A stretch of DNA of 64,000 nucleotides, taken from Pseudomonas syringae CC1557 (lineage in GTDB: Bacteria > Pseudomonadota > Gammaproteobacteria > Pseudomonadales > Pseudomonadaceae). Shown here in pieces: positions 1 to 64,000 of this stretch; position 1 is the first letter of the stretch; each line of letters starts with the position of its first letter. Under the pieces are notes generated by a model. The model did no database searches, had not been told where the DNA came from, and saw nothing but the letters and a program-made list of their open reading frames with translations. The stretch covers positions 1,550,001-1,614,000 of the forward strand of contig NZ_CP007014.1 in assembly GCF_000452705.1 (NCBI RefSeq), read 5' to 3'. The position numbers and the translations under genes are program-made.

Positions 1-29
1 CGCGAGTTCGAGTCTCGTTTCCCGCTCCA
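1..29 (+). tRNA. tRNA-Gly, 3' fragment at window edge
   Basis: The first 29 bases are identical to the T-arm, acceptor strand and CCA end of the complete tRNA-Gly at 210-285. The rest of this tRNA lies before the window. It is therefore the first member of a Gly-Glu-Gly tRNA cluster rather than a broken gene. Confidence 0.9.
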
Positions 30-129
30 TTTTTAAGCAGCTTTGCTTCAGGGCAGGGTTGAGTGAAACCAGTACACATCTGCGGATGATGTCTGGAACT
101 GGAACACACACCATGGTGTTTCAGGCAGT

Positions 130-205
130 GTCCCCTTCGTCTAGTGGCCTAGGACACCGCCCTTTCACGGCGGTAACAGGGGTTCGAGTCCCCTAGGGGA
201 CGCCA
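130..205 (+). tRNA. tRNA-Glu (anticodon TTC)
   Basis: A 76-base cloverleaf: the acceptor strands GTCCCCT and AGGGGAC pair, the anticodon loop reads CTTTCAC, the T-loop is GGTTCGAGTCC and CCA is encoded. It lies between two tRNA-Gly genes and was probably transcribed with them, since the spacers are short. Confidence 0.97.
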
Positions 206-209
206 TTTT

Positions 210-285
<76 letters not shown>

Positions 286-292
286 TATTCAC

Positions 293-323
293 AAAAACGC
301 CGCTCATCAGAGCGGCGTTTTTG
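293..323 (+). terminator. Rho-independent terminator of the tRNA cluster
   Basis: AAAAACGCCGCTC and GAGCGGCGTTTTT form a perfect 13-base-pair stem around a four-base loop. The A-tract and T-tract make it active in both directions. Confidence 0.9.
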
Positions 324-348
324 TTTGTGCGTTATCCCTCCATACAAG

Positions 349-376
349 AACGCCGCTTCCAGGAGCGGCGTTTTGT
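349..376. terminator. Second terminator hairpin, tRNA cluster / pirin
   Basis: AACGCCGCT and AGCGGCGTT pair around a short loop and are followed by T residues. It shares its stem sequence with the hairpin 50 bases upstream, so it looks like a duplicated terminator. It can also end the pirin transcript arriving on the minus strand. Confidence 0.75.
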
Positions 377-386
377 AAGCATCGGC

Positions 387-1109
387 TCAAGGCATCTGCG
401 GCAGTTCATTAGGCCGCATATCGAACACCAGCACTTCCGCATCAACCCCTTCGCTCAGGCTGATCAGCCGCTCGTTACGCACGCGCACCCCGTCACCTTC
501 GCCAAGTCGCTCGCCATTGAGCAGCACGCTGCCACGGGCGACATGCACGTAGGCATAGCGATTGTCAGCCAGCTCAAGCGCGGCGCTTTCATCACCATCG
601 AACAGACCGGCATACACACGGGCGTCCTGACGAACTTTCAGTGCGCCATTCTCGCCCTCAGGGGCGATGATCAGTTGCAAACGGCCGCGTTTCTGCTCAG
701 GGCTGAAGTGTTCCTGCTGATAGTTGGGAGTAGCCCCGGCGACATTCGGCACGATCCATATCTGCAGGAAGTGCACGCCTTCGGTCTGCGAGTGGTTGAA
801 TTCGCTGTGCGCCACGCCGCTACCGGCACTCATCAGCTGCACGTCGCCAGGGCGTATCACCGAGCCGGTACCCAGCGTGTCCTTGTGTTCCAGCGCGCCT
901 TCCAGCACATAGGAAAAGATCTCCATGTCGCGGTGCGGGTGCTGGCCGAAGCCCTTGCCTGCAATCACCCGGTCATCATTGATGACCAGCAGATCGGAAA
1001 AGCCCTGTTCCTGAGGGTTGCGATAGCTGGCGAACGAAAAGGTGTGGAAGGATTTCAGCCAGCCATGATCAGCTGCGCCGCGATCGGAAGCGTTGCGAAG
1101 AGTCAGCAT
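387..1109 (-). CDS. Pirin-family cupin (YhhW-like, quercetinase type)
   Basis: A 240-residue bicupin, the normal length for YhhW-type pirins. The metal-binding set of the N-terminal cupin is intact: His57 and His59 (in GQHPHRDMEI), His101 and Glu103 (in VAHSEFNH). Family members bind Fe, Cu or Ni; some oxidise quercetin in vitro and some act as redox sensors or transcription cofactors, so the cellular role here is open. It is cytosolic, with no signal peptide. A LysR gene is transcribed divergently from 185 bases away and is the likely regulator. Family assignment is firm; substrate is not known. Confidence 0.9.
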   Translation of the reverse strand: MLTLRNASDRGAADHGWLKSFHTFSFASYRNPQEQGFSDLLVINDDRVIAGKGFGQHPHRDMEIFSYVLEGALEHKDTLGTGSVIRPGDVQLMSAGSGVAHSEFNHSQTEGVHFLQIWIVPNVAGATPNYQQEHFSPEQKRGRLQLIIAPEGENGALKVRQDARVYAGLFDGDESAALELADNRYAYVHVARGSVLLNGERLGEGDGVRVRNERLISLSEGVDAEVLVFDMRPNELPQMP

Positions 1110-1293
1110 GATTCTTTCTCCATCGGGTATCGACGCTGCACATTCAGCAATCGATCAAGTGAGATCAAGATTACTGGTTATCTTTCGGTGCAATAAGTAG
1201 CTGAAAGACGAATCACTGTCTCGCTGTGGTTGACAGTTCCAGGTGAAGGATTAGGCTCTGCTGAATGCAGTCCAGCTCACTCAGGCGATGCCG

Positions 1294-2202
1294 ATGAACC
1301 CTTTTGAAGACATGCGTATCTTTTGCCAGGTCATGGAGTCCGGCAGTTTCACGGCCGCCTCTGACAAGCTCGGGCTGTCCAAGCAGTTTGTCAGTCGCCG
1401 TCTGATGCAACTGGAGGAACGGCTTGGCGTGCGTTTGCTCAACCGCTCGACGCGGCGTCTGGATGCTACGCCTCTGGGCCAAAGCTATTACGAATCGGCC
1501 TTGCGCTTGCTGGCCGAAGTCGAGCAGGTCGAGCAGGGCATCACCGGGCAGGGCAGCGAACCGCGTGGCACATTGCGCCTTAGCGCCCCCTTGTCGTTTG
1601 CCGTCGTCCACCTGGGCTGCCTGTTGCCAGAGTTTTTACAGCGCTACCGTGACGTAGCGGTGGAGGTCGACTTGAGCGACCGGCCGGTGGACGTGATCAG
1701 CGAGGGCTACGATCTGGTGCTGCGCATTGGCATGCTGGAGGACTCCAGCCTGATCGCACGCCGCATCGCTGCAATCGATCGGGTTTACTGCGCCAGCCCG
1801 GGCTACCTCGCCGAGCGCGGCACGCCGCTGGAGCCTGAAGACCTGCATCAGCACGACTGCCTGCCTTATGGTCACAGCCGCCAAGTGCAATGGCGTTTTC
1901 AAGGGGCGGGCAAAGCGTCGAGCCTGAGCGTCAGTGGGCGAATGCGCGTCAATAACGGCGAGTTGCTCAGAGATGCAGCAGTTGCGGGGCTGGGAATCAC
2001 GTACCTGCCGACGTTCATCGTCGGCGCAGCCCTGCGCGCTGGCAGTCTGGTCCGCCTGCTGGACGACCGGCGGCCCGAGCCCCTGACGCTGTCGGCGGTG
2101 TACCCGCAACACCGTCAGGCGTCGCGACTGGTACAGATGTTCATCGAGTTTTTGCGCGAGCGCCTGGACGCTGATATCGAACTGGATGACCGGCAGGGGT
2201 GA
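1294..2202 (+). CDS. LysR-family transcriptional regulator
   Basis: About 302 residues, typical for LysR proteins. Residues 1-60 form the winged helix-turn-helix (SFTAASDKLGLSKQFVSRRL) and the remainder is a periplasmic-binding-like effector domain. An ATG six bases earlier would put the AGG at 1282-1284 too close, so the second ATG is preferred. It is divergent from the pirin gene, the usual arrangement of a LysR protein and its target. The gene overlaps nothing and its stop is 14 bases from the stop of the convergent flavoenzyme. The inducer cannot be read from sequence. Confidence 0.9.
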   Translation: MNPFEDMRIFCQVMESGSFTAASDKLGLSKQFVSRRLMQLEERLGVRLLNRSTRRLDATPLGQSYYESALRLLAEVEQVEQGITGQGSEPRGTLRLSAPLSFAVVHLGCLLPEFLQRYRDVAVEVDLSDRPVDVISEGYDLVLRIGMLEDSSLIARRIAAIDRVYCASPGYLAERGTPLEPEDLHQHDCLPYGHSRQVQWRFQGAGKASSLSVSGRMRVNNGELLRDAAVAGLGITYLPTFIVGAALRAGSLVRLLDDRRPEPLTLSAVYPQHRQASRLVQMFIEFLRERLDADIELDDRQG

Positions 2203-2216
2203 TCGGTGCGCCCACG

Positions 2217-3395
2217 TTACCCTGTGTTGCGCCTGGCAAAAGCCGCTTTGCCCACCCCGCTCAGTACTGCATCGTTCTGCGGCGTATGCACCCGACCGCA
2301 CAGCACATTGCGGTAATGACGTTGCAGCGGGTTGCTGCGCGACAGGCCTGGATTACCCGAGGCTTCGACGGCCAGCTCCACGGCGCGTATGGCATTGCCG
2401 GTTACCAGAAATTTGATCTGCGCGGCATGTTCGGCAGGCGTATGCCCCTGTGCAGCGGCTTGCAGCAGGCTCTGGTTGGCGAACAGCAGGGTGTCGATAT
2501 GCCCGACGGTTTCCTGAAAGCGCGGCAGTGTCGAGAGTGCCGTCCCGAGGTTGGACGGTTTGCGCTGTTCCAGCCACTGCACCAGCCAGTCGCGTGCGGA
2601 ATGGGCGATGCCGTCGTAGACCGATGACAGCAGCACGGCCATCCAGAGCATGCCTGAACCGTCCAGCTCGGCGTGTGGCGCGCTCCACGGGTTGACGCTG
2701 ACCGCGTGTTCGAGCGGCACCAGCACGTTGTCGAATCGGACTTCGTGGCTGTTGCTGGCGCGCATGCCCAGATGGTCCCAGTCTTCGATGATCGTGATAC
2801 CGGGCGTGTCCTTGTGCACCAGCCAGCTGCCGACCAGCGGGTCATCGTCATCGCTGCGCGCCCACACGGCGAACCAGGTCAGGCCATGGCTGCCGGTGGA
2901 GTAGATCTTGCTGCCGTTGATCCGCCAGCCCTCGGCGGTACGGCGGGCGAGGGTACCTGGCAGGCCACCACGTGCGGGCGTGCCCAGGTCCGGCTCCACG
3001 CGCAGGGCGTTGATCAGCGCGCCATCGCGAACCGCTTCTTCGGCCACGCGAATGCGCAGATCAGTTGGCCATTTGCTGTTCTCTTGCAGGCGCGAATGCT
3101 GCAGGTATTGCATCACCAGAATCAGCGCTGTCGACGGTTCGCCCCTGGCCACTGCGCTGACGACCTGTTGCGTTCGCACCAGATCGGCACCGCCGCCGCC
3201 CAGTTCGGCGGGCACAGTCAAGCCCAGCATGCCATGGCCGTGCAGCAAGGCAAAATTGGCGTGGGGGAAGGTGCCGCTGGCATCGTAGTGCTCTGCGCTT
3301 TCGGCCAGCGTTGCGGTAATCCCCTGCAGCCGGGTGGCGAAGTCGGCGGCTGATTCGGCCAGCTCACGGCGCTGGCGAAGCGGTGAAAGTTTCAT
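2217..3395 (-). CDS. Acyl-CoA dehydrogenase-fold flavin monooxygenase, SfnB/DszC-like
   Basis: A 392-residue protein with the N-terminal helical, middle beta and C-terminal helical domains of acyl-CoA dehydrogenases. It falls in the SfnB/DszC group rather than the fatty-acid enzymes: the middle domain has GWRINGSKIYSTGSHGL and the C-terminal half lacks an obvious catalytic glutamate context. Relatives use reduced flavin for oxidative desulfurisation or help assimilate sulfur from sulfones. The next genes on the same strand encode a sulfonate-type binding protein and thiol-oxidising enzymes, which supports a role in organosulfur use. The actual substrate is inference. Confidence 0.8.
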   Translation of the reverse strand: MKLSPLRQRRELAESAADFATRLQGITATLAESAEHYDASGTFPHANFALLHGHGMLGLTVPAELGGGGADLVRTQQVVSAVARGEPSTALILVMQYLQHSRLQENSKWPTDLRIRVAEEAVRDGALINALRVEPDLGTPARGGLPGTLARRTAEGWRINGSKIYSTGSHGLTWFAVWARSDDDDPLVGSWLVHKDTPGITIIEDWDHLGMRASNSHEVRFDNVLVPLEHAVSVNPWSAPHAELDGSGMLWMAVLLSSVYDGIAHSARDWLVQWLEQRKPSNLGTALSTLPRFQETVGHIDTLLFANQSLLQAAAQGHTPAEHAAQIKFLVTGNAIRAVELAVEASGNPGLSRSNPLQRHYRNVLCGRVHTPQNDAVLSGVGKAAFARRNTG

Positions 3396-3427
3396 GCGGG
3401 GTCCTTTTCGCAGCGGGTATCCGACCG

Positions 3428-4417
3428 TTATTGAGCGTTGGCCTGAGCAATTCGGGCGCGCGATGTGTTGAAGCTTTTATCGAAGCCAGTCGAGACGTCG
3501 ATGGGTTTGCTGACAATACCTTCCGCCAGGTAGGTGTCGGCGGTTTCTTGCAGGCCCTGAATAATCGGGTCATCAATCGGCGTGCGCTGCATCTTTGTGG
3601 CCTTCGCCACTGCCAGATGCACGTCTACTGGCAGGCCGGTGACTTTGGCCTGCGCGGCGGCATACTCCTCGGGATGAGTGTTGGTCCAGTCGAAGGCGCG
3701 CTCGACCCTGGCAACGAAGTCCTCCAGTTGCACGCGCTTGCTGTCAATGGCCTTGCTGGTCGCCGCGAGGTAAAGATGATTGCTCAGCAGTTCGTTGCCG
3801 CTGACCAGGACGCGTGCATCGTTCTGGCTGATGGAGATCGTGGTGTATGGGTCCCAGGTTGCCCAGGCATCGGCATCGCCATTGGCCAGCACCAACCGTG
3901 ATTCGCTGGGCAACAGGTAGAGGAAGGTCACATCGCTGGTCTTGAGCCCCGCCTGGTGCAGCGCGCGAATCGCCAGATAGTGGCCGATGGAGCCCCGTCC
4001 AGTGACGATGCGCTTACCCTTGAGATCGGCCACGGTCTGGATCGGCGAATCTTTCGCCACCAGCACGGCGGTGGTGAATCGGCCTTGGGCGTGGGTAATG
4101 CTGACCACTTTCAACGGCGCACCTGCGCCGAGAGCAAATACATAAGGTGCATCACCCAGCGCACCGATATCCACGGCTTCGGCATTCAAGGCCTCGCCCA
4201 AAGGCGCGGCAGAAGGGAACTCGGAGAACCTGATTTCGTAAGGCACATCCTTGAGTTCGCCGGAAACCTGCAACAGTACTTTGAGCAGTGACTTCTGATT
4301 GGCCACCAGCAATGGCGCCAGCTCGGCGGCCAGAACCTGCTGACCCGTCATGACGCTCAACAGTGCCCCCAGCAACAGGCTTTTGAGCGGCAAAGGGGAT
4401 TTGAAAAAAGGTAGCAT
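3428..4417 (-). CDS. Sulfonate/taurine-type ABC transporter substrate-binding protein
   Basis: A 329-residue SsuA/TauA-like (NMT1 family) periplasmic protein. Residues 1-31 form a signal peptide ending LAA before ELAP. The body has the family's blocks: DIGALGDAPY near residue 100, DLKGKRIVTGRGSIGHY and the hinge segment DADAWATWDPY. It would capture an aliphatic sulfonate or similar for an ABC permease, but no permease or ATPase gene lies in the window, so it must partner with components elsewhere. It ends 32 bases before the flavoenzyme gene on the same strand, suggesting one transcript. An odd feature is this orphan status. Confidence 0.85.
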   Translation of the reverse strand: MLPFFKSPLPLKSLLLGALLSVMTGQQVLAAELAPLLVANQKSLLKVLLQVSGELKDVPYEIRFSEFPSAAPLGEALNAEAVDIGALGDAPYVFALGAGAPLKVVSITHAQGRFTTAVLVAKDSPIQTVADLKGKRIVTGRGSIGHYLAIRALHQAGLKTSDVTFLYLLPSESRLVLANGDADAWATWDPYTTISISQNDARVLVSGNELLSNHLYLAATSKAIDSKRVQLEDFVARVERAFDWTNTHPEEYAAAQAKVTGLPVDVHLAVAKATKMQRTPIDDPIIQGLQETADTYLAEGIVSKPIDVSTGFDKSFNTSRARIAQANAQ

Positions 4418-4479
4418 TCAGGTGGTTCTCCAATAGGGTGATGAATAGTCCTGACAAGCCTTTGGCGCTTGTGCCAATA

Positions 4480-4640
4480 CGCCGCACCGCACCTTCAAAG
4501 TCGGACGCAGAGCGTGGGGACGAGAGTCATCGTGGTCTGGGCCCCGTTTTCCGGGCTTTGATTCTCGTGCCAATGCTCCGCGTTGGCATGCATTGGGTGA
4601 CGCTTCGCGTCACAACCCTGCGCCGCACCGCATGCTCAAG
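4480..4640. repeat. REP-like palindromic intergenic repeat
   Basis: The spacer between the rhodanese and binding-protein genes carries short perfect hairpins: GCCAATGCTCCGCGTTGGC near 4569-4587 and GTGACGCTTCGCGTCAC near 4597-4613. The same GACGC-NNN-GCGTC hairpin theme recurs near 11350-12420, 21650-21760 and 47060-47200. No gene is seen here. Confidence 0.7.
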
Positions 4641-4648
4641 ATCGAACA

Positions 4649-6232
4649 TCAAATCACGTAAAACCCATGTGTCCCGTCACGCCCCAGTTGCTCGACCAGC
4701 CCGAACTCCCAGTCGAGGTAAGCCTGCATGGCTTCACGCGGGGCATCAGTGCCTTCATAAGGGCGGCGGTAGCGGTCGATGCGTGACGAGGCCAGTCGGC
4801 TTTCGCCGTGCTCCAGTGGCAGGCCGGCCTTGACCCAGCTGGCGGTGCCACCTTCGAGCAGGAACACCGGCTTGTCGGTCAGTGCCTCGACGTCTGCCAC
4901 GGCGAAACGCGCCAGACGGCTACTGCCACAGGTCAGTACATAACGCTCTGCGGCAGGTATTTTTGTCAGCGCCTGCTTGAGGTCGGCGCGCAACGCCCAC
5001 CATGCGCCAGGGATGTGCTGCTTGACGTAATGGGCGCTCGCCGTGAAATCCAGCACCGCCACCTCGACATTTTTCTGCCACTCGACAAGGGTTTCGACGC
5101 TGATCGCTTCTACGTGTGGTGCAGCAGGAAAGGGTGCGTCCCAGTCGCCTGACTCACTGAAGTCCGCCTCACGCAGATCATCGATGACCGAGACATCCCA
5201 GCCCAGTTGCGCCAGCCAGGAAGCCGACATGTTGGCGCGTACCCCCTCGTCGTCTACCAGCACGATGCGTGCGCCGCGTACGCTGGCGAAGTGGTCGGTT
5301 TCCTGCACCAACTGGCCGCCCGGGGTGGAGCGCGCACCCGGCAAATGGCCCTTGGCAAACTCTTCCGGGGTGCGCACGTCGAATAGATACGTGGTACGTG
5401 ACGGCTCAGCCTGCCAGCGTTGCAGCTCGGCCCGACTGGCACGTTTGACCCCGGCCTGGTCGGCGACCTTGCGTGCATCGGCGCTGGCAGTGTCGCGAGT
5501 GGCGTCACTGACTGCCGCGAAACGCCGGTTCTGCCCATGCTCCAGCGTTTGCTCGGCCAGCAGCCAGCCGATAGTGCCGTTGCGCAGCGCATGGACCTGA
5601 TTGGGAATACCCGCGTTGACCAGCGATTGAGTGCCGATGATGCTGCGCGTACGGCCCGCACAGTTGACGATGATCCGGGTGCTTGGGTCAGGGGCCAGCT
5701 CGCGCGCGCGCAACACCAGCTCCGCGCCCGGCACGCTGATGCCGCCTGGAATGCTCATGGTCTGGTATTCGTCATACCGACGCGCATCCAGCACCACCAC
5801 GTCGGCGTAGTTGTCGAGTAGGGCTTTGACGTCTCCGGCGGCCAGCGATGGCGTGTTGCGCTGATGCTCCACCAGCTCGCCGAACGCTTTGCTCGGCACG
5901 TTGACATCGATGAATAGCTCGCCGCCCGCAGCACGCCAGCCCTGCAAGCCGCCGTCGAGCAGTTTCACATCGCTGTAACCCAGGGATTGCAGGCGTTGCA
6001 GGGCGATCTGTGCCAGCCCTTCGCCATTGTCGTAAAGTGTGACGGCGGTATCGCGGCGTGGAATCCGCGAGAACACTTCCAGCTCCAGTTTCGACAAGGG
6101 GATATTCGCCGCAAACAGCGGGTGAGCCTCGGCGAACGGCGCCTCTTCACGGACGTCCACCAGCGCCAGCTCCTGGCGGTCCAGCAGCGCCTGACGAATA
6201 TCGGCAAATGATCGGGTTGTTGAGGTGGTCAT
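4649..6232 (-). CDS. Four-domain rhodanese-like sulfurtransferase
   Basis: A 527-residue cytosolic protein built of four consecutive rhodanese domains (about 5-105, 125-235, 265-360, 375-480). Only domains 2 and 4 keep the active-site cysteine: Cys191 in VNCAGRTRS and Cys435 in LTCGSSRLA. The matching loops of domains 1 (YDNGEGLA) and 3 (VDDEGVRA) lack it, so these are probably structural or regulatory. Rhodaneses move sulfane sulfur from thiosulfate or persulfides to an acceptor. The start codon overlaps the stop of the thiol dioxygenase by four bases (ATGA), so the two are translationally coupled and likely handle sulfur released from thiols. Confidence 0.9.
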   Translation of the reverse strand: MTTSTTRSFADIRQALLDRQELALVDVREEAPFAEAHPLFAANIPLSKLELEVFSRIPRRDTAVTLYDNGEGLAQIALQRLQSLGYSDVKLLDGGLQGWRAAGGELFIDVNVPSKAFGELVEHQRNTPSLAAGDVKALLDNYADVVVLDARRYDEYQTMSIPGGISVPGAELVLRARELAPDPSTRIIVNCAGRTRSIIGTQSLVNAGIPNQVHALRNGTIGWLLAEQTLEHGQNRRFAAVSDATRDTASADARKVADQAGVKRASRAELQRWQAEPSRTTYLFDVRTPEEFAKGHLPGARSTPGGQLVQETDHFASVRGARIVLVDDEGVRANMSASWLAQLGWDVSVIDDLREADFSESGDWDAPFPAAPHVEAISVETLVEWQKNVEVAVLDFTASAHYVKQHIPGAWWALRADLKQALTKIPAAERYVLTCGSSRLARFAVADVEALTDKPVFLLEGGTASWVKAGLPLEHGESRLASSRIDRYRRPYEGTDAPREAMQAYLDWEFGLVEQLGRDGTHGFYVI

Positions 6233-6849
6233 TGGATAACACTCCCTGTTGGCAGGTCCTGACGAGCAGAGGGGACGGCATTGGAATAGCCGGAAATGAA
6301 CAGTTTTTCGTGGCCATCGAGGTCGTATACAGCACGCTTTACAGTGCCGATATCGGCGCCGTACACATGAATGCTGATCGAGACCTGATCGTCGAACGCG
6401 TTGCTGACCTGATGAACGTCGTTGCTGTGCGGCGACAGCGCTTCGACCTGACCCGGTTGCAAAAGAATCGGCGGCCCACTGGTTTCCAAGTGTCCGTGCA
6501 CGTTTCGCGCATAACCCTGTGAGTGTTCAGCGCCGCGCAGCATGCCGATCAGGCCCCAGACACGATGGTCGTGAATCGGCGTGCGTTGCCCCGGCCCCCA
6601 GACGAAACTCACCACCGAAAAGCGCTGCTGCGGATCGACATGCAGCAGAAATTGCTGATAACGAGCCGGGTCGGGGATGGAGAATTCTGCAGGCAGCCAG
6701 TCATCATGGCTGACCAGTTGTGCCAGCAGTTTGCCGCCGCGCCGCAGCAGGTCACTTTCGTGCGGTTCGCTGCCGATCAGCTCGGCCAGCGCATCAATAA
6801 ACGCGCCGAGTCGTTCGGGGTGTTGTTCAGGGCGTCGTTGCTGGGTCAT
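6229..6849 (-). CDS. 3-mercaptopropionate dioxygenase (cysteine-dioxygenase-family thiol dioxygenase)
   Basis: A 206-residue cupin that adds O2 to the sulfur of a small thiol, giving a sulfinate. The three iron ligands are visible as His93 and His95 (TPIHDHRVWG) and His146 (DVHQVSN). The Ser-His-Tyr triad of this family is at Ser159, His161 and Tyr163. The sequence closely resembles the Pseudomonas aeruginosa enzyme described as 3-mercaptopropionate dioxygenase, which prefers 3-mercaptopropionate to cysteine; that comparison is from memory. It is the first gene of a two-gene operon with the rhodanese and is divergent from a LysR gene. Substrate preference is inferred from family. Confidence 0.87.
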   Translation of the reverse strand: MTQQRRPEQHPERLGAFIDALAELIGSEPHESDLLRRGGKLLAQLVSHDDWLPAEFSIPDPARYQQFLLHVDPQQRFSVVSFVWGPGQRTPIHDHRVWGLIGMLRGAEHSQGYARNVHGHLETSGPPILLQPGQVEALSPHSNDVHQVSNAFDDQVSISIHVYGADIGTVKRAVYDLDGHEKLFISGYSNAVPSARQDLPTGSVIQ

Positions 6850-6875
6850 GTCCGGTTCCAGATCAGGGAATGACC

Positions 6876-6912
6876 TGATATAAGCATAATATTAGTATTT
6901 AATATGCTATTT
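6876..6912. promoter_or_regulatory. AT-rich inverted repeat in the dioxygenase/LysR divergent region
   Basis: AGCATA at 6883-6888 and TATGCT at 6903-6908 form an inverted repeat within a very AT-rich stretch between the divergent dioxygenase and LysR genes. This fits a LysR-type operator, but no binding consensus can be assigned. Confidence 0.4.
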
Positions 6913-7051
6913 TTTAATGATTAGGTTATAACGAAAATGTCTTTTGCCTTTCTTCGTGAATACGGGAAATCCTCGACAGGGCTATTAATCATCAGCCGCG
7001 GGTACTATGCTTTTTGCCTATGTTGATTTCTCATATTTATGTGCGGTCTGA

Positions 7052-7957
7052 ATGAAAATTGATGATATCGATGCGTTCGTTGCAGTCATCCGCTGTCAGT
7101 CGATCAGCCATGCGGCTGAATCACTCGATCTGACCCAGCCGGCCATCACGCGCCGGGTACAGAATTTCGAGCAGGCGCTTGGCGTCGAGTTGTTCGACCG
7201 CAACACCAAGCCGCTCAAGCCAACGCCAATGGGCATTCAGGTGTATCAGAAATGCCTGGCGATCCTCCGCGAGATGGATTCGCTGCGTGAACTGGTGGCC
7301 AGCGATACGCCGCCCAGTGGTGTGTTGCGCCTTGGCGTGCCGCAAACCATTGGCGATGTGGTGCTGCTGGATGCGCTCAAGCAACTGCGCGGCGAGTTCC
7401 CGGACTTGCGCGCTCAGGTCAGCACTGGCTGGGGCAGCCACCTGATCGGCAAGATAGAAAATGGTGAGCTGGATGCCGCGGCAGCGCTGTTCCCGGCGGG
7501 CAAGATCTTTCCGGATAACATCATGGGTCAGTCCATCGGCAAGATGGAACTGGTGGTGGTGTGCGCTGTAGGTTCGGCACCGAAAAAAACCAGCAAGCTG
7601 GCTGACTGTTACGAGCAGGGCTGGGTGCTTAACCCGGATGGCTGTGGGTTTCGTGCCGGTTTGCAGCGTACCTTGACCGATCAGGGCTTGAGCATGAAGG
7701 TCAACCTGGAAACCTTCGGCACCGAGCTGCAACTGGGGTTGGTGGCCGATGGCATGGGGCTTGGCCTGGTGCCAAGGCCGCTGCTGGAGCGCAGCGTTCA
7801 TCGCGAGCATCTGGTGATGCTGCCACTGAAGGATTTCAAGCCGGTCATGGATTTGTGGCTGTTCTACCCACGCTTTCTAGGCAACCTGCAAGCACCGGTC
7901 GACGCGTTCGGTGCCTTGGTGGCGCGATCCCTCAAACCGGTTTCAGCCGCTGCTTGA
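7052..7957 (+). CDS. LysR-family transcriptional regulator of the thiol dioxygenase operon (probable)
   Basis: A 301-residue LysR protein. Residues 1-62 are the DNA-binding domain (ISHAAESLDLTQPAITRRVQ) and residues 90-290 the effector-binding domain. It is divergent from the dioxygenase-rhodanese operon across a 200-base AT-rich region holding an inverted repeat, which makes that operon its most likely target. The inducer is unknown; a thiol or sulfur-starvation signal would suit the neighbours, but this is inference. Confidence 0.88.
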   Translation: MKIDDIDAFVAVIRCQSISHAAESLDLTQPAITRRVQNFEQALGVELFDRNTKPLKPTPMGIQVYQKCLAILREMDSLRELVASDTPPSGVLRLGVPQTIGDVVLLDALKQLRGEFPDLRAQVSTGWGSHLIGKIENGELDAAAALFPAGKIFPDNIMGQSIGKMELVVVCAVGSAPKKTSKLADCYEQGWVLNPDGCGFRAGLQRTLTDQGLSMKVNLETFGTELQLGLVADGMGLGLVPRPLLERSVHREHLVMLPLKDFKPVMDLWLFYPRFLGNLQAPVDAFGALVARSLKPVSAAA

Positions 7958-8014
7958 GGCTGACATCGCGGGCGGGCTGCCTTCAGGCAATCAGCCCGTC
8001 CGCATCGCTACCTC

Positions 8015-9103
8015 TCAGGCCACCTGTTCGCGAGCTTGCTGTTCACGCTGAGCGACCAGCTGACGAGTCAGCGGGATCAACCTTTTGCCGTAATCGATGG
8101 CATCCTCCAGCGGGTCGAAACCGCGAATCAGGAAGGTGGTAATCCCCAGATCGTAGTAATCCAGCAGCGCTTCTGCGACCTGTTCCGGGGTGCCGACCAG
8201 CGACGTGGAGTTGCCTTGTGCGCCGAGCAGGCCAGCGATGCCGGTCCACAGGCGTTTGTCCAGACGCGAGCCTTGTGCAGCGGCGGCCAGCAGGCGGCGC
8301 GACCCTTCGTTCGGTGGGTCGCGGCGCACAAAGCCGTTACTGTCCGCCAGGGCTTTGGCCTTTTCCAGAATGCGGTCGGCGCGTGCCCAGGCTTGCTCTT
8401 CGGTATCAGCCAGAATCGGCCGCAATGACAGGCTGAAACGTATGGTACGGCCATGTTTGGCGGCCTCGGCGCGAACCTGTTTGACTACGTCCCGCACCTG
8501 CTCGTACGTCTCGCCCCACAGCGCGTAGACATCCGCATGCTTGCCCGCGACGGCAATCGCCGCTGCCGAAGAACCGCCGAAATACAGCGGGATGTGCGGC
8601 TTTTGTGGCGATTTGACCAGCGAGTGCGCGCCCTCGAACTGGTAGTAAGTGCCCTGATGATCAAACGGCTTGTCGCTGGTCCATTCCTGACGCACCACGC
8701 TGAGGTATTCGTCGCTGCGGGCGTAACGCTCATCCTTGCCGATATGGCTGCCGTCAGCCCGCAGTTCCTTGTCATCGCCGCCGGTGATGATGTGTACGGC
8801 AGTGCGTCCGCCATTGAAGACGTCCAGCGTCGCAAACTGTCGTGCAGCCACTGTCGGGGAGATAAAACCGGGGCGATGGGCGACGAGAAATTTCAGCGTG
8901 CGGGTGACGCTCGCAGCATGCGCAGCGACCAGCGTGCTGTCCGGGCTGTTGGAGTGGTAAGCGATCAGCGCACGATCAAAGCCTGCGTCTTCATGAGCCT
9001 TGGCCACCTTCTGCACGTAGTCGGGCTGAATGGTTGCGCCGCTGCGAGGGTGAATTTCAGAACCGGGTTGCGTGGCGATGTAGCCAATGAATTCAATGCT
9101 CAT
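8015..9103 (-). CDS. LLM-class FMNH2-dependent monooxygenase (SsuD-like alkanesulfonate monooxygenase)
   Basis: A 362-residue TIM-barrel flavin enzyme of the bacterial-luciferase family, the size of SsuD. Characteristic segments are FLVAHRPGFISPTVAARQ, GGRTAVHIITGGDDKEL and IPLYFGGSSAAA. Such enzymes use FMNH2 from a separate reductase to split the C-S bond of alkanesulfonates, releasing sulfite. No reductase gene is adjacent. The start at 9103 is chosen because AGGAG lies six bases upstream; an upstream ATG adds 20 unrelated residues. The promoter side is very AT-rich (9185-9245). Exact substrate is unknown. Confidence 0.87.
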   Translation of the reverse strand: MSIEFIGYIATQPGSEIHPRSGATIQPDYVQKVAKAHEDAGFDRALIAYHSNSPDSTLVAAHAASVTRTLKFLVAHRPGFISPTVAARQFATLDVFNGGRTAVHIITGGDDKELRADGSHIGKDERYARSDEYLSVVRQEWTSDKPFDHQGTYYQFEGAHSLVKSPQKPHIPLYFGGSSAAAIAVAGKHADVYALWGETYEQVRDVVKQVRAEAAKHGRTIRFSLSLRPILADTEEQAWARADRILEKAKALADSNGFVRRDPPNEGSRRLLAAAAQGSRLDKRLWTGIAGLLGAQGNSTSLVGTPEQVAEALLDYYDLGITTFLIRGFDPLEDAIDYGKRLIPLTRQLVAQREQQAREQVA

Positions 9104-9346
9104 GAAAACTCCTGCCAGTGGTTGAGGTCCGTTCGACCTGGTCGAGAAGCACCATAAAGGCAATTGGCAGACGCTGTGAAATTCGATTTTGGTCTAAGTT
9201 AATTATAAAAAATATGCATTATTTAATCGACTGATAATTAAAGTCTTGTGCAAGGCTGCGGCGCAGGGTGCAGCGCATCATCAACGCTCGTTGATGTGCT
9301 CTGTGATGGGTATCATGCTCATCTGCATTGGCTGGAGGAGACGTTC

Positions 9347-9649
9347 ATGTCTGCCGAAAAACCTGAAATCATCATCACCTATTGTATTCAGTGTCAGTGG
9401 CTGTTGCGCGCCGCCTGGCTGGCCCAGGAGCTGCTGAGTACCTTCAGTGACAATCTGGGCAAGGTGTCACTGCAACCGGGCACCGGAGGTACGTTTCGTA
9501 TTACCTGCGACGGTGTGCAGATCTGGGAGCGCAAGGCAGACGGCGGCTTTCCCGAGGCCAAGGTGCTCAAGCAACGGGTCCGTGACCAGATAGATCCGGC
9601 ACGTGATCTGGGCCACAACGACCGACCGCTGCCCACCAGCCCTCAGTGA
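9347..9649 (+). CDS. SelT/SelW/SelH-family (Rdx) thioredoxin-like protein
   Basis: A 100-residue protein with the Rdx fold. The redox motif Cys13-Ile-Gln-Cys16 sits after the first beta strand (ITYCIQCQWLL); in eukaryotic relatives the second cysteine is often selenocysteine, while here it is plain Cys. A second conserved block, LQPGTGGTFRITCDGVQIW, follows. GGAGGAG precedes the chosen ATG by six bases. The function in bacteria is undetermined, probably a thiol redox role. It stands alone, 94 bases before a metallophosphoesterase gene. Confidence 0.85.
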   Translation: MSAEKPEIIITYCIQCQWLLRAAWLAQELLSTFSDNLGKVSLQPGTGGTFRITCDGVQIWERKADGGFPEAKVLKQRVRDQIDPARDLGHNDRPLPTSPQ

Positions 9650-9742
9650 TACGGGGCGATTGTCACGACATCGCCACATGCGTGTCACATTCAGTTAACC
9701 GGCATGCTCCACTCTCTTCAAAACCATGCCGGAGGTTGTCCC

Positions 9743-10564
9743 ATGAGCAGCGCTCAGCTCGCCACACCCAGCCGCAAACAACGTGTGCGGACCTTGTGGA
9801 TTTCCGACGTTCACCTCGGCACGCGTGATTGCCAGGCTGAGCACTTGTCTGCATTCCTCAAGCGCTATCAGGCTGACAAGGTGTACCTGGTCGGCGACAT
9901 CATCGACGGCTGGAAACTGCGCGGCGGTATGTACTGGCCGCAAGCACATACCAACGTGATCCGCCGTCTGCTGACCATGAGCAAGCGCGGCACCGAGGTG
10001 ATTTACGTCACCGGCAACCATGACGAATTTCTGCGGCGGTATTCGAAACTGGTACTGGGCAACATCCAGTTAGTGGACGAAGCCGAGCACGTGACCGCCG
10101 ATGGCCGTCGCCTGCTGGTCATCCACGGTGATCAGTTCGACGTGATTACCCGTTATCACCGCTGGCTGGCCTTTCTGGGCGACTCGGCCTACGAGTTCAC
10201 TCTGACCCTCAATCGCTGGCTGAACCATTGGCGCGCCAAGTACGGCTATGGCTACTGGTCGCTGTCGGCGTACTTGAAGCACAAGGTCAAGAGTGCGGTG
10301 AACTTCATCAGCGATTTCGAGGAAGCGATTGCCCACGAATGCGTGAAGCGTGGTCTGGACGGCGTAGTTTGCGGGCACATCCACCACGCTGAAATACGTC
10401 AGGTGGGCGGCGTGGAATACCTCAATTGCGGCGACTGGGTTGAATCCTGTACCGCCCTGATCGAGCATCTGGACGGCAACATCGAACTGTTCCGCCTGGC
10501 TGATGCGCATGTGAAGGCGCAACAGGTGGTGGCCCAGGAGCCCGCCAGCGAAACGGTTGCCTGA
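9743..10564 (+). CDS. Calcineurin-type metallophosphoesterase (LpxH-like UDP-2,3-diacylglucosamine diphosphatase family)
   Basis: A 273-residue cytosolic phosphoesterase with the complete metal-binding set: Asp22 and His24 (SDVHLGT), GDIIDGW, GNHDE, HGDQFD and GHIHHAE. It belongs to the LpxH-like branch but is about 30 residues longer than typical LpxH (about 240), so it may be the second paralogue common in Pseudomonas rather than the essential lipid A enzyme. GGAGG lies eight bases before the chosen ATG; an earlier in-frame ATG lacks a ribosome site. Substrate should be treated as unproven. Confidence 0.85.
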   Translation: MSSAQLATPSRKQRVRTLWISDVHLGTRDCQAEHLSAFLKRYQADKVYLVGDIIDGWKLRGGMYWPQAHTNVIRRLLTMSKRGTEVIYVTGNHDEFLRRYSKLVLGNIQLVDEAEHVTADGRRLLVIHGDQFDVITRYHRWLAFLGDSAYEFTLTLNRWLNHWRAKYGYGYWSLSAYLKHKVKSAVNFISDFEEAIAHECVKRGLDGVVCGHIHHAEIRQVGGVEYLNCGDWVESCTALIEHLDGNIELFRLADAHVKAQQVVAQEPASETVA

Positions 10565-10584
10565 GCGTCACAACGGCGCTCTTT

Positions 10585-10923
10585 TTAGAAAGCTACCTTG
10601 CCCAACAGCATGTCACGGTACATGACGAAGTCACCGAGCAGGCTGTAGAACGGATGCTTGAACGTGGCCGGCCGGTTTTTCTCGAAAAAGAAATGCCCGG
10701 CCCAGGCGAAACCGTAGCCCGCGACAGGCACCAGCCACAACAACCCCCAGCGACCACTGCCCACACCGAACGCCAACAGAAAAATCACCAGCGACGTGCC
10801 GACAAAATGCAGGCGTCGACTGGTGCTGCTGCTGTGTTCGGCAAGATAGAACGGATAAAACTCGGCAAAGCTTGAGAAACGCTTGATGGTATCCACAGTG
10901 CGTACCCTCAGGTTGGTTCTCAT
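10585..10923 (-). CDS. DUF962 / Mpo1-like membrane protein
   Basis: About 112 residues with the DUF962 pattern: FAEFYPFYLAEH with its conserved His, RRLHFVGTSLVI, two hydrophobic helices and GHFFFEKNRPATFKHP. The yeast relative Mpo1 is an iron-dependent dioxygenase of fatty-acid alpha-oxidation, and the conserved histidines are present here, but the bacterial role is untested. The start is uncertain; an ATG at 10950 would add nine residues. It is likely an inner-membrane protein. Its promoter side faces the long repeat array. Confidence 0.75.
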   Translation of the reverse strand: MRTNLRVRTVDTIKRFSSFAEFYPFYLAEHSSSTSRRLHFVGTSLVIFLLAFGVGSGRWGLLWLVPVAGYGFAWAGHFFFEKNRPATFKHPFYSLLGDFVMYRDMLLGKVAF

Positions 10924-11116
10924 GGTTATACACAAGTCCTGATGAGCCACAAAATACAGCTATGACTCGTGCCCACTTCGTGAACATGCATTCGTGATGC
11001 GCTTCCTCACGCAGCAGCAATACTTCATGCGTCGCTTGCAAATAAACGCTGCCATAAGAGTCTCTTCGATCACGATGTCACTGACGACGCAGAGTGCGAC
11101 GTAAGTGACGGCTGAG

Positions 11117-11213
11117 TCCTGACACTGATCCGGGGGTAGCCTGGCAGGACGCCAGGCTAGCCGCACCGGGCCATGGATGGCCCGTTGCGGCGACCCCCGG
11201 ATCAGTGTCAGGA
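11117..11213. repeat. Three-way-junction palindrome, copy A
   Basis: A perfect 21-base-pair outer stem (11117-11137 with 11193-11213) encloses two further perfect hairpins. One is TAGCCTGGC/GCCAGGCTA (11137-11159). The other is a GCCGCA/TGCGGC base (11160-11165, 11186-11191) topped by CGGGCCAT/ATGGCCCG (11167-11184). Either strand folds into the same shape. Confidence 0.9.
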
Positions 11214-11576
11214 CGAAGGAACCCGACGAAGTCGGGCCGGAAACGGAGCCAGGGGATTTGGTTACTTTGGCCCCATCAAAGTAACTCGCCGAGGGGCGAA
11301 AAGGTGCGTCGAGCCGTAAACAAACATCACTGACATCGCAGAACCGCTGTGTGACGCAGAGCGTCACGAACTGCATACCGACGCGGAGCGTCGGCACGAT
11401 AGTCAAAAGGTGCGTCGATCCGTAAACAAACATCACTGACATCACAGAACCACTGTGTGACGCAGAGCGTCACGAACTGCGTATCGACGCGAAGCGTCGG
11501 CACGATAGTCAAAAGAAAGCGCTTTTTTATCACGATGTCACTGACGACGCAGAGTGCGACGTAAGTGACGGCTGAG

Positions 11577-11673
11577 TCCTGACACTGATCCGGGGGTAGC
11601 CTGGCAGGACGCCAGGCTAGCCGCACCGGGCCATGGATGGCCCGTTGCGGCGACCCCCGGATCAGTGTCAGGA
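11577..11673. repeat. Three-way-junction palindrome, copy B
   Basis: Same sequence and pairing as copy A, 460 bases further on. No mismatch is seen in the stems. Confidence 0.9.
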
Positions 11674-11929
11674 CGAAGGAACCCGACGAAGTCGGGCCGG
11701 AAACGGAGCCAGGGGTTTTGGTTACTTTGGCCCATCAAAGTAACTCGCCGAGGGGCGAAAAGGGGCGTCGAGCCGTAAACAAACATCACTGACATCGCAG
11801 AACCACTGTGTGACGCGGAGCGTCACGAACTGCATACCGACGCGGAGCGTCGGCACGATAGTCAAAAGAAAGCGCTTTTTTATCACGATGCCACTGACGA
11901 CGCAGAGTGCGACGTAAGTGACGGCTGAG

Positions 11930-12026
11930 ACCTGACACTGATCCGGGGGTAGCCTGGCAGGACGCCAGGCTAGCCGCACCGGGCCATGGATGGCCCGTTG
12001 CGGCGACTCCCGGATCAGTGTCAGGA
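11930..12026. repeat. Three-way-junction palindrome, copy C
   Basis: Same architecture as copies A and B, with two changes in the outer stem (first base A instead of T, and ACTCCCGG instead of ACCCCCGG). A right half only of a fourth copy begins at about 12216, joined directly to the preceding small-hairpin unit. Confidence 0.88.
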
Positions 12027-12484
12027 CGAAGGAACCCGACGAAGTCGGGCCGGAAACGGAGCCAGGGGTTTTGGTTACTTTGGCCCCATCAAAGTAACTC
12101 GCCGAGGGGCGAAAAGGTGTCTCGAGCCGTAAACAAACATCACTGACATCGCAGAACCGCTGTGTGACGCGGAGCGTCACGAACTGCATACCGACGCGGA
12201 GCGTCGGCACGATAGCGACCCCCGGATCAGTGTCAGGACGAAGGAACCCGACGAAGTCGGGCCGGAAACGGAGCCAGGGGTTTTGGTTACTTTGGCCCCA
12301 TCAAAGTAACTCGCCGAGGGGCGAAAAGGTGACCTGAGTCAAACGCCATTCTACCTGACATCACAGAACCGCTGTGTGACGCAGAGCGTCACGAACTGCG
12401 TATCGACGCGAAGCGTCGGCACGATAGTCATCTCGTTGCCAACTGGTAGTCAGACGTGTGTGTAACGATGAGCGCTGCCCGCTC

Positions 12485-13939
12485 TCAATGCCGCCAGAAC
12501 GCCGGTACGCACAGCACCAGCACAGTAATGATCTCCAGACGGCCAAGCAGCATGCCGCCGGACAGAATCCACTTGGCTGCATCCGGCAGGGTCGAAAAAT
12601 TGCCTGCCGGACCAATGACTTCGCCCAGCCCCGGTCCTACGCCGGAGACCGTGCTGGCCGCGCCGGTCAGGGCTGTCATCCAGTCCAGCCCGAGCAACGA
12701 CAGCATCAGCGCGATCAGACAGATAGTAATGGTGAAGAAAAACGAAAAGGTCAGAATCGAACGAACGATTTCGTCGTCCAGTCGATGGCCATTGTATTTC
12801 TGTTTCATCACCGCACGCGGGTGGATCAGTTGATTGAGGTTGGTCTTGAGCAGGATGTAGGCCACCTGAAAGCGGAAGATCTTCACCCCGCCTGCCGTCG
12901 AGCCGGAACAGCCGCCGATGAACCCCAGATAGAAGAACAGCATCAGCGAGAAATTGCCCCACAGGCTGTAGTCGCCGAGTGCAAAGCCGGTGGTTGTCAC
13001 CACCGACGTGACGTTCAACGCCACATGGCGCAATGCCTCAGTCCACGGCAGATCGGTGGTGTTGGCGTACCAGACGGTCATCACCAGCCAGGTAATCAAC
13101 AACAAGCCGATCAGCCCCTGCACCTGCTCATCCTTGATCAGCGCCTTGCGGTTGCCGCGCAGGGTGGCAACGTACAGCGTGAAGGGCAGGCTGCCGAGGA
13201 TCATTACCACGATGGCCACCCAGTGCACCGCAGGCTGCGGCCATTTGGCCAGCGACAGATCGGACGTAGAGAAACCACCGGTGGAAATGGCTGACATCGC
13301 GTGGTTGATCGCGTCGAACAGGCTCATGCCCGCCGCCCAGAAGGCCAGGCTGCCCAATGCGGTAAAGCCGACATAAGCCAGCACGATGAACTTGGCCACC
13401 ATATGCGAGCGCGGCATAACCTTTTCCGAACGGTCGGAGGATTCGGTCTGAAACAGGCGCATGCCGCCAATGCGCAGTAACGGCAGAATCGCCACCGCCA
13501 TGCCGATAAAACCGATCCCGCCCAGCCAGTGCAGCATCGAGCGCCAGATCAGAATGCCCGGCGACATGCTGTCCAGATGGCTGAGCACAGTGGAACCGGT
13601 CGCGGTAATGCCTGACATGCTCTCGAAAAACGAGTCGGTGTAGCTGATGTGCTGGGTCAGCAGAAAGGGCAGGGCAGCGAAGATGCACACCACGATCCAG
13701 CTGGAAACCGTGAGCATGTACATGTCGCGAGGTCGCAACTGGACGTTATCGGGACGTCCGGGCACCACCAGCGCCAGACCGGCAATAAAAGTGATGACGC
13801 TGGCCCACAGGAACGAGCGCAGATCCTCGAAGCGGTCGTAGATGACCAGTGTCGCCATGGGCACAGTCATCGCGACCGCCAGAGTGATCAGGAAGATGCC
13901 GATGATGAAACCGATGATGCGAAAGGTCGGCAACGACAT
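12485..13939 (-). CDS. trkH: Trk-type potassium uptake protein TrkH
   Basis: A 484-residue inner-membrane protein with the four pore-loop repeats of TrkH/KtrB transporters. It imports K+ with the cytosolic regulator TrkA, whose gene is not here. Selectivity-filter regions are visible: MSGITATGSTVL, MSAISTGGFSTSD, NVTSVVTTTGFALGDY and STVSGVGPGLGEVI. About ten or more hydrophobic segments run the full length. It is transcribed toward the repeat array, which therefore lies in its 3' flank. No neighbour suggests an operon. Confidence 0.95.
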   Translation of the reverse strand: MSLPTFRIIGFIIGIFLITLAVAMTVPMATLVIYDRFEDLRSFLWASVITFIAGLALVVPGRPDNVQLRPRDMYMLTVSSWIVVCIFAALPFLLTQHISYTDSFFESMSGITATGSTVLSHLDSMSPGILIWRSMLHWLGGIGFIGMAVAILPLLRIGGMRLFQTESSDRSEKVMPRSHMVAKFIVLAYVGFTALGSLAFWAAGMSLFDAINHAMSAISTGGFSTSDLSLAKWPQPAVHWVAIVVMILGSLPFTLYVATLRGNRKALIKDEQVQGLIGLLLITWLVMTVWYANTTDLPWTEALRHVALNVTSVVTTTGFALGDYSLWGNFSLMLFFYLGFIGGCSGSTAGGVKIFRFQVAYILLKTNLNQLIHPRAVMKQKYNGHRLDDEIVRSILTFSFFFTITICLIALMLSLLGLDWMTALTGAASTVSGVGPGLGEVIGPAGNFSTLPDAAKWILSGGMLLGRLEIITVLVLCVPAFWRH

Positions 13940-14112
13940 GAAAGGCTCTGGCTGGTATCAGGAAAGGCGCCATTCTACCTGCGCTTGAAGGCATGTAAAC
14001 CAGTGTGGCTGTGGGGTGTTTCGACAGGCCAGGTAAGGAATTGTCCGCCGGACTCGTTATTGACACTGAACAGGCTCTAGAATGTCCAGCTCATCTTTCA
14101 AGGAGACAGCCC

Positions 14113-14673
14113 ATGCAGGCGCTCGACGCTTTGCTCAATCGCGTATCGGTTCCGCGACTGGTCGACCCGGCCCCGGACGCTGCACAGCGGGAAATCATGT
14201 TCGGCGCGGCGTTGCGCTCGCCCGACCATGGCCAGCTGAAGCCGTATCGTTTTCTGACCGTCGAAGGTTCGGCCCGTGAGCGCATGGGCGAGTTGCTGGT
14301 CGAGGCGCTGCAACAGAGCGGCGCAGAAGTCACCCCGCAAGCGCTGGAAAAAGCCCGCCTCGGTCCGCTGCGTGCGCCGCTGGTCGTGGTGGTGATCGCC
14401 CGCTTGCAGGATCATTTCAAAGTCCCGCGTTCGGAACAGCTGATAACCGCAGGCTGCGCCGCCCATGGCGTGCTGCTGGCAGCCTATGCGCTGGGCATCG
14501 GCGCGGTCTGGCGCACGGGTGAATTGTCCTATGCGCCGCATGTCGCCAAGGGCTTCGGGCTTGAAGCGGGCGAGGAAGTGATCGGTTTTCTGTATCTGGG
14601 CACTCCGCAAAATCCGCCACGCCAGGCCCCGAAGGTTGATGTGACTGAATTCGTCAACGAGTGGCAAGGCTAG
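14113..14673 (+). CDS. YdjA-type nitroreductase family protein
   Basis: A 186-residue FMN-dependent oxidoreductase, the short YdjA subtype. The N-terminal FMN-binding stretch contains RSPDHGQLKPYRFL and the C-terminal half has YALGIGAVWRTGEL and GFLYLGTP. Family members reduce nitro groups or quinones with NAD(P)H, usually as dimers; the natural substrate is not known. AAGGAGACAGCCC precedes the chosen ATG. Its stop codon shares CTAG with the stop of the convergent histidine kinase, a four-base overlap. Confidence 0.88.
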   Translation: MQALDALLNRVSVPRLVDPAPDAAQREIMFGAALRSPDHGQLKPYRFLTVEGSARERMGELLVEALQQSGAEVTPQALEKARLGPLRAPLVVVVIARLQDHFKVPRSEQLITAGCAAHGVLLAAYALGIGAVWRTGELSYAPHVAKGFGLEAGEEVIGFLYLGTPQNPPRQAPKVDVTEFVNEWQG

Positions 14674-16019
14674 ACCGAAGAGGGATTTTCCGGTTCCAGC
14701 GGCAGATCCAGTGTGGCAACGAAACCACCGTCCGGATGATTGTCCAGAATCAGGTTTCCGCCATGCCGCTCGGCTGCCCGCTTGGCAATCGCCAGGCCCA
14801 GACCGTGACCCGGCGTGGTCTGGCCGGGCGCGCGGTAAAACGGTTCGCCCAGTTGCGCCAGGTGTTCTGCGGCAACGCCCGGGCCGTGATCGCGAACGCT
14901 GAGGCGGACATGATTGCCAACCTGAACCGCTTGCAAATCGATGCTCTGCCCCGGCGCATTGAAGCGCAGGGCGTTGCGCAGCAGATTGTCCAGCGCCCGT
15001 TCGATCATGTCCGGCCAGCCTTGTAATTGCAGGCCACTCTGAACCTCGACCCGAATGTTTTGCTCGGCGCCGTCCAGGTGCGTGTCGTGCTTCAGGCGGT
15101 GTAACAGTTCGTCGAGATTCACCGGCTCGGGACCGCCAAAATCTGCATCCAGACGCGCGAGTGCCAGAATCTCGCTGATCAGCGCCTCCAGACGGTCGCA
15201 TTCGCGGCCAAGCCGTGGCCAGAGTTTTTCACGTTCGGCAGGTTCCGCACGCTCGGCCAGCGCCAGGGCAATGCGCAGTCGGGCCAACGGCGAACGCAAC
15301 TCGTGGGATACGTCGCGCAACAACTGACGCTGGCTGCCGATCAGGGTTTGCAGGCGTGCGCCCATACGGTTGAAATCAGTGGCCAGCACGCCGAATTCAT
15401 CACGTCGATTGGCAAGTTGCCCCAGGCTGTGCTGCTGATAACTGGTTTGCCCCAGATCATGCACGGCGCCGCGCAAACGGTTTAGCGGGCGGGTGATCGA
15501 CAGCGTCACAAACAGGCTGAACAGGGTCAGCACCACCAGCGCGATACCCAGCGCGCTTAGCGGCCACATCAGACTCTGGCGGTGCCAGGCGTCGAGTTCC
15601 GGGTGCGGCACGCGATAGATGAACAGGTAGGTTTCGCCGGTTTTCGGGCTGCTGTATTCAGTAGCCAGACGCCGCCATGGCAGCTTGCGACCCTTGTCCT
15701 CATCCTCCGCCTGGCGGGCTTCCAGTGCTGCGGCGCGTGGCGGGAAGGTGCCGCGTACCACGGGTTCGCCACTGTCGCTCAGCACCTGAACGTCGATACG
15801 ATTGCGCCGCTTGATGTCTTGCAGGAACTCCTGAGCGTTATCCGCGCCCTGTTCTTCAAAGCGTTGCGTCCATTGTTCCGGCAGCACGTTGAGCACCGGA
15901 TGGCGATTGAGGATCCAGGCGTCCTGATTAAGCATGTGCCCCACGAGCACCGACAGGCCGCCGACCAGGGCAATGGCCAGCCAGAAGCTGGCCAGGATTC
16001 GCCAGAACAATGAACGCAC
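14670..16019 (-). CDS. CpxA-like envelope-stress sensor histidine kinase
   Basis: A 449-residue kinase: transmembrane helix 1 at about 7-29, a periplasmic domain to about 148, helix 2 at about 150-174, a HAMP linker, then the dimerisation domain with phospho-accepting His239 (RDVSHELRSPL). The ATP-binding N, G1 and G2 boxes are present (NLLRNALRFN, RDHGPGV, GHGLGLAI). It is the last gene of a set with an OmpR-type regulator and a Spy-like protein, an arrangement matching Cpx-type signalling of envelope stress. A terminator hairpin sits between the Spy-like gene and this gene, so kinase expression is probably lower. Confidence 0.88.
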   Translation of the reverse strand: MRSLFWRILASFWLAIALVGGLSVLVGHMLNQDAWILNRHPVLNVLPEQWTQRFEEQGADNAQEFLQDIKRRNRIDVQVLSDSGEPVVRGTFPPRAAALEARQAEDEDKGRKLPWRRLATEYSSPKTGETYLFIYRVPHPELDAWHRQSLMWPLSALGIALVVLTLFSLFVTLSITRPLNRLRGAVHDLGQTSYQQHSLGQLANRRDEFGVLATDFNRMGARLQTLIGSQRQLLRDVSHELRSPLARLRIALALAERAEPAEREKLWPRLGRECDRLEALISEILALARLDADFGGPEPVNLDELLHRLKHDTHLDGAEQNIRVEVQSGLQLQGWPDMIERALDNLLRNALRFNAPGQSIDLQAVQVGNHVRLSVRDHGPGVAAEHLAQLGEPFYRAPGQTTPGHGLGLAIAKRAAERHGGNLILDNHPDGGFVATLDLPLEPENPSSV

Positions 16020-16039
16020 GGGATTTCCTCAATCTCAGT

Positions 16040-16075
16040 AAAAAAGCCCGGCATGCGGGTGCATGCCGGGTTCTA
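16040..16075 (-). terminator. Terminator between Spy-like gene and histidine kinase
   Basis: On the minus strand ACCCGGCATGC pairs with GCATGCCGGGC and is followed by TTTTTT. It lies 30 bases after the stop of the Spy-like gene and just before the kinase start, so it probably acts as a partial, dose-setting terminator. Confidence 0.85.
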
Positions 16076-16106
16076 TTCACGTCGCCTGGCCAGAAGGCCT
16101 GACGAT

Positions 16107-16619
16107 TTACTGCATCTTTGCAGCTTTTTCTGCTTTCCAGGCTTTGAACTCGGCCCATTCGGCGCGACGTTCGTCCTGTCTTTTCTTGATTTCGTCGAAC
16201 TGCTTCTGCTGTTCCGGGCTCAGCAGTACGCGAATTGCACTGTCGGTCTCGGCGCGCTTGGCGTTGATTTCGTTGTACATCGCTTTCTGCGCCGGGGCAG
16301 GCATTTTGTCCAGATAGCGTTGAGTGATGTCGTGGCGTTCGTGCTTCTGCTCACGCATCAGCCTGTCGATCTGCTGGCGCTGTTCACGGCTCAGGTCCAG
16401 ATCTCCAAGAGGGCCTGGGCCACGGCGCATTTCCGGACCTGGGCCTCGCTCACCCATCGGGCCGCGACGCATGTCGGGCCCAGGGCCTCGATCATCACGA
16501 TCAAGACGCATGGCTGGCACGTCTGCGTCAGGGCCGCCCGGTGGTGGCGGTGGCGGTGCGGCCATGGCAATGGTAGGCAGGGCAGTTGCGAACATCAAAG
16601 CGATCAGGGTCTTACGCAT
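16107..16619 (-). CDS. Spy/CpxP-like periplasmic protein
   Basis: A 170-residue protein with a signal peptide at residues 1-20 (ends IAMA). After it come a proline run (APPPPPPGG), a low-complexity RGPGP-rich linker and a helical domain with two LTXXQ-type repeats: LDLSREQRQQ and LLSPEQQKQF. Relatives in E. coli are CpxP, which inhibits CpxA, and Spy, a chaperone. Its place between the response regulator and the kinase suggests it modulates that pair. The RGPGP linker is longer than in Spy and could be specific to this genus. Confidence 0.85.
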   Translation of the reverse strand: MRKTLIALMFATALPTIAMAAPPPPPPGGPDADVPAMRLDRDDRGPGPDMRRGPMGERGPGPEMRRGPGPLGDLDLSREQRQQIDRLMREQKHERHDITQRYLDKMPAPAQKAMYNEINAKRAETDSAIRVLLSPEQQKQFDEIKKRQDERRAEWAEFKAWKAEKAAKMQ

Positions 16620-16699
16620 GGTGTATCTCCTTGTCTCTAGTGCGGCTCAATGCCGATGAGCCCAGTTTAGGGAGAACAAGGTCAAGCACGGTCAGCGGT

Positions 16700-16799
16700 A
16701 CGTAAAGCTTGTGTAAGGGGCAGCGGCAAGTTTTGTCAGCTTCAAGCCAGAAGCACTCTGATGTTTGCTTACAGCTTGTCGCTTAAAGCTTGAAGCTGC
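16700..16799. repeat. Inverted repeat after the response regulator
   Basis: CAGCTTCAAG near 16738 and CTTGAAGCTG near 16789 form a 10-base inverted repeat separated by about 40 bases, with further AGCTT motifs between them. It resembles a commonly repeated intergenic element rather than a simple terminator. It separates the regulator from the Spy-like gene. Confidence 0.55.
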
Positions 16800-17477
16800 T
16801 CAAAGAGCGTAATAATACCCGCGGCTGCGCAGGGCGACGATGCGTGGGCGGCCATCGGCGTGCGGGCCGATCTTCTTGCGCAGGTTGCTGACGTGCATGT
16901 CCAGGCTGCGGTCGTAAAGGGTCAGTTTGCGGCCCAGGGCCAGTTGCGCCAGTTCCTGCTTGTCCAGCGGTTCGCCGGGCTGGCGCATCAGCGCCTCAAG
17001 CAAACGGCTCTCGGACACGGTGAGGGTCAGCTCCTTGTTATCGACACTGACCACACCACGCACCGGGCTGAAGGTCAGGTCACCCAGCTCAAGTTGCGTC
17101 GACGAAGCAACCGGATGGCTGCGGCGTAGTACAGCACGCAAGCGGGCGGTCAGCTCGCGGGGGTCGCAGGGTTTCGCCAGATAATCGTCAGCGCCCAGTT
17201 CCAGGCCAAGTATGCGGTCCAGCGGCTCGCCACGTGCCGAGAGCATTACCACCGGCAGGTCCGGGTGCTCGGAACGCAACTGTTTGAGCAGCTCCAGGCC
17301 GCTGCCGTCGGGCAGCATCACGTCCAGTACCACCGCAGAGGGCGCTGCATCGGCCAATGCCTTGCGTGCGCTGGAGCCATCGTGGCAGGCGCGTACCTGA
17401 AAGCCTTCCTGGCTCAGCCAACTGCTCAGCAGCTCGCACAGCTCCTGGTCATCATCTATCAGTAACAGCTCGCTCAT
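16800..17477 (-). CDS. CpxR-like OmpR-family response regulator
   Basis: A 225-residue two-domain regulator. The receiver domain has the acidic pair Asp8/Asp9, phospho-acceptor Asp52 (VVLDVMLPDG) and Lys102 (YLAKPCDP). The C-terminal winged helix ends RGYYYAL, as in OmpR-type proteins. It is the promoter-proximal gene of the regulator/Spy/kinase set. Likely targets include its own operon and envelope-stress genes; this follows from family, not from a visible binding site. Confidence 0.9.
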   Translation of the reverse strand: MSELLLIDDDQELCELLSSWLSQEGFQVRACHDGSSARKALADAAPSAVVLDVMLPDGSGLELLKQLRSEHPDLPVVMLSARGEPLDRILGLELGADDYLAKPCDPRELTARLRAVLRRSHPVASSTQLELGDLTFSPVRGVVSVDNKELTLTVSESRLLEALMRQPGEPLDKQELAQLALGRKLTLYDRSLDMHVSNLRKKIGPHADGRPRIVALRSRGYYYAL

Positions 17478-17565
17478 GACTCACTCAATTTAGCCACTGC
17501 CAGAATGCAGCGCAGCGCGGCCTTGATCGAAAGGCAGCGCTGCATAGGGGTTGGCCAGGCGCGGG

Positions 17566-17865
17566 TCAGGGCATGACTTGCTTGAACGGCTTGACCACGA
17601 CATTGGCGTAAACGCCTGCTGCAACGTATGGGTCGGCATCGGCCCAGGTTTTTGCGGCGTCCAGCGAGTCGAACTCGGCAACCACCAGGCTGCCGCTGAA
17701 ACCGGCAGCGCCCGGATCATTACTCTCGATTGCCGGATGTGGGCCGGCCAGTACCAGACGGCCTGCATCCTTGAGTGCGTTCAGGCGCTCAAGGTGTGCA
17801 GGACGAACGCTCAGGCGTTTTTCCAGCGAGTTTTCGACGTCAGTGGCGATGATTGCGTAGAGCAT
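17566..17865 (-). CDS. yciI: YciI family protein
   Basis: A 99-residue single-domain protein of the YciI fold. The conserved His (ARPAHLERL region, and AGPHPAIE) and Asp ([17 protein letters not shown]) that form the family's putative active site are present. The reaction is unknown. It starts two bases after the stop of yciB on the same strand, so the two are co-transcribed, as in many gammaproteobacteria. Confidence 0.9.
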
Positions 17866-17866
17866 G

Positions 17867-18463
17867 TCAGTCCTCGGATTTGGTCGTGTTGGGAGCGGTA
17901 TCGTGCAGGTGGCGTGACAGGTAGATTCCCTGACCGACCAGGAACAGCAGGGTCATGCCCAGGCTGCCGAAGACTTTGAAGTCGACCCAGAATTCCTGAT
18001 AAGTGAACGCCACATACAGGTTGGCCGCGCCGCAGAACAGGAAGAAAATGATCCAGGCGATGTTCAGCTTCGTCCAGATAGCCGCTGGCAAGGTCAGTGC
18101 ATGGCCCATGATGCGCTGGATAAGCGGGCGATCGCCGATGAAATGGCTACCGGCGAAGGCCACGGCAAACAGCCAGTTGACCACCGGGGCTTTCCACTTG
18201 AGGAAGGTTTCACTGTGGAAGGCCAGGGTCAGGCTGCCGAACACCAGGCAGGCGACCAGTGTCAGCCATTGGCTTTTTTCCAGCTTGCGCTGTTTGATGT
18301 AGAGGATGCCGTAGACCACCACCGAACTGATGATCAGCATCGCCGTTGCGCTGAAAATGCCGCCGACCATGTAGGTGTTGCCGAGGATGTCCACGGCACG
18401 CGGCTCGGTTTTGTAAACGATGAAAAACAGCAACAGCGGGATGAAGTCGATGAATTGTTTCAC
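17867..18463 (-). CDS. yciB: YciB inner-membrane protein (septation protein A family)
   Basis: A 198-residue protein with about five membrane helices, starting [13 protein letters not shown] and containing the family block [16 protein letters not shown]. The start is a GTG; upstream in-frame codons do not resemble the family. YciB affects cell-envelope integrity and septation in enterics and ispA mutants of Shigella fail to spread, so it probably supports envelope synthesis. It is divergent from trpH and heads an operon with yciI. Confidence 0.92.
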
Positions 18464-18528
18464 AATGGCAGCCAGAAGCAGGATGTGACGGCATAATAAC
18501 AAACATCAATGAACACGAAAGCACCACT

Positions 18529-19392
18529 ATGAATGTTGACCTGCATTGCCACAGCACCGCTTCCGACGGGGCGTTATCGCCCACCGCGCTGGTTGCGCGT
18601 GCTTATGAAAACGGCGTGCGCGTCCTTTCCCTGACCGACCACGACACCCTCGAAGGGCTTGAAGAGGCCCGCGCTGCGGCGCATTCATTGGGTATGCAGC
18701 TGGTCAACGGGGTCGAGTTGTCCTGCACCTGGGGTGGCGCGACCATCCATGTGCTGGGTTACGGGTTCGACACTCAGGCCCCTGCGTTGACCGACGCCAT
18801 CGCCCGATTACATGAAGGACGCTGGTTGCGCGCCGACGAAATCAGTCGAAAGTTGGCGATCAAAGGTATGCCTGGCGCGCTGGAAGGTGCTCGGGCGATC
18901 CAGCAGGAGCTCGGCGACAGCGGTAATGCCCCGGCGCGACCGCACTTCGCCGACTTCATGGTACGTGCCGGTTTCGTCAAGGACCGCGCCGAAGCATTTC
19001 GCAAATGGCTGGGCGCGGGCAAGCTGGGGGACGTCAAGCAACACTGGCCGACCCTGGAAGACACCGTTGCAACCTTGCGTGCCTCCGGCGCGTGGGTCAG
19101 CCTCGCGCATCCTTCGCATTATGACTTTACGCGCAGTAAACGGCGTAAACTGGTCGGCGATTTCGTCCAGGCCGGTGGGCACGCCATAGAAGTGGTCAAT
19201 GGCATGCAGCCTGCCGATCAGGTGGGAACCCTGGCCATTCTGGCGCGTGAGTTCGGTCTGCTGGTCAGCGCCGGTAGCGACTTCCACGGGCCTGGCACCT
19301 GGGGCGAGATCGGCACTTACCGTCCGGTGCCGGAGGATCTACCGCCTTTGTGGTGCAGATTCAAACATGAACAGCCTACTGCCGCCGTCTGA
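18529..19392 (+). CDS. PHP-domain 3',5'-nucleotide phosphatase / RNase AM (TrpH/YciV family)
   Basis: A 287-residue PHP-domain hydrolase. Metal ligands cluster as HCHSTASDG near residue 6, SLTDHDTLEG near residue 34, an HxH-type position in VSLAHPSHYD and GSDFHGPG near the C terminus. E. coli YciV removes 5' nucleotides from short RNAs and dephosphorylates 3',5'-bisphosphates; a similar role is likely. It is the first gene of a run with yciO, scpA and scpB. Confidence 0.9.
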   Translation: MNVDLHCHSTASDGALSPTALVARAYENGVRVLSLTDHDTLEGLEEARAAAHSLGMQLVNGVELSCTWGGATIHVLGYGFDTQAPALTDAIARLHEGRWLRADEISRKLAIKGMPGALEGARAIQQELGDSGNAPARPHFADFMVRAGFVKDRAEAFRKWLGAGKLGDVKQHWPTLEDTVATLRASGAWVSLAHPSHYDFTRSKRRKLVGDFVQAGGHAIEVVNGMQPADQVGTLAILAREFGLLVSAGSDFHGPGTWGEIGTYRPVPEDLPPLWCRFKHEQPTAAV

Positions 19393-19405
19393 ACAGGAAG
19401 TTACC

Positions 19406-20035
19406 GTGAGTCAATTTTTCCAGGTCCATCCGGAAAACCCGCAGCCGCGCCTGATCAAACAGGCCGCGGAAATCATAAAAGCCGGCGGGCTGGTGGTGTA
19501 CCCGACAGATTCGTCCTACGCACTGGGTTGCCAGATCGGCGACAAGAGCGCGATCGAGCGCATCCGCCGCCTGCGCCAGCTGGACGACAAGCACAACTTC
19601 ACCCTGATGTGCTGCGATCTTTCGCAACTGGGGCTGTTTGCCAAGGTCGACACCGGCGCTTTTCGCGCGCTCAAGGCCCACACACCCGGGCCGTATACCT
19701 TCATTCTCAATGCCACCCGCGAAGTGCCGCGTCTGGTGCTGCACCCCAAGCGCCGCACCATCGGCCTGCGGGTGCCGAGCCATCCCATCGCTCAGGCGCT
19801 GCTGGAGCAACTGGGCGAGCCCCTGATGAGCGTCAGCCTGATCATGCCCGGCGACAGCGTGCCGCTCAGCGATCCTTATGAAATGCGTCAGATTCTCGAA
19901 CATCATGTCGACCTGATCATCGATGGCGGGATCGGTGGCATTTCGGCGTCGACGGTCATCAACCTGTCCGAGGGCGAGCCTCAGATCGTGCGCGTCGGTT
20001 GCGGCGATCCAACCCCGTTCGGTGAACGCGCTTAA
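19406..20035 (+). CDS. yciO: YciO-type Sua5/YrdC-domain protein
   Basis: A 209-residue YrdC-fold protein beginning with GTG. It has PTDSSYALGCQIGDKSAIERI, the nucleotide-binding surface KRRTIGLRVPSHP and SVSLIMPGD. TsaC/Sua5 proteins make threonylcarbamoyl-AMP for tRNA t6A; YciO is a paralogue with weak or uncertain activity in that reaction, so the role is open. Its stop overlaps the scpA start by one base (TAATG), indicating coupled translation. Confidence 0.88.
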   Translation: MSQFFQVHPENPQPRLIKQAAEIIKAGGLVVYPTDSSYALGCQIGDKSAIERIRRLRQLDDKHNFTLMCCDLSQLGLFAKVDTGAFRALKAHTPGPYTFILNATREVPRLVLHPKRRTIGLRVPSHPIAQALLEQLGEPLMSVSLIMPGDSVPLSDPYEMRQILEHHVDLIIDGGIGGISASTVINLSEGEPQIVRVGCGDPTPFGERA

Positions 20036-20853
20036 TGACCGTCGTGGAACCAGTCGACAGCCAGGCCGACGCTCAGCAGGAACTGCCGTTCGCGCTGGTC
20101 TATGGGCGCGCGGTCACGCAGATGCCGCTGGACCTGTACATCCCGCCGGATGCGCTGGAGGTTTTTCTCGAAGCCTTTGAAGGGCCGCTCGACCTGCTGC
20201 TGTACCTGATCCGCAAACAGAACATCGACATCCTCGACATCCCGGTGGCAGAAATCACCAAGCAGTACATGGGTTACGTCGAACTGATGAAAACCGTGCG
20301 CCTGGAACTGGCGGCCGAATATCTGGTCATGGCTGCCATGCTGGCCGAGATCAAATCGCGCATGCTGCTGCCGCGTTCGGCGGAAATCGAGGAGGAAGAG
20401 GGTGACCCTCGCGCCGAACTGATTCGCCGCTTGCAGGAGTACGAGCGTTTCAAGGCCGCAGCCGAAGGCATCGACGGCCTGAAACGGGTCGGTCGTGATG
20501 TGATCGTGCCGAAGCTCGACGCCCCTGAAGCCCGCGCACGCAAGCTGTTGCCGGACGTCAGCCTTGAAGAAGTGCTGATGTCCATGGCCGAAGTGCTGCA
20601 CCGTGGCGATATGTTTGAAAGCCATCAGGTCAGCCGCGAGGCGCTGTCCACTCGCGAACGCATGAGCGATGTGCTGGAGCGCCTCAAGGGCGGCGGTTTC
20701 GTACCGTTTGCCGAGCTGTTTACCGCCGAAGAAGGGCGTCTGGGCGTGGTCGTGACATTTATGGCGGTGCTTGAACTGGTCAAGGAATCCCTTGTCGAGC
20801 TGGTCCAAAACGAGCCCTTTGCGGCGATCCATGTCCGGGCGCGAGCCGAGTAG
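20035..20853 (+). CDS. scpA: Segregation and condensation protein A
   Basis: A 272-residue kleisin that bridges SMC heads. The N-terminal part has FLEAFEGPLDLLLYLIRKQNIDILDIPV written here in part as EGPLDLLLYLI, the SMC-neck-binding helices, and the C-terminal winged helix ends LVQNEPFAAIHVR. Pseudomonads carry SMC-ScpAB beside MksBEF. The N-terminal 40 residues are longer than usual, and the true start could be the internal ATG before PLDLYIPP. scpB follows 15 bases later. Confidence 0.93.
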   Translation: MTVVEPVDSQADAQQELPFALVYGRAVTQMPLDLYIPPDALEVFLEAFEGPLDLLLYLIRKQNIDILDIPVAEITKQYMGYVELMKTVRLELAAEYLVMAAMLAEIKSRMLLPRSAEIEEEEGDPRAELIRRLQEYERFKAAAEGIDGLKRVGRDVIVPKLDAPEARARKLLPDVSLEEVLMSMAEVLHRGDMFESHQVSREALSTRERMSDVLERLKGGGFVPFAELFTAEEGRLGVVVTFMAVLELVKESLVELVQNEPFAAIHVRARAE

Positions 20854-20868
20854 AGCAAGAACACACCC

Positions 20869-21636
20869 ATGAACCTCAACGAACCCCGCGAACTGGCCCC
20901 GTTGCTCGAAGCGTTTCTGCTGGCCTCCGGAAAGCCGCAGACGCTGGAGCGGCTTTACGAGCTGTTCGAAGAGGGCGAGCGTCCCGAACCGCCAGTCTTC
21001 AAAAAGGCGCTGGAAGTGCTACGCAAGTCTTGCGACGGCCGCGCGTTCGAACTCAAGGAAGTAGCGTCGGGTTATCGCCTGCAGATCCGCGACCGGTTTT
21101 CGCCATGGGTCGGACGGCTGTGGGAAGAGCGTCCGCAACGCTACTCCCGCGCCATGCTGGAAACCCTGGCGTTGATTGCCTATCGCCAGCCGATCACGCG
21201 TGGCGAGATCGAAGACGTGCGCGGCGTTGCGGTGAATAGCCACATCGTCAAGACGCTGCTGGAGCGCGAGTGGATCCGCGTGGTGGGTTACCGCGACGTG
21301 CCGGGCAAACCGGCGATGTTCGCGACCACCAAAGGTTTTCTCGATCACTTCAACCTCAAGAGCCTGGATGAGCTGCCGCCGCTGGCCGATTTGCGCGAGA
21401 TGGAAACCGAGCCGGTCATGGACTTCGAAGAAGCCCCGGTGCCCGCGCACTTGCAAGCCCTGGCCGACGCCAGCCTGGACCCGGACGCAGAGCCCGAAGC
21501 GCCTCGCGACGAAACCAGCTTCCGCACTCTGCTGGTGGAACTGGACTCGATGGAGCAGGGCCTCAAGACTGACTTCGACGACCTGCTGCGTGGCGAGCCG
21601 GAGGCTGAAGACGGCAAAGGCGACGATGAGGTTTGA
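20869..21636 (+). CDS. scpB: Segregation and condensation protein B
   Basis: A 255-residue protein with two winged-helix domains covering about residues 5-165: LLEAFLLASGKPQTLERL, then LALIAYRQPITRGEIEDVRG and VGYRDVPGKPAMFATT. It dimerises on ScpA to complete the condensin. The last 80 residues are acidic and probably disordered. It is co-transcribed with scpA and a REP-like repeat follows. Confidence 0.93.
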   Translation: MNLNEPRELAPLLEAFLLASGKPQTLERLYELFEEGERPEPPVFKKALEVLRKSCDGRAFELKEVASGYRLQIRDRFSPWVGRLWEERPQRYSRAMLETLALIAYRQPITRGEIEDVRGVAVNSHIVKTLLEREWIRVVGYRDVPGKPAMFATTKGFLDHFNLKSLDELPPLADLREMETEPVMDFEEAPVPAHLQALADASLDPDAEPEAPRDETSFRTLLVELDSMEQGLKTDFDDLLRGEPEAEDGKGDDEV

Positions 21637-21644
21637 TTGATTAT

Positions 21645-21765
21645 TATCGCTCCCACGCTCTGCGTGGTAGCGCTTTTCTGGACGCTCTGCGTCCTCTTGA
21701 CGACGCGGAGCGTCGAGAACTGCATTCCCACGTTGAAGCGTGCGGAACGATATCCTCTGCAATGC
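21645..21765. repeat. REP-like palindromic repeat cluster
   Basis: Successive small hairpins follow scpB: CCCACGCTCTGCGTGG-type (near 21653), GGACGCTCTGCGTCC (21679-21693) and CGACGCGGAGCGTCG (21699-21713). The block TGCATTCCCACGTTGAAGCGTGCGGAACGA-type tail recurs near 47083. No gene here. Confidence 0.75.
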
Positions 21766-21840
21766 TCCGTGCACTTCGGTCGAATTCATACGTCAGCTCA
21801 GGGTCACATCTGATACCACTCGCCATGAGATTCGCTGCCC

Positions 21841-22032
21841 ATGAGTTCGACCAAGAACCCCTGCATCAGCCTGTGCAAATTCGATGATGACATTTGCCTG
21901 GGGTGTGGCCGCAGCAAGCGGGAAATCAAGGCCTGGAAGAAGCTGGAAAAGGACGACAAGCGCACGGTGCTTGAAGAGTCGGCCAAGCGGCTGGCGAAGC
22001 TCAAGACCGCCGGTCGCAAAAAGAAGAAGTGA
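21841..22032 (+). CDS. DUF1289 small zinc-ribbon-like protein
   Basis: A 63-residue protein with the DUF1289 cysteine pattern: NPCISLCKFDDD followed by ICLGCGRSKREI, then a basic lysine-rich tail. The four cysteines probably bind one metal ion. The function is unknown. It is often found as a stand-alone small gene in Pseudomonas; here it lies between scpB and rluB on the same strand. Confidence 0.88.
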   Translation: MSSTKNPCISLCKFDDDICLGCGRSKREIKAWKKLEKDDKRTVLEESAKRLAKLKTAGRKKKK

Positions 22033-22216
22033 TTCTGGCGATTACCCTTGGCGCTGGATGATTAATCCGCCGCAGAGGCGTATGATGGCCGACCCTCGGC
22101 GATCAGTGCTCGCCCGGGCTTTCAAGTATTTCGCCTTGCCGCTATCCACAGCGCGCCGGGCACAGGTCTCACCGGTTCTCGGTCAGCCCTGATTCGACAC
22201 ACCGGGAGGTGCCCAG

Positions 22217-23443
22217 ATGAGTGAAAAAGACAAGCAGGACAGCCAGGAAATCGGACCCGCAGGCGAAAAGCTGCAGAAGGTTCTGGCGCGCATTGGCGTG
22301 GGTTCACGCCGTGACGTAGAAGCCTGGATTACCCAAGGCCGTATCAAGGTCAACGGTAAAGACGCGACCCTCGGTCAACGCGTCGACCTGCATGACGCCA
22401 TCAGTGTTGATGGTCGCGTCATCAAGCGCGAAGAAGCGGCCGAAACGGTCCGTCGCGTCATCATGTACAACAAGCCCGATGGCGAAATCTGCACCCGTGA
22501 CGACCCGGAAGGCCGTCCGACCGTGTTTGATCGTCTGCCGCGTCCTAAAGAAGGCCGCTGGATCAACATCGGCCGTCTCGACATCAATACCACCGGTCTG
22601 CTGATGTTCACCACTGACGGTGAGCTCGCCAACCGTTTGATGCACCCGTCGTTTGAAATGGACCGTGAATACGCGGTTCGGGTGCGTGGCGAAGTCGATG
22701 ACGACATGCTGCTGCGCCTCAAGAACGGTGTGATCCTCGAAGACGGTCCGGCACGTTTTACCGATATCAAGCAGGCTCCGGGCGGTGAAGGCTTCAACCA
22801 CTGGTATCACTGCGTGGTGATGGAAGGCCGTAACCGCGAAGTGCGTCGTCTCTGGGAATCCCAGGGTCTGGTGGTCAGCCGCCTGAAGCGCGTGCGTTAC
22901 GGGCCGGTATTCCTCAACTCCGACCTGCCGATGGGCCGCTGGCGCGAAATGAGCCAGTACGAAGTCGACATTCTGTCTGCCGAAGTCGGTCTGCAACCTG
23001 TGGCTCAGCCGCAGATGAATGCCAAGACCAAGGACAAGATGGAGCGTCTGCAGCGTCAATCGTCCCGCCCGCTGGGCAAGGGCGAGCGCGTTGTTCGTAC
23101 CGTACGTCCTGCCGCTGGTGCTCCGACCGGCGACCGCGCACCGCGTCAACCGCAGATCACCGGCAGCGAGCGTGATCGTCCGCGTGGCGGCGATTCGACT
23201 CAGCGTCCGTCGCCGCGCAAGGATTCGGGCAAGCCCGGTTCGCGCGCGCCGCGCCCGGCCGACAACAGCCGTGGCACACCGGTCGCCGAGCGCCCGAGCG
23301 ACATGAACAAGCGTCCGGCCAAGCCGGGCCCCAAGCGTGTCGGCATCAAGCTGGTCAATGATGATGCGCCGTCGGGCAAGCGTCGCGGTCCACCGGCAGG
23401 CTCGGGTCAGCGCCCTGGCTTTGGTCGTCGCAAGCCTGAGTGA
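22217..23443 (+). CDS. rluB: 23S rRNA pseudouridine-2605 synthase
   Basis: A 408-residue RluB/RsuA-family enzyme. Residues 16-62 are an S4 RNA-binding domain (LARIGVGSRRDVEAWI). The catalytic aspartate is Asp122 in GRLDINTTGLL, and the substrate-binding RNREVRRLWESQG follows. From about residue 265 to the end runs a basic, proline-arginine-rich disordered tail, much longer than in E. coli RluB (291 residues in total). This tail is typical for Pseudomonas and may help bind rRNA. A strong terminator follows. Confidence 0.93.
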   Translation: MSEKDKQDSQEIGPAGEKLQKVLARIGVGSRRDVEAWITQGRIKVNGKDATLGQRVDLHDAISVDGRVIKREEAAETVRRVIMYNKPDGEICTRDDPEGRPTVFDRLPRPKEGRWINIGRLDINTTGLLMFTTDGELANRLMHPSFEMDREYAVRVRGEVDDDMLLRLKNGVILEDGPARFTDIKQAPGGEGFNHWYHCVVMEGRNREVRRLWESQGLVVSRLKRVRYGPVFLNSDLPMGRWREMSQYEVDILSAEVGLQPVAQPQMNAKTKDKMERLQRQSSRPLGKGERVVRTVRPAAGAPTGDRAPRQPQITGSERDRPRGGDSTQRPSPRKDSGKPGSRAPRPADNSRGTPVAERPSDMNKRPAKPGPKRVGIKLVNDDAPSGKRRGPPAGSGQRPGFGRRKPE

Positions 23444-23463
23444 TTGCGTGATGTGAATGTACG

Positions 23464-23497
23464 GCAACGCCAGCCCTCAGGGCTGGCGTTGTTGTTT
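23464..23497 (+). terminator. Rho-independent terminator of rluB
   Basis: AACGCCAGCCCT and AGGGCTGGCGTT pair with a tiny loop and are followed by a T-rich stretch (GTTGTTTCT), 20 bases after the rluB stop. Confidence 0.9.
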
Positions 23498-23712
23498 CTG
23501 GCAACCTGAAAAGCGCTGTCACACGGCCTCGCGTATCCACCCCTCTGTTTTGAACCTCAACCTGAATGCAGGTGTACAATGCTGCGCTTTTTTCTGTGAA
23601 TCATTGTTGTTCGACACCCTGGCCAACCGCCTCGGGTGCTGCATTTCTGTTGTGCCACGAGCGCAGCAGGTTTTATTCCGTCACAGAACAAGAATCACCA
23701 GGTGGCTATTGA

Positions 23713-25122
23713 ATGAGTGAAACAACCTCACCCTCGGGCGAATTGAAACGTGGCCTGAAGAGTCGGCACATCCAGCTGATCGCCTTGGGCGGCGCCATCG
23801 GCACGGGCCTGTTTCTCGGCTCGGCGGGCGTTCTGAAATCAGCCGGGCCGTCGATGATCCTCGGCTACGCCATCTGCGGCTTCATCGCCTTCATGATCAT
23901 GCGCCAGCTCGGCGAGATGATCGTCGAAGAGCCGGTCGCCGGCTCGTTCAGCCATTTCGCCCACAATTACTGGGGTGGTTTCGCCGGTTTTCTGTCGGGC
24001 TGGAACTGCTGGCTGCTGTACATCCTGGTGGGTATGTCGGAGCTGACCGCAGTCGGCAAATACATCCATTACTGGTTGCCTGACATCCCGAGCTGGGTGT
24101 CGGCGGCGGCTTTCTTCCTGCTGATCAATGCCATCAACCTGACCAACGTCAAGGTGTTCGGCGAGACCGAGTTCTGGTTCGCGATCATCAAGGTGGTGGC
24201 GATCATCGGCATGATCGCGCTGGGCAGCTACATGCTGGTCAGCGGCAGCGGTGGCCCGCAGGCCTCTGTCAGCAACCTCTGGCAGCACGGCGGGTTCTTT
24301 CCCAATGGTGTCAGCGGACTGGTGATGGCGCTGGCGATCATCATGTTTTCGTTCGGCGGCCTGGAAATGCTCGGCTTTACCGCTGCCGAAGCCGAACAGC
24401 CGAAAACCGTGATCCCCAAGGCGATCAATCAGGTCATCTACCGCATCCTGATTTTCTACATCGGCGCGCTGGTGGTTCTGTTGTCGCTGACGCCATGGGA
24501 CAGCCTGCTGGCCAGCCTCAATGCGTCGGGTGATTCCTACAGCGGCAGCCCGTTCGTGCAAGTGTTCTCGATGCTCGGCAGCGATGCGGCGGCGCACATC
24601 CTCAACTTCGTGGTGCTGACGGCGGCGCTGTCGGTCTATAACAGCGGCACCTATTGCAACAGCCGGATGCTGGTGGGCATGGCCGAGCAGGGCGATGCGC
24701 CCAAGGCGCTGGCGCAGGTCGACAAACGCGGTGTGCCGGTCAAGGCGATCTTCGCCTCTGCCGCCGTGACCCTGGTGGCGGTGCTGCTCAACTACTTCGT
24801 GCCGCAGCAGGCGCTGGAGCTGTTGATGTCGCTGGTGGTCGCCACGCTGGTGATCAACTGGGCGATGATCAGTTATTCGCACCTGAAATTCCGCCAGCAC
24901 ATGAACCGCACCGGGCAGGCGCCGCTGTTCAAGGCGCTGTGGTATCCGTATGGCAACTATGTGTGCCTGGCCTTTGTGGTGTTCATTCTCGGCATCATGC
25001 TGATGATCCCCGGCATTCAGATCTCGGTGTATGCGATTCCGGTATGGCTGGCGGTGATGTGGGTATGTTATCGGGCCAAAAACAGGCGTAGCGTTGTCGT
25101 GAATGCCGAGTCCGGTAAGTAA
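23713..25122 (+). CDS. AroP/PheP-like aromatic amino acid permease
   Basis: A 469-residue APC-family transporter with twelve predicted membrane helices. It opens [20 protein letters not shown], the substrate-site loop of the family, and matches AroP through [33 protein letters not shown] and NSRMLVGMA. It should import Phe, Tyr and/or Trp by proton symport; which of these is not resolvable. It stands alone upstream of arfB with 31 bases between. Confidence 0.9.
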
Positions 25123-25153
25123 ACGTGGCTGTTCCAGAAAAGAAGATGCCTTG

Positions 25154-25567
25154 ATGCTGGTGATTTCCAACAATGTCCATCTGCCGGACGCCGAGATCGA
25201 GTTGACCGCCATCCGTGCTCAGGGCGCGGGCGGGCAGAACGTCAACAAGGTCTCCAGCGCGGTTCATCTGCGGTTTGACATCAACGCTTCATCGCTGCCG
25301 CCGTTCTACAAGGAGCGGCTGCTGGCGCTGAGCGATAGCCGGATTACCAGTGATGGCGTGATTGTACTCAAGGCCCAGCAGTACCGGACTCAGGAGCAGA
25401 ATCGCGCCGATGCGTTGCTGCGCCTGAGCGAGCTGATCGTCAATGCCGTCAAGGTCGAAAAGAAGCGCCGCCCGACCCGCCCGACACTGGGCTCCAAGAC
25501 CCGTCGGCTGGAGTCCAAGAGCAAACGAGGCTCAATCAAGGCCGGACGCGGCAAAGTGGATTTCTGA
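25154..25567 (+). CDS. arfB: Alternative ribosome-rescue factor / peptidyl-tRNA hydrolase ArfB (YaeJ)
   Basis: A 137-residue protein with the catalytic GGQ at residues 26-28 ([19 protein letters not shown]), which releases peptides from ribosomes stalled without a stop codon. The basic C-terminal tail ([21 protein letters not shown]) is the part that enters the empty mRNA channel. Length matches E. coli ArfB (140). The start is chosen by alignment to the family; an upstream ATG lies inside the permease gene. Confidence 0.93.
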
Positions 25568-25632
25568 GTACAACTGACGATAGTCGAGATTATCGCTCCT
25601 CACGCTCGGGAACGATGACCGGGAACCCATTA

Positions 25633-26832
25633 TTACTGGCGCAACGCCTGCGCCTGCTTGTACAGGTAAACGCTCAGCCCAAGCCCGGTGAGTGAGGCCA
25701 GCGCCGCAAACAGAAAGATTGAGACAAAGCCGAACCCTGCGGCAATCGCGCCTGCCAGTGGGCCGGTGATGCCCAGTGACAGGTCGATGAACAGCGAGTA
25801 AGCGCCTACCGCCGCGCCGCGACTGGAGGCCGGAACCAGGTTCACTGCTTCCACGCCCAGTGCCGGGAACACCAGCGAGAAGCCGAAGCCGGTCAGTGCT
25901 GCACCGGCCAGCGCCAGGCCTGGCGTCGGCGCCATCCACAGCAGTAGCAGCCCCAGCGTCTCCACCGACATGCAGGCAATCGCCACCCGAAAGCCGCCCA
26001 GGCGGTTGATCAGGTTGCCGAACAGCAAGCGTGCGGCGATGAAACAGCCGCCAAACAGCGTCAGGCACAGTGCAGCATTTGGCCAGTGGTTGCTGGCGTA
26101 ATACAGAGTAATGAATGTAGCGATGGTGCCGAAGCCGATACCGCCCAGCGCCAGACCCATGCCGTGCGGAAAGACCCGCCCCAGTACGTGCATGAATGGC
26201 AGCCGTTCGCCATGGACGATCGGCGCGGCTTCCTTGTGCCACGTCAGGTAAAGCCCGAGCGCACACAGCAGCATGATGCTCACGCCTACCGTCCACAGCC
26301 CAAGTGAATCCACCATCCACACGCCCAGTGGCGCACCGATGGCCAATGCACCATAGCTGGCGATGCCGTTCCAGGAAATTACCTTCGCGGTGTTCTGCGC
26401 GCCGACCCGGCCAATGCCCCAGCCAATCGAACCCGAACCGACCAGGCTTTCCGCGCTGCCAAGGATTACCCGGCCGATCAACAGAATCACCAGGCTCGCC
26501 ATTGGCCAGCTGCCCAGCCAGGTCGGCACCAGCATGAACACACCGCTCAGTCCGCAACCGATGAGGCCGATCTGTACCGCTTTCTTGCTGCCCCGTTCAT
26601 CGATGATGCGGCTCGCCAATGGCCGGCTGATGACTGTCGCCAGGTATTGCACGCTGATGACCAGCCCGGCGATCACTGCGCCAAAGCCCAGGTCGCTATG
26701 GACGTAGCCGGGCAGAACGGCAAGCGGGATGCCGATGTTCAGATAGCCGATGAAGGTAAACATCACGATGGAAACGACGGTAAGGGTGACGGCCTTCGGG
26801 GTTTGCGGTGTGGTGTGCTTTGTTTCGGGCAT
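25633..26832 (-). CDS. Major facilitator superfamily transporter (YhhS-like)
   Basis: A 399-residue MFS protein with twelve predicted helices. The loop between helices 2 and 3 reads [17 protein letters not shown], the MFS A-motif variant, and the second half contains [14 protein letters not shown]. Closest in character to the YhhS/YfcJ efflux group, for which sugars, glyphosate-like compounds or arabinose have been suggested; the substrate here is unknown. It stands alone. Confidence 0.87.
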
Positions 26833-26970
26833 GGGGGCAGGCTTTCGTTCTGTATGCGCATGACTTTCGAGCGGGCAGGGAAAGCCCTTAGCAAGCTCTC
26901 GAAGTGCTTATCATACCGACGCATCGAGCGATGCAGGTGCAACAGATTGAAATAAACGGTGAATGACGGA

Positions 26971-27150
26971 TTATTTGTTCGTGGGTGCCACGAGCTGGGT
27001 TGTCACAAGTGCCGCCAGTGCGTTTTCCTGCGTCCCGAAACGTGCGAGCAGGGCGCTCTGTTTTTCCGGGCTGAGGCGTGACCAGATCTCGATCATTTTT
27101 TCGGCCGTGCCAATCAAGGCGCTGGCCTGGGTTTCGGTGAAGTCAGTCAT
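26971..27150 (-). CDS. Small protein of unknown function (59 residues)
   Basis: Starts MTDFTETQASALIGTAEKMI and continues as a mostly helical, soluble protein (RLSPEKQSALLARFG). No domain is recognised. A ribosome site is weak. It lies downstream of another small gene on the same strand and may be co-transcribed with it. Codon use is normal for this genome. Real but unassigned. Confidence 0.6.
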   Translation of the reverse strand: MTDFTETQASALIGTAEKMIEIWSRLSPEKQSALLARFGTQENALAALVTTQLVAPTNK

Positions 27151-27237
27151 AAAATCTGCGGTCTGCCTACTGCTGGTGTTCCAGGCGCATTGAAAATCGA
27201 CAAACCCGTTTTTCGATACGCCTGAAAACAATTGCCT

Positions 27238-27384
27238 TCAGTCTTTGCTGCTGGCTTTCTGGCTGTCTTGAGCCGAAGGTGCTGCCTTTATTGCTACAGC
27301 TTGACCAAGCTCTTGTTGAGCCAGTGTCGACTGCTGTGGTTCCTGTTGGCCTGGTGGGAAGTTTGGAATTTCATGCATCGTCAT
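27238..27384 (-). CDS. Very small Gln/Ala-rich protein (46-48 residues)
   Basis: On the minus strand GCGAGGAGCG precedes two ATGs (27384 and 27378); the second is better spaced from AGGAG. The product begins HEIPNFPPGQQEPQQ after Met and is rich in Gln, Ala and Ser, hydrophilic and probably disordered. No homologue is recognised. It precedes the 59-residue gene by 88 bases. A perfect 10-base inverted repeat lies about 75 bases upstream of its start. Confidence 0.5.
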   Translation of the reverse strand: MTMHEIPNFPPGQQEPQQSTLAQQELGQAVAIKAAPSAQDSQKASSKD

Positions 27385-27456
27385 CGCTCCTCGCAAGGTG
27401 TTGCAGATAGAACCGTGCTTTAAAAAGCAGGCGCAGGATAACCCACTGAAAATGAC

Positions 27457-27482
27457 AATCAGGATATTTTTTTATCCTGATT
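27457..27482. promoter_or_regulatory. Perfect AT-rich palindrome upstream of the small genes
   Basis: AATCAGGATA (27457-27466) and TATCCTGATT (27473-27482) are perfectly complementary around six T residues. It lies between the small-gene start and phhB, so it could be an operator or a terminator-like hairpin of the phh transcript, which arrives on the same strand. Confidence 0.5.
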
Positions 27483-27600
27483 GATGCAGTTGCGAAACAA
27501 AATCGCCTTTTCACTGTCCCGGCTTTCACCTTGCGAGGTGCTGTGCAGCTTGATTTTACTGGGCCGGACCGCGTGAGCGGGTTCCGTAGGCATCAGCAAT

Positions 27601-27957
27601 TTATTTTCGGCCTTCTGCCTTCCTGGCCACTTCATCAGTACGAGCCGCCATGATGAAGTCGTTGCGATGCAGCCCCTTGATCGAATGACTCCACCAGGTA
27701 ACAGTCACTTTGCCCCATTCGGTGAGCAGGCCTGGATGATGGCCTTCGGCTTCGGCGATCTCGCCGACGGCGTTGGTGAACGCCAGTGCAAACTTGAAGT
27801 TCTTGAACAGGAACACTTTCTCCAGCTGCATCACGCTGTCGCGTACTTCGATGTTCCAGTCAGGGATCTGCTTGAGCAACTCCGGCAGCTCCGCGTCGCT
27901 GACTTGCGGGGCGTCGGCGCTGCAGGCTTCGCAGCTGGCTTGATTCAGAGTAGTCAT
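27601..27957 (-). CDS. phhB: Pterin-4a-carbinolamine dehydratase
   Basis: A 118-residue dehydratase that recycles the pterin cofactor of phenylalanine hydroxylase. The active-site pattern is visible as [21 protein letters not shown], quoted here in part: EGHHPGL and [10 protein letters not shown]. Length matches bacterial PhhB. It lies 74 bases downstream of phhA on the same strand, forming the phhAB operon. The aminotransferase phhC found in some pseudomonads is not in this window. Confidence 0.94.
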
Positions 27958-28031
27958 AAGTACAGGTTCCTTTAAGGCAGGGCTTGTAATGAGAGACTTG
28001 ATGCTCGGCGCGGTTCAGATGTCTGGTGCTT

Positions 28032-28829
28032 TCAGGCCGCGTGGCTTTTGGTTTTAGGGGGGAATTTTGGGGCATGCAAACCCAGCTGCATCCCTTGTTC
28101 GACCATTGCCATGATGTCTTCCTGGGCCAGATCGAACAAACGCTTGAGGTTGGGCAGGACAAAATACACCGGTTGCAGAATATCGATCCGGTACGGCGTG
28201 CGCATCGCTTCAAGGGGGTCGAAGGGCTGATGCTCCGGCGCTGAAGACAGGCTATAGACGGCTTCTTTGGGTGAAGAAAGAATGCCCCCGCCGTAAATGC
28301 GTCGCCCTTGGGGCGTATCGACCAGGCCAAATTCGATGGTCATCCAGTACAGTCGCGCCAGGTACACACGCTGCTCTTTGGATGCGCTCAGCCCGAGCTT
28401 GCCATACGTGTGGGTAAATTCGGCAAACCAGGGGTTGGTCAGCAGCGGGCAGTGGCCGAAGATTTCGTGAAAAATATCCGGCTCCTGCAAGTAATCCAGT
28501 TCTTCTTCAGTGCGAATAAACGTCGCCACCGGAAAGCGCTTGCTGGCCAGCAGTTCAAAGAACGTCTGAAAAGGAATCAGCGCCGGCACTCGCTCGACCT
28601 GCCAGCCAGTGGTCGCGCCTAATACTGTATTGATTTCGCCCAGCTGCGGAATGCGATCAAGGGGCAGGCCCAGTTGCTCGATGCCGTCCAGATATTCCTG
28701 GCAGGCGCGGCCTTCGATGATCTTCATCTGCCGGGTGATCAGGGTGTTCCAGACTGCATGCTCGGCTGCAGGGTAATCAATGAAGTCCGAGGCGTCCGGC
28801 TCGCGTGCCACGTAGTGCGTCTGGGCCAT
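28032..28829 (-). CDS. phhA: Phenylalanine-4-hydroxylase
   Basis: A 265-residue single-domain, iron- and pterin-dependent enzyme making tyrosine from phenylalanine, without the regulatory and tetramer domains of the animal enzyme. The iron ligands are in DIFHEIFGHCPLL (two His) and the downstream Glu in YWMTIEFGLV. It is the first gene of phhAB and divergent from phhR. The ATG with the upstream GAGGACATCAGC-type ribosome site is used. Confidence 0.95.
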   Translation of the reverse strand: MAQTHYVAREPDASDFIDYPAAEHAVWNTLITRQMKIIEGRACQEYLDGIEQLGLPLDRIPQLGEINTVLGATTGWQVERVPALIPFQTFFELLASKRFPVATFIRTEEELDYLQEPDIFHEIFGHCPLLTNPWFAEFTHTYGKLGLSASKEQRVYLARLYWMTIEFGLVDTPQGRRIYGGGILSSPKEAVYSLSSAPEHQPFDPLEAMRTPYRIDILQPVYFVLPNLKRLFDLAQEDIMAMVEQGMQLGLHAPKFPPKTKSHAA

Positions 28830-28945
28830 GCTGATGTCCTCGAATAAGGGTGTTGTTCTTGTAAGGCCTGGACCCAGAAATAACTCACTTCAAGCGGTGC
28901 GTCAGCACGCTATCCCCTATGCAAGACCCAATGGATACCGAAGTT

Positions 28946-28963
28946 CGTAACGAAAACTTTACG
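28946..28963. promoter_or_regulatory. Probable PhhR/TyrR-type operator
   Basis: CGTAAC-GAAAAC-TTTACG fits the TyrR box form TGTAAA-N6-TTTACA with an intact CGTAA/TTACG core. It lies between the divergent phhA and phhR genes, 117 bases upstream of phhA. Overlapping TTTACGTTTACA may extend it. Assignment is by pattern only. Confidence 0.6.
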
Positions 28964-29101
28964 TTTACATTTTAAGTCCCTTGAGTTCACGTCACATTAA
29001 GGCCTGATTGCGCTGGGCTGTAACGTATTGTTGACGCTAGACTTCAGCGCACTGCAAAAATCAGAGCCTATAAGGTCAGGACTCACAGGAGCGGATCACC
29101 C

Positions 29102-30667
29102 ATGCGCATCAAGGTGCATTGTCAAAACCGGATCGGCATCCTCCGCGACATTCTCGATCTGCTGGTCGCCTATGGCGTCAACGTGGCTCGCGGTGAGGTG
29201 GGCGGCGAGCATGGCGATGCCATCTATCTGCACTGCCCGAACCTGATCAACCTGCAATTTCAGGCGTTGCGCCCGAAGTTTGAAGCGATCACCGGCGTGT
29301 TTGGCGTCAAGCGCGTCGGGCTGATGCCCAGCGAGCGGCGACACATGGAGTTGAATGCCTTGCTGGGCGCGCTGGAGTTTCCGGTGCTGTCCATCGACAT
29401 GGCCGGTGCCATCGTGGCGGCCAACCGGGCCGCCGCGCAATTGCTGGGGGTGCGCGTCGATGAGGTGCCGGGTATTCCCTTGTCGCGCTACGCCGAAGAT
29501 TTCGATCTGCCCGAGCTGGTGCGCGCCAGCAAGTCGCGTATCAATGGTCTGCGAGTCAAAGTGCGCGGCGATGTGTTTCTGGCCGACATCGCGCCGCTGC
29601 AATCCGAACACGATGACAGCGAAGCCATGGCCGGTGCAGTGTTGACCCTGCACCGCGCTGATCGGGTCGGGGAGCGTATCTATCATGTGCGCAAGCAGGA
29701 GTTGCGTGGCTTTGACAGCATTTTCCAGAGTTCCAGAGTCATGGCCGCAGTCGTTCGCGAGGCACGGCGCATGGCACCGCTGGACGCGCCGTTGCTGATC
29801 GAAGGCGAAACCGGCACCGGCAAGGAACTGTTGGCCCGCGCCTGCCACCTCGCCAGCCCGCGTGGTCAGTCACCGCTGATGGCGCTTAATTGCGCCGGGC
29901 TGTCGGAGTCGATGGCCGAAATCGAGCTGTTCGGTTACGACCCTGGCGCTTTCGAGGGCGCGCGACCGGAAGGCCGACTCGGGCTGCTGGAGCTGACTGC
30001 GGGCGGGACGCTGTTTCTGGACGGCGTGGGTGAGCTGAGTGCGCGTATGCAGGCCAAGCTGCTGCGCTTTATTCAGGACGGCAGCTTTCGCCGGGTGGGC
30101 AGCGACGAAGACATGTTTCTCGATGTGCGCGTGGTGTGTTCGACTCAGGTCGATCTGTCGGAACTGTGTGCCAGAGGCGAGTTCAGGCAGGACCTGTACC
30201 ACCGGCTCAACGTGCTGTCCTTGCACATACCACCGTTGCGCGACTGCCTGGATGGCCTGGAGCCGCTGGTGGAGCACTTTCTCGATCACGCCAGCCGCCA
30301 GATCGGTTGCCCGCTGCCCGGCATATCGCCCGCAGCCATCAAGCGCTTGAGCCACTACCACTGGCCCGGCAACGTTCGGCAACTGGAAAACGTATTGTTT
30401 CAGGCCGTGTCACTGTGCGAGGGCGGCAAAGTGCAGGTCGAGCACATTCGACTGCCGGATTATGGCGTGCGTTCAGGCTTGACCGATGTTTCTCTGGACG
30501 GTGATCTCGACGCTATTGTCGGGCGCTTTGAAAGGTTGGTGCTGGAGCAGTTATATGCACAGCATCCCAGCAGTCGCCAGTTGGCAAAACGCCTCGGCGT
30601 TTCTCATACAACGATTGCCAACAAGTTGCGCGACCATCAAATAAGCAAGGAAGCCAAAAACGGATGA
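29102..30667 (+). CDS. phhR: Sigma-54-family (TyrR-like) activator of phenylalanine catabolism
   Basis: A 521-residue regulator: ACT domain (about 1-75, MRIKVHCQNRIGILRDIL), PAS domain (about 80-190), AAA+ domain (about 205-435) with Walker A GETGTGKELL and Walker B-type TLFLDGVGEL, and a C-terminal helix-turn-helix (SRQLAKRLGVSHTTIANKL). The sigma-54-contact loop reads GAFEGA in place of the canonical GAFTGA. E. coli TyrR also lacks that motif and works with sigma-70, so PhhR may too. It is divergent from phhAB and responds to aromatic amino acids in relatives. Confidence 0.94.
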   Translation: MRIKVHCQNRIGILRDILDLLVAYGVNVARGEVGGEHGDAIYLHCPNLINLQFQALRPKFEAITGVFGVKRVGLMPSERRHMELNALLGALEFPVLSIDMAGAIVAANRAAAQLLGVRVDEVPGIPLSRYAEDFDLPELVRASKSRINGLRVKVRGDVFLADIAPLQSEHDDSEAMAGAVLTLHRADRVGERIYHVRKQELRGFDSIFQSSRVMAAVVREARRMAPLDAPLLIEGETGTGKELLARACHLASPRGQSPLMALNCAGLSESMAEIELFGYDPGAFEGARPEGRLGLLELTAGGTLFLDGVGELSARMQAKLLRFIQDGSFRRVGSDEDMFLDVRVVCSTQVDLSELCARGEFRQDLYHRLNVLSLHIPPLRDCLDGLEPLVEHFLDHASRQIGCPLPGISPAAIKRLSHYHWPGNVRQLENVLFQAVSLCEGGKVQVEHIRLPDYGVRSGLTDVSLDGDLDAIVGRFERLVLEQLYAQHPSSRQLAKRLGVSHTTIANKLRDHQISKEAKNG

Positions 30668-30681
30668 GCAATCTTTCAATG

Positions 30682-30707
30682 CGCCTCGCCGTTGAGTCTG
30701 CGAGGCG
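30682..30707 (+). terminator. Hairpin after phhR
   Basis: CGCCTCGC and GCGAGGCG pair around a ten-base loop, 15 bases after the phhR stop. There is no T-tract, so termination would be weak or Rho-assisted. Confidence 0.5.
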
Positions 30708-30736
30708 TCGTGCATGCGTTACAACAGCACCTGCAC

Positions 30737-31003
30737 TCAGCCGTTGCTGCAGCCGTTGCCCATCACCTGATAGCTCATGATGTGCCGTGCGCCTTGCGAA
30801 TCTTCATAGATCATGCGCGCAGGTACCACTTCGCAGACGCTGGGGATCTGGCTGATGGAGATCACCCGGGCGATGTCCAGATGTGTGCCATAGGTGTACT
30901 GTTCGACACGGGCCTGTTGCGCGGCAACTTTGGTCTGCGATTCTTCGGCCATGGCGAAGCTGCTGACACTGCACAGTGCCACTACTGCTAATAAAGCTTT
31001 CAT
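30737..31003 (-). CDS. DUF2790 periplasmic protein
   Basis: An 88-residue secreted protein: signal peptide 1-19 (ends SSFAMA), then the DUF2790 core with TYGTHLDIARVISI, a Cys in PSVCEVVPARMIY and a second Cys near the end (GNGCSNG), probably forming a disulfide. Small families of such proteins are common in Pseudomonas; the function is unknown. It is transcribed convergently to phhR and divergently from acs. Confidence 0.85.
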   Translation of the reverse strand: MKALLAVVALCSVSSFAMAEESQTKVAAQQARVEQYTYGTHLDIARVISISQIPSVCEVVPARMIYEDSQGARHIMSYQVMGNGCSNG

Positions 31004-31348
31004 TGCGTTTTTACCTTTTTGAAAGTGAGCGCGGTCGCATCACGTTTTTGACGTCATGTGCGAAGGCTGTTTGATACGTTTTATGATCAGAAACAACAGT
31101 GCGTGGGGGCAGCTGATGCTTGCCTTGTTGGCGGAACGAATTCTATGCCTGTTGCCAGACCACATATATAAAGGCTTTGGATAAGCGCTTTCGTCAAAAC
31201 GGTAATAATCTTGAGAACAGCTGCAAGCTTGTGGCTTATGGTTTGCAGCTCCGGCCCCGCCCGGTAATACCAACGTCGAATGGTTCCCAGGGGGGGAGCG
31301 GGATACAACGTGTGCATAAAACAACAACTATCCACCGAGGTAACCAAG
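31004..31348. other. Promoter region between the DUF2790 gene and acs
   Basis: A 345-base spacer without a gene. It contains the sigma-54-like promoter described at 31232-31247 and a GC-rich leader up to the acs ribosome site (CCGAGGTAACCAAG). Confidence 0.7.
31232..31247 (+). promoter_or_regulatory. Sigma-54-type (-24/-12) promoter of acs
   Basis: TGGCTTATGGTTTGCA matches the sigma-54 consensus TGGC-N8-TTGCA with exact GG to GC spacing. Transcription would start near 31258, about 90 bases before the acs start codon. Sigma-54-linked control of acetate activation genes is reported in some gammaproteobacteria; for this locus it is inference. Confidence 0.6.
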
Positions 31349-33304
<1,956 letters not shown>

Positions 33305-33321
33305 TCGCTCAGCGATGATCG

Positions 33322-33360
33322 CGCCCCGTTCGGTGAAAGCCGGGCGGGGCGTTTTTGTTT
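33322..33360 (+). terminator. Rho-independent terminator of acs
   Basis: CGCCCCG and CGGGGCG pair, followed by TTTTTGTTTT, 18 bases after the acs stop. Confidence 0.9.
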
Positions 33361-33833
33361 TCGGCAAGGTGCTGGCAGGAAAACGAGATATATATCGGGT
33401 TGTTACAGATTTACACGATGTTTAGCAGCAGTGCCTCATCGTAGGAAGCGTTACTCGATTTCTGCGTGAAAATGCGCCGGATTGGCGTGGTTTTGCGTGA
33501 GATGAAAGGCTGGGCTTGCCGGATTAGAAGGGTTTGCCAATAATGGGCGCGCTTTTTGCTCTATCAACCGGTTATGTCATCACTCAAGGATCAGGTGAAA
33601 TCTTTACCGTCAATAGGGTAAAGTGGCTTTTCCGGCGGTTCTGTAACTAGTTGTCGCATTGAAGAAATATCGACTTCGAGCCTGTCGTTAAAATGCCCCC
33701 CATTCGCCGAGGGCCTGCGGACCGGTAATCCAGTGTCCCACGTCTGGCGTCGCTCTCTCCGTAATAGTCCTTTTGCACATTGGGCGCTTGCTCACTTTGC
33801 CACTTGTCGTGCTTCACCAATGGAGTTCTTGAA
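33361..33833. other. Upstream region of the arginine/ornithine operon
   Basis: A spacer of about 470 bases between the acs terminator and aotJ. No gene is supported. It carries an ArgR-type site at 33652-33667 and the leader of aotJ. The first 250 bases show nothing recognisable. Confidence 0.7.
33652..33667 (+). promoter_or_regulatory. ArgR-type operator before aotJ
   Basis: TGTCGC followed by eight bases and AA matches the half-site pattern TGTCGC-N8-AA described for Pseudomonas ArgR. A degenerate second half-site (TGTCGT) starts 31 bases further on, about three helical turns. It lies about 170 bases before the aotJ start. Confidence 0.6.
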
Positions 33834-34610
33834 ATGAAAAAGCTCATGCTTATTGGCGCGCTGGCGTTGTCAGTGCTCGCCCAGCCGATATTCGCTGACG
33901 AAAAACCGCTCAAAATCGGTATCGAAGCGGCCTACCCTCCATTTGCATCCAAGGCACCGGATGGCAGCATCGTCGGTTTTGACTACGACATCGGCAATGC
34001 GCTGTGCGAAGAAATGAAGATCAAGTGCACGTGGGTCGAGCAGGAGTTCGACGGCCTGATCCCGGCACTCAAAGTGCGCAAGATCGATGCGATCCTGTCG
34101 TCGATGTCCATTACCGACGACCGCAAGAAATCCGTGGATTTCACCGGCAAGTACTACAACTCCCCGGCACGTCTGGTGATGAAGGACGGCACCACGGTCA
34201 GCGACAGCCTGGCTGAACTCAAGGGCAAGAAGATCGGTGTGCAGCGTGGTTCGATCCACGAGCGTTTCGCCCGTGAAGTTCTCGCCCCGCAAGGTGTTGT
34301 AGTGACGCCGTACGGTTCGCAGAACGAAATTTACCTGGACATCGGTGCAGGTCGTCTGGACGGCACCATTGCTGACGCCACGCTGCTGCAGGACGGTTTC
34401 CTGAAAACCGACGCTGGCAAAGGCTATGCATTCGTCGGCCCATCGTTTACCGACCCTAAATACTTCGGTGACGGCATCGGCATCGCTGTGCGCAAAGGCG
34501 ACAAGGCCAACCTCGATCGCCTCAATGCCGCCATTGCCGCTATCCGCGCCAACGGCAAGTACAAGGCCATTCAGGACAAGTATTTCGACTTCGATATCTA
34601 CGGCAAGTAA
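33834..34610 (+). CDS. aotJ: Arginine/ornithine ABC transporter, periplasmic binding protein
   Basis: A 258-residue binding protein of the HisJ/ArgT family. The signal peptide covers residues 1-22 (ends PIFA), followed by [20 protein letters not shown], the family's N-terminal ligand-binding strand, and [14 protein letters not shown]. Ligand-contact segments [15 protein letters not shown] and IGVQRGS are intact. Followed by a terminator hairpin and then the permease genes. The start with MKK is used. Confidence 0.93.
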
Positions 34611-34624
34611 GTCGTCGCAACGAG

Positions 34625-34662
34625 ATGGCGCAAACAGGGTTGCCTGGCTTGCGCCATTTTTA
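34625..34662 (+). terminator. Intra-operon terminator between aotJ and aotQ
   Basis: ATGGCGCAA and TTGCGCCAT form a perfect 9-base-pair stem followed by TTTTTATT. Partial read-through would give more binding protein than permease, the usual ratio in such transporters. Confidence 0.88.
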
Positions 34663-34686
34663 TTCCACGCTTGAGGACCGCACATA

Positions 34687-35376
34687 ATGTTGAAAGGTTA
34701 CGGGGCTGTCATCCTCGAAGGTGCATGGCTGACATTGCAGCTGGCCCTGTCGTCGATGGCTCTGGCGATCGTTCTCGGTCTGATCGGCGTGGCGCTGCGT
34801 CTGTCGCCTGTACGCTGGATCGCCTGGCTGGGTGATTTGTACAGCACGGTGATTCGCGGGATACCGGATCTGGTCCTGATCCTGCTGATCTTCTACGGCG
34901 GTCAGGATTTGCTCAATCGCGTCGCGCCTTTGCTGGGTTTCGACGACTATATCGACCTCGATCCGTTGCTGGCCGGTATCTGCACCCTGGGCTTCATTTT
35001 TGGTGCGTATCTCTCGGAGACCTTTCGCGGCGCTTTCATGGCAATCCCCAAAGGGCAGGCCGAGGCGGGCATGGCGTATGGTCTGAGCAGCGGCAAGGTG
35101 TTCTTCCGCATTCTGGTGCCGCAGATGATTCGTCTGGCGATACCCGGTTTCACCAACAACTGGCTGGTGCTGACCAAGGCCACTGCGCTGATTTCCGTGG
35201 TCGGCTTGCAGGACATGATGTTCAAGGCCAAGCAGGCGGCTGATGCCACCCGCGAGCCGTTCACCTTCTTTCTGGCGGTTGCAGCGATGTACCTGGTGAT
35301 CACCAGTGTTTCGCTGCTCGCTTTGCGTTATCTGGAAAAACGCTACTCGGTAGGCGTCAGGGCGGCTGACCTATGA
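34687..35376 (+). CDS. aotQ: Arginine/ornithine ABC transporter permease AotQ
   Basis: A 229-residue HisQ-type inner-membrane permease with about five helices. The cytoplasmic EAA loop reads KGQAEAGMAYGLSSGKVFFRI, in part EAGMAYGLSSGKVF. Works as a heterodimer with AotM and ATPase AotP. Its stop overlaps the aotM start by four bases (ATGA). Confidence 0.93.
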   Translation: MLKGYGAVILEGAWLTLQLALSSMALAIVLGLIGVALRLSPVRWIAWLGDLYSTVIRGIPDLVLILLIFYGGQDLLNRVAPLLGFDDYIDLDPLLAGICTLGFIFGAYLSETFRGAFMAIPKGQAEAGMAYGLSSGKVFFRILVPQMIRLAIPGFTNNWLVLTKATALISVVGLQDMMFKAKQAADATREPFTFFLAVAAMYLVITSVSLLALRYLEKRYSVGVRAADL

Positions 35377-36071
35377 TCTTCGACTACAACATGATCTGGG
35401 AAAACCTGCCGCTGTACTTCAGTGGCCTGCTGACGACCCTCAAACTGCTGGCGATTTCCCTCGGGTTCGGGCTGCTGGCCGCGTTGCCTCTGGGCTTGAT
35501 GCGGGTCTCGAAAAACCCGTGGGTGAACATGCCGGCCTGGCTGTACACCTACGTGATTCGCGGCACCCCGATGCTGGTGCAACTGTTCCTGATCTATTAC
35601 GGGCTGGCGCAGTTCGAAGTGGTGCGAGAAAGCGTCTTCTGGCCGTGGCTGTCCAGCGCAACGTTCTGCGCCTGTCTGGCATTTGCCATCAACACCAGCG
35701 CCTACACCGCCGAGATCATCGCCGGCAGCCTCAAGGCCACGCCGGCGGGCGAGATTGAAGCAGCACGTGCCATGGGCATGTCGAAAGCCAAAATGTATCG
35801 CCGTATCCTGCTGCCGTCGGCCTTGCGCCGGGCGCTGCCGCAGTACAGCAACGAAGTGATCATGATGTTGCAGACCACCAGTCTGGCTTCCATCGTGACC
35901 CTGATCGACATCACGGGTGCGGCGCGGACCATCAACGCGCAGTTCTACCTGCCTTTCGAGGCTTACGTCACCGCTGGCGTCTTCTATCTGTGCCTCACCT
36001 TTATTCTGGTGCGGCTGTTCAAGATGGCCGAGCGTCGCTGGCTGGGCTACCTCGCCCCAAGAAAGGTCTGA
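35373..36071 (+). CDS. aotM: Arginine/ornithine ABC transporter permease AotM
   Basis: A 232-residue HisM-type permease with the EAA loop GEIEAARAMGMSKAKMYRRI (20 residues). It pairs with AotQ. Starts inside the stop of aotQ and is followed one base later by the peptidase-like gene, so translation of the operon is tightly coupled. Confidence 0.93.
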   Translation: MIFDYNMIWENLPLYFSGLLTTLKLLAISLGFGLLAALPLGLMRVSKNPWVNMPAWLYTYVIRGTPMLVQLFLIYYGLAQFEVVRESVFWPWLSSATFCACLAFAINTSAYTAEIIAGSLKATPAGEIEAARAMGMSKAKMYRRILLPSALRRALPQYSNEVIMMLQTTSLASIVTLIDITGAARTINAQFYLPFEAYVTAGVFYLCLTFILVRLFKMAERRWLGYLAPRKV

Positions 36072-36072
36072 C

Positions 36073-37185
36073 ATGCAAAGAATCGATCATGTATTGCCGT
36101 GGAGCACCCTCGGCACCGAACGTAAACTCAGTGTCTTTCGATTTGGCACCGGCGAGCGCAAGGCCTACATTCAGGCCAGCCTGCATGCAGACGAACTGCC
36201 GGGCATGCGCACCGCCTGGGAGCTGAAAAAGCGCTTGACCGAGCTGGAGCAGCAGGGCCTGCTCAAAGGCGTGATCGAGCTGGTGCCGGTCGCCAACCCG
36301 CTAGGCCTGGGGCAGCTGCTGCAAGGTGCGCATCAAGGGCGTTTCGAGTTCGGCAGCGGCAAGAACTTCAACCGTGACTTCACTGAGCTGAGCGAGCCGG
36401 TCGCCGAATTGCTGGAAGGTCAGCTGGGCGATGACCCACGCGCCAATACTCAGTTGATTCGTCAGGCCATGAACACCGCCCTGGAGCGCCTGCCCGCAGC
36501 GCAAAGCGAGTTGCAAGGCATGCAGCGCATCCTGCTCGGGCATGCCTGCATCGCCGATGTGGTGCTCGACCTGCACTGCGACGCCGACGCTGCCTTGCAC
36601 ATGTACGCGCTGCCGCAGCACTGGCCTCAATGGCGATCCTTGTCGGCGCACCTGAACGTTCAGGTCGCGTTGCTGGCCGAGGATTCCGGCGGCAGCTCGT
36701 TCGATGAAGCCTGTTCGCTGCCGTGGCTGCGTCTGTCACGGATGTTTCCGCAGGCACAGATCCCGCTGGCGTGTCTGGCGACCACCATCGAGCTGGGCGG
36801 CCAGGCCGATACCGGCAAGCCGCAGGCGCAAGCGCATGCCGAGGGCATTCTGGCGTTTCTGGCCGAGCAGGGCTTCATCAGTGGCGACTGGCCGCAGCCT
36901 GCTCATGAAGCCTGCGAAGGCATGCCCTTCGAAGGCACCGAACTGCTTTACGCGCCGCACCCCGGTGTGGTGACTTTTCTGCGCGCTGCCGGCGACCGGG
37001 TGGAAGTCGGCGAGCCGTTGTTCGAGGTCATCGATCCGCTGTCCGATCAGGTCAGTACCATTTGCGCGAATACCGCCGGGGTGTTGTTCGCCATCGAGCG
37101 GCTTCGCTACGCTCAACCCGGTTTCTGGCTGGCCAAGGTGGCGGGGCGCACCGCGTTGCGTCACGGGCGTCTGCTCAGTGATTGA
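36073..37185 (+). CDS. aotO: Succinylglutamate desuccinylase/aspartoacylase-family protein AotO
   Basis: A 370-residue M14-type metallohydrolase of the AstE/ASPA group. The zinc motif is HADELPG near residue 38 with a downstream His in DLHCDADAALH near residue 165. The C-terminal 80 residues form a separate beta domain with YAPHPGVVTFLRAAGDRV. In P. aeruginosa this gene sits in the aot operon but was reported not to be required for uptake, so it may hydrolyse an acylated or peptidic arginine source; this is open. Confidence 0.88.
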   Translation: MQRIDHVLPWSTLGTERKLSVFRFGTGERKAYIQASLHADELPGMRTAWELKKRLTELEQQGLLKGVIELVPVANPLGLGQLLQGAHQGRFEFGSGKNFNRDFTELSEPVAELLEGQLGDDPRANTQLIRQAMNTALERLPAAQSELQGMQRILLGHACIADVVLDLHCDADAALHMYALPQHWPQWRSLSAHLNVQVALLAEDSGGSSFDEACSLPWLRLSRMFPQAQIPLACLATTIELGGQADTGKPQAQAHAEGILAFLAEQGFISGDWPQPAHEACEGMPFEGTELLYAPHPGVVTFLRAAGDRVEVGEPLFEVIDPLSDQVSTICANTAGVLFAIERLRYAQPGFWLAKVAGRTALRHGRLLSD

Positions 37186-37207
37186 CCGTTCTGTGAGAAA
37201 CGAAAGC

Positions 37208-37972
37208 ATGAACAAACTGGAAGTGCAGGACCTGCACAAGCGCTATGGCAGTCACGAAGTGATCAAGGGCGTATCCCTGACGGCCAGGGCTGGCGATGTC
37301 ATCAGTATCATCGGCTCCAGCGGTTCGGGGAAAAGCACCTTCCTGCGCTGCATCAACCTGCTTGAACAGCCTCATGCCGGCAAGATTCTGCTCAACAACG
37401 AAGAACTGAAACTGGTGCCGAACAAGGAAGGCGGTCTCAAGGCTGCCGACGCCAAACAGTTGCAGCGTATGCGTTCGCGGCTGTCCATGGTGTTTCAGCA
37501 TTTCAACCTGTGGTCACACATGACTGCGCTGCAAAACGTTATCGAAGCGCCGGTTCACGTGCTGGGCGTTTCGAAAAAGGAAGCGCTGGAGAAGGCCGAA
37601 CACTACCTGGCCAAGGTCGGTGTATCGCATCGCAAAGACGCTTATCCAGGGCACATGTCCGGTGGCGAGCAGCAGCGTGTAGCGATTGCCCGCGCGTTGG
37701 CGATGGAGCCCGAGGTGATGCTGTTCGACGAACCGACCTCGGCACTCGACCCGGAGCTGGTCGGCGACGTGCTCAAGGTCATGCGGGGCCTGGCCCAGGA
37801 AGGCCGGACCATGGTGGTGGTGACGCACGAAATGGGCTTTGCGCGTGAAGTCTCCAACCAGCTTGTGTTCCTGCACCAGGGCGTGGCGCTGGAGCGCGGC
37901 GATCCGCGTGAAGTGCTGGCCAATCCGCAGACCGAGCGTTTGCAACAGTTTCTGTCCGGCAGCCTCAAGTGA
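37208..37972 (+). CDS. aotP: Arginine/ornithine ABC transporter ATPase AotP
   Basis: A 254-residue HisP-type ATPase. Walker A is GSSGSGKST near residue 39, the signature is MSGGEQQRVAIARAL and Walker B is EVMLFDEPTSALD, with the switch His in VVVTHEMGFA. It drives AotQM. The start 30 bases into a longer frame is chosen from family alignment. Confidence 0.94.
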   Translation: MNKLEVQDLHKRYGSHEVIKGVSLTARAGDVISIIGSSGSGKSTFLRCINLLEQPHAGKILLNNEELKLVPNKEGGLKAADAKQLQRMRSRLSMVFQHFNLWSHMTALQNVIEAPVHVLGVSKKEALEKAEHYLAKVGVSHRKDAYPGHMSGGEQQRVAIARALAMEPEVMLFDEPTSALDPELVGDVLKVMRGLAQEGRTMVVVTHEMGFAREVSNQLVFLHQGVALERGDPREVLANPQTERLQQFLSGSLK

Positions 37973-37978
37973 CGATCG

Positions 37979-38002
37979 GCATCGCATGGCGGTGCCTTTT
38001 TA
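37979..38002 (+). terminator. Terminator between aotP and argR
   Basis: GGCATCGC and GCGGTGCC pair (one G-T pair) with an ATG loop and are followed by TTTTT. argR is probably transcribed by read-through or from its own promoter. Confidence 0.75.
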
Positions 38003-38108
38003 CAGCAGAACAGGTCATGCTGCGCGACGCGCAACATCACCTGGATGTTCCTGATCGAGCCCCGTTTCCCGGGCTTGGCTTTTGCGGCAATACGTAGCGG
38101 ATGTCCCA

Positions 38109-39101
38109 ATGACTGCCCATCGAATCGGTTTCCTTGTCTGGCCCGGCACCAAAGCCCTGACCCTGGCGCTTGCCGAGGAAGCCTTGCGCGTTGCTCAACG
38201 GGTTCATCCTGAGGTGCTCTACGAATTGGCGTTTCTGCAAGCCGAGGCGGGCGAGCCGGCAGACGATGCCGGTGCCTGGCAATTGCCGGGCAAGCCTTGG
38301 GCGGGCCAGCTGGAAGGGTTTCAGAAGCTGTTTTTGCTGGCCGATGAGCCACCTGCTTCAGTGGCCCCGGCGCTGGGCAGTGCGATCAAGCAACTGGTGC
38401 GTGCAGGCTGTTCGATTGGCGGCTTGTCGGCGGGGGTTTATCCACTCGCGCAACTGGGTTTGCTGGATGGCTATCGCGCTGCCGTCCACTGGCGCTGGCA
38501 GGACGATTTCGCCGAGCGTTTCCCGAAAGTCATCGCCACCAGTCATCTGTTCGACTGGGACCGTGATCGCCTCACCGCCTGCGGAGGCATGTCGGTGCTC
38601 GACCTGCTGCTGGCCGTGCTGTCTCGCGATCACGGGGCTGAACTGGCGGGCGCAGTGTCCGAAGAACTGGTGGTCGAGCGCATTCGCGAAGGCGGCGAGC
38701 GTCAGCGCATTCCGTTGCAGAATCGCCTCGGCTCCAGCCATCCGAAACTGACCCAGGCCGTGCTTTTGATGGAAGCCAACATCGAAGAGCCGCTGACCAC
38801 CGATGAAATTGCCCAGCACGTGTGTGTGTCGCGCCGCCAGTTGGAGCGGATCTTCAAGCAGTACCTCAATCGTGTGCCAAGCCAGTACTACCTGGAGCTG
38901 CGCCTGAACAAGGCACGCCAGATGTTGATGCAGACCAGCAAGTCGATCATTCAGATCGGTCTTTCCTGCGGCTTCTCGTCAGGGCCGCATTTCTCCAGCG
39001 CCTATCGCAACTTCTTCGGCGCCACGCCCCGTGAAGACCGCAACCAGCGACGCAGCAGCAGCCCGTTCGAGCTTTCGCCGGTGCCCGCCGAGCGCGGTTG
39101 A
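38109..39101 (+). CDS. argR: AraC-family arginine regulator
   Basis: A 330-residue regulator. Residues 1-190 form a DJ-1/PfpI-like (glutaminase-like) domain, here the arginine sensor, with IGGLSAGVYPLAQLGLL around the nucleophile-elbow position but no obvious Cys there. The C-terminal AraC domain has two helix-turn-helices (TTDEIAQHVCVSRRQLERI and IIQIGLSCGFSSGPHF). Unrelated to E. coli ArgR. In P. aeruginosa it activates aot and aru and represses arginine synthesis; the sites before aotJ and aruC fit that. Confidence 0.94.
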   Translation: MTAHRIGFLVWPGTKALTLALAEEALRVAQRVHPEVLYELAFLQAEAGEPADDAGAWQLPGKPWAGQLEGFQKLFLLADEPPASVAPALGSAIKQLVRAGCSIGGLSAGVYPLAQLGLLDGYRAAVHWRWQDDFAERFPKVIATSHLFDWDRDRLTACGGMSVLDLLLAVLSRDHGAELAGAVSEELVVERIREGGERQRIPLQNRLGSSHPKLTQAVLLMEANIEEPLTTDEIAQHVCVSRRQLERIFKQYLNRVPSQYYLELRLNKARQMLMQTSKSIIQIGLSCGFSSGPHFSSAYRNFFGATPREDRNQRRSSSPFELSPVPAERG

Positions 39102-39191
39102 TCTTCTTGTTACTGCAGAAGTGCCTGCCGACAGCTCAAGTCCAGACAGCTCAGGCCCAATCCGTTTAAACTGCGCCTTTGTGACGCAATA

Positions 39192-39207
39192 TGTCGCAAT
39201 GCCGAAA
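39192..39207 (+). promoter_or_regulatory. ArgR-type operator before aruC, distal half-site
   Basis: TGTCGC, eight bases, then AA: an exact match to the Pseudomonas ArgR half-site pattern, about 145 bases upstream of aruC. Confidence 0.6.
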
Positions 39208-39237
39208 GCCTTGAAAAAACCCGGTTTTGCGCTGTAA

Positions 39238-40554
<1,317 letters not shown>

Positions 40555-40687
40555 TTCGTGTGCTGTTCTCCGGGGGTTGCCTGATCGGCGAGCCCCGGAC
40601 ATTTTTCTGCGCTGTGCTGCATCACGCTGCCTGGCGCGTTTATCAGAGCCGGTCGTAACGGCCGGTCGATCTACAAGGAGTGGCACC

Positions 40688-41719
40688 ATGCTGGTAATGC
40701 GCCCTGCGCAAATGGCTGATCTGGCCGAGGTTCAACGCCTCGCTGCCGACAGCCCTATCGGTGTCACGTCCTTGCCCGACGATGCTGGCCGCCTGACCGA
40801 CAAAATCAGCTCGTCGGAAGCATCGTTCGCCGCCGAGGTCAGCTTCAACGGTGAAGAAACCTACTTCTTCGTACTGGAAGACAGCGAGAGCGGCAAGCTG
40901 GTGGGCTGTTCGGGCATCGTCGCTTCAGCGGGCTATTCCGAGCCTTTCTACAGCTTTCGCAACGAAACGTTTGTGCACGCCTCTCGCGAACTGAAGATTC
41001 ACAACAAGATTCACGTTCTGTCGCAGTGCCACGATCTGACGGGCAACAGTTTGCTGACCAGCTTCTACGTGGTCCCGGAACTGGTGGGCACGTCCTGGTC
41101 GGAACTCAACTCGCGGGGCCGCCTGCTGTTTGTCGCCAGCCATCCCGAGCGCTTTGCCGACTCGGTGGTCACCGAAATCGTCGGTTACAGCGATGAGCAT
41201 GGCGATTCGCCATTCTGGGACGCCATCGGGCGCAACTTCTTCGACCTGAACTATGCCGCCGCCGAGCGCCTGTGCGGGCTTAAAAGCCGGACCTTCCTCG
41301 CCGAGCTGATGCCGCATTACCCGATCTACGTGCCACTGCTGCCTGACGCCGCGCAAGAGGCCATGGGCCAGGTGCATCCGCGTGCACAGATCACCTTCGA
41401 CATTCTGATGCGCGAAGGTTTTGAAACCGATCATTACATCGACATCTTCGACGGTGGTCCGACCCTGCATGCCAAGGTCTCGGGGATTCGCTCCATCGCG
41501 CAGAGCCGTCTGGTGCCGGTCAAGGTCGAGACAGCGCAAGGCAGCGATGTCGGCAAGGGCGGGCGTCTGTATCTGGTTGCCAATGGCCTGTTGCAGGATT
41601 ACCGCGCGGTGCTGCTGGAACTGGACTGGGCGCCGGGCCGGCCGGTGGTGCTGAGCCTGCAGGCTGCCGATGCACTGGGCGTGGGTGAAGGTGCCAGTGT
41701 ACGGATCGTCGCGGTCTGA
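40688..41719 (+). CDS. aruF: Arginine/ornithine N-succinyltransferase, alpha subunit
   Basis: A 343-residue GNAT-fold enzyme subunit that, with AruG, transfers succinyl from succinyl-CoA to arginine, the first step of the pathway. It starts MLVMRPAQMADLAEVQRLA and contains VVPELVGTSWSELNSRGRLL, shared with AruG (LFLHSDSRNGLNGRLLSKAR region). A GGAGTGGCACC ribosome site precedes this ATG. Pseudomonads use two paralogous subunits where E. coli has one AstA. Confidence 0.93.
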   Translation: MLVMRPAQMADLAEVQRLAADSPIGVTSLPDDAGRLTDKISSSEASFAAEVSFNGEETYFFVLEDSESGKLVGCSGIVASAGYSEPFYSFRNETFVHASRELKIHNKIHVLSQCHDLTGNSLLTSFYVVPELVGTSWSELNSRGRLLFVASHPERFADSVVTEIVGYSDEHGDSPFWDAIGRNFFDLNYAAAERLCGLKSRTFLAELMPHYPIYVPLLPDAAQEAMGQVHPRAQITFDILMREGFETDHYIDIFDGGPTLHAKVSGIRSIAQSRLVPVKVETAQGSDVGKGGRLYLVANGLLQDYRAVLLELDWAPGRPVVLSLQAADALGVGEGASVRIVAV

Positions 41720-41782
41720 GCCAGACGTTCGATTGCTGATTAGCGAGTTTCAAGGCTCTTGATGAGCCGCTGAGGAGATAAC

Positions 41783-44274
<2,492 letters not shown>

Positions 44275-44323
44275 CAGTGCGCGCCACGAATGCTTATAAG
44301 AACAGATCCATGGAGCCTTGCCG

Positions 44324-45670
44324 ATGAAGTCCTGTGAAGTGAATTTTGACGGTCTGGTCGGGCCAACTCATAACTACGGCGGGTTGTCCTACGGTAACGT
44401 CGCCTCCCAGCGTAACAGTCAGCAGTGCGCCAATCCTCGTGAGGCGGCGCTGCAAGGCCTGGCGAAAATGAAAGCGCTGATGGACCTCGGGTTTACCCAG
44501 GGTGTGCTTGCGCCTCAGGAGCGTCCTGACGTGGCCGGTCTGCGGCAACTGGGTTTCACCGGCAGCGACGCGCAGGTGATCGAAAAGGCGGCCCGTCAGG
44601 ACATGCCGCTGCTGGTCGCCAGTTGCTCGGCGTCGAGCATGTGGGTGGCCAACGCAGCGACGGTCAGCCCCAGCGCTGACACTGCCGACGGCCGTGTGCA
44701 TTTCACCGCCGCCAACCTCAATTGCAAATACCATCGCAGCATCGAGCATCCGACCACCAGCCGCGTGCTGGGGGCGATGTTTGCCGATGCGAAGCACTTC
44801 GCCCATCACCCGGCATTGCCACCAGTGGCGCAGTTCGGCGACGAAGGCGCTGCTAACCACACGCGGTTCTGCGCAGATTACGGTCAGGCCGGGGTCGAGT
44901 TTTTTGTGTTTGGTCGCAGCGCCTTCGACACACGCTACCCTGCGCCGCAGAAGTATCCGGCGCGCCAGACGCTTGAAGCATCACGCGCCGTCGCGCGCCT
45001 GCACGGCCTGAGCGAAGAGGGCGTGGTCTACGGGCAGCAGAACCCGGCCGTTATCGATCAGGGCGTGTTTCACAACGACGTGATCGCGGTCGGCAATGGC
45101 GAAGTGCTGTTCTATCACGAGGACGCCTTCCTCCATGCCGAGAAGATGCTTGGCGAACTGCGCGACAAGCTTAGCCGTGTCGGCGGGCAGCTAAGCGCGA
45201 TCTGCGTACCGCGTGCCGAGGTCTCGGTTCAGGATGCAGTGCGCTCGTATCTGTTCAACAGTCAGCTGTTGTCACGCGCCGATGGCTCGATGCTGCTGAT
45301 CGTGCCGCAGGAATGCCAGGCTAACGTCAACGTCTGGGGTTACCTGCAACGGCTGATTGCCGACGAAGGCCCGGTTGCCGAGGTCAAGGTGTTCGACCTC
45401 AAGCAGAGCATGCAGAACGGCGGCGGTCCGGCGTGCCTGCGCTTGCGCGTGGCGCTCAATGACGTCGAGCTGACGGCGGTGAACCAGGGGGTGATCATGA
45501 CTGCGCCGTTGTACGACACACTGACGCAATGGGTGGACAGGCACTACCGTGATCGCATGAGCGAAAACGATCTGGCCGACCCGCGATTATTGACTGAATG
45601 CCGGACGGCATTGGATGAACTGACGCAAATCCTTAAACTGGGCTCCGTTTATCCGTTTCAACTGGCTTGA
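44324..45670 (+). CDS. aruB: N-succinylarginine dihydrolase
   Basis: A 448-residue amidinotransferase-fold enzyme that hydrolyses succinylarginine to succinylornithine, two ammonia and CO2. The N-terminal substrate segment is [30 protein letters not shown] carries a catalytic-site His, and [12 protein letters not shown] holds the catalytic Cys near the C terminus. Length matches AstB (447). Confidence 0.95.
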
Positions 45671-45733
45671 AACACCCTGCGTGTCGGACAACTCAGCCCG
45701 ACGCACGATTTTCTTTATAGAGAGCATTCCGAT

Positions 45734-46024
45734 ATGAGCGACGCCCTGCAACTGATCCTCGAAGACACCGATGGCACCCAGCTGGAAACATCCTGCACCC
45801 GCGTTGCCATTATCTGGCAGGGCAAGGAACTGTGGATTCAACAGGACGGCCGTGGTCAGTTGCTGATCGGCGTTGACGTTGAAGAAGACGATGCCGAGTA
45901 CGCCAACCTGCTGCTGCGTCCGCTGGCGACCAATCTGGTCAGCCTGCAACTGGAAATGGAACCGGCCGACATCGGCGCTGAAGAAGACGACGGTCACGTC
46001 CACGGTCCTGACTGCAATCACTAA
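45734..46024 (+). CDS. Conserved small protein between aruB and aruE
   Basis: A 96-residue acidic protein ([19 protein letters not shown]) with a beta-rich core and a charged tail [14 protein letters not shown] whose His, Asp and Cys residues could bind metal. No named domain is recognised. Pseudomonas genomes carry a similar gene at this spot in the aru operon (PA0900 in P. aeruginosa, from memory), so it likely has a role in the pathway or in supplying metal to AruE. Its stop is 11 bases before aruE. Confidence 0.8.
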
Positions 46025-46035
46025 GGAAGCACGCC

Positions 46036-47043
46036 ATGCTCGCTCTCGGCAAACTGCTTGAACTGACCCTGGCTGGACGTGAGCCAGCGGAAAAGACTCA
46101 ACTGACCGTCGAAGGCGTGCGCATGCGCTGGCTGAGCGAGGGGGCTCTGGAAGTCCGCCCGCCACAGGCTCGTGACAATGGTACTGACCTGCTGTTGTCT
46201 GCCGGTATTCATGGCAACGAGACTGCGCCCATTGAGCTGCTGGATGAACTGATCCGCAGCATCGCGCGCGGCGATCTGAAACCGCGCGCCCGTATTCTGT
46301 TTCTGTTCGGCAACCCCGACGCCATGCGGCGCGGCACACGATTTGTCGAGCATGACGTCAACCGGCTGTTCAACGGTCGTCACGAGCAAAGTGGTGGCGC
46401 GGAAGCCTTGCGCGCTGCCGAGCTTGAGCGACTGGCGGCCAGTTTTTTCAGCCTGCCGGACCGCTATCGCCTGCATTACGATCTGCACACCGCCATTCGT
46501 GGTTCGAAGATCGAGCAGTTTGCGTTGTACCCGTGGAAAGAAGGCCGTCAGCACTCGCGTCGCGAACTGGCCCGTTTGCAAGCTGCGGGCATGAGCGCGG
46601 TGTTGTTGCAGAACAAGCCGTCCATCGTGTTCAGCGCGTACACCTACGCTCAGTTGGAGGCCGAGGCATTCACACTCGAACTGGGCAAGGCCCGGCCGTT
46701 CGGCCAGAACCAGCAAGTCAACCTCGCGCCGCTGCGCCTGTGCCTGGAACAGATCATCGAAGGCGCCGAGCCTGAGCTGGATGAAAGTCTTGAGGGATTG
46801 CAGCTGTTCAGCGTGGCACGTGAAGTCATCAAGCGCAGCGACGCGTTCACATTCAATCTGGCGGACGACGTAGAGAACTTTTTCGAACTGGAAAAAGGCT
46901 ATGTGCTGGCCGAAGACGTGAGCGATTCACGCTGGGTAGTGGAAGAAGAGGGCGCGCGTATCATCTTTCCCAATCCCAGGGTCAAAAACGGCCTGCGAGC
47001 GGGGATTGTGATTGTGCCCACTGATGCCGATAACCTCGGCTGA
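46036..47043 (+). CDS. aruE: Succinylglutamate desuccinylase
   Basis: A 335-residue zinc hydrolase, last step of the pathway (succinylglutamate to glutamate and succinate). Zinc ligands are in [15 protein letters not shown] (His, Glu) and [10 protein letters not shown] (His). [11 protein letters not shown] completes the family pattern. Paralogous to AotO upstream. Last gene of the aru operon; a REP-like block follows. Confidence 0.94.
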
Positions 47044-47059
47044 TCGCCCGGCACCCTCA

Positions 47060-47225
47060 AGAGCGGACGCGGAGCGTCCAGAACGGCATTCCCACGCTGC
47101 AGCGTGCGGAACGAGAATCTCAACTATCGTGCGACGCTCCGCGTCGGCATGCCGTTCTGGACGCTCCGCGTCCTCTTTGCGACGCAGAGCGTCTAGAGCT
47201 ACGTTCTCACAGGAACGAGAGTCGT
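47060..47225. repeat. REP-like palindromic repeat cluster after aruE
   Basis: Small hairpins in series: GGACGCGGAGCGTCC (47064-47078), GCACGCTGCAGCGTGC-type, GCGACGCTCCGCGTCGGCATGCCG and GGACGCTCCGCGTCC (47158-47172). The block shares its TTCCCACGCTGCAGCGTGCGGAACGA-type body with the repeat after scpB. It separates the aru operon from convergent ribH2. Confidence 0.75.
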
Positions 47226-47260
47226 CCTGACGAACGTCTCTCGTGTCGCTGCTACGCGTT

Positions 47261-47773
47261 TCAGCAGGCGGCTTTCTGCTGTGCATCCAGACGACGCAGG
47301 CTACGGACCTTGTTCAAGGTGTCCGCGCAGGTCTTCGCCGCTTCTTCGCCTTTGTGCACGAAGTGATTGAAAAAGAACTTCTGATGCTCTTCGCCCGAAT
47401 GAAAATGGTGCGGTGTCAGGACCACGGAGAAGACCGGTACTTCGGTTTCCAGCTGGACCTGCATCAACGCGCTGACCACGGACTGCGCGACGAATTCGTG
47501 GCGGTAGATACCACCGTCCACCACCAGTGCGGCACCGACGATGCCCGCATAGCGACCGCTATTGGCGAGGAGTTTTGCGTGCAGCGGAATTTCAAAAGCA
47601 CCACCGACTTCAAAGATGTCGATGTCACTTTCGGCGTAGCCCTGATTGGCCATTTCGGCGATGAAACTTTTACGGCTCTGGTCGACGATATCTTTGTGCC
47701 AGCAGGCCTGGATGAAAGCGACGCGTTCGTTCGAATGGTTTTTGCTTTTGCTGTCAATTGCGGTTGGTTGCAC
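47261..47773 (-). CDS. ribH2: Type-2 6,7-dimethyl-8-ribityllumazine synthase (RibH2)
   Basis: A 170-residue enzyme starting at GTG with AAACAGGAG eight bases upstream. It resembles the Brucella RibH2 type (decamer) rather than the usual bacterial icosahedral RibH: IQACWHKDIVDQSRKSF, FEVGGAFEIPLHAKLL, VVDGGIYRHEFVAQSV and VVLTPHHFHSGEEH. It joins the pyrimidine and butanone-phosphate precursors to make lumazine, the precursor of riboflavin. It is controlled alone by an FMN riboswitch, away from other rib genes, so it is a flavin-sensing second copy. The C-terminal 25 residues are longer than in Brucella. Confidence 0.92.
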   Translation of the reverse strand: MQPTAIDSKSKNHSNERVAFIQACWHKDIVDQSRKSFIAEMANQGYAESDIDIFEVGGAFEIPLHAKLLANSGRYAGIVGAALVVDGGIYRHEFVAQSVVSALMQVQLETEVPVFSVVLTPHHFHSGEEHQKFFFNHFVHKGEEAAKTCADTLNKVRSLRRLDAQQKAAC

Positions 47774-47907
47774 GTGTTCTGACTCCTGTTTATGAAAAAA
47801 ACAGGGCATTTGGATCGAAAGGGATTCAAGTCGCGTAGGAAAGCCTCCTGAACGATGTCGTTCATGATGAGGTTTTGCAGACGTTCTTGCAGACACCAAT
47901 CCCGCTC

Positions 47908-48064
47908 TCTCTTCATCCGGACTATGACCGTCGGCCCCGGAATCACACCGGGTCTGCTGACCTTGCAGATCGCCCGCCAAAGCTGCGACCTGCAAGCGCT
48001 CGCGGGCTAGACACATTGCGCGCCATTACCGCCGGTGGGGAGTTGCACCCCGCCCTGAGAACGT
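47908..48064 (-). ncRNA. FMN riboswitch (RFN element)
   Basis: On the minus strand the conserved 5' block (CTCAGGGCGGGGTGCAA, CCCCACCGGCGGTAA) and 3' block (GACGGTCATAGTCCGGATG, GAAGAGAGA) of the RFN element are present with their connecting hairpins. It lies about 135 bases upstream of ribH2. Downstream, CCTGTTT can pair with AAACAGG, covering part of the ribosome site AGGAG, so control may be at translation. Confidence 0.95.
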
Positions 48065-48278
48065 TGCCGTCACTTTACGTGGCCGGCGGGGGATTTTTAT
48101 CACAGATCAATCAATCATGCATGGACACTTTCGTACGGTACACCTACCTTTTTCATCTAAGGAAACAGCGTATCGGCAGTCGTAGCGCTTGATTATCATG
48201 TATGCCGGCTCAAGTAATGCCTTGTTGCAAGCCAAAGGTTGCATGCATTATCGATTTTCAATTTCAGGGAGCTTTTTC

Positions 48279-49283
48279 GTGACCGTCATCGATCTGCGCA
48301 GCGACACAGTGACTCTGCCCACGGCGGGCATGCTCGACGCCATGGCCCATGCGCCTGTAGGCGATGATGTTTATGGTGAGGACCCGACGGTCAATCTGCT
48401 CGAAGCAACTCTCGCCGAGCGTCTCGGGTTTGACGCCGCACTGTTCGTGCCTTCCGGCACCATGAGCAATCTGCTGGCGCTGATGGCGCACTGTGAGCGC
48501 GGCGACGAATACATCGTCGGCCAGCAGGCGCATACCTACAAGTACGAAGGTGGCGGCGCGGCGGTGCTGGGTTCGATCCAGCCGCAGCCGCTTGAAGTGC
48601 AGGCTGATGGTTCGCTTGACCTTCAGCAAGTGTGCGACTTCATTAAACCCGACGACATTCACTTTGCCCGCACACGGCTGTTGGCACTGGAAAACACCAT
48701 GCAGGGCAAAGTGCTGCCTCAGGCTTACCTCGCCGCTGCGCGCAAACTCACGCTGGATAAGGGCATCGCGCTGCATCTGGACGGTGCCAGGCTGTATAAC
48801 GCAGTGGTGAAGCTGGGCGTCGATGCGCGCGAGATCACCAGGCACTTCGATTCAGTGTCCGTGTGCCTGTCCAAGGGCCTGGGTGCGCCGGTCGGTTCGG
48901 TGCTGTGCGGATCGCAGGCGCTGATCGCCAAGGCGCGTCGCCTGCGTAAAATGGTTGGCGGCGGCATGCGTCAGGCCGGCAGCCTCGCAGCCGCCGGGCT
49001 CTACGCACTGGATCATCAGGTCGAGCGACTGGCGGACGATCATGCCAACGCAGCGTTTCTGGCCAAGGGCCTGAGCGAACTGGGTTACAGCGTCGAGCCG
49101 GTGCAGACCAACATGGTCTATGTGCAGGTCGGGGAGCGCGCCGCCGCGCTCAAGGCCTTTTGCGCCGAGCGTGGCATCCTGCTCACTGCTGCGCCGAGGC
49201 TGCGCATGGTCACCCACCTGAATGTCTCGCGTGCTCAGACAGAGCAGGTGGTCGAAGCATTCGCAGCGTTTGAACACTCATGA
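48279..49283 (+). CDS. ltaE: Low-specificity L-threonine aldolase
   Basis: A 334-residue PLP enzyme that cleaves threonine and allo-threonine to glycine and acetaldehyde. The PLP lysine is in [15 protein letters not shown], and the N terminus is [12 protein letters not shown] with [13 protein letters not shown] at the phosphate site. The start is a GTG after CAGGGAG; the longer upstream frame lacks family similarity. Confidence 0.92.
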
Positions 49284-49348
49284 CATGCCGATAATCCAGT
49301 TACTTGTTTCTATCGCACAAACACACTGTACCGAGGGCGCAACGCCTA

Positions 49349-49354
49349 TATAAT
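49349..49354 (+). promoter_or_regulatory. Likely -10 element of alaS
   Basis: TATAAT lies 74 bases before the alaS start codon. No good -35 box is seen at the usual distance, so the assignment is tentative. Confidence 0.45.
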
Positions 49355-49427
49355 GCGGCCCTTTGCCGTCGCTACGTCATTTGACGTTTTGCACTTGCCT
49401 CTGGCCGCAGTCTCCGTGGAAGAACCT

Positions 49428-52052
49428 ATGAAAAGCGCAGAAATCCGTGAAGCCTTCCTTGGCTTCTTCGAAGAGCAAGGCCACACCCGTGTCGCTTCAA
49501 GCTCCTTGATTCCGGGCAACGACCCAACCCTGCTGTTCACCAACGCAGGCATGAACCAGTTCAAGGATTGCTTCCTGGGCCAGGAAAAACGCGCCTACAC
49601 CCGCGCTGTCACCAGTCAGAAATGCGTGCGCGCCGGTGGCAAGCACAACGACCTGGAAAACGTCGGCTATACCGCTCGTCACCACACTTTTTTCGAAATG
49701 CTGGGCAACTTCAGCTTCGGTGACTATTTCAAGCGTGATGCCATTACCTACGCCTGGACCTTTCTGACCTCCGAAAAGTGGCTGAACCTGCCCAAGGAAA
49801 AGCTTTGGGTCACGGTCTACGCGACTGACGACGAAGCCTACGACATCTGGACCAAAGAGGTCGGCGTGCCTGCCGAGCGCATGGTTCGCATCGGCGACAA
49901 CAAAGGCGCGCCTTACGCTTCCGACAACTTCTGGACCATGGGTGATACCGGCCCGTGCGGTCCTTGCAGCGAGATATTCTTCGATCACGGCCCGGAAATC
50001 TGGGGCGGCCCGCCGGGTTCGCCGGAAGAGGATGGCGACCGTTACATCGAAATCTGGAACAACGTGTTCATGCAGTTCAACCGCACCGCAGACGGCGTGC
50101 TGCACCCGCTGCCAGCGCCGTCGGTGGACACCGGTATGGGCCTGGAGCGTGTCAGTGCCGTCCTGCAGCACGTGCATTCCAACTACGAAATCGACCTCTT
50201 CCAGAGCCTGCTGGCTGCGTCAGCCAAGGCCATCGGTTGCAGCAACGACAATCAGGCCTCGCTGAAGGTTGTGGCTGACCACATCCGCTCGTGCGGCTTC
50301 CTGATCGCTGATGGCGTGCTGCCTTCCAACGAAGGCCGCGGCTACGTGCTGCGCCGTATCATTCGGCGCGCCTGCCGTCATGGCAACAAACTGGGTGCCA
50401 AGGGCAGCTTCTTCTATCAGATCGTAGCGGCACTGGTCGCCGAAATGGGCTCGGCATTCCCTGAGCTGGTGCAACAACAGTCGCACATTGAGCGCGTCCT
50501 CAAAGGCGAAGAAGAGCAGTTCGCCAAGACCCTGGAACAGGGTTTGAAGATCCTTGAGCAGGATCTGGCCGAGCTGAAAGGCACCGTGGTGCCCGGCGAA
50601 GTCGTGTTCAAGCTGTATGACACTTACGGTTTCCCGATGGACCTGACCGGTGACATCGCCCGTGAACGTAATCTGACACTGGACGAAGAAGGCTTCGAGC
50701 GCGAAATGGACGCTCAGCGCGTGCGCGCTCGTTCGGCCAGCTCGTTCGGTATGGACTACAACAGCCTGGTAAAGGTCGATGTGGCCACTCAGTTCACCGG
50801 CTATTCGGCGACCACCGGCAGTGCCACAGTCGTTGCTCTGTACAAGGAAGGTCAGTCCGTCACGCACCTGAACGAAGGTGAGGAGGGCGTTGTGATCCTC
50901 GACATCACGCCGTTCTATGCCGAATCGGGTGGCCAGATCGGCGACAGCGGCTTCCTGCTGGCTGGCGAAGCGCGCTTTGACGTCAGCGACACCACCAAGA
51001 CCGGCGGCGCATTCCTGCACCACGGCGTTGTGGCGTCCGGCAGCCTGAGCGTTGGTGCGCAGGTTGAAACACAGGTGGCTGATGAAGTCCGCGATGCAAC
51101 CAAATTGAACCATTCGGCCACTCACTTGCTGCACGCCGCATTGCGTCAGGTACTGGGTGAGCACGTTCAGCAGAAAGGCTCGCTGGTCGACAGTCAGCGT
51201 CTGCGTTTCGACTTCAGCCACTTCGAGGCCATCAAGCCTGAGCAATTGCGTGCGCTGGAAGATATCGTCAACGCCGAGATTCGCAAGAACACGCCAGTGG
51301 TTACCGAAGAAACCGACATCGAAACCGCCAGAAAGAAAGGCGCCATGGCGCTGTTTGGCGAGAAGTACGGCGACAGCGTTCGTGTGCTGAGCATGGGCGG
51401 CGAGTTTTCCGTCGAGCTGTGTGGTGGCATTCACGCCAACCGCACCGGTGACATCGCGCTGTTCAAGATCGTCAGTGAAGGTGGCGTTGCTGCCGGCGTG
51501 CGCCGTATCGAAGCGGTGACCGGTGCTGCGGCACTCGCCTGGCTGAATTCGGCGGAAGATCAACTCAAGGAAGCCGCGACGCTGGTCAAAGGCAATCGCG
51601 ACAACCTGCTGGACAAGCTGACAGCTGTGCTTGAGCGCAACCGTCTGCTGGAAAAGCAACTGGAACAACTGCAAGCCAAGGCAGCCAGTGCCGCCGGTGA
51701 CGATCTGTCGTCGGCTGCGCAGGATGTCAAAGGGGTCAAGGTTCTGGCCACGCGCCTGGATGGTCAGGACGGCAAGGCGCTTCTGGCGCTTGTCGACCAG
51801 TTGAAGAACAAGCTCGGCCGCGCAGTGATCCTGCTCGGCAGTGTTCATGAAGACAAGGTTGTCTTGGTTGCAGGCGTGACCAAGGACCTGACTGGCCAAC
51901 TCAAAGCCGGTGATTTGATGAAGCAGGCGGCCGCCGCGGTCGGTGGTAAAGGCGGTGGTCGTCCTGATATGGCTCAAGGCGGGGGTGTCGATGCAGGTGC
52001 GCTGGATGCTGCACTGGCACTGACCGTTCCTTTTGTAGAGCAAGGTATCTGA
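49428..52052 (+). CDS. alaS: Alanyl-tRNA synthetase
   Basis: An 874-residue enzyme that charges tRNA-Ala. Class-II catalytic core at about 5-240 ([17 protein letters not shown]), a tRNA-recognition middle part, an editing domain with the zinc motif [11 protein letters not shown] and [11 protein letters not shown], and the C-Ala dimerisation domain at the end. Length equals the E. coli protein within two residues. Followed by a long inverted repeat, then lysC. Confidence 0.97.
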
Positions 52053-52053
52053 G

Positions 52054-52110
52054 TCGAGTCCGTCGGGCCGCCGCGACCAAGGGTGGCCCGGCGACGGATT
52101 CGACTATCAA
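52054..52110. terminator. Long inverted repeat between alaS and lysC
   Basis: GAGTCGAGTCCGTCGGGCCGCC and its near complement (GGTGGCCCGGCGACGGATTCGACT region) form an imperfect stem of about 21 base pairs. No T-tract follows on either strand, so it may be a Rho-independent terminator remnant or an mRNA-stabilising stem. Confidence 0.55.
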
Positions 52111-52145
52111 TGGGTGCTCTTAACGGGTTCTGAGGCGGCTTTGAG

Positions 52146-53378
52146 ATGGCTTTAATCGTACAGAAATTTGGCGGCACCTCCGTGGGCTCTGTAGAGCGCA
52201 TCGAGCAGGTGGCCGACAAGGTCAAGAAATTCCGTGAGGCGGGCGACGACCTGGTGGTTGTGCTGTCGGCCATGAGCGGCGAAACCAATCGCCTGATCGA
52301 ACTGGCCAGGCAGATCAGTGACCAGCCGGTTCCCCGTGAACTGGACGTCATCGTCTCCACGGGCGAGCAGGTCACCATCGCGCTGCTGGCGATGGCGCTG
52401 ATCAAGCGTGGCGTGCCTGCGGTGTCCTACACCGGTAACCAGGTGCGTATTCTCACCGACAGCGCGCACAACAAGGCGCGCATTCTGCAAATCGACGATC
52501 AGAAGATTCGCTCTGATCTGAAAGCGGGTCGTGTGGTGGTGGTTGCCGGTTTTCAGGGTGTCGACGAGCACGGCAATATCACCACGCTGGGCCGTGGCGG
52601 CTCCGATACCACAGGTGTGGCGCTGGCCGCTGCGCTGAAGGCGGATGAGTGCCAGATCTACACCGACGTCGATGGTGTCTACACCACCGATCCGCGTGTT
52701 GTGGCGCAGGCTCGGCGTCTGGACAAGATCACCTTTGAAGAGATGCTGGAAATGGCCAGCCTCGGCTCCAAGGTGTTGCAGATCCGTGCGGTCGAGTTCG
52801 CCGGTAAATACAACGTCCCGCTGCGCGTTCTGCACAGCTTCGAAGAGGGTCCAGGCACCCTTATTACCATTGATGAAGAGGAAACCATGGAACAGCCGAT
52901 CATTTCCGGCATCGCTTTCAATCGCGATGAGGCCAAGCTGACCATCCGTGGTGTGCCAGACACCCCCGGTGTGGCGTTCAAGATTCTGGGCCCGATCAGT
53001 GCGGCGAACATCGAAGTGGACATGATCGTGCAGAATGTCTCGCACGATAACACCACCGATTTCACCTTCACGATCCATCGCAACGATTACCAGGCGGCCT
53101 TGCAGGTGCTTGAGACGACCGCGCGCGAAATCAGCGCCCGTGAAGTTTCCGGCGATACCAAGATCGCCAAGGTGTCGATTGTCGGCGTCGGCATGCGCTC
53201 GCATGCGGGCGTTGCCAGTCGCATGTTCGAAGCACTGGCCAAGGAGAGCATCAATATCCAGATGATCTCCACGTCAGAGATCAAGGTCTCTGTGGTCATT
53301 GAAGAGAAGTATCTGGAGTTGGCTGTGCGCGCATTGCACACGGCATTCGAGCTGGATGCTCCTCGGCAGGGTGAATGA
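52146..53378 (+). CDS. lysC: Aspartate kinase (lysine-sensitive type)
   Basis: A 410-residue monofunctional aspartokinase, first step to lysine, threonine and methionine. The ATP site opens IVQKFGGTSVGS, the kinase domain has GRGGSDTTGVALAAAL, and the C-terminal 150 residues carry two ACT domains for feedback control (IRGVPDTPGVAFKILGPI and VSIVGVGMRSHAGVA). Pseudomonas species place it between alaS and csrA, as here. Confidence 0.96.
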   Translation: MALIVQKFGGTSVGSVERIEQVADKVKKFREAGDDLVVVLSAMSGETNRLIELARQISDQPVPRELDVIVSTGEQVTIALLAMALIKRGVPAVSYTGNQVRILTDSAHNKARILQIDDQKIRSDLKAGRVVVVAGFQGVDEHGNITTLGRGGSDTTGVALAAALKADECQIYTDVDGVYTTDPRVVAQARRLDKITFEEMLEMASLGSKVLQIRAVEFAGKYNVPLRVLHSFEEGPGTLITIDEEETMEQPIISGIAFNRDEAKLTIRGVPDTPGVAFKILGPISAANIEVDMIVQNVSHDNTTDFTFTIHRNDYQAALQVLETTAREISAREVSGDTKIAKVSIVGVGMRSHAGVASRMFEALAKESINIQMISTSEIKVSVVIEEKYLELAVRALHTAFELDAPRQGE

Positions 53379-53389
53379 CCCTGTCGTCT

Positions 53390-53414
53390 GAAGGCACGGT
53401 CTGACCGTGCCTTC
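53390..53414 (+). terminator. Hairpin after lysC
   Basis: GAAGGCACGGT and ACCGTGCCTTC pair perfectly around a three-base loop, 12 bases after the stop. T-tract is short, so the efficiency is uncertain. Confidence 0.7.
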
Positions 53415-53549
53415 TGGATACTGCGCAGAAAGGCTGATGTTTTCTTTGCGTAAGTCGATACACAGGTAATGGCTATGGCTTTTTGCCATTTGCTATTGCC
53501 TATTGGTTTGCAGACTGTTGTCCCTGAATAAAGGCGTAAGGAGAAAAGT

Positions 53550-53738
53550 ATGCTGATTCTGACTCGTCGGTGCGCAGAGAGCCTGATCATCGGTGACGGT
53601 GAAATCACCGTGACAGTGCTTGGTGTGAAGGGTAATCAGGTGCGTATTGGTGTCAATGCGCCCAAGGAAGTCGCTGTCCATCGTGAAGAGATTTACCTGC
53701 GTATCAAGAAAGAGAAGGACGAAGAACCAAGCCATTAA
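53550..53738 (+). CDS. rsmA: Carbon storage regulator CsrA/RsmA
   Basis: A 62-residue RNA-binding dimer: [20 protein letters not shown] and [18 protein letters not shown] are the first and last strands that read GGA motifs in mRNA leaders. It represses secondary metabolism and virulence and is titrated by RsmX/Y/Z RNAs. AAGGAG precedes the ATG. Sits between lysC and tRNA-Ser, the standard location of the main gammaproteobacterial csrA copy. Confidence 0.97.
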
Positions 53739-53801
53739 TTTTTATTGAATTTTTGGTTTGCAAACGGGGAAAAAGGGTGGTTATTATACGCCCCGTGTTG
53801 C

Positions 53802-53892
53802 GGAGAGCTGGCCGAGTGGCCGAAGGCGCTCCCCTGCTAAGGGAGTACACCTCAAAAGGGTGTCGGGGGTTCGAATCCCCCGTTCTCCGCCA
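53802..53892 (+). tRNA. tRNA-Ser (anticodon GCT)
   Basis: A 91-base class-II tRNA with a long variable arm (GGTGTCGGGGG region). Acceptor GGAGAGC pairs GTTCTCC (one G-T), the anticodon loop is CTGCTAA and CCA is encoded. Confidence 0.97.
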
Positions 53893-53956
53893 TTATTTAT
53901 GTAGTGCGTCAGATTGGGCTTGTTCTGTAAGTTGTTGAATTTACTAGAAAAAGTGC

Positions 53957-53984
53957 TTGACTAAACAATCTGACGACCTATAAT
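53957..53984 (+). promoter_or_regulatory. Sigma-70 promoter of the tRNA-Arg genes
   Basis: TTGACT and TATAAT are separated by 16 bases and lie just 17 bases before the first tRNA-Arg. A GC-rich discriminator (GCGCGG) follows, typical for stringently controlled tRNA promoters. Confidence 0.85.
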
Positions 53985-54001
53985 GCGCGGCACCAACACA
54001 T

Positions 54002-54078
54002 GCACTCGTAGCTCAGCTGGATAGAGTACTCGGCTACGAACCGAGCGGTCACAGGTTCGAATCCTGTCGAGTGCACCA
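54002..54078 (+). tRNA. tRNA-Arg (anticodon ACG), copy 1
   Basis: A 77-base cloverleaf: acceptor GCACTCG pairs CGAGTGC, the anticodon loop is CTACGAA, T-loop GGTTCGAATCC, CCA encoded. The A of the anticodon is expected to become inosine. Confidence 0.97.
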
Positions 54079-54166
54079 TTTGAAGGTTGATTGAAGCACA
54101 GTAAGCAATTACGGGGTTTCAGACAACTGGCAACAACCAGAGGTGATCTGGTCTAAAAACACCAAT

Positions 54167-54243
54167 GCACTCGTAGCTCAGCTGGATAGAGTACTCGGCT
54201 ACGAACCGAGCGGTCACAGGTTCGAATCCTGTCGAGTGCACCA
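54167..54243 (+). tRNA. tRNA-Arg (anticodon ACG), copy 2
   Basis: Identical to copy 1 over all 77 bases, 88 bases further on; even the flanking ACCAATG/ACACATG bases are similar. A recent tandem duplication, transcribed from the same promoter. Confidence 0.97.
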
Positions 54244-54250
54244 TATACCG

Positions 54251-54281
54251 AAAAGCCCACATCGAAAGATGTGGGCTTTTT
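54251..54281 (+). terminator. Terminator of the tRNA-Arg pair
   Basis: AAAAGCCCACATC and GATGTGGGCTTTTT pair around GAAA-type loop bases. The A and T tracts allow action on both strands, also ending the DUF4124 transcript. Confidence 0.93.
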
Positions 54282-54287
54282 GCTTTC

Positions 54288-54779
54288 CTAGCGTTTTCCT
54301 TTAACGCATCCGTCTTCATCAAATGTCACGCTGTTGCTGCGGCCTTTTTTCTGCGTGTACTCATAGCGTAATTCTCCGTTGCGATTGGTGATCTTGTCCG
54401 GGCGCCCCAGCAAGCTTTCCACATCACGTTTTGTCATGCCCGGAGGCGTACGCTGATTGATGATTGCGGCTCGTCGCTGTTCTGCGCTGAGGCGATTGCC
54501 GCAGCCGTCGTCGCGGGTGCCGACTACTACCAGTTCTCTGGGTGAGACTTTTCTCCGGCCCGCCTCTCGATGGTTTGCAGGCGGAAGCAGCTCGATGAGG
54601 GTCCCGGGTGGCGCATTGAAGGCCTTTTGTAGCTGAGTGCTGTGGCCTTCGGGGCAGCCCAGTGTGGTGAAAGTGATTTTCCCTGCTGCGTCCTCGCAGC
54701 GTTGCACGGTGCTGGCCGTGACGTGAGCGGGCAGGTAGAGCAGGGTGCTGAACAAGGATAAACGAATGATGAGACGCAT
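54288..54779 (-). CDS. DUF4124-domain secreted protein
   Basis: A 163-residue protein. Signal peptide at residues 1-22 (ends HVTA), then the DUF4124 core with QRCEDAAGKITFTTLGCP, where two Cys could bond. The C-terminal part has an SmpA/OmlA-like helix-strand unit, TPPGMTKRDVESLLGRPD and YEYTQKKG. That combination suggests an envelope-assembly or adapter role, but no function is known. GGAGG precedes the chosen ATG by eight bases; a further in-frame ATG lies inside that ribosome site. Confidence 0.82.
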   Translation of the reverse strand: MRLIIRLSLFSTLLYLPAHVTASTVQRCEDAAGKITFTTLGCPEGHSTQLQKAFNAPPGTLIELLPPANHREAGRRKVSPRELVVVGTRDDGCGNRLSAEQRRAAIINQRTPPGMTKRDVESLLGRPDKITNRNGELRYEYTQKKGRSNSVTFDEDGCVKGKR

Positions 54780-55103
54780 GATCAAGTCCTCCATGACGGG
54801 CTGTCGTGAAAGCCTAACTGCGGTCTTTTCCGTGGGCGAGCGTGTTTTCTTGGCGAGATGTAACGTCGAACCTTTATCGGTTCACTTAACCTTGCAGCTT
54901 TGCGCCGCAAACGATTGTTATAAGCTGAATTTCTCGCGTGCGCATCGCCCAAAGCGGTGTATCATTGCGCCCGTCAGCCCCGCCGGGGCTTATGGAAAAC
55001 CTCCATGGACTTACCCAGTCGTTACTCAATAGTTTTTTTTGACAATCATGAATTAACTGATTGATCTCCCGGCGTGCTCCGCTGCTGGGAGTGGAGTTCG
55101 CCT
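54780..55103. other. Leader/promoter region of mgtE
   Basis: A 324-base spacer without a gene. A -10-like GTATCATT is near 54957-54965. Two small hairpins follow, AGCCCC/GGGGCT (54976-54990) and ATGGA/TCCAT (54992-55006), then a run of eight T at 55033-55040. This resembles a structured leader that could attenuate mgtE, but the sequences of the known M-box Mg2+ riboswitch are not seen. Confidence 0.5.
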
Positions 55104-56546
55104 ATGACCGAAAGAGAAGTAAAAAAAACGCAGGAAAGCTTGCAGGATCGCCTGGCTCAAGTCGTCGATCTGCTGCAACGCCAGCGTATTGTTGAAGACC
55201 TGACTCATCGTCAGGAGGGGCAACATCAGGATCGGGTAGAAAACCTGGTTCATCGGCAGAACCTCGTTGAATTGCAGCGCAAGCTCGACGACCTCCACTC
55301 TGCCGACGTCGCTTATATCCTTGAAGCGCTCCCTCTGGAAGATCGTCTGACTGTCTGGCAACTGGTCCAGGCTGATCGCGATGGCGACATTCTTCTCGAA
55401 GTATCCGATTCCGTTCGTGAAACCCTGATCGCCGACATGGACGATCATGAGTTGCTCGCGGCGGCACGGGACATGGACGCCGACGAACTGGCCGACCTTG
55501 CTCCCGAATTGCCCCGCGACGTCGTTCATGAGCTGATGGAAGCGCTGGATTCGCAGCAGCGCGAGCGTGTCCGATCTGCCTTGTCCTACGACGAGGATCA
55601 GGTTGGTGCGCTGATGGACTTCGAGATGGTGACCATCCGTGAGGACGTCAGCCTTGAAGTGGTATTGCGTTACCTGCGCAGGCTCAAAGAGCTGCCCGGC
55701 CATACTGACAAACTGTTCGTGGTCGATTCCGAAGGCGTGCTCAAGGGCGTGCTGCCCATCAAGCGTCTGCTGGTCAATGACCCGGAGAAGCAGGTGGGCG
55801 AAGTCATGGCCAACGACCCGGTCAGCTTTCATCCGGAGGACGACGCCTACGACGCCGCTCAGGCCTTCGAGCGTTACGACCTTATTTCCACCCCGGTTGT
55901 CGACAAGAACGGCAAGCTGATCGGGCGACTGACCATTGATGAAATGGTCGACCTGATTCGTGAAGAGAGCGAAAGCGAAGTTCTCAACATGGCCGGTCTG
56001 CGCGAGGAAGAAGATATCTTCGCCTCGGTATGGCGCTCGCTGCGCAACCGCTGGGCCTGGCTGGCAGTCAATCTGATAACTGCGTTCCTGGCGTCGCGTG
56101 TTATCGGACTGTTTGAAGGATCGATCGAGAAGCTGGTAGCGCTCGCTGCGCTGATGCCTATTGTTGCTGGCATTGGTGGCAACTCCGGTAACCAGACCAT
56201 CACCATGATTGTTCGCGCCATGGCTCTGGATCAGGTCAACACCGGCAATACCTCGCGATTGTTGCGTAAGGAGCTGGTGGTAGGGCTGATCAACGGCTTG
56301 ATCTGGGGGGGGGTGATAGGTGTAGTCGCGTACCTGCTGTATGGCAGTTGGTCGCTGGGTGTGGTGATGACTGCAGCAATGACGCTCAACCTGCTGCTTG
56401 CTGCGCTGATGGGGGTTTCCATCCCTATGGTGTTGGCGCGCCTGGGGCGAGACCCGGCGATGGGTGCCAGCGTGATGATCACCGCCGTGACAGACAGTGG
56501 GGGGTTCTTCATCTTCCTCGGCCTGGCGACCATCTTTCTGCTCTAG
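55104..56546 (+). CDS. mgtE: Magnesium transporter MgtE
   Basis: A 480-residue Mg2+ channel. N-terminal cytosolic domain (about 30-150, helical superhelix), two CBS domains (about 155-280, MDFEMVTIREDVSLEVVL and VMANDPVSFHPEDDAYDA), then five membrane helices. The pore helix region has MPIVAGIGGNSGNQT, the family signature, and MTAAMTLNLLLAALMG. Intracellular Mg2+ binding to the N and CBS domains closes the channel in MgtE relatives. Confidence 0.95.
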   Translation: MTEREVKKTQESLQDRLAQVVDLLQRQRIVEDLTHRQEGQHQDRVENLVHRQNLVELQRKLDDLHSADVAYILEALPLEDRLTVWQLVQADRDGDILLEVSDSVRETLIADMDDHELLAAARDMDADELADLAPELPRDVVHELMEALDSQQRERVRSALSYDEDQVGALMDFEMVTIREDVSLEVVLRYLRRLKELPGHTDKLFVVDSEGVLKGVLPIKRLLVNDPEKQVGEVMANDPVSFHPEDDAYDAAQAFERYDLISTPVVDKNGKLIGRLTIDEMVDLIREESESEVLNMAGLREEEDIFASVWRSLRNRWAWLAVNLITAFLASRVIGLFEGSIEKLVALAALMPIVAGIGGNSGNQTITMIVRAMALDQVNTGNTSRLLRKELVVGLINGLIWGGVIGVVAYLLYGSWSLGVVMTAAMTLNLLLAALMGVSIPMVLARLGRDPAMGASVMITAVTDSGGFFIFLGLATIFLL

Positions 56547-56572
56547 GGCCTGCCAAGCGTTGCGCCTATAAC

Positions 56573-56596
56573 CCCCGCCGTAACGGCGGTTTTTTA
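56573..56596 (+). terminator. Terminator of mgtE
   Basis: CCGCCG and CGGCGG pair around TAA, followed by TTTTTTATT, 27 bases after the mgtE stop. Confidence 0.85.
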
Positions 56597-56709
56597 TTGA
56601 TGAATTAATTTTCATCTTTCTTAAGGCAGTGACTCAACTCACAACAGCATTAAAATGCACCCCAATAAAAAGGCCAGCTTGCGCTGGCCTTGGTCTTCTA
56701 CGCTAACTT

Positions 56710-57033
56710 TCAGTCTTCGGAAGCCATTTCCGTGTCTTGAGCAATCAGCGAAACAAGAGCGTTCTGTTGACGATGTGACAGGTGACGAAAACGTTGCAGC
56801 AGCTCGCGTTCATTCAGAGACAGCTCAGGGCTATCAAGACGCAGGTTTGGCTCATCGCCAAGTGCACCTTCCTGGGTCAGACTCTGCTCGAGACGAGCAA
56901 TAATCTCCGAATTCATGCTGCGGTGATGATTCTTGGCTACTTCTTGCACGCGATTACGCATGCCGTCTGGTAGGCGAACGACGAACTTGTCAGCCGTGCG
57001 GCTGGAATAGATAGCCTGTTTCATAGGGCTCAT
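56710..57033 (-). CDS. amrZ: Ribbon-helix-helix regulator AmrZ (AlgZ)
   Basis: A 107-residue Arc/Mnt-family DNA-binding protein closely resembling P. aeruginosa Amr[38 protein letters not shown] and [17 protein letters not shown]. Residues 15-60 form the ribbon-helix-helix; the C-terminal part is the tetramerising tail. AmrZ controls alginate, motility and c-di-GMP genes. The ATG at 57033 is kept because its first residues (MSPMKQA) fit AmrZ, though a second ATG is three codons later. Confidence 0.93.
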
Positions 57034-57479
57034 ATATTTAACCGGTTAGTTCAGGGGAAGCGGTTCTAGCAAGTGGCCGCAAGATTGTAATTCTCAGACA
57101 GTCGTTTTGGCCAAATGTTCAACCGCGAAGCCAAGGGCCGACATAATGACGCAATCCGTCGAATCCTTGGCGTCAATTCTGTGACAAATATTGACTCAGG
57201 TAAAGGCTCTTTGCCAGCACCAATTATCAGAAATGCGACCCGCTTTGCAAATAATCCGACCTGCCCAGCGGCTGACGACGAGCACCTGCAATACAGGCCT
57301 TCTGCCGTGATGGCTATATGAGTCCAAGCGTAGGCGTTAATTCAACGGAAAGAGGTGCTAGCCGACCAGCGTGAGCATGGCAGGTGAAAAAAGGGCTTGA
57401 AGGGAGTGGAGGGGGGGAGAAATGGCTAGCGGGTCTGGCGGAAGGTAGCCAAATGCCGACGCGGACCATGTGGCCTGAC
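57034..57479. other. Upstream region of amrZ (no gene)
   Basis: A 446-base spacer. TTTGGCCAAAACGACTG on the minus strand (57101-57115) resembles the AmrZ site TTGGCANNACGCC and could be an autoregulatory site. GGCTAGC/GCTAGCC-type inverted repeats occur near 57357 and 57425. Short open frames here have no ribosome sites or recognisable products. Confidence 0.4.
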
Positions 57480-57665
57480 TCAGCGCAAAACCGGATCAAA
57501 CTTGAAGCGGCGGCCGAAGAACAGGGCAACAACGAAAAGGCTGGCGAACACACCGGCAGCAATATTGGCAGCGATGCTCATGGCTGGCGCGTGCAAAGGC
57601 AACAAGAGGTCAACGACCACGGCCATGACTGTCAGAACAAGGAATGACAACGCGGATTTTGACAT
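57480..57665 (-). CDS. Small inner-membrane protein (61 residues)
   Basis: Two hydrophobic helices separated by a short loop (SFLVLTVMAVVVDLLLPL and AANIAAGVFASLFVVALFF), then a basic FGRRFKFDP end in the cytosol. No family is recognised. Expressed toward amrZ on the same strand, following another small gene by about 50 bases. A leaderless or weak ribosome site (GAGAGAAG) precedes it. Confidence 0.6.
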   Translation of the reverse strand: MSKSALSFLVLTVMAVVVDLLLPLHAPAMSIAANIAAGVFASLFVVALFFGRRFKFDPVLR

Positions 57666-57712
57666 GGCAGCTTTCTTCTCTCTCGATTTGATAAAGTTCA
57701 GGCAAAACGGTC

Positions 57713-57952
57713 TCAAAAAACCCAGCGCTGTTCGGCACGTGGTGCCTGCATATCGGATACATCTTCAGTGGCCAGTATCGCCGCACTTGCGCTGCGATCA
57801 GTCATCACGGCCAGCTTCGGTGCCTGGCTAATGTGATGCTGCACAGGAGCCTGAACACTCACTTGCGCGCTCTGCGCACCGGAATCCTGGAAATGAAACG
57901 CCACCAGAGCCACCAGAGCTGCCGCATTCAACACTGAGAGAGTCTTGTTCAT
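57713..57952 (-). CDS. Small membrane-anchored protein (79 residues)
   Basis: One N-terminal helix (LSVLNAAALVALVAFHF) followed by a periplasmic tail of about 60 polar residues (QVSVQAPVQHHISQAP). No family is recognised. Stop lies 48 bases before the 61-residue membrane protein on the same strand, so the two may form an operon. CTGGAAA is the only ribosome-site candidate. Confidence 0.55.
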   Translation of the reverse strand: MNKTLSVLNAAALVALVAFHFQDSGAQSAQVSVQAPVQHHISQAPKLAVMTDRSASAAILATEDVSDMQAPRAEQRWVF

Positions 57953-58268
57953 TTTCCAGTACCTGTGCCCGACCGTTTGGGATGAGATGTGTTCACTGGT
58001 ATTGGTAATGCAGTCTGCATGCCAATGGTAAATTGGAAAAAATACCTTATAAATCAATTGCTTGATAATCGAAAAAAAGAGGGTATCAGTGCGTTTTGCA
58101 ATGATGGCTTTTTGGAGTATTGCAAATTGCATGATGGGTTCATCGAGCGGCGTATTTCAGCGACATCGGCTACAGCTCTGGAGGGCAATGACAACATGAC
58201 AAGAGCGACGCATCTCGCTAAGATGCACGCCGTCCTCGCTGGCACCAATCGGTGTGTCGGCACGCAGT
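57953..58268. other. AT-rich spacer before tRNA-Arg(CCT)
   Basis: A 316-base spacer of lower GC content. Near 58001-58026 an imperfect palindrome (ATTGG, ATGCAG, CTGCAT, CCAAT) sits 50-75 bases upstream of the 79-residue gene and could be an operator for it. No gene is supported in the remainder. Confidence 0.45.
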
Positions 58269-58345
58269 GTCTCAGTAGCTCAATTGGATAGAGCATCCCC
58301 CTCCTAAGGGGAAGGTTGCAGGTTCGAACCCCGCCTGGGACACCA
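58269..58345 (+). tRNA. tRNA-Arg (anticodon CCT)
   Basis: A 77-base cloverleaf: acceptor GTCTCAG pairs CTGGGAC (one T-G), the anticodon loop is CTCCTAA, T-loop GTTCGAACC, CCA encoded. This tRNA is a frequent integration target for genomic islands, and the gene content changes immediately after it. Confidence 0.95.
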
Positions 58346-58502
58346 TTAAATAAAGGGCTGTGGCCTTACGTAGCTATTCTTCCGTCCTTTCATGGGTGCA
58401 TGATGGGTGCTAAAAGTAGGCTGCGGATCAGCAAACCTCACGCGCTAAAGAGTGGTGAGGTTTTTTTGTGCGCTCAATTCGACGATTTCGCTAGGGAAGC
58501 AA

Positions 58503-59618
58503 ATGGGAAAGCTAGGAAGAAATGACAGATGTTGGTGCGATTCAGGCAAGAAATACAAAAAATGCCATCTTGCTCGGGAGTCGGCAGAGCCTCATAAGCC
58601 ATGGGACATCAGCGCTACTCATCGGAAGCATTTCTCAAAGAAGCTGTGCTCCGCCCCGGATCTTTTCCATGATCAGTGCTCCGGCTCAATCATCGCCGCA
58701 CATACCGTACCTCGTTCTGGAAGCCTGAACCAAATTGCGGATAATGGGCACGTCCTATCCTTCATGCCGTCTCTAGAAGGGCTTATCAAACACAACGGTG
58801 TTTTAAAGCCCGAGAAGGTGGGCGTCCGTCGTGCTTCTACTTTCAGCGGCTTTTGCTCGACGCACGACGACGCTCTTTTCGCGCCGATTGAGAAGGGGGT
58901 TTTTGTCGGAAGTCAGGAACAGTGCTTCCTGTTGGCGTATCGCGCCTATGCCCGAGAGATTTATACAAAGCGAGCTGCAGCGGAGCAGGCTCAGCTTTAT
59001 AAGGAACTCGACCGCGGGCGTACGCCAGATCGCCAGATTGAAATCCAGACGTTTGCTCGGCTCCACGGGGCAGGAATTAACGCAGCGTTACGCGATATTC
59101 AGATTCATAAGGCGCGCTTTGATAAATGCTTAATCAATGGAGATTATGCTCCAGTGCGCTCCTACATAATCGAATTGGAACAGGCTCCACCGGTAATGTG
59201 CAGCGGCACCTATGCGCCAAGCGTGGATTTTTGGGGAAGGCAGCTACAAGATATGGCCGATGTTGACCTAGTGCCTGAGCTTATGAGTGTCACTTCCTTC
59301 TTTGGTGGAGAGAAGGGGCAGATAGTTTTTTCGTGGATGGTCGAAGATGACAGATGCTGCATGGCCTTGATTAAAAGTCTGGAGCAAATTGATGATGCTG
59401 ATCTGTCCTTCAGACTTGTCGCCTATTTCTTCGACCATTTTGAAAATGTATTCGCCTCTCCGACTTGGTGGGATGGCATAGGCGAGCCGAATCAAAACGC
59501 TTTAATCGAGCGAATGCTTGGCGAAGTAGGGGTTATGTTCGGTCTTGTTCCTAACGTTAAGTCGCCTTTCAAAATATCACCATGGACCATTTCGAGGAGA
59601 TACCGAGTCGGCTTCTAA
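58503..59618 (+). CDS. SEC-C zinc-motif protein of unknown function (island)
   Basis: A 371-residue protein. The SEC-C motif is unusually at the N terminus: GRNDRCWCDSGKKYKKCH with Cys10, Cys12, Cys21, His22. A second metal-binding-looking region follows: C59SGSIIAAH67TVPRS, FC118STH121DD, which recalls the treble-clef/HNH arrangement. The rest is helical with no recognised fold. Located in the first gene slot after tRNA-Arg, with lower GC than the chromosome. Similar N-terminal SEC-C proteins of unknown role occur in islands; defence or nuclease function is possible but not shown. Its stop overlaps the convergent recombinase by four bases. Confidence 0.75.
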   Translation: MGKLGRNDRCWCDSGKKYKKCHLARESAEPHKPWDISATHRKHFSKKLCSAPDLFHDQCSGSIIAAHTVPRSGSLNQIADNGHVLSFMPSLEGLIKHNGVLKPEKVGVRRASTFSGFCSTHDDALFAPIEKGVFVGSQEQCFLLAYRAYAREIYTKRAAAEQAQLYKELDRGRTPDRQIEIQTFARLHGAGINAALRDIQIHKARFDKCLINGDYAPVRSYIIELEQAPPVMCSGTYAPSVDFWGRQLQDMADVDLVPELMSVTSFFGGEKGQIVFSWMVEDDRCCMALIKSLEQIDDADLSFRLVAYFFDHFENVFASPTWWDGIGEPNQNALIERMLGEVGVMFGLVPNVKSPFKISPWTISRRYRVGF

Positions 59619-60226
59619 GTGGTCCCACGGATGCGCAGTACGGTGGTAGTGGAGCAGTCAGCGTGCCGGGCAGTGGCGCGGATACCCAGCCCGGCCTTTA
59701 GCAACTCCCTCACTCGCCTGTGCAGATCGGCGTCCACTGGGCGGCCATGATACTTGCCATCGGCCTTCGCCTTCTCAATGCCCTGCGCCTGGCGCTCGCG
59801 TCGCTGCTCATAGTCTTTCCGAGCAATCGCAGCCATCATCTCTACCAGTATCGAGTTGATCGCTCCCAGCATCCGGCCGGTGAACTCATCGCCTTTCGTG
59901 TCCTGCATTCCCTGGTGTCTGGTCGGCAGGTCAAGTGCGACGATTCGCAGACCCTTGGAATCGATCGCAGCCTTGAGCTTCGCCCAGTCATCCATCGGCA
60001 AGCGGGATAGCCGGTCGATTGATTCAACAAGCAGCACGTCACCCTTGCGAGCATCTTTGAGCAGGCGAAGCAGCTCCGGCCGGTCAGCAGTCGCACCGCT
60101 GGCATTCTCCAGGTACTCGCTGGCCACCACCTTGTTGTGGTCGCTTGCGAACTGCTCGAGCGAGGCGCGAGCCCGGCCGGCGTCCTGCTCATCGGTCGAG
60201 GCTCAGATGTATGCGCGAATGAACAT
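59615..60226 (-). pseudogene. Serine recombinase (resolvase/invertase) with in-frame TGA
   Basis: Reading from the ATG at 60226 gives MFIRAYI, then TGA (60205-60203), then ASTDEQDAGRAR and a complete resolvase: SIDRLSRLPMDDWAKL, GRMLGAINSILVEMMAAIARKD and a C-terminal helix-turn-helix (LRKAGLGIRATARHADCSTTTV-type). Family members read YxRAST here, so a CGA arginine codon has probably become TGA. The catalytic Ser in ASTDEQ lies after the stop, so any internal start loses it. The gene should be inactive unless the stop is read through. Confidence 0.85.
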
Positions 60227-60235
60227 GATGTGCGT

Positions 60236-60345
60236 CCCGTATCAGTTTAGGTGTCTTACTAAGGCTGTTGCACTTTGAGTGTCACTTATCAAGCGGAACG
60301 CTGAAATAAACTGATATTTGCGCGTATCAGCTCAGGCATACCTTG
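60236..60345. promoter_or_regulatory. Res-like repeats upstream of the recombinase
   Basis: Three related segments lie just before the recombinase start: GTATCAGTTTAGGTGTC (60238-60254), the reverse-oriented TAAACTGATATTTGCG (60307-60322) and GTATCAGCTCAGGCATAC (60326-60343). The pattern suits resolvase-binding subsites, supporting that this was once a functional recombination unit. Confidence 0.5.
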
Positions 60346-60397
60346 TGTAACATCCCGTAGACAGCCCGTGGCACACGAAATTCAAGGAAGACACAAG

Positions 60398-61336
60398 ATG
60401 GAGAAAGGTCCAGGTGCGTTAAATGCGTTTGATCCAACGCCTGCGATGCTTCAGCAACTGAAACGTCATGAATCCGCCATCCAGGCCAGACACGACGCTT
60501 TGTCCGAGCGCGAAAAGAACACCGAAAAACGACTTCTTGAGGATCGAGCCGCTCTCGAATCAAAGGAGCAGGCTCTTTATGCACAAATGGAGCATCGATC
60601 CAGAATATTGGAGGAGCGCGAAAATTCAGTACTTCAAAAGCAGCTAGACCTGGAAAAAGCGCTTAACAAGAGCTCCTACGAAAGTGATAAGGCTAGGCGT
60701 GCTCTTTCAGAAGAGATCACCGCCAAGAGAGAACACTTAGAAATTTTAATCGCAGAGGCGGAGCTTGAGAAAGCCCGTTATTCCGCGCAAAGCCAAGAAG
60801 CGATTCAAAAGAACTCTGGGAAGTTTGTAAGCTCCGCTCTCTCCACGCTTGGGACGAAGGAGCAAAATTTCCATACGATATCGATCATTTGGGCAGTCAC
60901 GGGTGCCTTATCTCTAGTTTTAGCCGTGATTTTTGCGATCTTATCCATGATATATAGCTCGGACGATTTCCATCAGACCAGCTCATCGGGCCTTGGCTAC
61001 TATTTCTTTCACCTTTTTCGCGGACTTCTAGTGGTCGGTGTGTTCGCGGCGATGTCCCGCTATGCCTTCTTGTTCAGCAACTCTTATATGCATGAATCAT
61101 TGAAAATTGGAGAGCGTGTGCACGCTATAAAGTTTGGTGAGTTTTACCTCGATACTTATGGGGCGACCGCTGAATGGGACCAAGTGAGAGAAGCGTTTGC
61201 GCACTGGAACATCAGCGGGCAGAGCGCTTTTTCCCGATCTGAGGGAGGCACTTTGGATGTGAGCTTCACCGGGGCAGCTGGGAAACTAGCGGAAAAAGCT
61301 GTGGATATTGCTTCAAAGAAGGCCGCACCTGAGTAA
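60398..61336 (+). CDS. Coiled-coil two-helix membrane protein of unknown function (island)
   Basis: A 312-residue protein. Residues 20-135 are a long charged coiled coil (LEERENSVLQKQLDLEKAL). Two membrane helices follow at about 161-186 (ISIIWAVTGALSLVLAVIF) and 203-226 (LFRGLLVVGVFAAMSRYAF), and the C-terminal 85 residues are cytosolic. Both ends of the protein are thus cytosolic. No family is recognised. Start by AAGGAAGACACAAG. Lower GC than the chromosome. It resembles in outline some phage-defence effectors (coil plus membrane pair), but that is speculation. Confidence 0.7.
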   Translation: MEKGPGALNAFDPTPAMLQQLKRHESAIQARHDALSEREKNTEKRLLEDRAALESKEQALYAQMEHRSRILEERENSVLQKQLDLEKALNKSSYESDKARRALSEEITAKREHLEILIAEAELEKARYSAQSQEAIQKNSGKFVSSALSTLGTKEQNFHTISIIWAVTGALSLVLAVIFAILSMIYSSDDFHQTSSSGLGYYFFHLFRGLLVVGVFAAMSRYAFLFSNSYMHESLKIGERVHAIKFGEFYLDTYGATAEWDQVREAFAHWNISGQSAFSRSEGGTLDVSFTGAAGKLAEKAVDIASKKAAPE

Positions 61337-61436
61337 AAAAGCTGATATGAATGCTTTCCAAGTGCCGACCGGGCACGAAAGTCTGCCAACAGATTGGCCT
61401 CGCTATCGCCAGACTCTCTGATTGCAATGTGCTCGG

Positions 61437-61808
61437 TCAGGCTTGATCCTCGGCATAGATGGCGGCGCTGATGATTGCTCCACCCCAGCGCCGATCACCA
61501 ATGCAGATCGGTACCGGATTACCACTGGCCGTGGTATTCCTGGCACTGCCGAACACATAAGACGGCAGGTTTTCAGGTGAAGCACTTTGCTTCAGGCCTG
61601 ATGCCTGAGGACTGAGCATTTGGATGATCCCGCCCACAGCCAAGGCAATGCCCGGCGCCAAGGTAGCGCCGCTTGTGAAAGGGCTAAGGGCGATCAATAC
61701 AACGCCGATGACCGTCTGCAGAACTCCCGCCCGCTTGCTGCCGCTGATGGCGACTTCTATGAGATTTAACTTGGCCTGAGATCCGCTCAGAACTGAGCAT
61801 ATCTTCAT
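61437..61808 (-). pseudogene. Phage lambda-I-type tail assembly protein, N-terminally truncated
   Basis: About 123 codons. The part from GSKRAGVLQTVIGVVLIAL to GNPVPICIGDRRWGGAIISA is the C-terminal half of tail assembly protein I (lambda-like phages), including the glycine-rich hydrophobic segment. The usual 90-100 residue N-terminal domain is missing and the 5' end runs against the DUF2846 gene. No other tail gene follows, so this is a prophage remnant. Confidence 0.7.
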
Positions 61809-61830
61809 CCAAAGCGGCTGCCTCGCATGC

Positions 61831-62265
61831 TTATAGCGAACCCGCCAGCTTGGTCTCAAGCACGCCTTCCTTGCCTTCAACTTCTGGCACCAGGTGGAGT
61901 TGGCTGCGCGCATAGCCGAACCCCATTTTCACCTCCTGCCACACATAGACGTTCTTCCCAGCCTGGGTGTTGATCTTGAGCATTGTCAGATTCTCGGCAT
62001 CGGAGCCGATCGTGTGGCTGCCCGATGGCACTTCCGCGACAAGGTAGGTATTAGCCGCCGTAGCGCCGATCACGCGCCCATCGACTGTCACAGTCATTTT
62101 GATGGCCGCACCCATGGTCTCGTTGCGGTAGATGTAGACGCGGGACATATCCGGTACGGTACCGAAGCGCTTCATTTCAATATCGGCCGCCGGATCGCCC
62201 ATGGGCACGGACGCGCAGCCGTGTAGTGCGCCAACAAGAGCGATTGCTCCTAGAACCTTTTTCAT
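61831..62265 (-). CDS. DUF2846-domain lipoprotein
   Basis: A 144-residue protein with a lipobox signal peptide (LVGALHGC, Cys17), then the DUF2846 beta domain: VYIYRNETMGAAIKMTVTVDG, in part YIYRNETMGAAIKMTV, and EVPSGSHTIGSDAENLTM. Anchored to the outer or inner membrane by lipid. Such genes often travel with phage or island cargo. The function is unknown. Confidence 0.85.
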   Translation of the reverse strand: MKKVLGAIALVGALHGCASVPMGDPAADIEMKRFGTVPDMSRVYIYRNETMGAAIKMTVTVDGRVIGATAANTYLVAEVPSGSHTIGSDAENLTMLKINTQAGKNVYVWQEVKMGFGYARSQLHLVPEVEGKEGVLETKLAGSL

Positions 62266-62821
62266 CTGATGTCCCTATCTCTGGAGTAAATGGCTGATTG
62301 CCATACTGCGAGGTTTTATACCCTCGTCAGCCGCTGATTACCATCCTTCACCTGGCCTCCCGTTTCGGTAGGGCAGGTATTCCCCCATTAAAGGGGTATT
62401 TACGGTGATGGCGCAGATCGGCTCCATCCCCCACTGGGGGCTCGCCCCCTAATCTAGATGTGAGCAGTTCTGCGCGCATCTAAACGTGAGCCAAGGATCA
62501 CTTTTACGATCTGCTCGCGAAAGGGGGTCATTCTTTGAAACCACACCCTTCTGGATCTCGAATGCGAAACTACCGACATCCCGATAGATACCGGAAAACC
62601 TTCTGGCATCTCAAAGTGGGATTTTTCCACTTCGCTCCTGCTGATAGATCGGCTTGGGTTCCAGCCGATCTATCAGCACCACGAGCGTAGTGCTCGGCAC
62701 AGGTGAAGACGCAGCCGCTCGCTGATCGCAATCTGCCTGAGTCGACCGGGCCAAAATCTCGACTCGGTCGGTTAGCGGATAAGTTCTCATATCCTTGATG
62801 CCCTATTCAGCATCTGCGCAG
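62266..62821. other. Long island spacer without a gene
   Basis: About 550 bases with scattered direct and inverted repeats. CTGATAGATCGGC and GCCGATCTATCAG (62641-62676, extending to 15 base pairs) form a perfect hairpin near the middle. CCCCCATTAAAGGGG-type and TCCCCCACTGGGGGC-type short palindromes occur near 62384 and 62428. No credible gene is seen. Confidence 0.7.
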
Positions 62822-63088
62822 TTAGTCATCCACACAGAGCGCCATCGCTATGAACCAGCCAGCAAATATAGCGGCAACTGCTGCAGACTGGTTTAGTGAA
62901 GCTGAATACCTGGTTAGCGCTTCAGCAACTGCCGGGCTCGCCCCAATAGCGGTCATCTGAGCACTTGCCGAATTCATCCAGCAAACCCCAGAAAAAAGCG
63001 ATGCAAGCGGGATCAATGCTGCTAGGATTTTCTTCGTAAGCACTCTAATTATAAAAATTATTTGAAATCTCGCTTTAAACATTTCCAT
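62822..63088 (-). CDS. Small secreted or membrane protein (88 residues), uncertain
   Basis: The product has an N-terminal hydrophobic stretch (IFIIRVLTKKILAALIPLAS), a possible signal-peptidase site (NSASAQ), and a second helix (AAVAAIFAGWFIAMALC). The ribosome site is weak and no family is recognised. It may be a remnant of the surrounding island. Confidence 0.4.
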   Translation of the reverse strand: MEMFKARFQIIFIIRVLTKKILAALIPLASLFSGVCWMNSASAQMTAIGASPAVAEALTRYSASLNQSAAVAAIFAGWFIAMALCVDD

Positions 63089-63145
63089 GTCTCGGCAGCA
63101 ACGTGCTTTGCATTAGGGGCTGCAATTATTTTGCATACCCCGTTG

Positions 63146-63193
63146 CGTTACCACTCACGCTAGAGCATTAACTCTTCATCGTAAGTGGTAACG
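63146..63193. promoter_or_regulatory. Inverted repeat operator-like site
   Basis: CGTTACCACT (63146-63155) and AGTGGTAACG (63184-63193) are perfect 10-base inverted repeats spaced 28 bases, just upstream of the broken small gene at 63202. The second arm abuts its ribosome site (ACGGAGATCAT), so binding there would block expression. Confidence 0.5.
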
Positions 63194-63201
63194 GAGATCA
63201 T

Positions 63202-63435
63202 ATGAAAGACGAAGAAGCCCCAAAACAGCAAATGTCGGCAGCCAAGTGACAGAGGCTTTTCAAGGAGCGTCAACGGGCTGCAGGCTTCAAGCACACAACG
63301 GTATGGATTCACGAGGAGACAGCGAAGGACGGGATCAAGGCGGCACGTAAAGGCGAGCCACTGGCACCAATGGGTTCACTAAACGATGTTCTGCCGAAAA
63401 CGTCATGTCACTGTCCGGCTCCCGTCGGGCGGTGA
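63202..63435 (+). pseudogene. Small island gene with in-frame TGA
   Basis: ACGGAG precedes an ATG; 15 codons (KDEEAPKQQMSAAK after Met) are followed by TGA (63247-63249) and then 61 codons in the same frame: QRLFKERQRAAGFKHTTVWI, HEETAKDGIKAARKGEP, ending 63435. Continuity in frame and a typical gene-like composition on both sides indicate one gene interrupted by the stop. Phage-borne relatives have a residue such as Arg or Trp at this position; no function is known. Confidence 0.65.
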
Positions 63436-63443
63436 CGTTTCGT

Positions 63444-64000
63444 TCAAGCCTTGGCTGTTTTCTTGGGGGCAGGCTCATCAGGATCAATAGCCAGCGCGTC
63501 GCCCCCGAGGCTACGTGTCAGCTCAAGTGCAGCATTCTGGAAGAGTGGGCAGAAGGTCTGAGCCTGATCAGCCGTCAGCCGACTCGCCGGGCCGGACAGC
63601 ACCAACGCTCCTATCAGGCTTTCACCTGCGCCGAAGATAGGCAATGCCATCGATGATGCGTGAGGATCGGTTGCTCCTACCGAGTACATGGGTTTTATCA
63701 TCATCGTCGCCATGGCATAGGGGATACGCAATGCTTGCGCCCCTGCAGCGGCATCCATCGGGCGGGTGTCGCCTGGCTGCATGTGCAGTCGCAAGTGATG
63801 AGGTGAGTTGACCCGGTACAGACACATTCGGTATGCGCCATGCCTCACATAGAAGGATGCGGTCTCTCCCGTTTCTTGTGTCAGCCTATGCAGCAACGGC
63901 GTGATATGTCGCTCTAGATCCAGTCCATCCTGATAGACGGTGTTTAGCCTCATGATTTCGGTCGCCAACTGGTAGCGGCCATCGGCCATGCGCGTGATCA
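63444..64000 (-). CDS. IclR-family transcriptional regulator, partial
   Basis: About 185 codons visible; the frame stays open to the window end, so the N-terminal winged helix lies beyond 64000. The visible part is the IclR effector domain: RYQLATEIMRL, YVRHGAYRMCLYRVNSPHHL, AAAGAQALRIPYA and SMALPIFGAGESLIGALVLSG. The inducer is unknown. It lies nine bases from the end of the broken small gene, transcribed towards it. Confidence 0.88.
   Translation of the reverse strand, partial: ITRMADGRYQLATEIMRLNTVYQDGLDLERHITPLLHRLTQETGETASFYVRHGAYRMCLYRVNSPHHLRLHMQPGDTRPMDAAAGAQALRIPYAMATMMIKPMYSVGATDPHASSMALPIFGAGESLIGALVLSGPASRLTADQAQTFCPLFQNAALELTRSLGGDALAIDPDEPAPKKTAKA

Follow-up and report, generated by a model that had tools for sequence, protein, structure and literature searches.

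The window, the whole 64,000-nucleotide stretch of Pseudomonas syringae CC1557 DNA that was analysed, contains a repeat array lying between two genes of the minus strand, which encode an Mpo1-like protein and TrkH (Table 1). The array is built around three copies of a 97-nt palindrome, accompanied by a small upstream hairpin module, a downstream hairpin that by reading has similar counterparts 3' of the core in many other copies, and a 106-nt unit of mini-hairpins. Copy 1 folds as DNA into a 21-bp outer stem closing two hairpins, with an energy of -53.5 kcal/mol (z -11.9) that none of 200 shuffled sequences reached, and the RNA fold of this copy with its flanks (11062-11300) gives a z of -10.4. 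The original prediction described three such three-way junctions with perfect outer stems and two perfect inner hairpins each. All three are present and the outer stem is indeed perfect in copies 1 and 2, but copy 3 retains 19 pairs, with a terminal mismatch and one G-T, and within each arm of the second inner hairpin one base is left unpaired. The internal doubling of 106 bases was described correctly, the first two units being 94% alike. A right half of the palindrome is also present; its joint had been called precise. By reading, four half copies elsewhere differ in their junctions and a further copy has lost more, so that the half unit in the window is one among several deleted forms of the palindrome. 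A reading of the reverse-strand open reading frames as a DUF1534-like protein was considered and rejected, with no Pfam family matched at E 0.01 by the two frames scanned; the word DUF1534 was absent from the open-access literature searched.

Table 1. Positions of the array, its parts and the genes discussed, numbered within the window
Feature	Position	Strand	Basis or remark
Whole array	about 10962-12430	.	Ends like degenerate terminal inverted repeats
Core copy 1, TwoAYGGAY three-way junction	11117-11213	+	RF01731, 57.3 bits; fold
Core copy 1, loops	AGGAC 11146-11150; AUGGAU 11173-11178	+	
Core copy 2	11577-11673	+	RF01731, 57.3 bits; loops 11606-11610, 11633-11638
Core copy 3	11930-12026	+	RF01731, 51.8 bits; loops 11959-11963, 11986-11991
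Right-half remnant, outer-stem 3' arm without hairpins	12215-12255	+	Identical to the 131-nt query over its positions 91-131
Small upstream hairpin module	11077-11109	+	Fold; precedes each core; also in aligned own-genome copies
Downstream hairpin GTTACTTTG..CAAAGTAAC	11261-11285	+	Sequence
Downstream hairpin, further occurrences	about 11721-11744, 12074-12098, 12286-12310		
106-nt mini-hairpin unit (GACGC/GCGTC)	11299-11404	+	Repeat family, 82-97% to first copy
106-nt unit, further copies	11405-11510, 11758-11863, 12112-12217, 12324-12429		
Left neighbour gene, Mpo1-like (PF06127)	10585-10950	-	
Right neighbour gene, TrkH (PF02386)	12485-13939	-	3' end faces array
CsrA/RsmA gene, putative trans binding partner	53550-53708	+	PF02599, 83.1 bits

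All three copies score above the curated gathering cut-off of 43 bits for the Rfam family TwoAYGGAY (RF01731; Weinberg 2010) and share its architecture, an outer stem that bears a pair of GGA hairpins. By score and fold, the core of the array is a member of this family. Loop 2 of the window copies is exactly AUGGAU and loop 1, AGGAC, is one base short of the AYGGAY type; in some sibling copies of the same genome loop 1 is AUGGAU, AAGGAC or AAGGAU. Both GGA loops are borne by the plus strand. TwoAYGGAY belongs to Rfam clan CL00106, which holds the Csr/Rsm sponges. The twin A(N)GGAX loops and the Rfam match form the strongest signal at the locus, one that the original prediction missed in proposing transcription termination, mRNA protection or a replication-related role. 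The accessible text of the 2010 report gives the human gut, gammaproteobacteria and Clostridiales as the sources of TwoAYGGAY (PMC2864571), and Gardner et al. (2014) used motif models to predict its binding by CsrA, with validation described in the available part of that paper as still pending (PMC4333381). In the open-access literature, as far as its texts were accessible and with subscription journals outside the scope of the search, we found no description of TwoAYGGAY as a high-copy mobile intergenic repeat and no joint treatment of TwoAYGGAY, mobile repeats and RsmA.

Conservation of the fold is evident in an alignment of 22 Pseudomonas copies, comprising the window copy and 21 representatives less than 88% identical to one another; three REP-like or unrelated sequences and 12 from other genera, among 36 representatives, were left out. 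Over the 45 pairs of the three helices, 97.3% of cells pair and 31 pairs show double changes, and the covariation of 0.436 compares with 0.136 for shuffled and 0.025-0.081 for slid controls. Because these copies had been found by their structure and in turn served to derive it, a second set anchored by pattern on hairpin 2 only was used as well, in which 157 matches gave 130 analysable loci after 16 identical ones and 11 at edges had been set aside (four of the 130 look unrelated). An outer stem scoring at least 10 is found in 102 of these loci, compared with 4 of 130 with shuffled arms, and the 28 low-scoring loci include short-form, truncated and unrelated sites. Judged from these alignments, the structure of the core is under selection. 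A function as a DNA cruciform would yield the same stem covariation, and the element could be imagined as a selfish MITE- or REP-like element, working at the DNA level alone, whose cruciform is the substrate of a transposase or single-strand nuclease, whose loops are the recognition letters of that enzyme and whose RNA is irrelevant. The letters of the outer stem, however, vary widely with pairing kept, which argues against such an origin.

The loops follow a more specific rule. By script, 120 of the 130 loci have an upstream hairpin with 6 bp or more, and 113 of these hairpin-1 loops contain GGA (ATGGAT 44, AGGGAT 28, AGGAC 26, AAGGAT 10, AGGGAA 3 and two singles). With the 17 remaining loci read by eye, a GGA partner hairpin is seen at 124 of 125 readable related sites overall. 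Of these 17, six that are out of register, of short form or picked up through the other hairpin have GGA in the partner loop; at five others the GGA partner hairpin has fewer than 6 bp or a downstream position, one locus has an N within the hairpin, and one has lost hairpin 1. The loops of the fetched copies are AGGAC, AGGGAT, ATGGAT, AAGGAT, ATGGAC, AAGGAC, ACGGAT, AGGAT and a few others, so that GGA is kept across them, with any base or none at N and differing bases at X. The paired hairpin loops thus carry the A(N)GGAX sequence expected of a CsrA/RsmA-sequestering RNA. A(N)GGAX is given as the CsrA/RsmA recognition rule, with a lower affinity where N is missing, in the accessible text of PMC4005645; hairpin 1 in the window, an AGGAC pentaloop, is without N. 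That loop variation obeys a protein-RNA rule is a further point against a purely DNA-level element. A structure-defined search of both strands gave 243 distinct structures, 222 of them two-hairpin, of which 111 have GGA in both loops, 82 are the opposite strand and 29 are others. Exceptions to the rule are five copies with ACGAC or ACGAT as loop 2, which come from two genomes belonging to a single genus, and a Pseudomonas copy with an ATAGAT loop.

The palindrome is widely dispersed. A 131-nt query finds 44 BLAST places in the CC1557 genome, 20 of which cover at least 100 nt, the others being incomplete copies or matches of the palindrome to itself on the opposite strand; RF01731 has 20 matches there, all over the cut-off. 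RF01731 also matches 32 of 59 Pseudomonas genomes (CC1557 included; 30 over the cut-off), with at least 39 matches in the richest, and the genome of P. putida strain ASAD has 20 family matches, 17 over the cut-off. At class level, taking at most the nine best candidates per genome, 18 of 274 genomes have RF01731 matches, 14 over the cut-off. A model of the core (R1), built from an 11-row alignment (A5) with misregistered rows of three others (A2, A3 and A4) dropped, matches 63 of the 274 on at most the 22 best candidates per genome and rough E-values. The hairpin-anchored pattern occurs in at least 120 stretches of named records, mostly Pseudomonas and, among the matches listed, also Stutzerimonas, Pseudoxanthomonas, Luteimonas, a Woeseiaceae MAG and others, and it matches 21 viral contigs. 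Two records of a plasmid collection and one of a phage collection gave partial matches only. In other genera a short form of the core appears, by reading, without flanking modules, which again speaks against a purely DNA-level element. The mini-hairpins also occur on their own, as had been claimed. Allowing up to one mismatch, the window holds 18, against 0.8 expected by shuffling; ten lie inside the array, and matches outside it are at 4504, 4599, 21681-21714 and 47066-47193. Rfam finds no 97-nt core at 4504-4611, 21681-21714 or 47066-47193, and a 76-nt mini-hairpin query finds 53 places genome-wide, the array's own included.

Comparison of the orthologous site among relatives points to mobility. 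With the two left-hand genes as query, 373 of 398 Pseudomonas genomes gave a match, which in many cases covered only the first gene. Among the 19 best-matching loci of other genomes, trkH lies on the far side in 17 and a contig edge in two, and 14 of the 17 show no match to the core. The locus is almost empty in G329, with a 50-nt gap between the two gene matches, and short gaps holding hairpin remnants are found in two genomes (G374 and G472); G664 has a single unit of about 495 nt, G593, whose left genes are 96% identical, a rearranged array, and G606 a run of N. The occurrence of near-empty, single-copy and array states at one locus in relatives indicates that the element inserts and amplifies. 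Together with the genome-wide copies, this size variation upholds the earlier description of a composite, mobilised and amplified noncoding element: the palindrome is neither unique nor immobile, being present at many other sites in the genome and, as a unit, at the same locus in G593 and G664.

Both dispersal and insertion polymorphism, as sought for a MITE, were thus found. A complete copy in the same genome (3872800-3873364) has long terminal inverted repeats built of the mini-hairpin unit, with an alignment score of 141 against a maximum of 44 in 200 shuffles. Of the two other elements examined in this way, the G664 copy scores 72 (shuffle maximum 47) and the window array, whose ends are weaker, 51 (maximum 37 in 200 shuffles). 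The proposed MITE-like nature is consequently supported by the long terminal inverted repeats of two elements, the full-length copy in this genome and the copy of a relative, but no clear target duplication was seen at the complete own copy. These repeats, the presence and absence at one locus and the near-identical copies that coexist within one genome would all suit a purely DNA-level selfish element, as would the orientation of neighbouring elements: of 66 distinct pairs at most 900 nt apart, 56 are divergent (62 of 71 before de-duplication). With the loop rule, the free variation of the stem letters and the short core form set against it, we consider that account unlikely, though it carries appreciable weight. 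In one element elsewhere in the CC1557 genome (3622158-3622451), hairpin 2 is interrupted by some 158 nt of inserted sequence that has inverted repeats at its ends and is accompanied by a short GGCC-like duplication.

The element had also been likened to the REP/RAYT family, in which it would be moved by a REP-associated tyrosine transposase. It resembles REPs and REPINs in being palindromic, intergenic and amplified to high copy, REP-like sequences lie close to many other Pseudomonas copies, and GTAG stands directly 5' of hairpin 1 in the window copies. REPs are described in the accessible text of PMC2817692 as short palindromes, many of them GTAG-tagged, with RAYT genes between inverted REPs. 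The tag is not conserved here, however: GTAG occupies that position in 2 of 22 aligned copies and GTAA in 12 of 22. A transposase search within the Y1 family found a sole member in CC1557, with no such hairpin closer than about 1.2 kb, and no RAYT-type gene flanked by the element was found in that genome. A REP/RAYT origin is hence unsupported, with neither a RAYT gene between inverted copies nor a conserved GTAG tag, and strikes us as most improbable. Five loci of fluorescens-type genomes have REP-like sequences between two elements in divergent orientation, and GGATATGTAC-type motifs end both outer sides of these pairs.

The position of the element relative to genes is strongly biased. Neighbours were called with a simple codon-usage caller at 107 single elements in other genomes, mostly of Pseudomonas with some from other genera and viral contigs, after 46 at edges and three duplicates had been set aside. 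None of the 107 lies inside a gene; 50 are convergent, 34 tandem and co-oriented with the GGA strand, 20 tandem and opposite, and three divergent. The background, made up of all gaps of 100 nt or more in these loci and counted without removing duplicates, comprises 27 convergent, 140 tandem and 72 divergent ones, which gives a convergent enrichment of p 2e-12 and a divergent depletion of p 3e-10. Seven of 16 distinct sites in CC1557 are convergent, five tandem co-oriented, three tandem opposite and one divergent. The tandem orientation bias is weak (34 versus 20, p 0.038; 39 versus 23, p 0.028, with the own copies added). The array in the window is a tandem-opposite site and, both neighbours being on the minus strand, read-through from trkH would give the strand without GGA loops. 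A scan of the array found no sigma-70-type promoter on the plus strand and one promoter-like site, on the minus strand, against 0.4 expected.

Such placement would also be expected of a 3'-end structural element, that is, a terminator, an RNase barrier or an insulator between convergent genes, in which the GGA loops are incidental. The array has more terminator-like sites than chance predicts (7 versus 1.8), and short copies lie, by reading, just 3' of terminator-like hairpins in several genomes. A Tail-repeat-Tail bias of Pseudomonas repeats was moreover seen by Silby et al. (2009), who ascribed it in the accessible text to a "least worst" location (PMC2718517). The terminator-like matches are nevertheless short-stemmed and outside the core, the core has no T-tract on its 3' side, and conservation of GGA in both loops would be left unexplained, so that a merely structural role seems to us clearly improbable. 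The P. fluorescens repeats of that study, R178, R200 and others, are like the element in being high-copy, intergenic and biased Tail-repeat-Tail (R200 is 320 bp long, with 47 copies in SBW25), and differ in that no CsrA link was found in the parts of the paper available (PMC2718517); compared by description, the element may equal one of these families. At seven loci of other genomes, short double-GGA hairpins, some of them in tandem, stand directly 3' of terminator-like hairpins; by unscored reading, a short form of the core takes this position at several loci of other gammaproteobacteria.

The explanation that we favour, with guarded confidence, is that the element is a non-autonomous mobile repeat whose RNA would show a two-hairpin RsmA site and act as a dispersed decoy when transcribed. 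The array would be a tandem expansion of this repeat, with the TwoAYGGAY RNA as its conserved core. Once the plus strand was transcribed, through read-through or from outside promoters, the long stem would present two A(N)GGAX-loop hairpins, which could fill both faces of one RsmA/CsrA dimer. Each copy might take RsmA off its mRNA targets as a 3'-end, dispersed counterpart of the RsmX/Y/Z sponges, and copies would persist at 3' ends, where harm is least. We infer transcription, RsmA binding, one-dimer occupancy, sponge-like working and any effect in the cell; the decoy reading is supported by predicted structure, covariation, the loop rule, dispersal, presence and absence at the locus and 3'-end placement. 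If it is true, transposition would rewire a global post-transcriptional regulator by dosage, and an Rfam family without assigned function would become the conserved core of a large mobile-repeat family with a testable one.

RsmX, RsmY and RsmZ, and likewise CsrB and CsrC, are single genes with their own promoters and under Gac control, whereas the element is dispersed, has two sites per copy and is enriched at 3' ends, and no promoter was seen for it. GGA-loop hairpins, generally paired according to the available text of PMC4333381, are common to both. What appears to be the closest precedent is RsmU of Xanthomonas, an RsmA-binding small RNA processed from the comEA 3' UTR (PMC7694677), with which the element would share RsmA binding by an RNA derived from an mRNA 3' end; RsmU has one locus and is not termed a repeat in the accessible parts of that paper. 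It bound RsmA in vitro even after all four predicted GGA motifs had been changed (PMC7694677), and since binding survives these changes, GGA loops alone do not settle binding. In P. putida KT2440, the available text on RAP-Seq (PMC7937890) reports that RsmA, RsmE and RsmI all bind RNA from regions at ISPpu8 transposase copies and from a "long palindromic region downstream PP_3547", which it lists as a putative site of ISPpu8 insertion, and places the comEA-like gene PP_1813 among the common Rsm targets. This Rsm-bound palindrome may be a TwoAYGGAY element, and the decoy reading may account for intergenic palindromes pulled down with Rsm proteins, which their authors left open. More broadly, one class of mobile repeats found across gammaproteobacteria could form a dispersed RsmA/CsrA decoy system, in which TwoAYGGAY and the palindromic Rsm-bound RNAs of P. 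putida would be identical, a generalisation that is possible but that we put forward with some doubt. Each insertion would then add a dimer-sized site at a 3' end, copy number would tune how much of the global regulator is free, and the regulator may act back on the element.

The CC1557 genome has four CsrA/RsmA genes, one of which lies in the window, about 41 kb from the array. Co-occurrence with csrA, which is present in 235 of the 274 class-level genomes, is not significant for either model: all 18 genomes with RF01731 matches have the gene (p 0.086), as do 56 of the 63 matched by the core model (p 0.54), and five of the seven core-model genomes without it are less than 90% complete. An element driven by RsmA would be expected to follow csrA; this result neither backs the RsmA reading nor rules it out. 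The window also contains an FMN riboswitch on the minus strand at 47900-48066 (104 bits).
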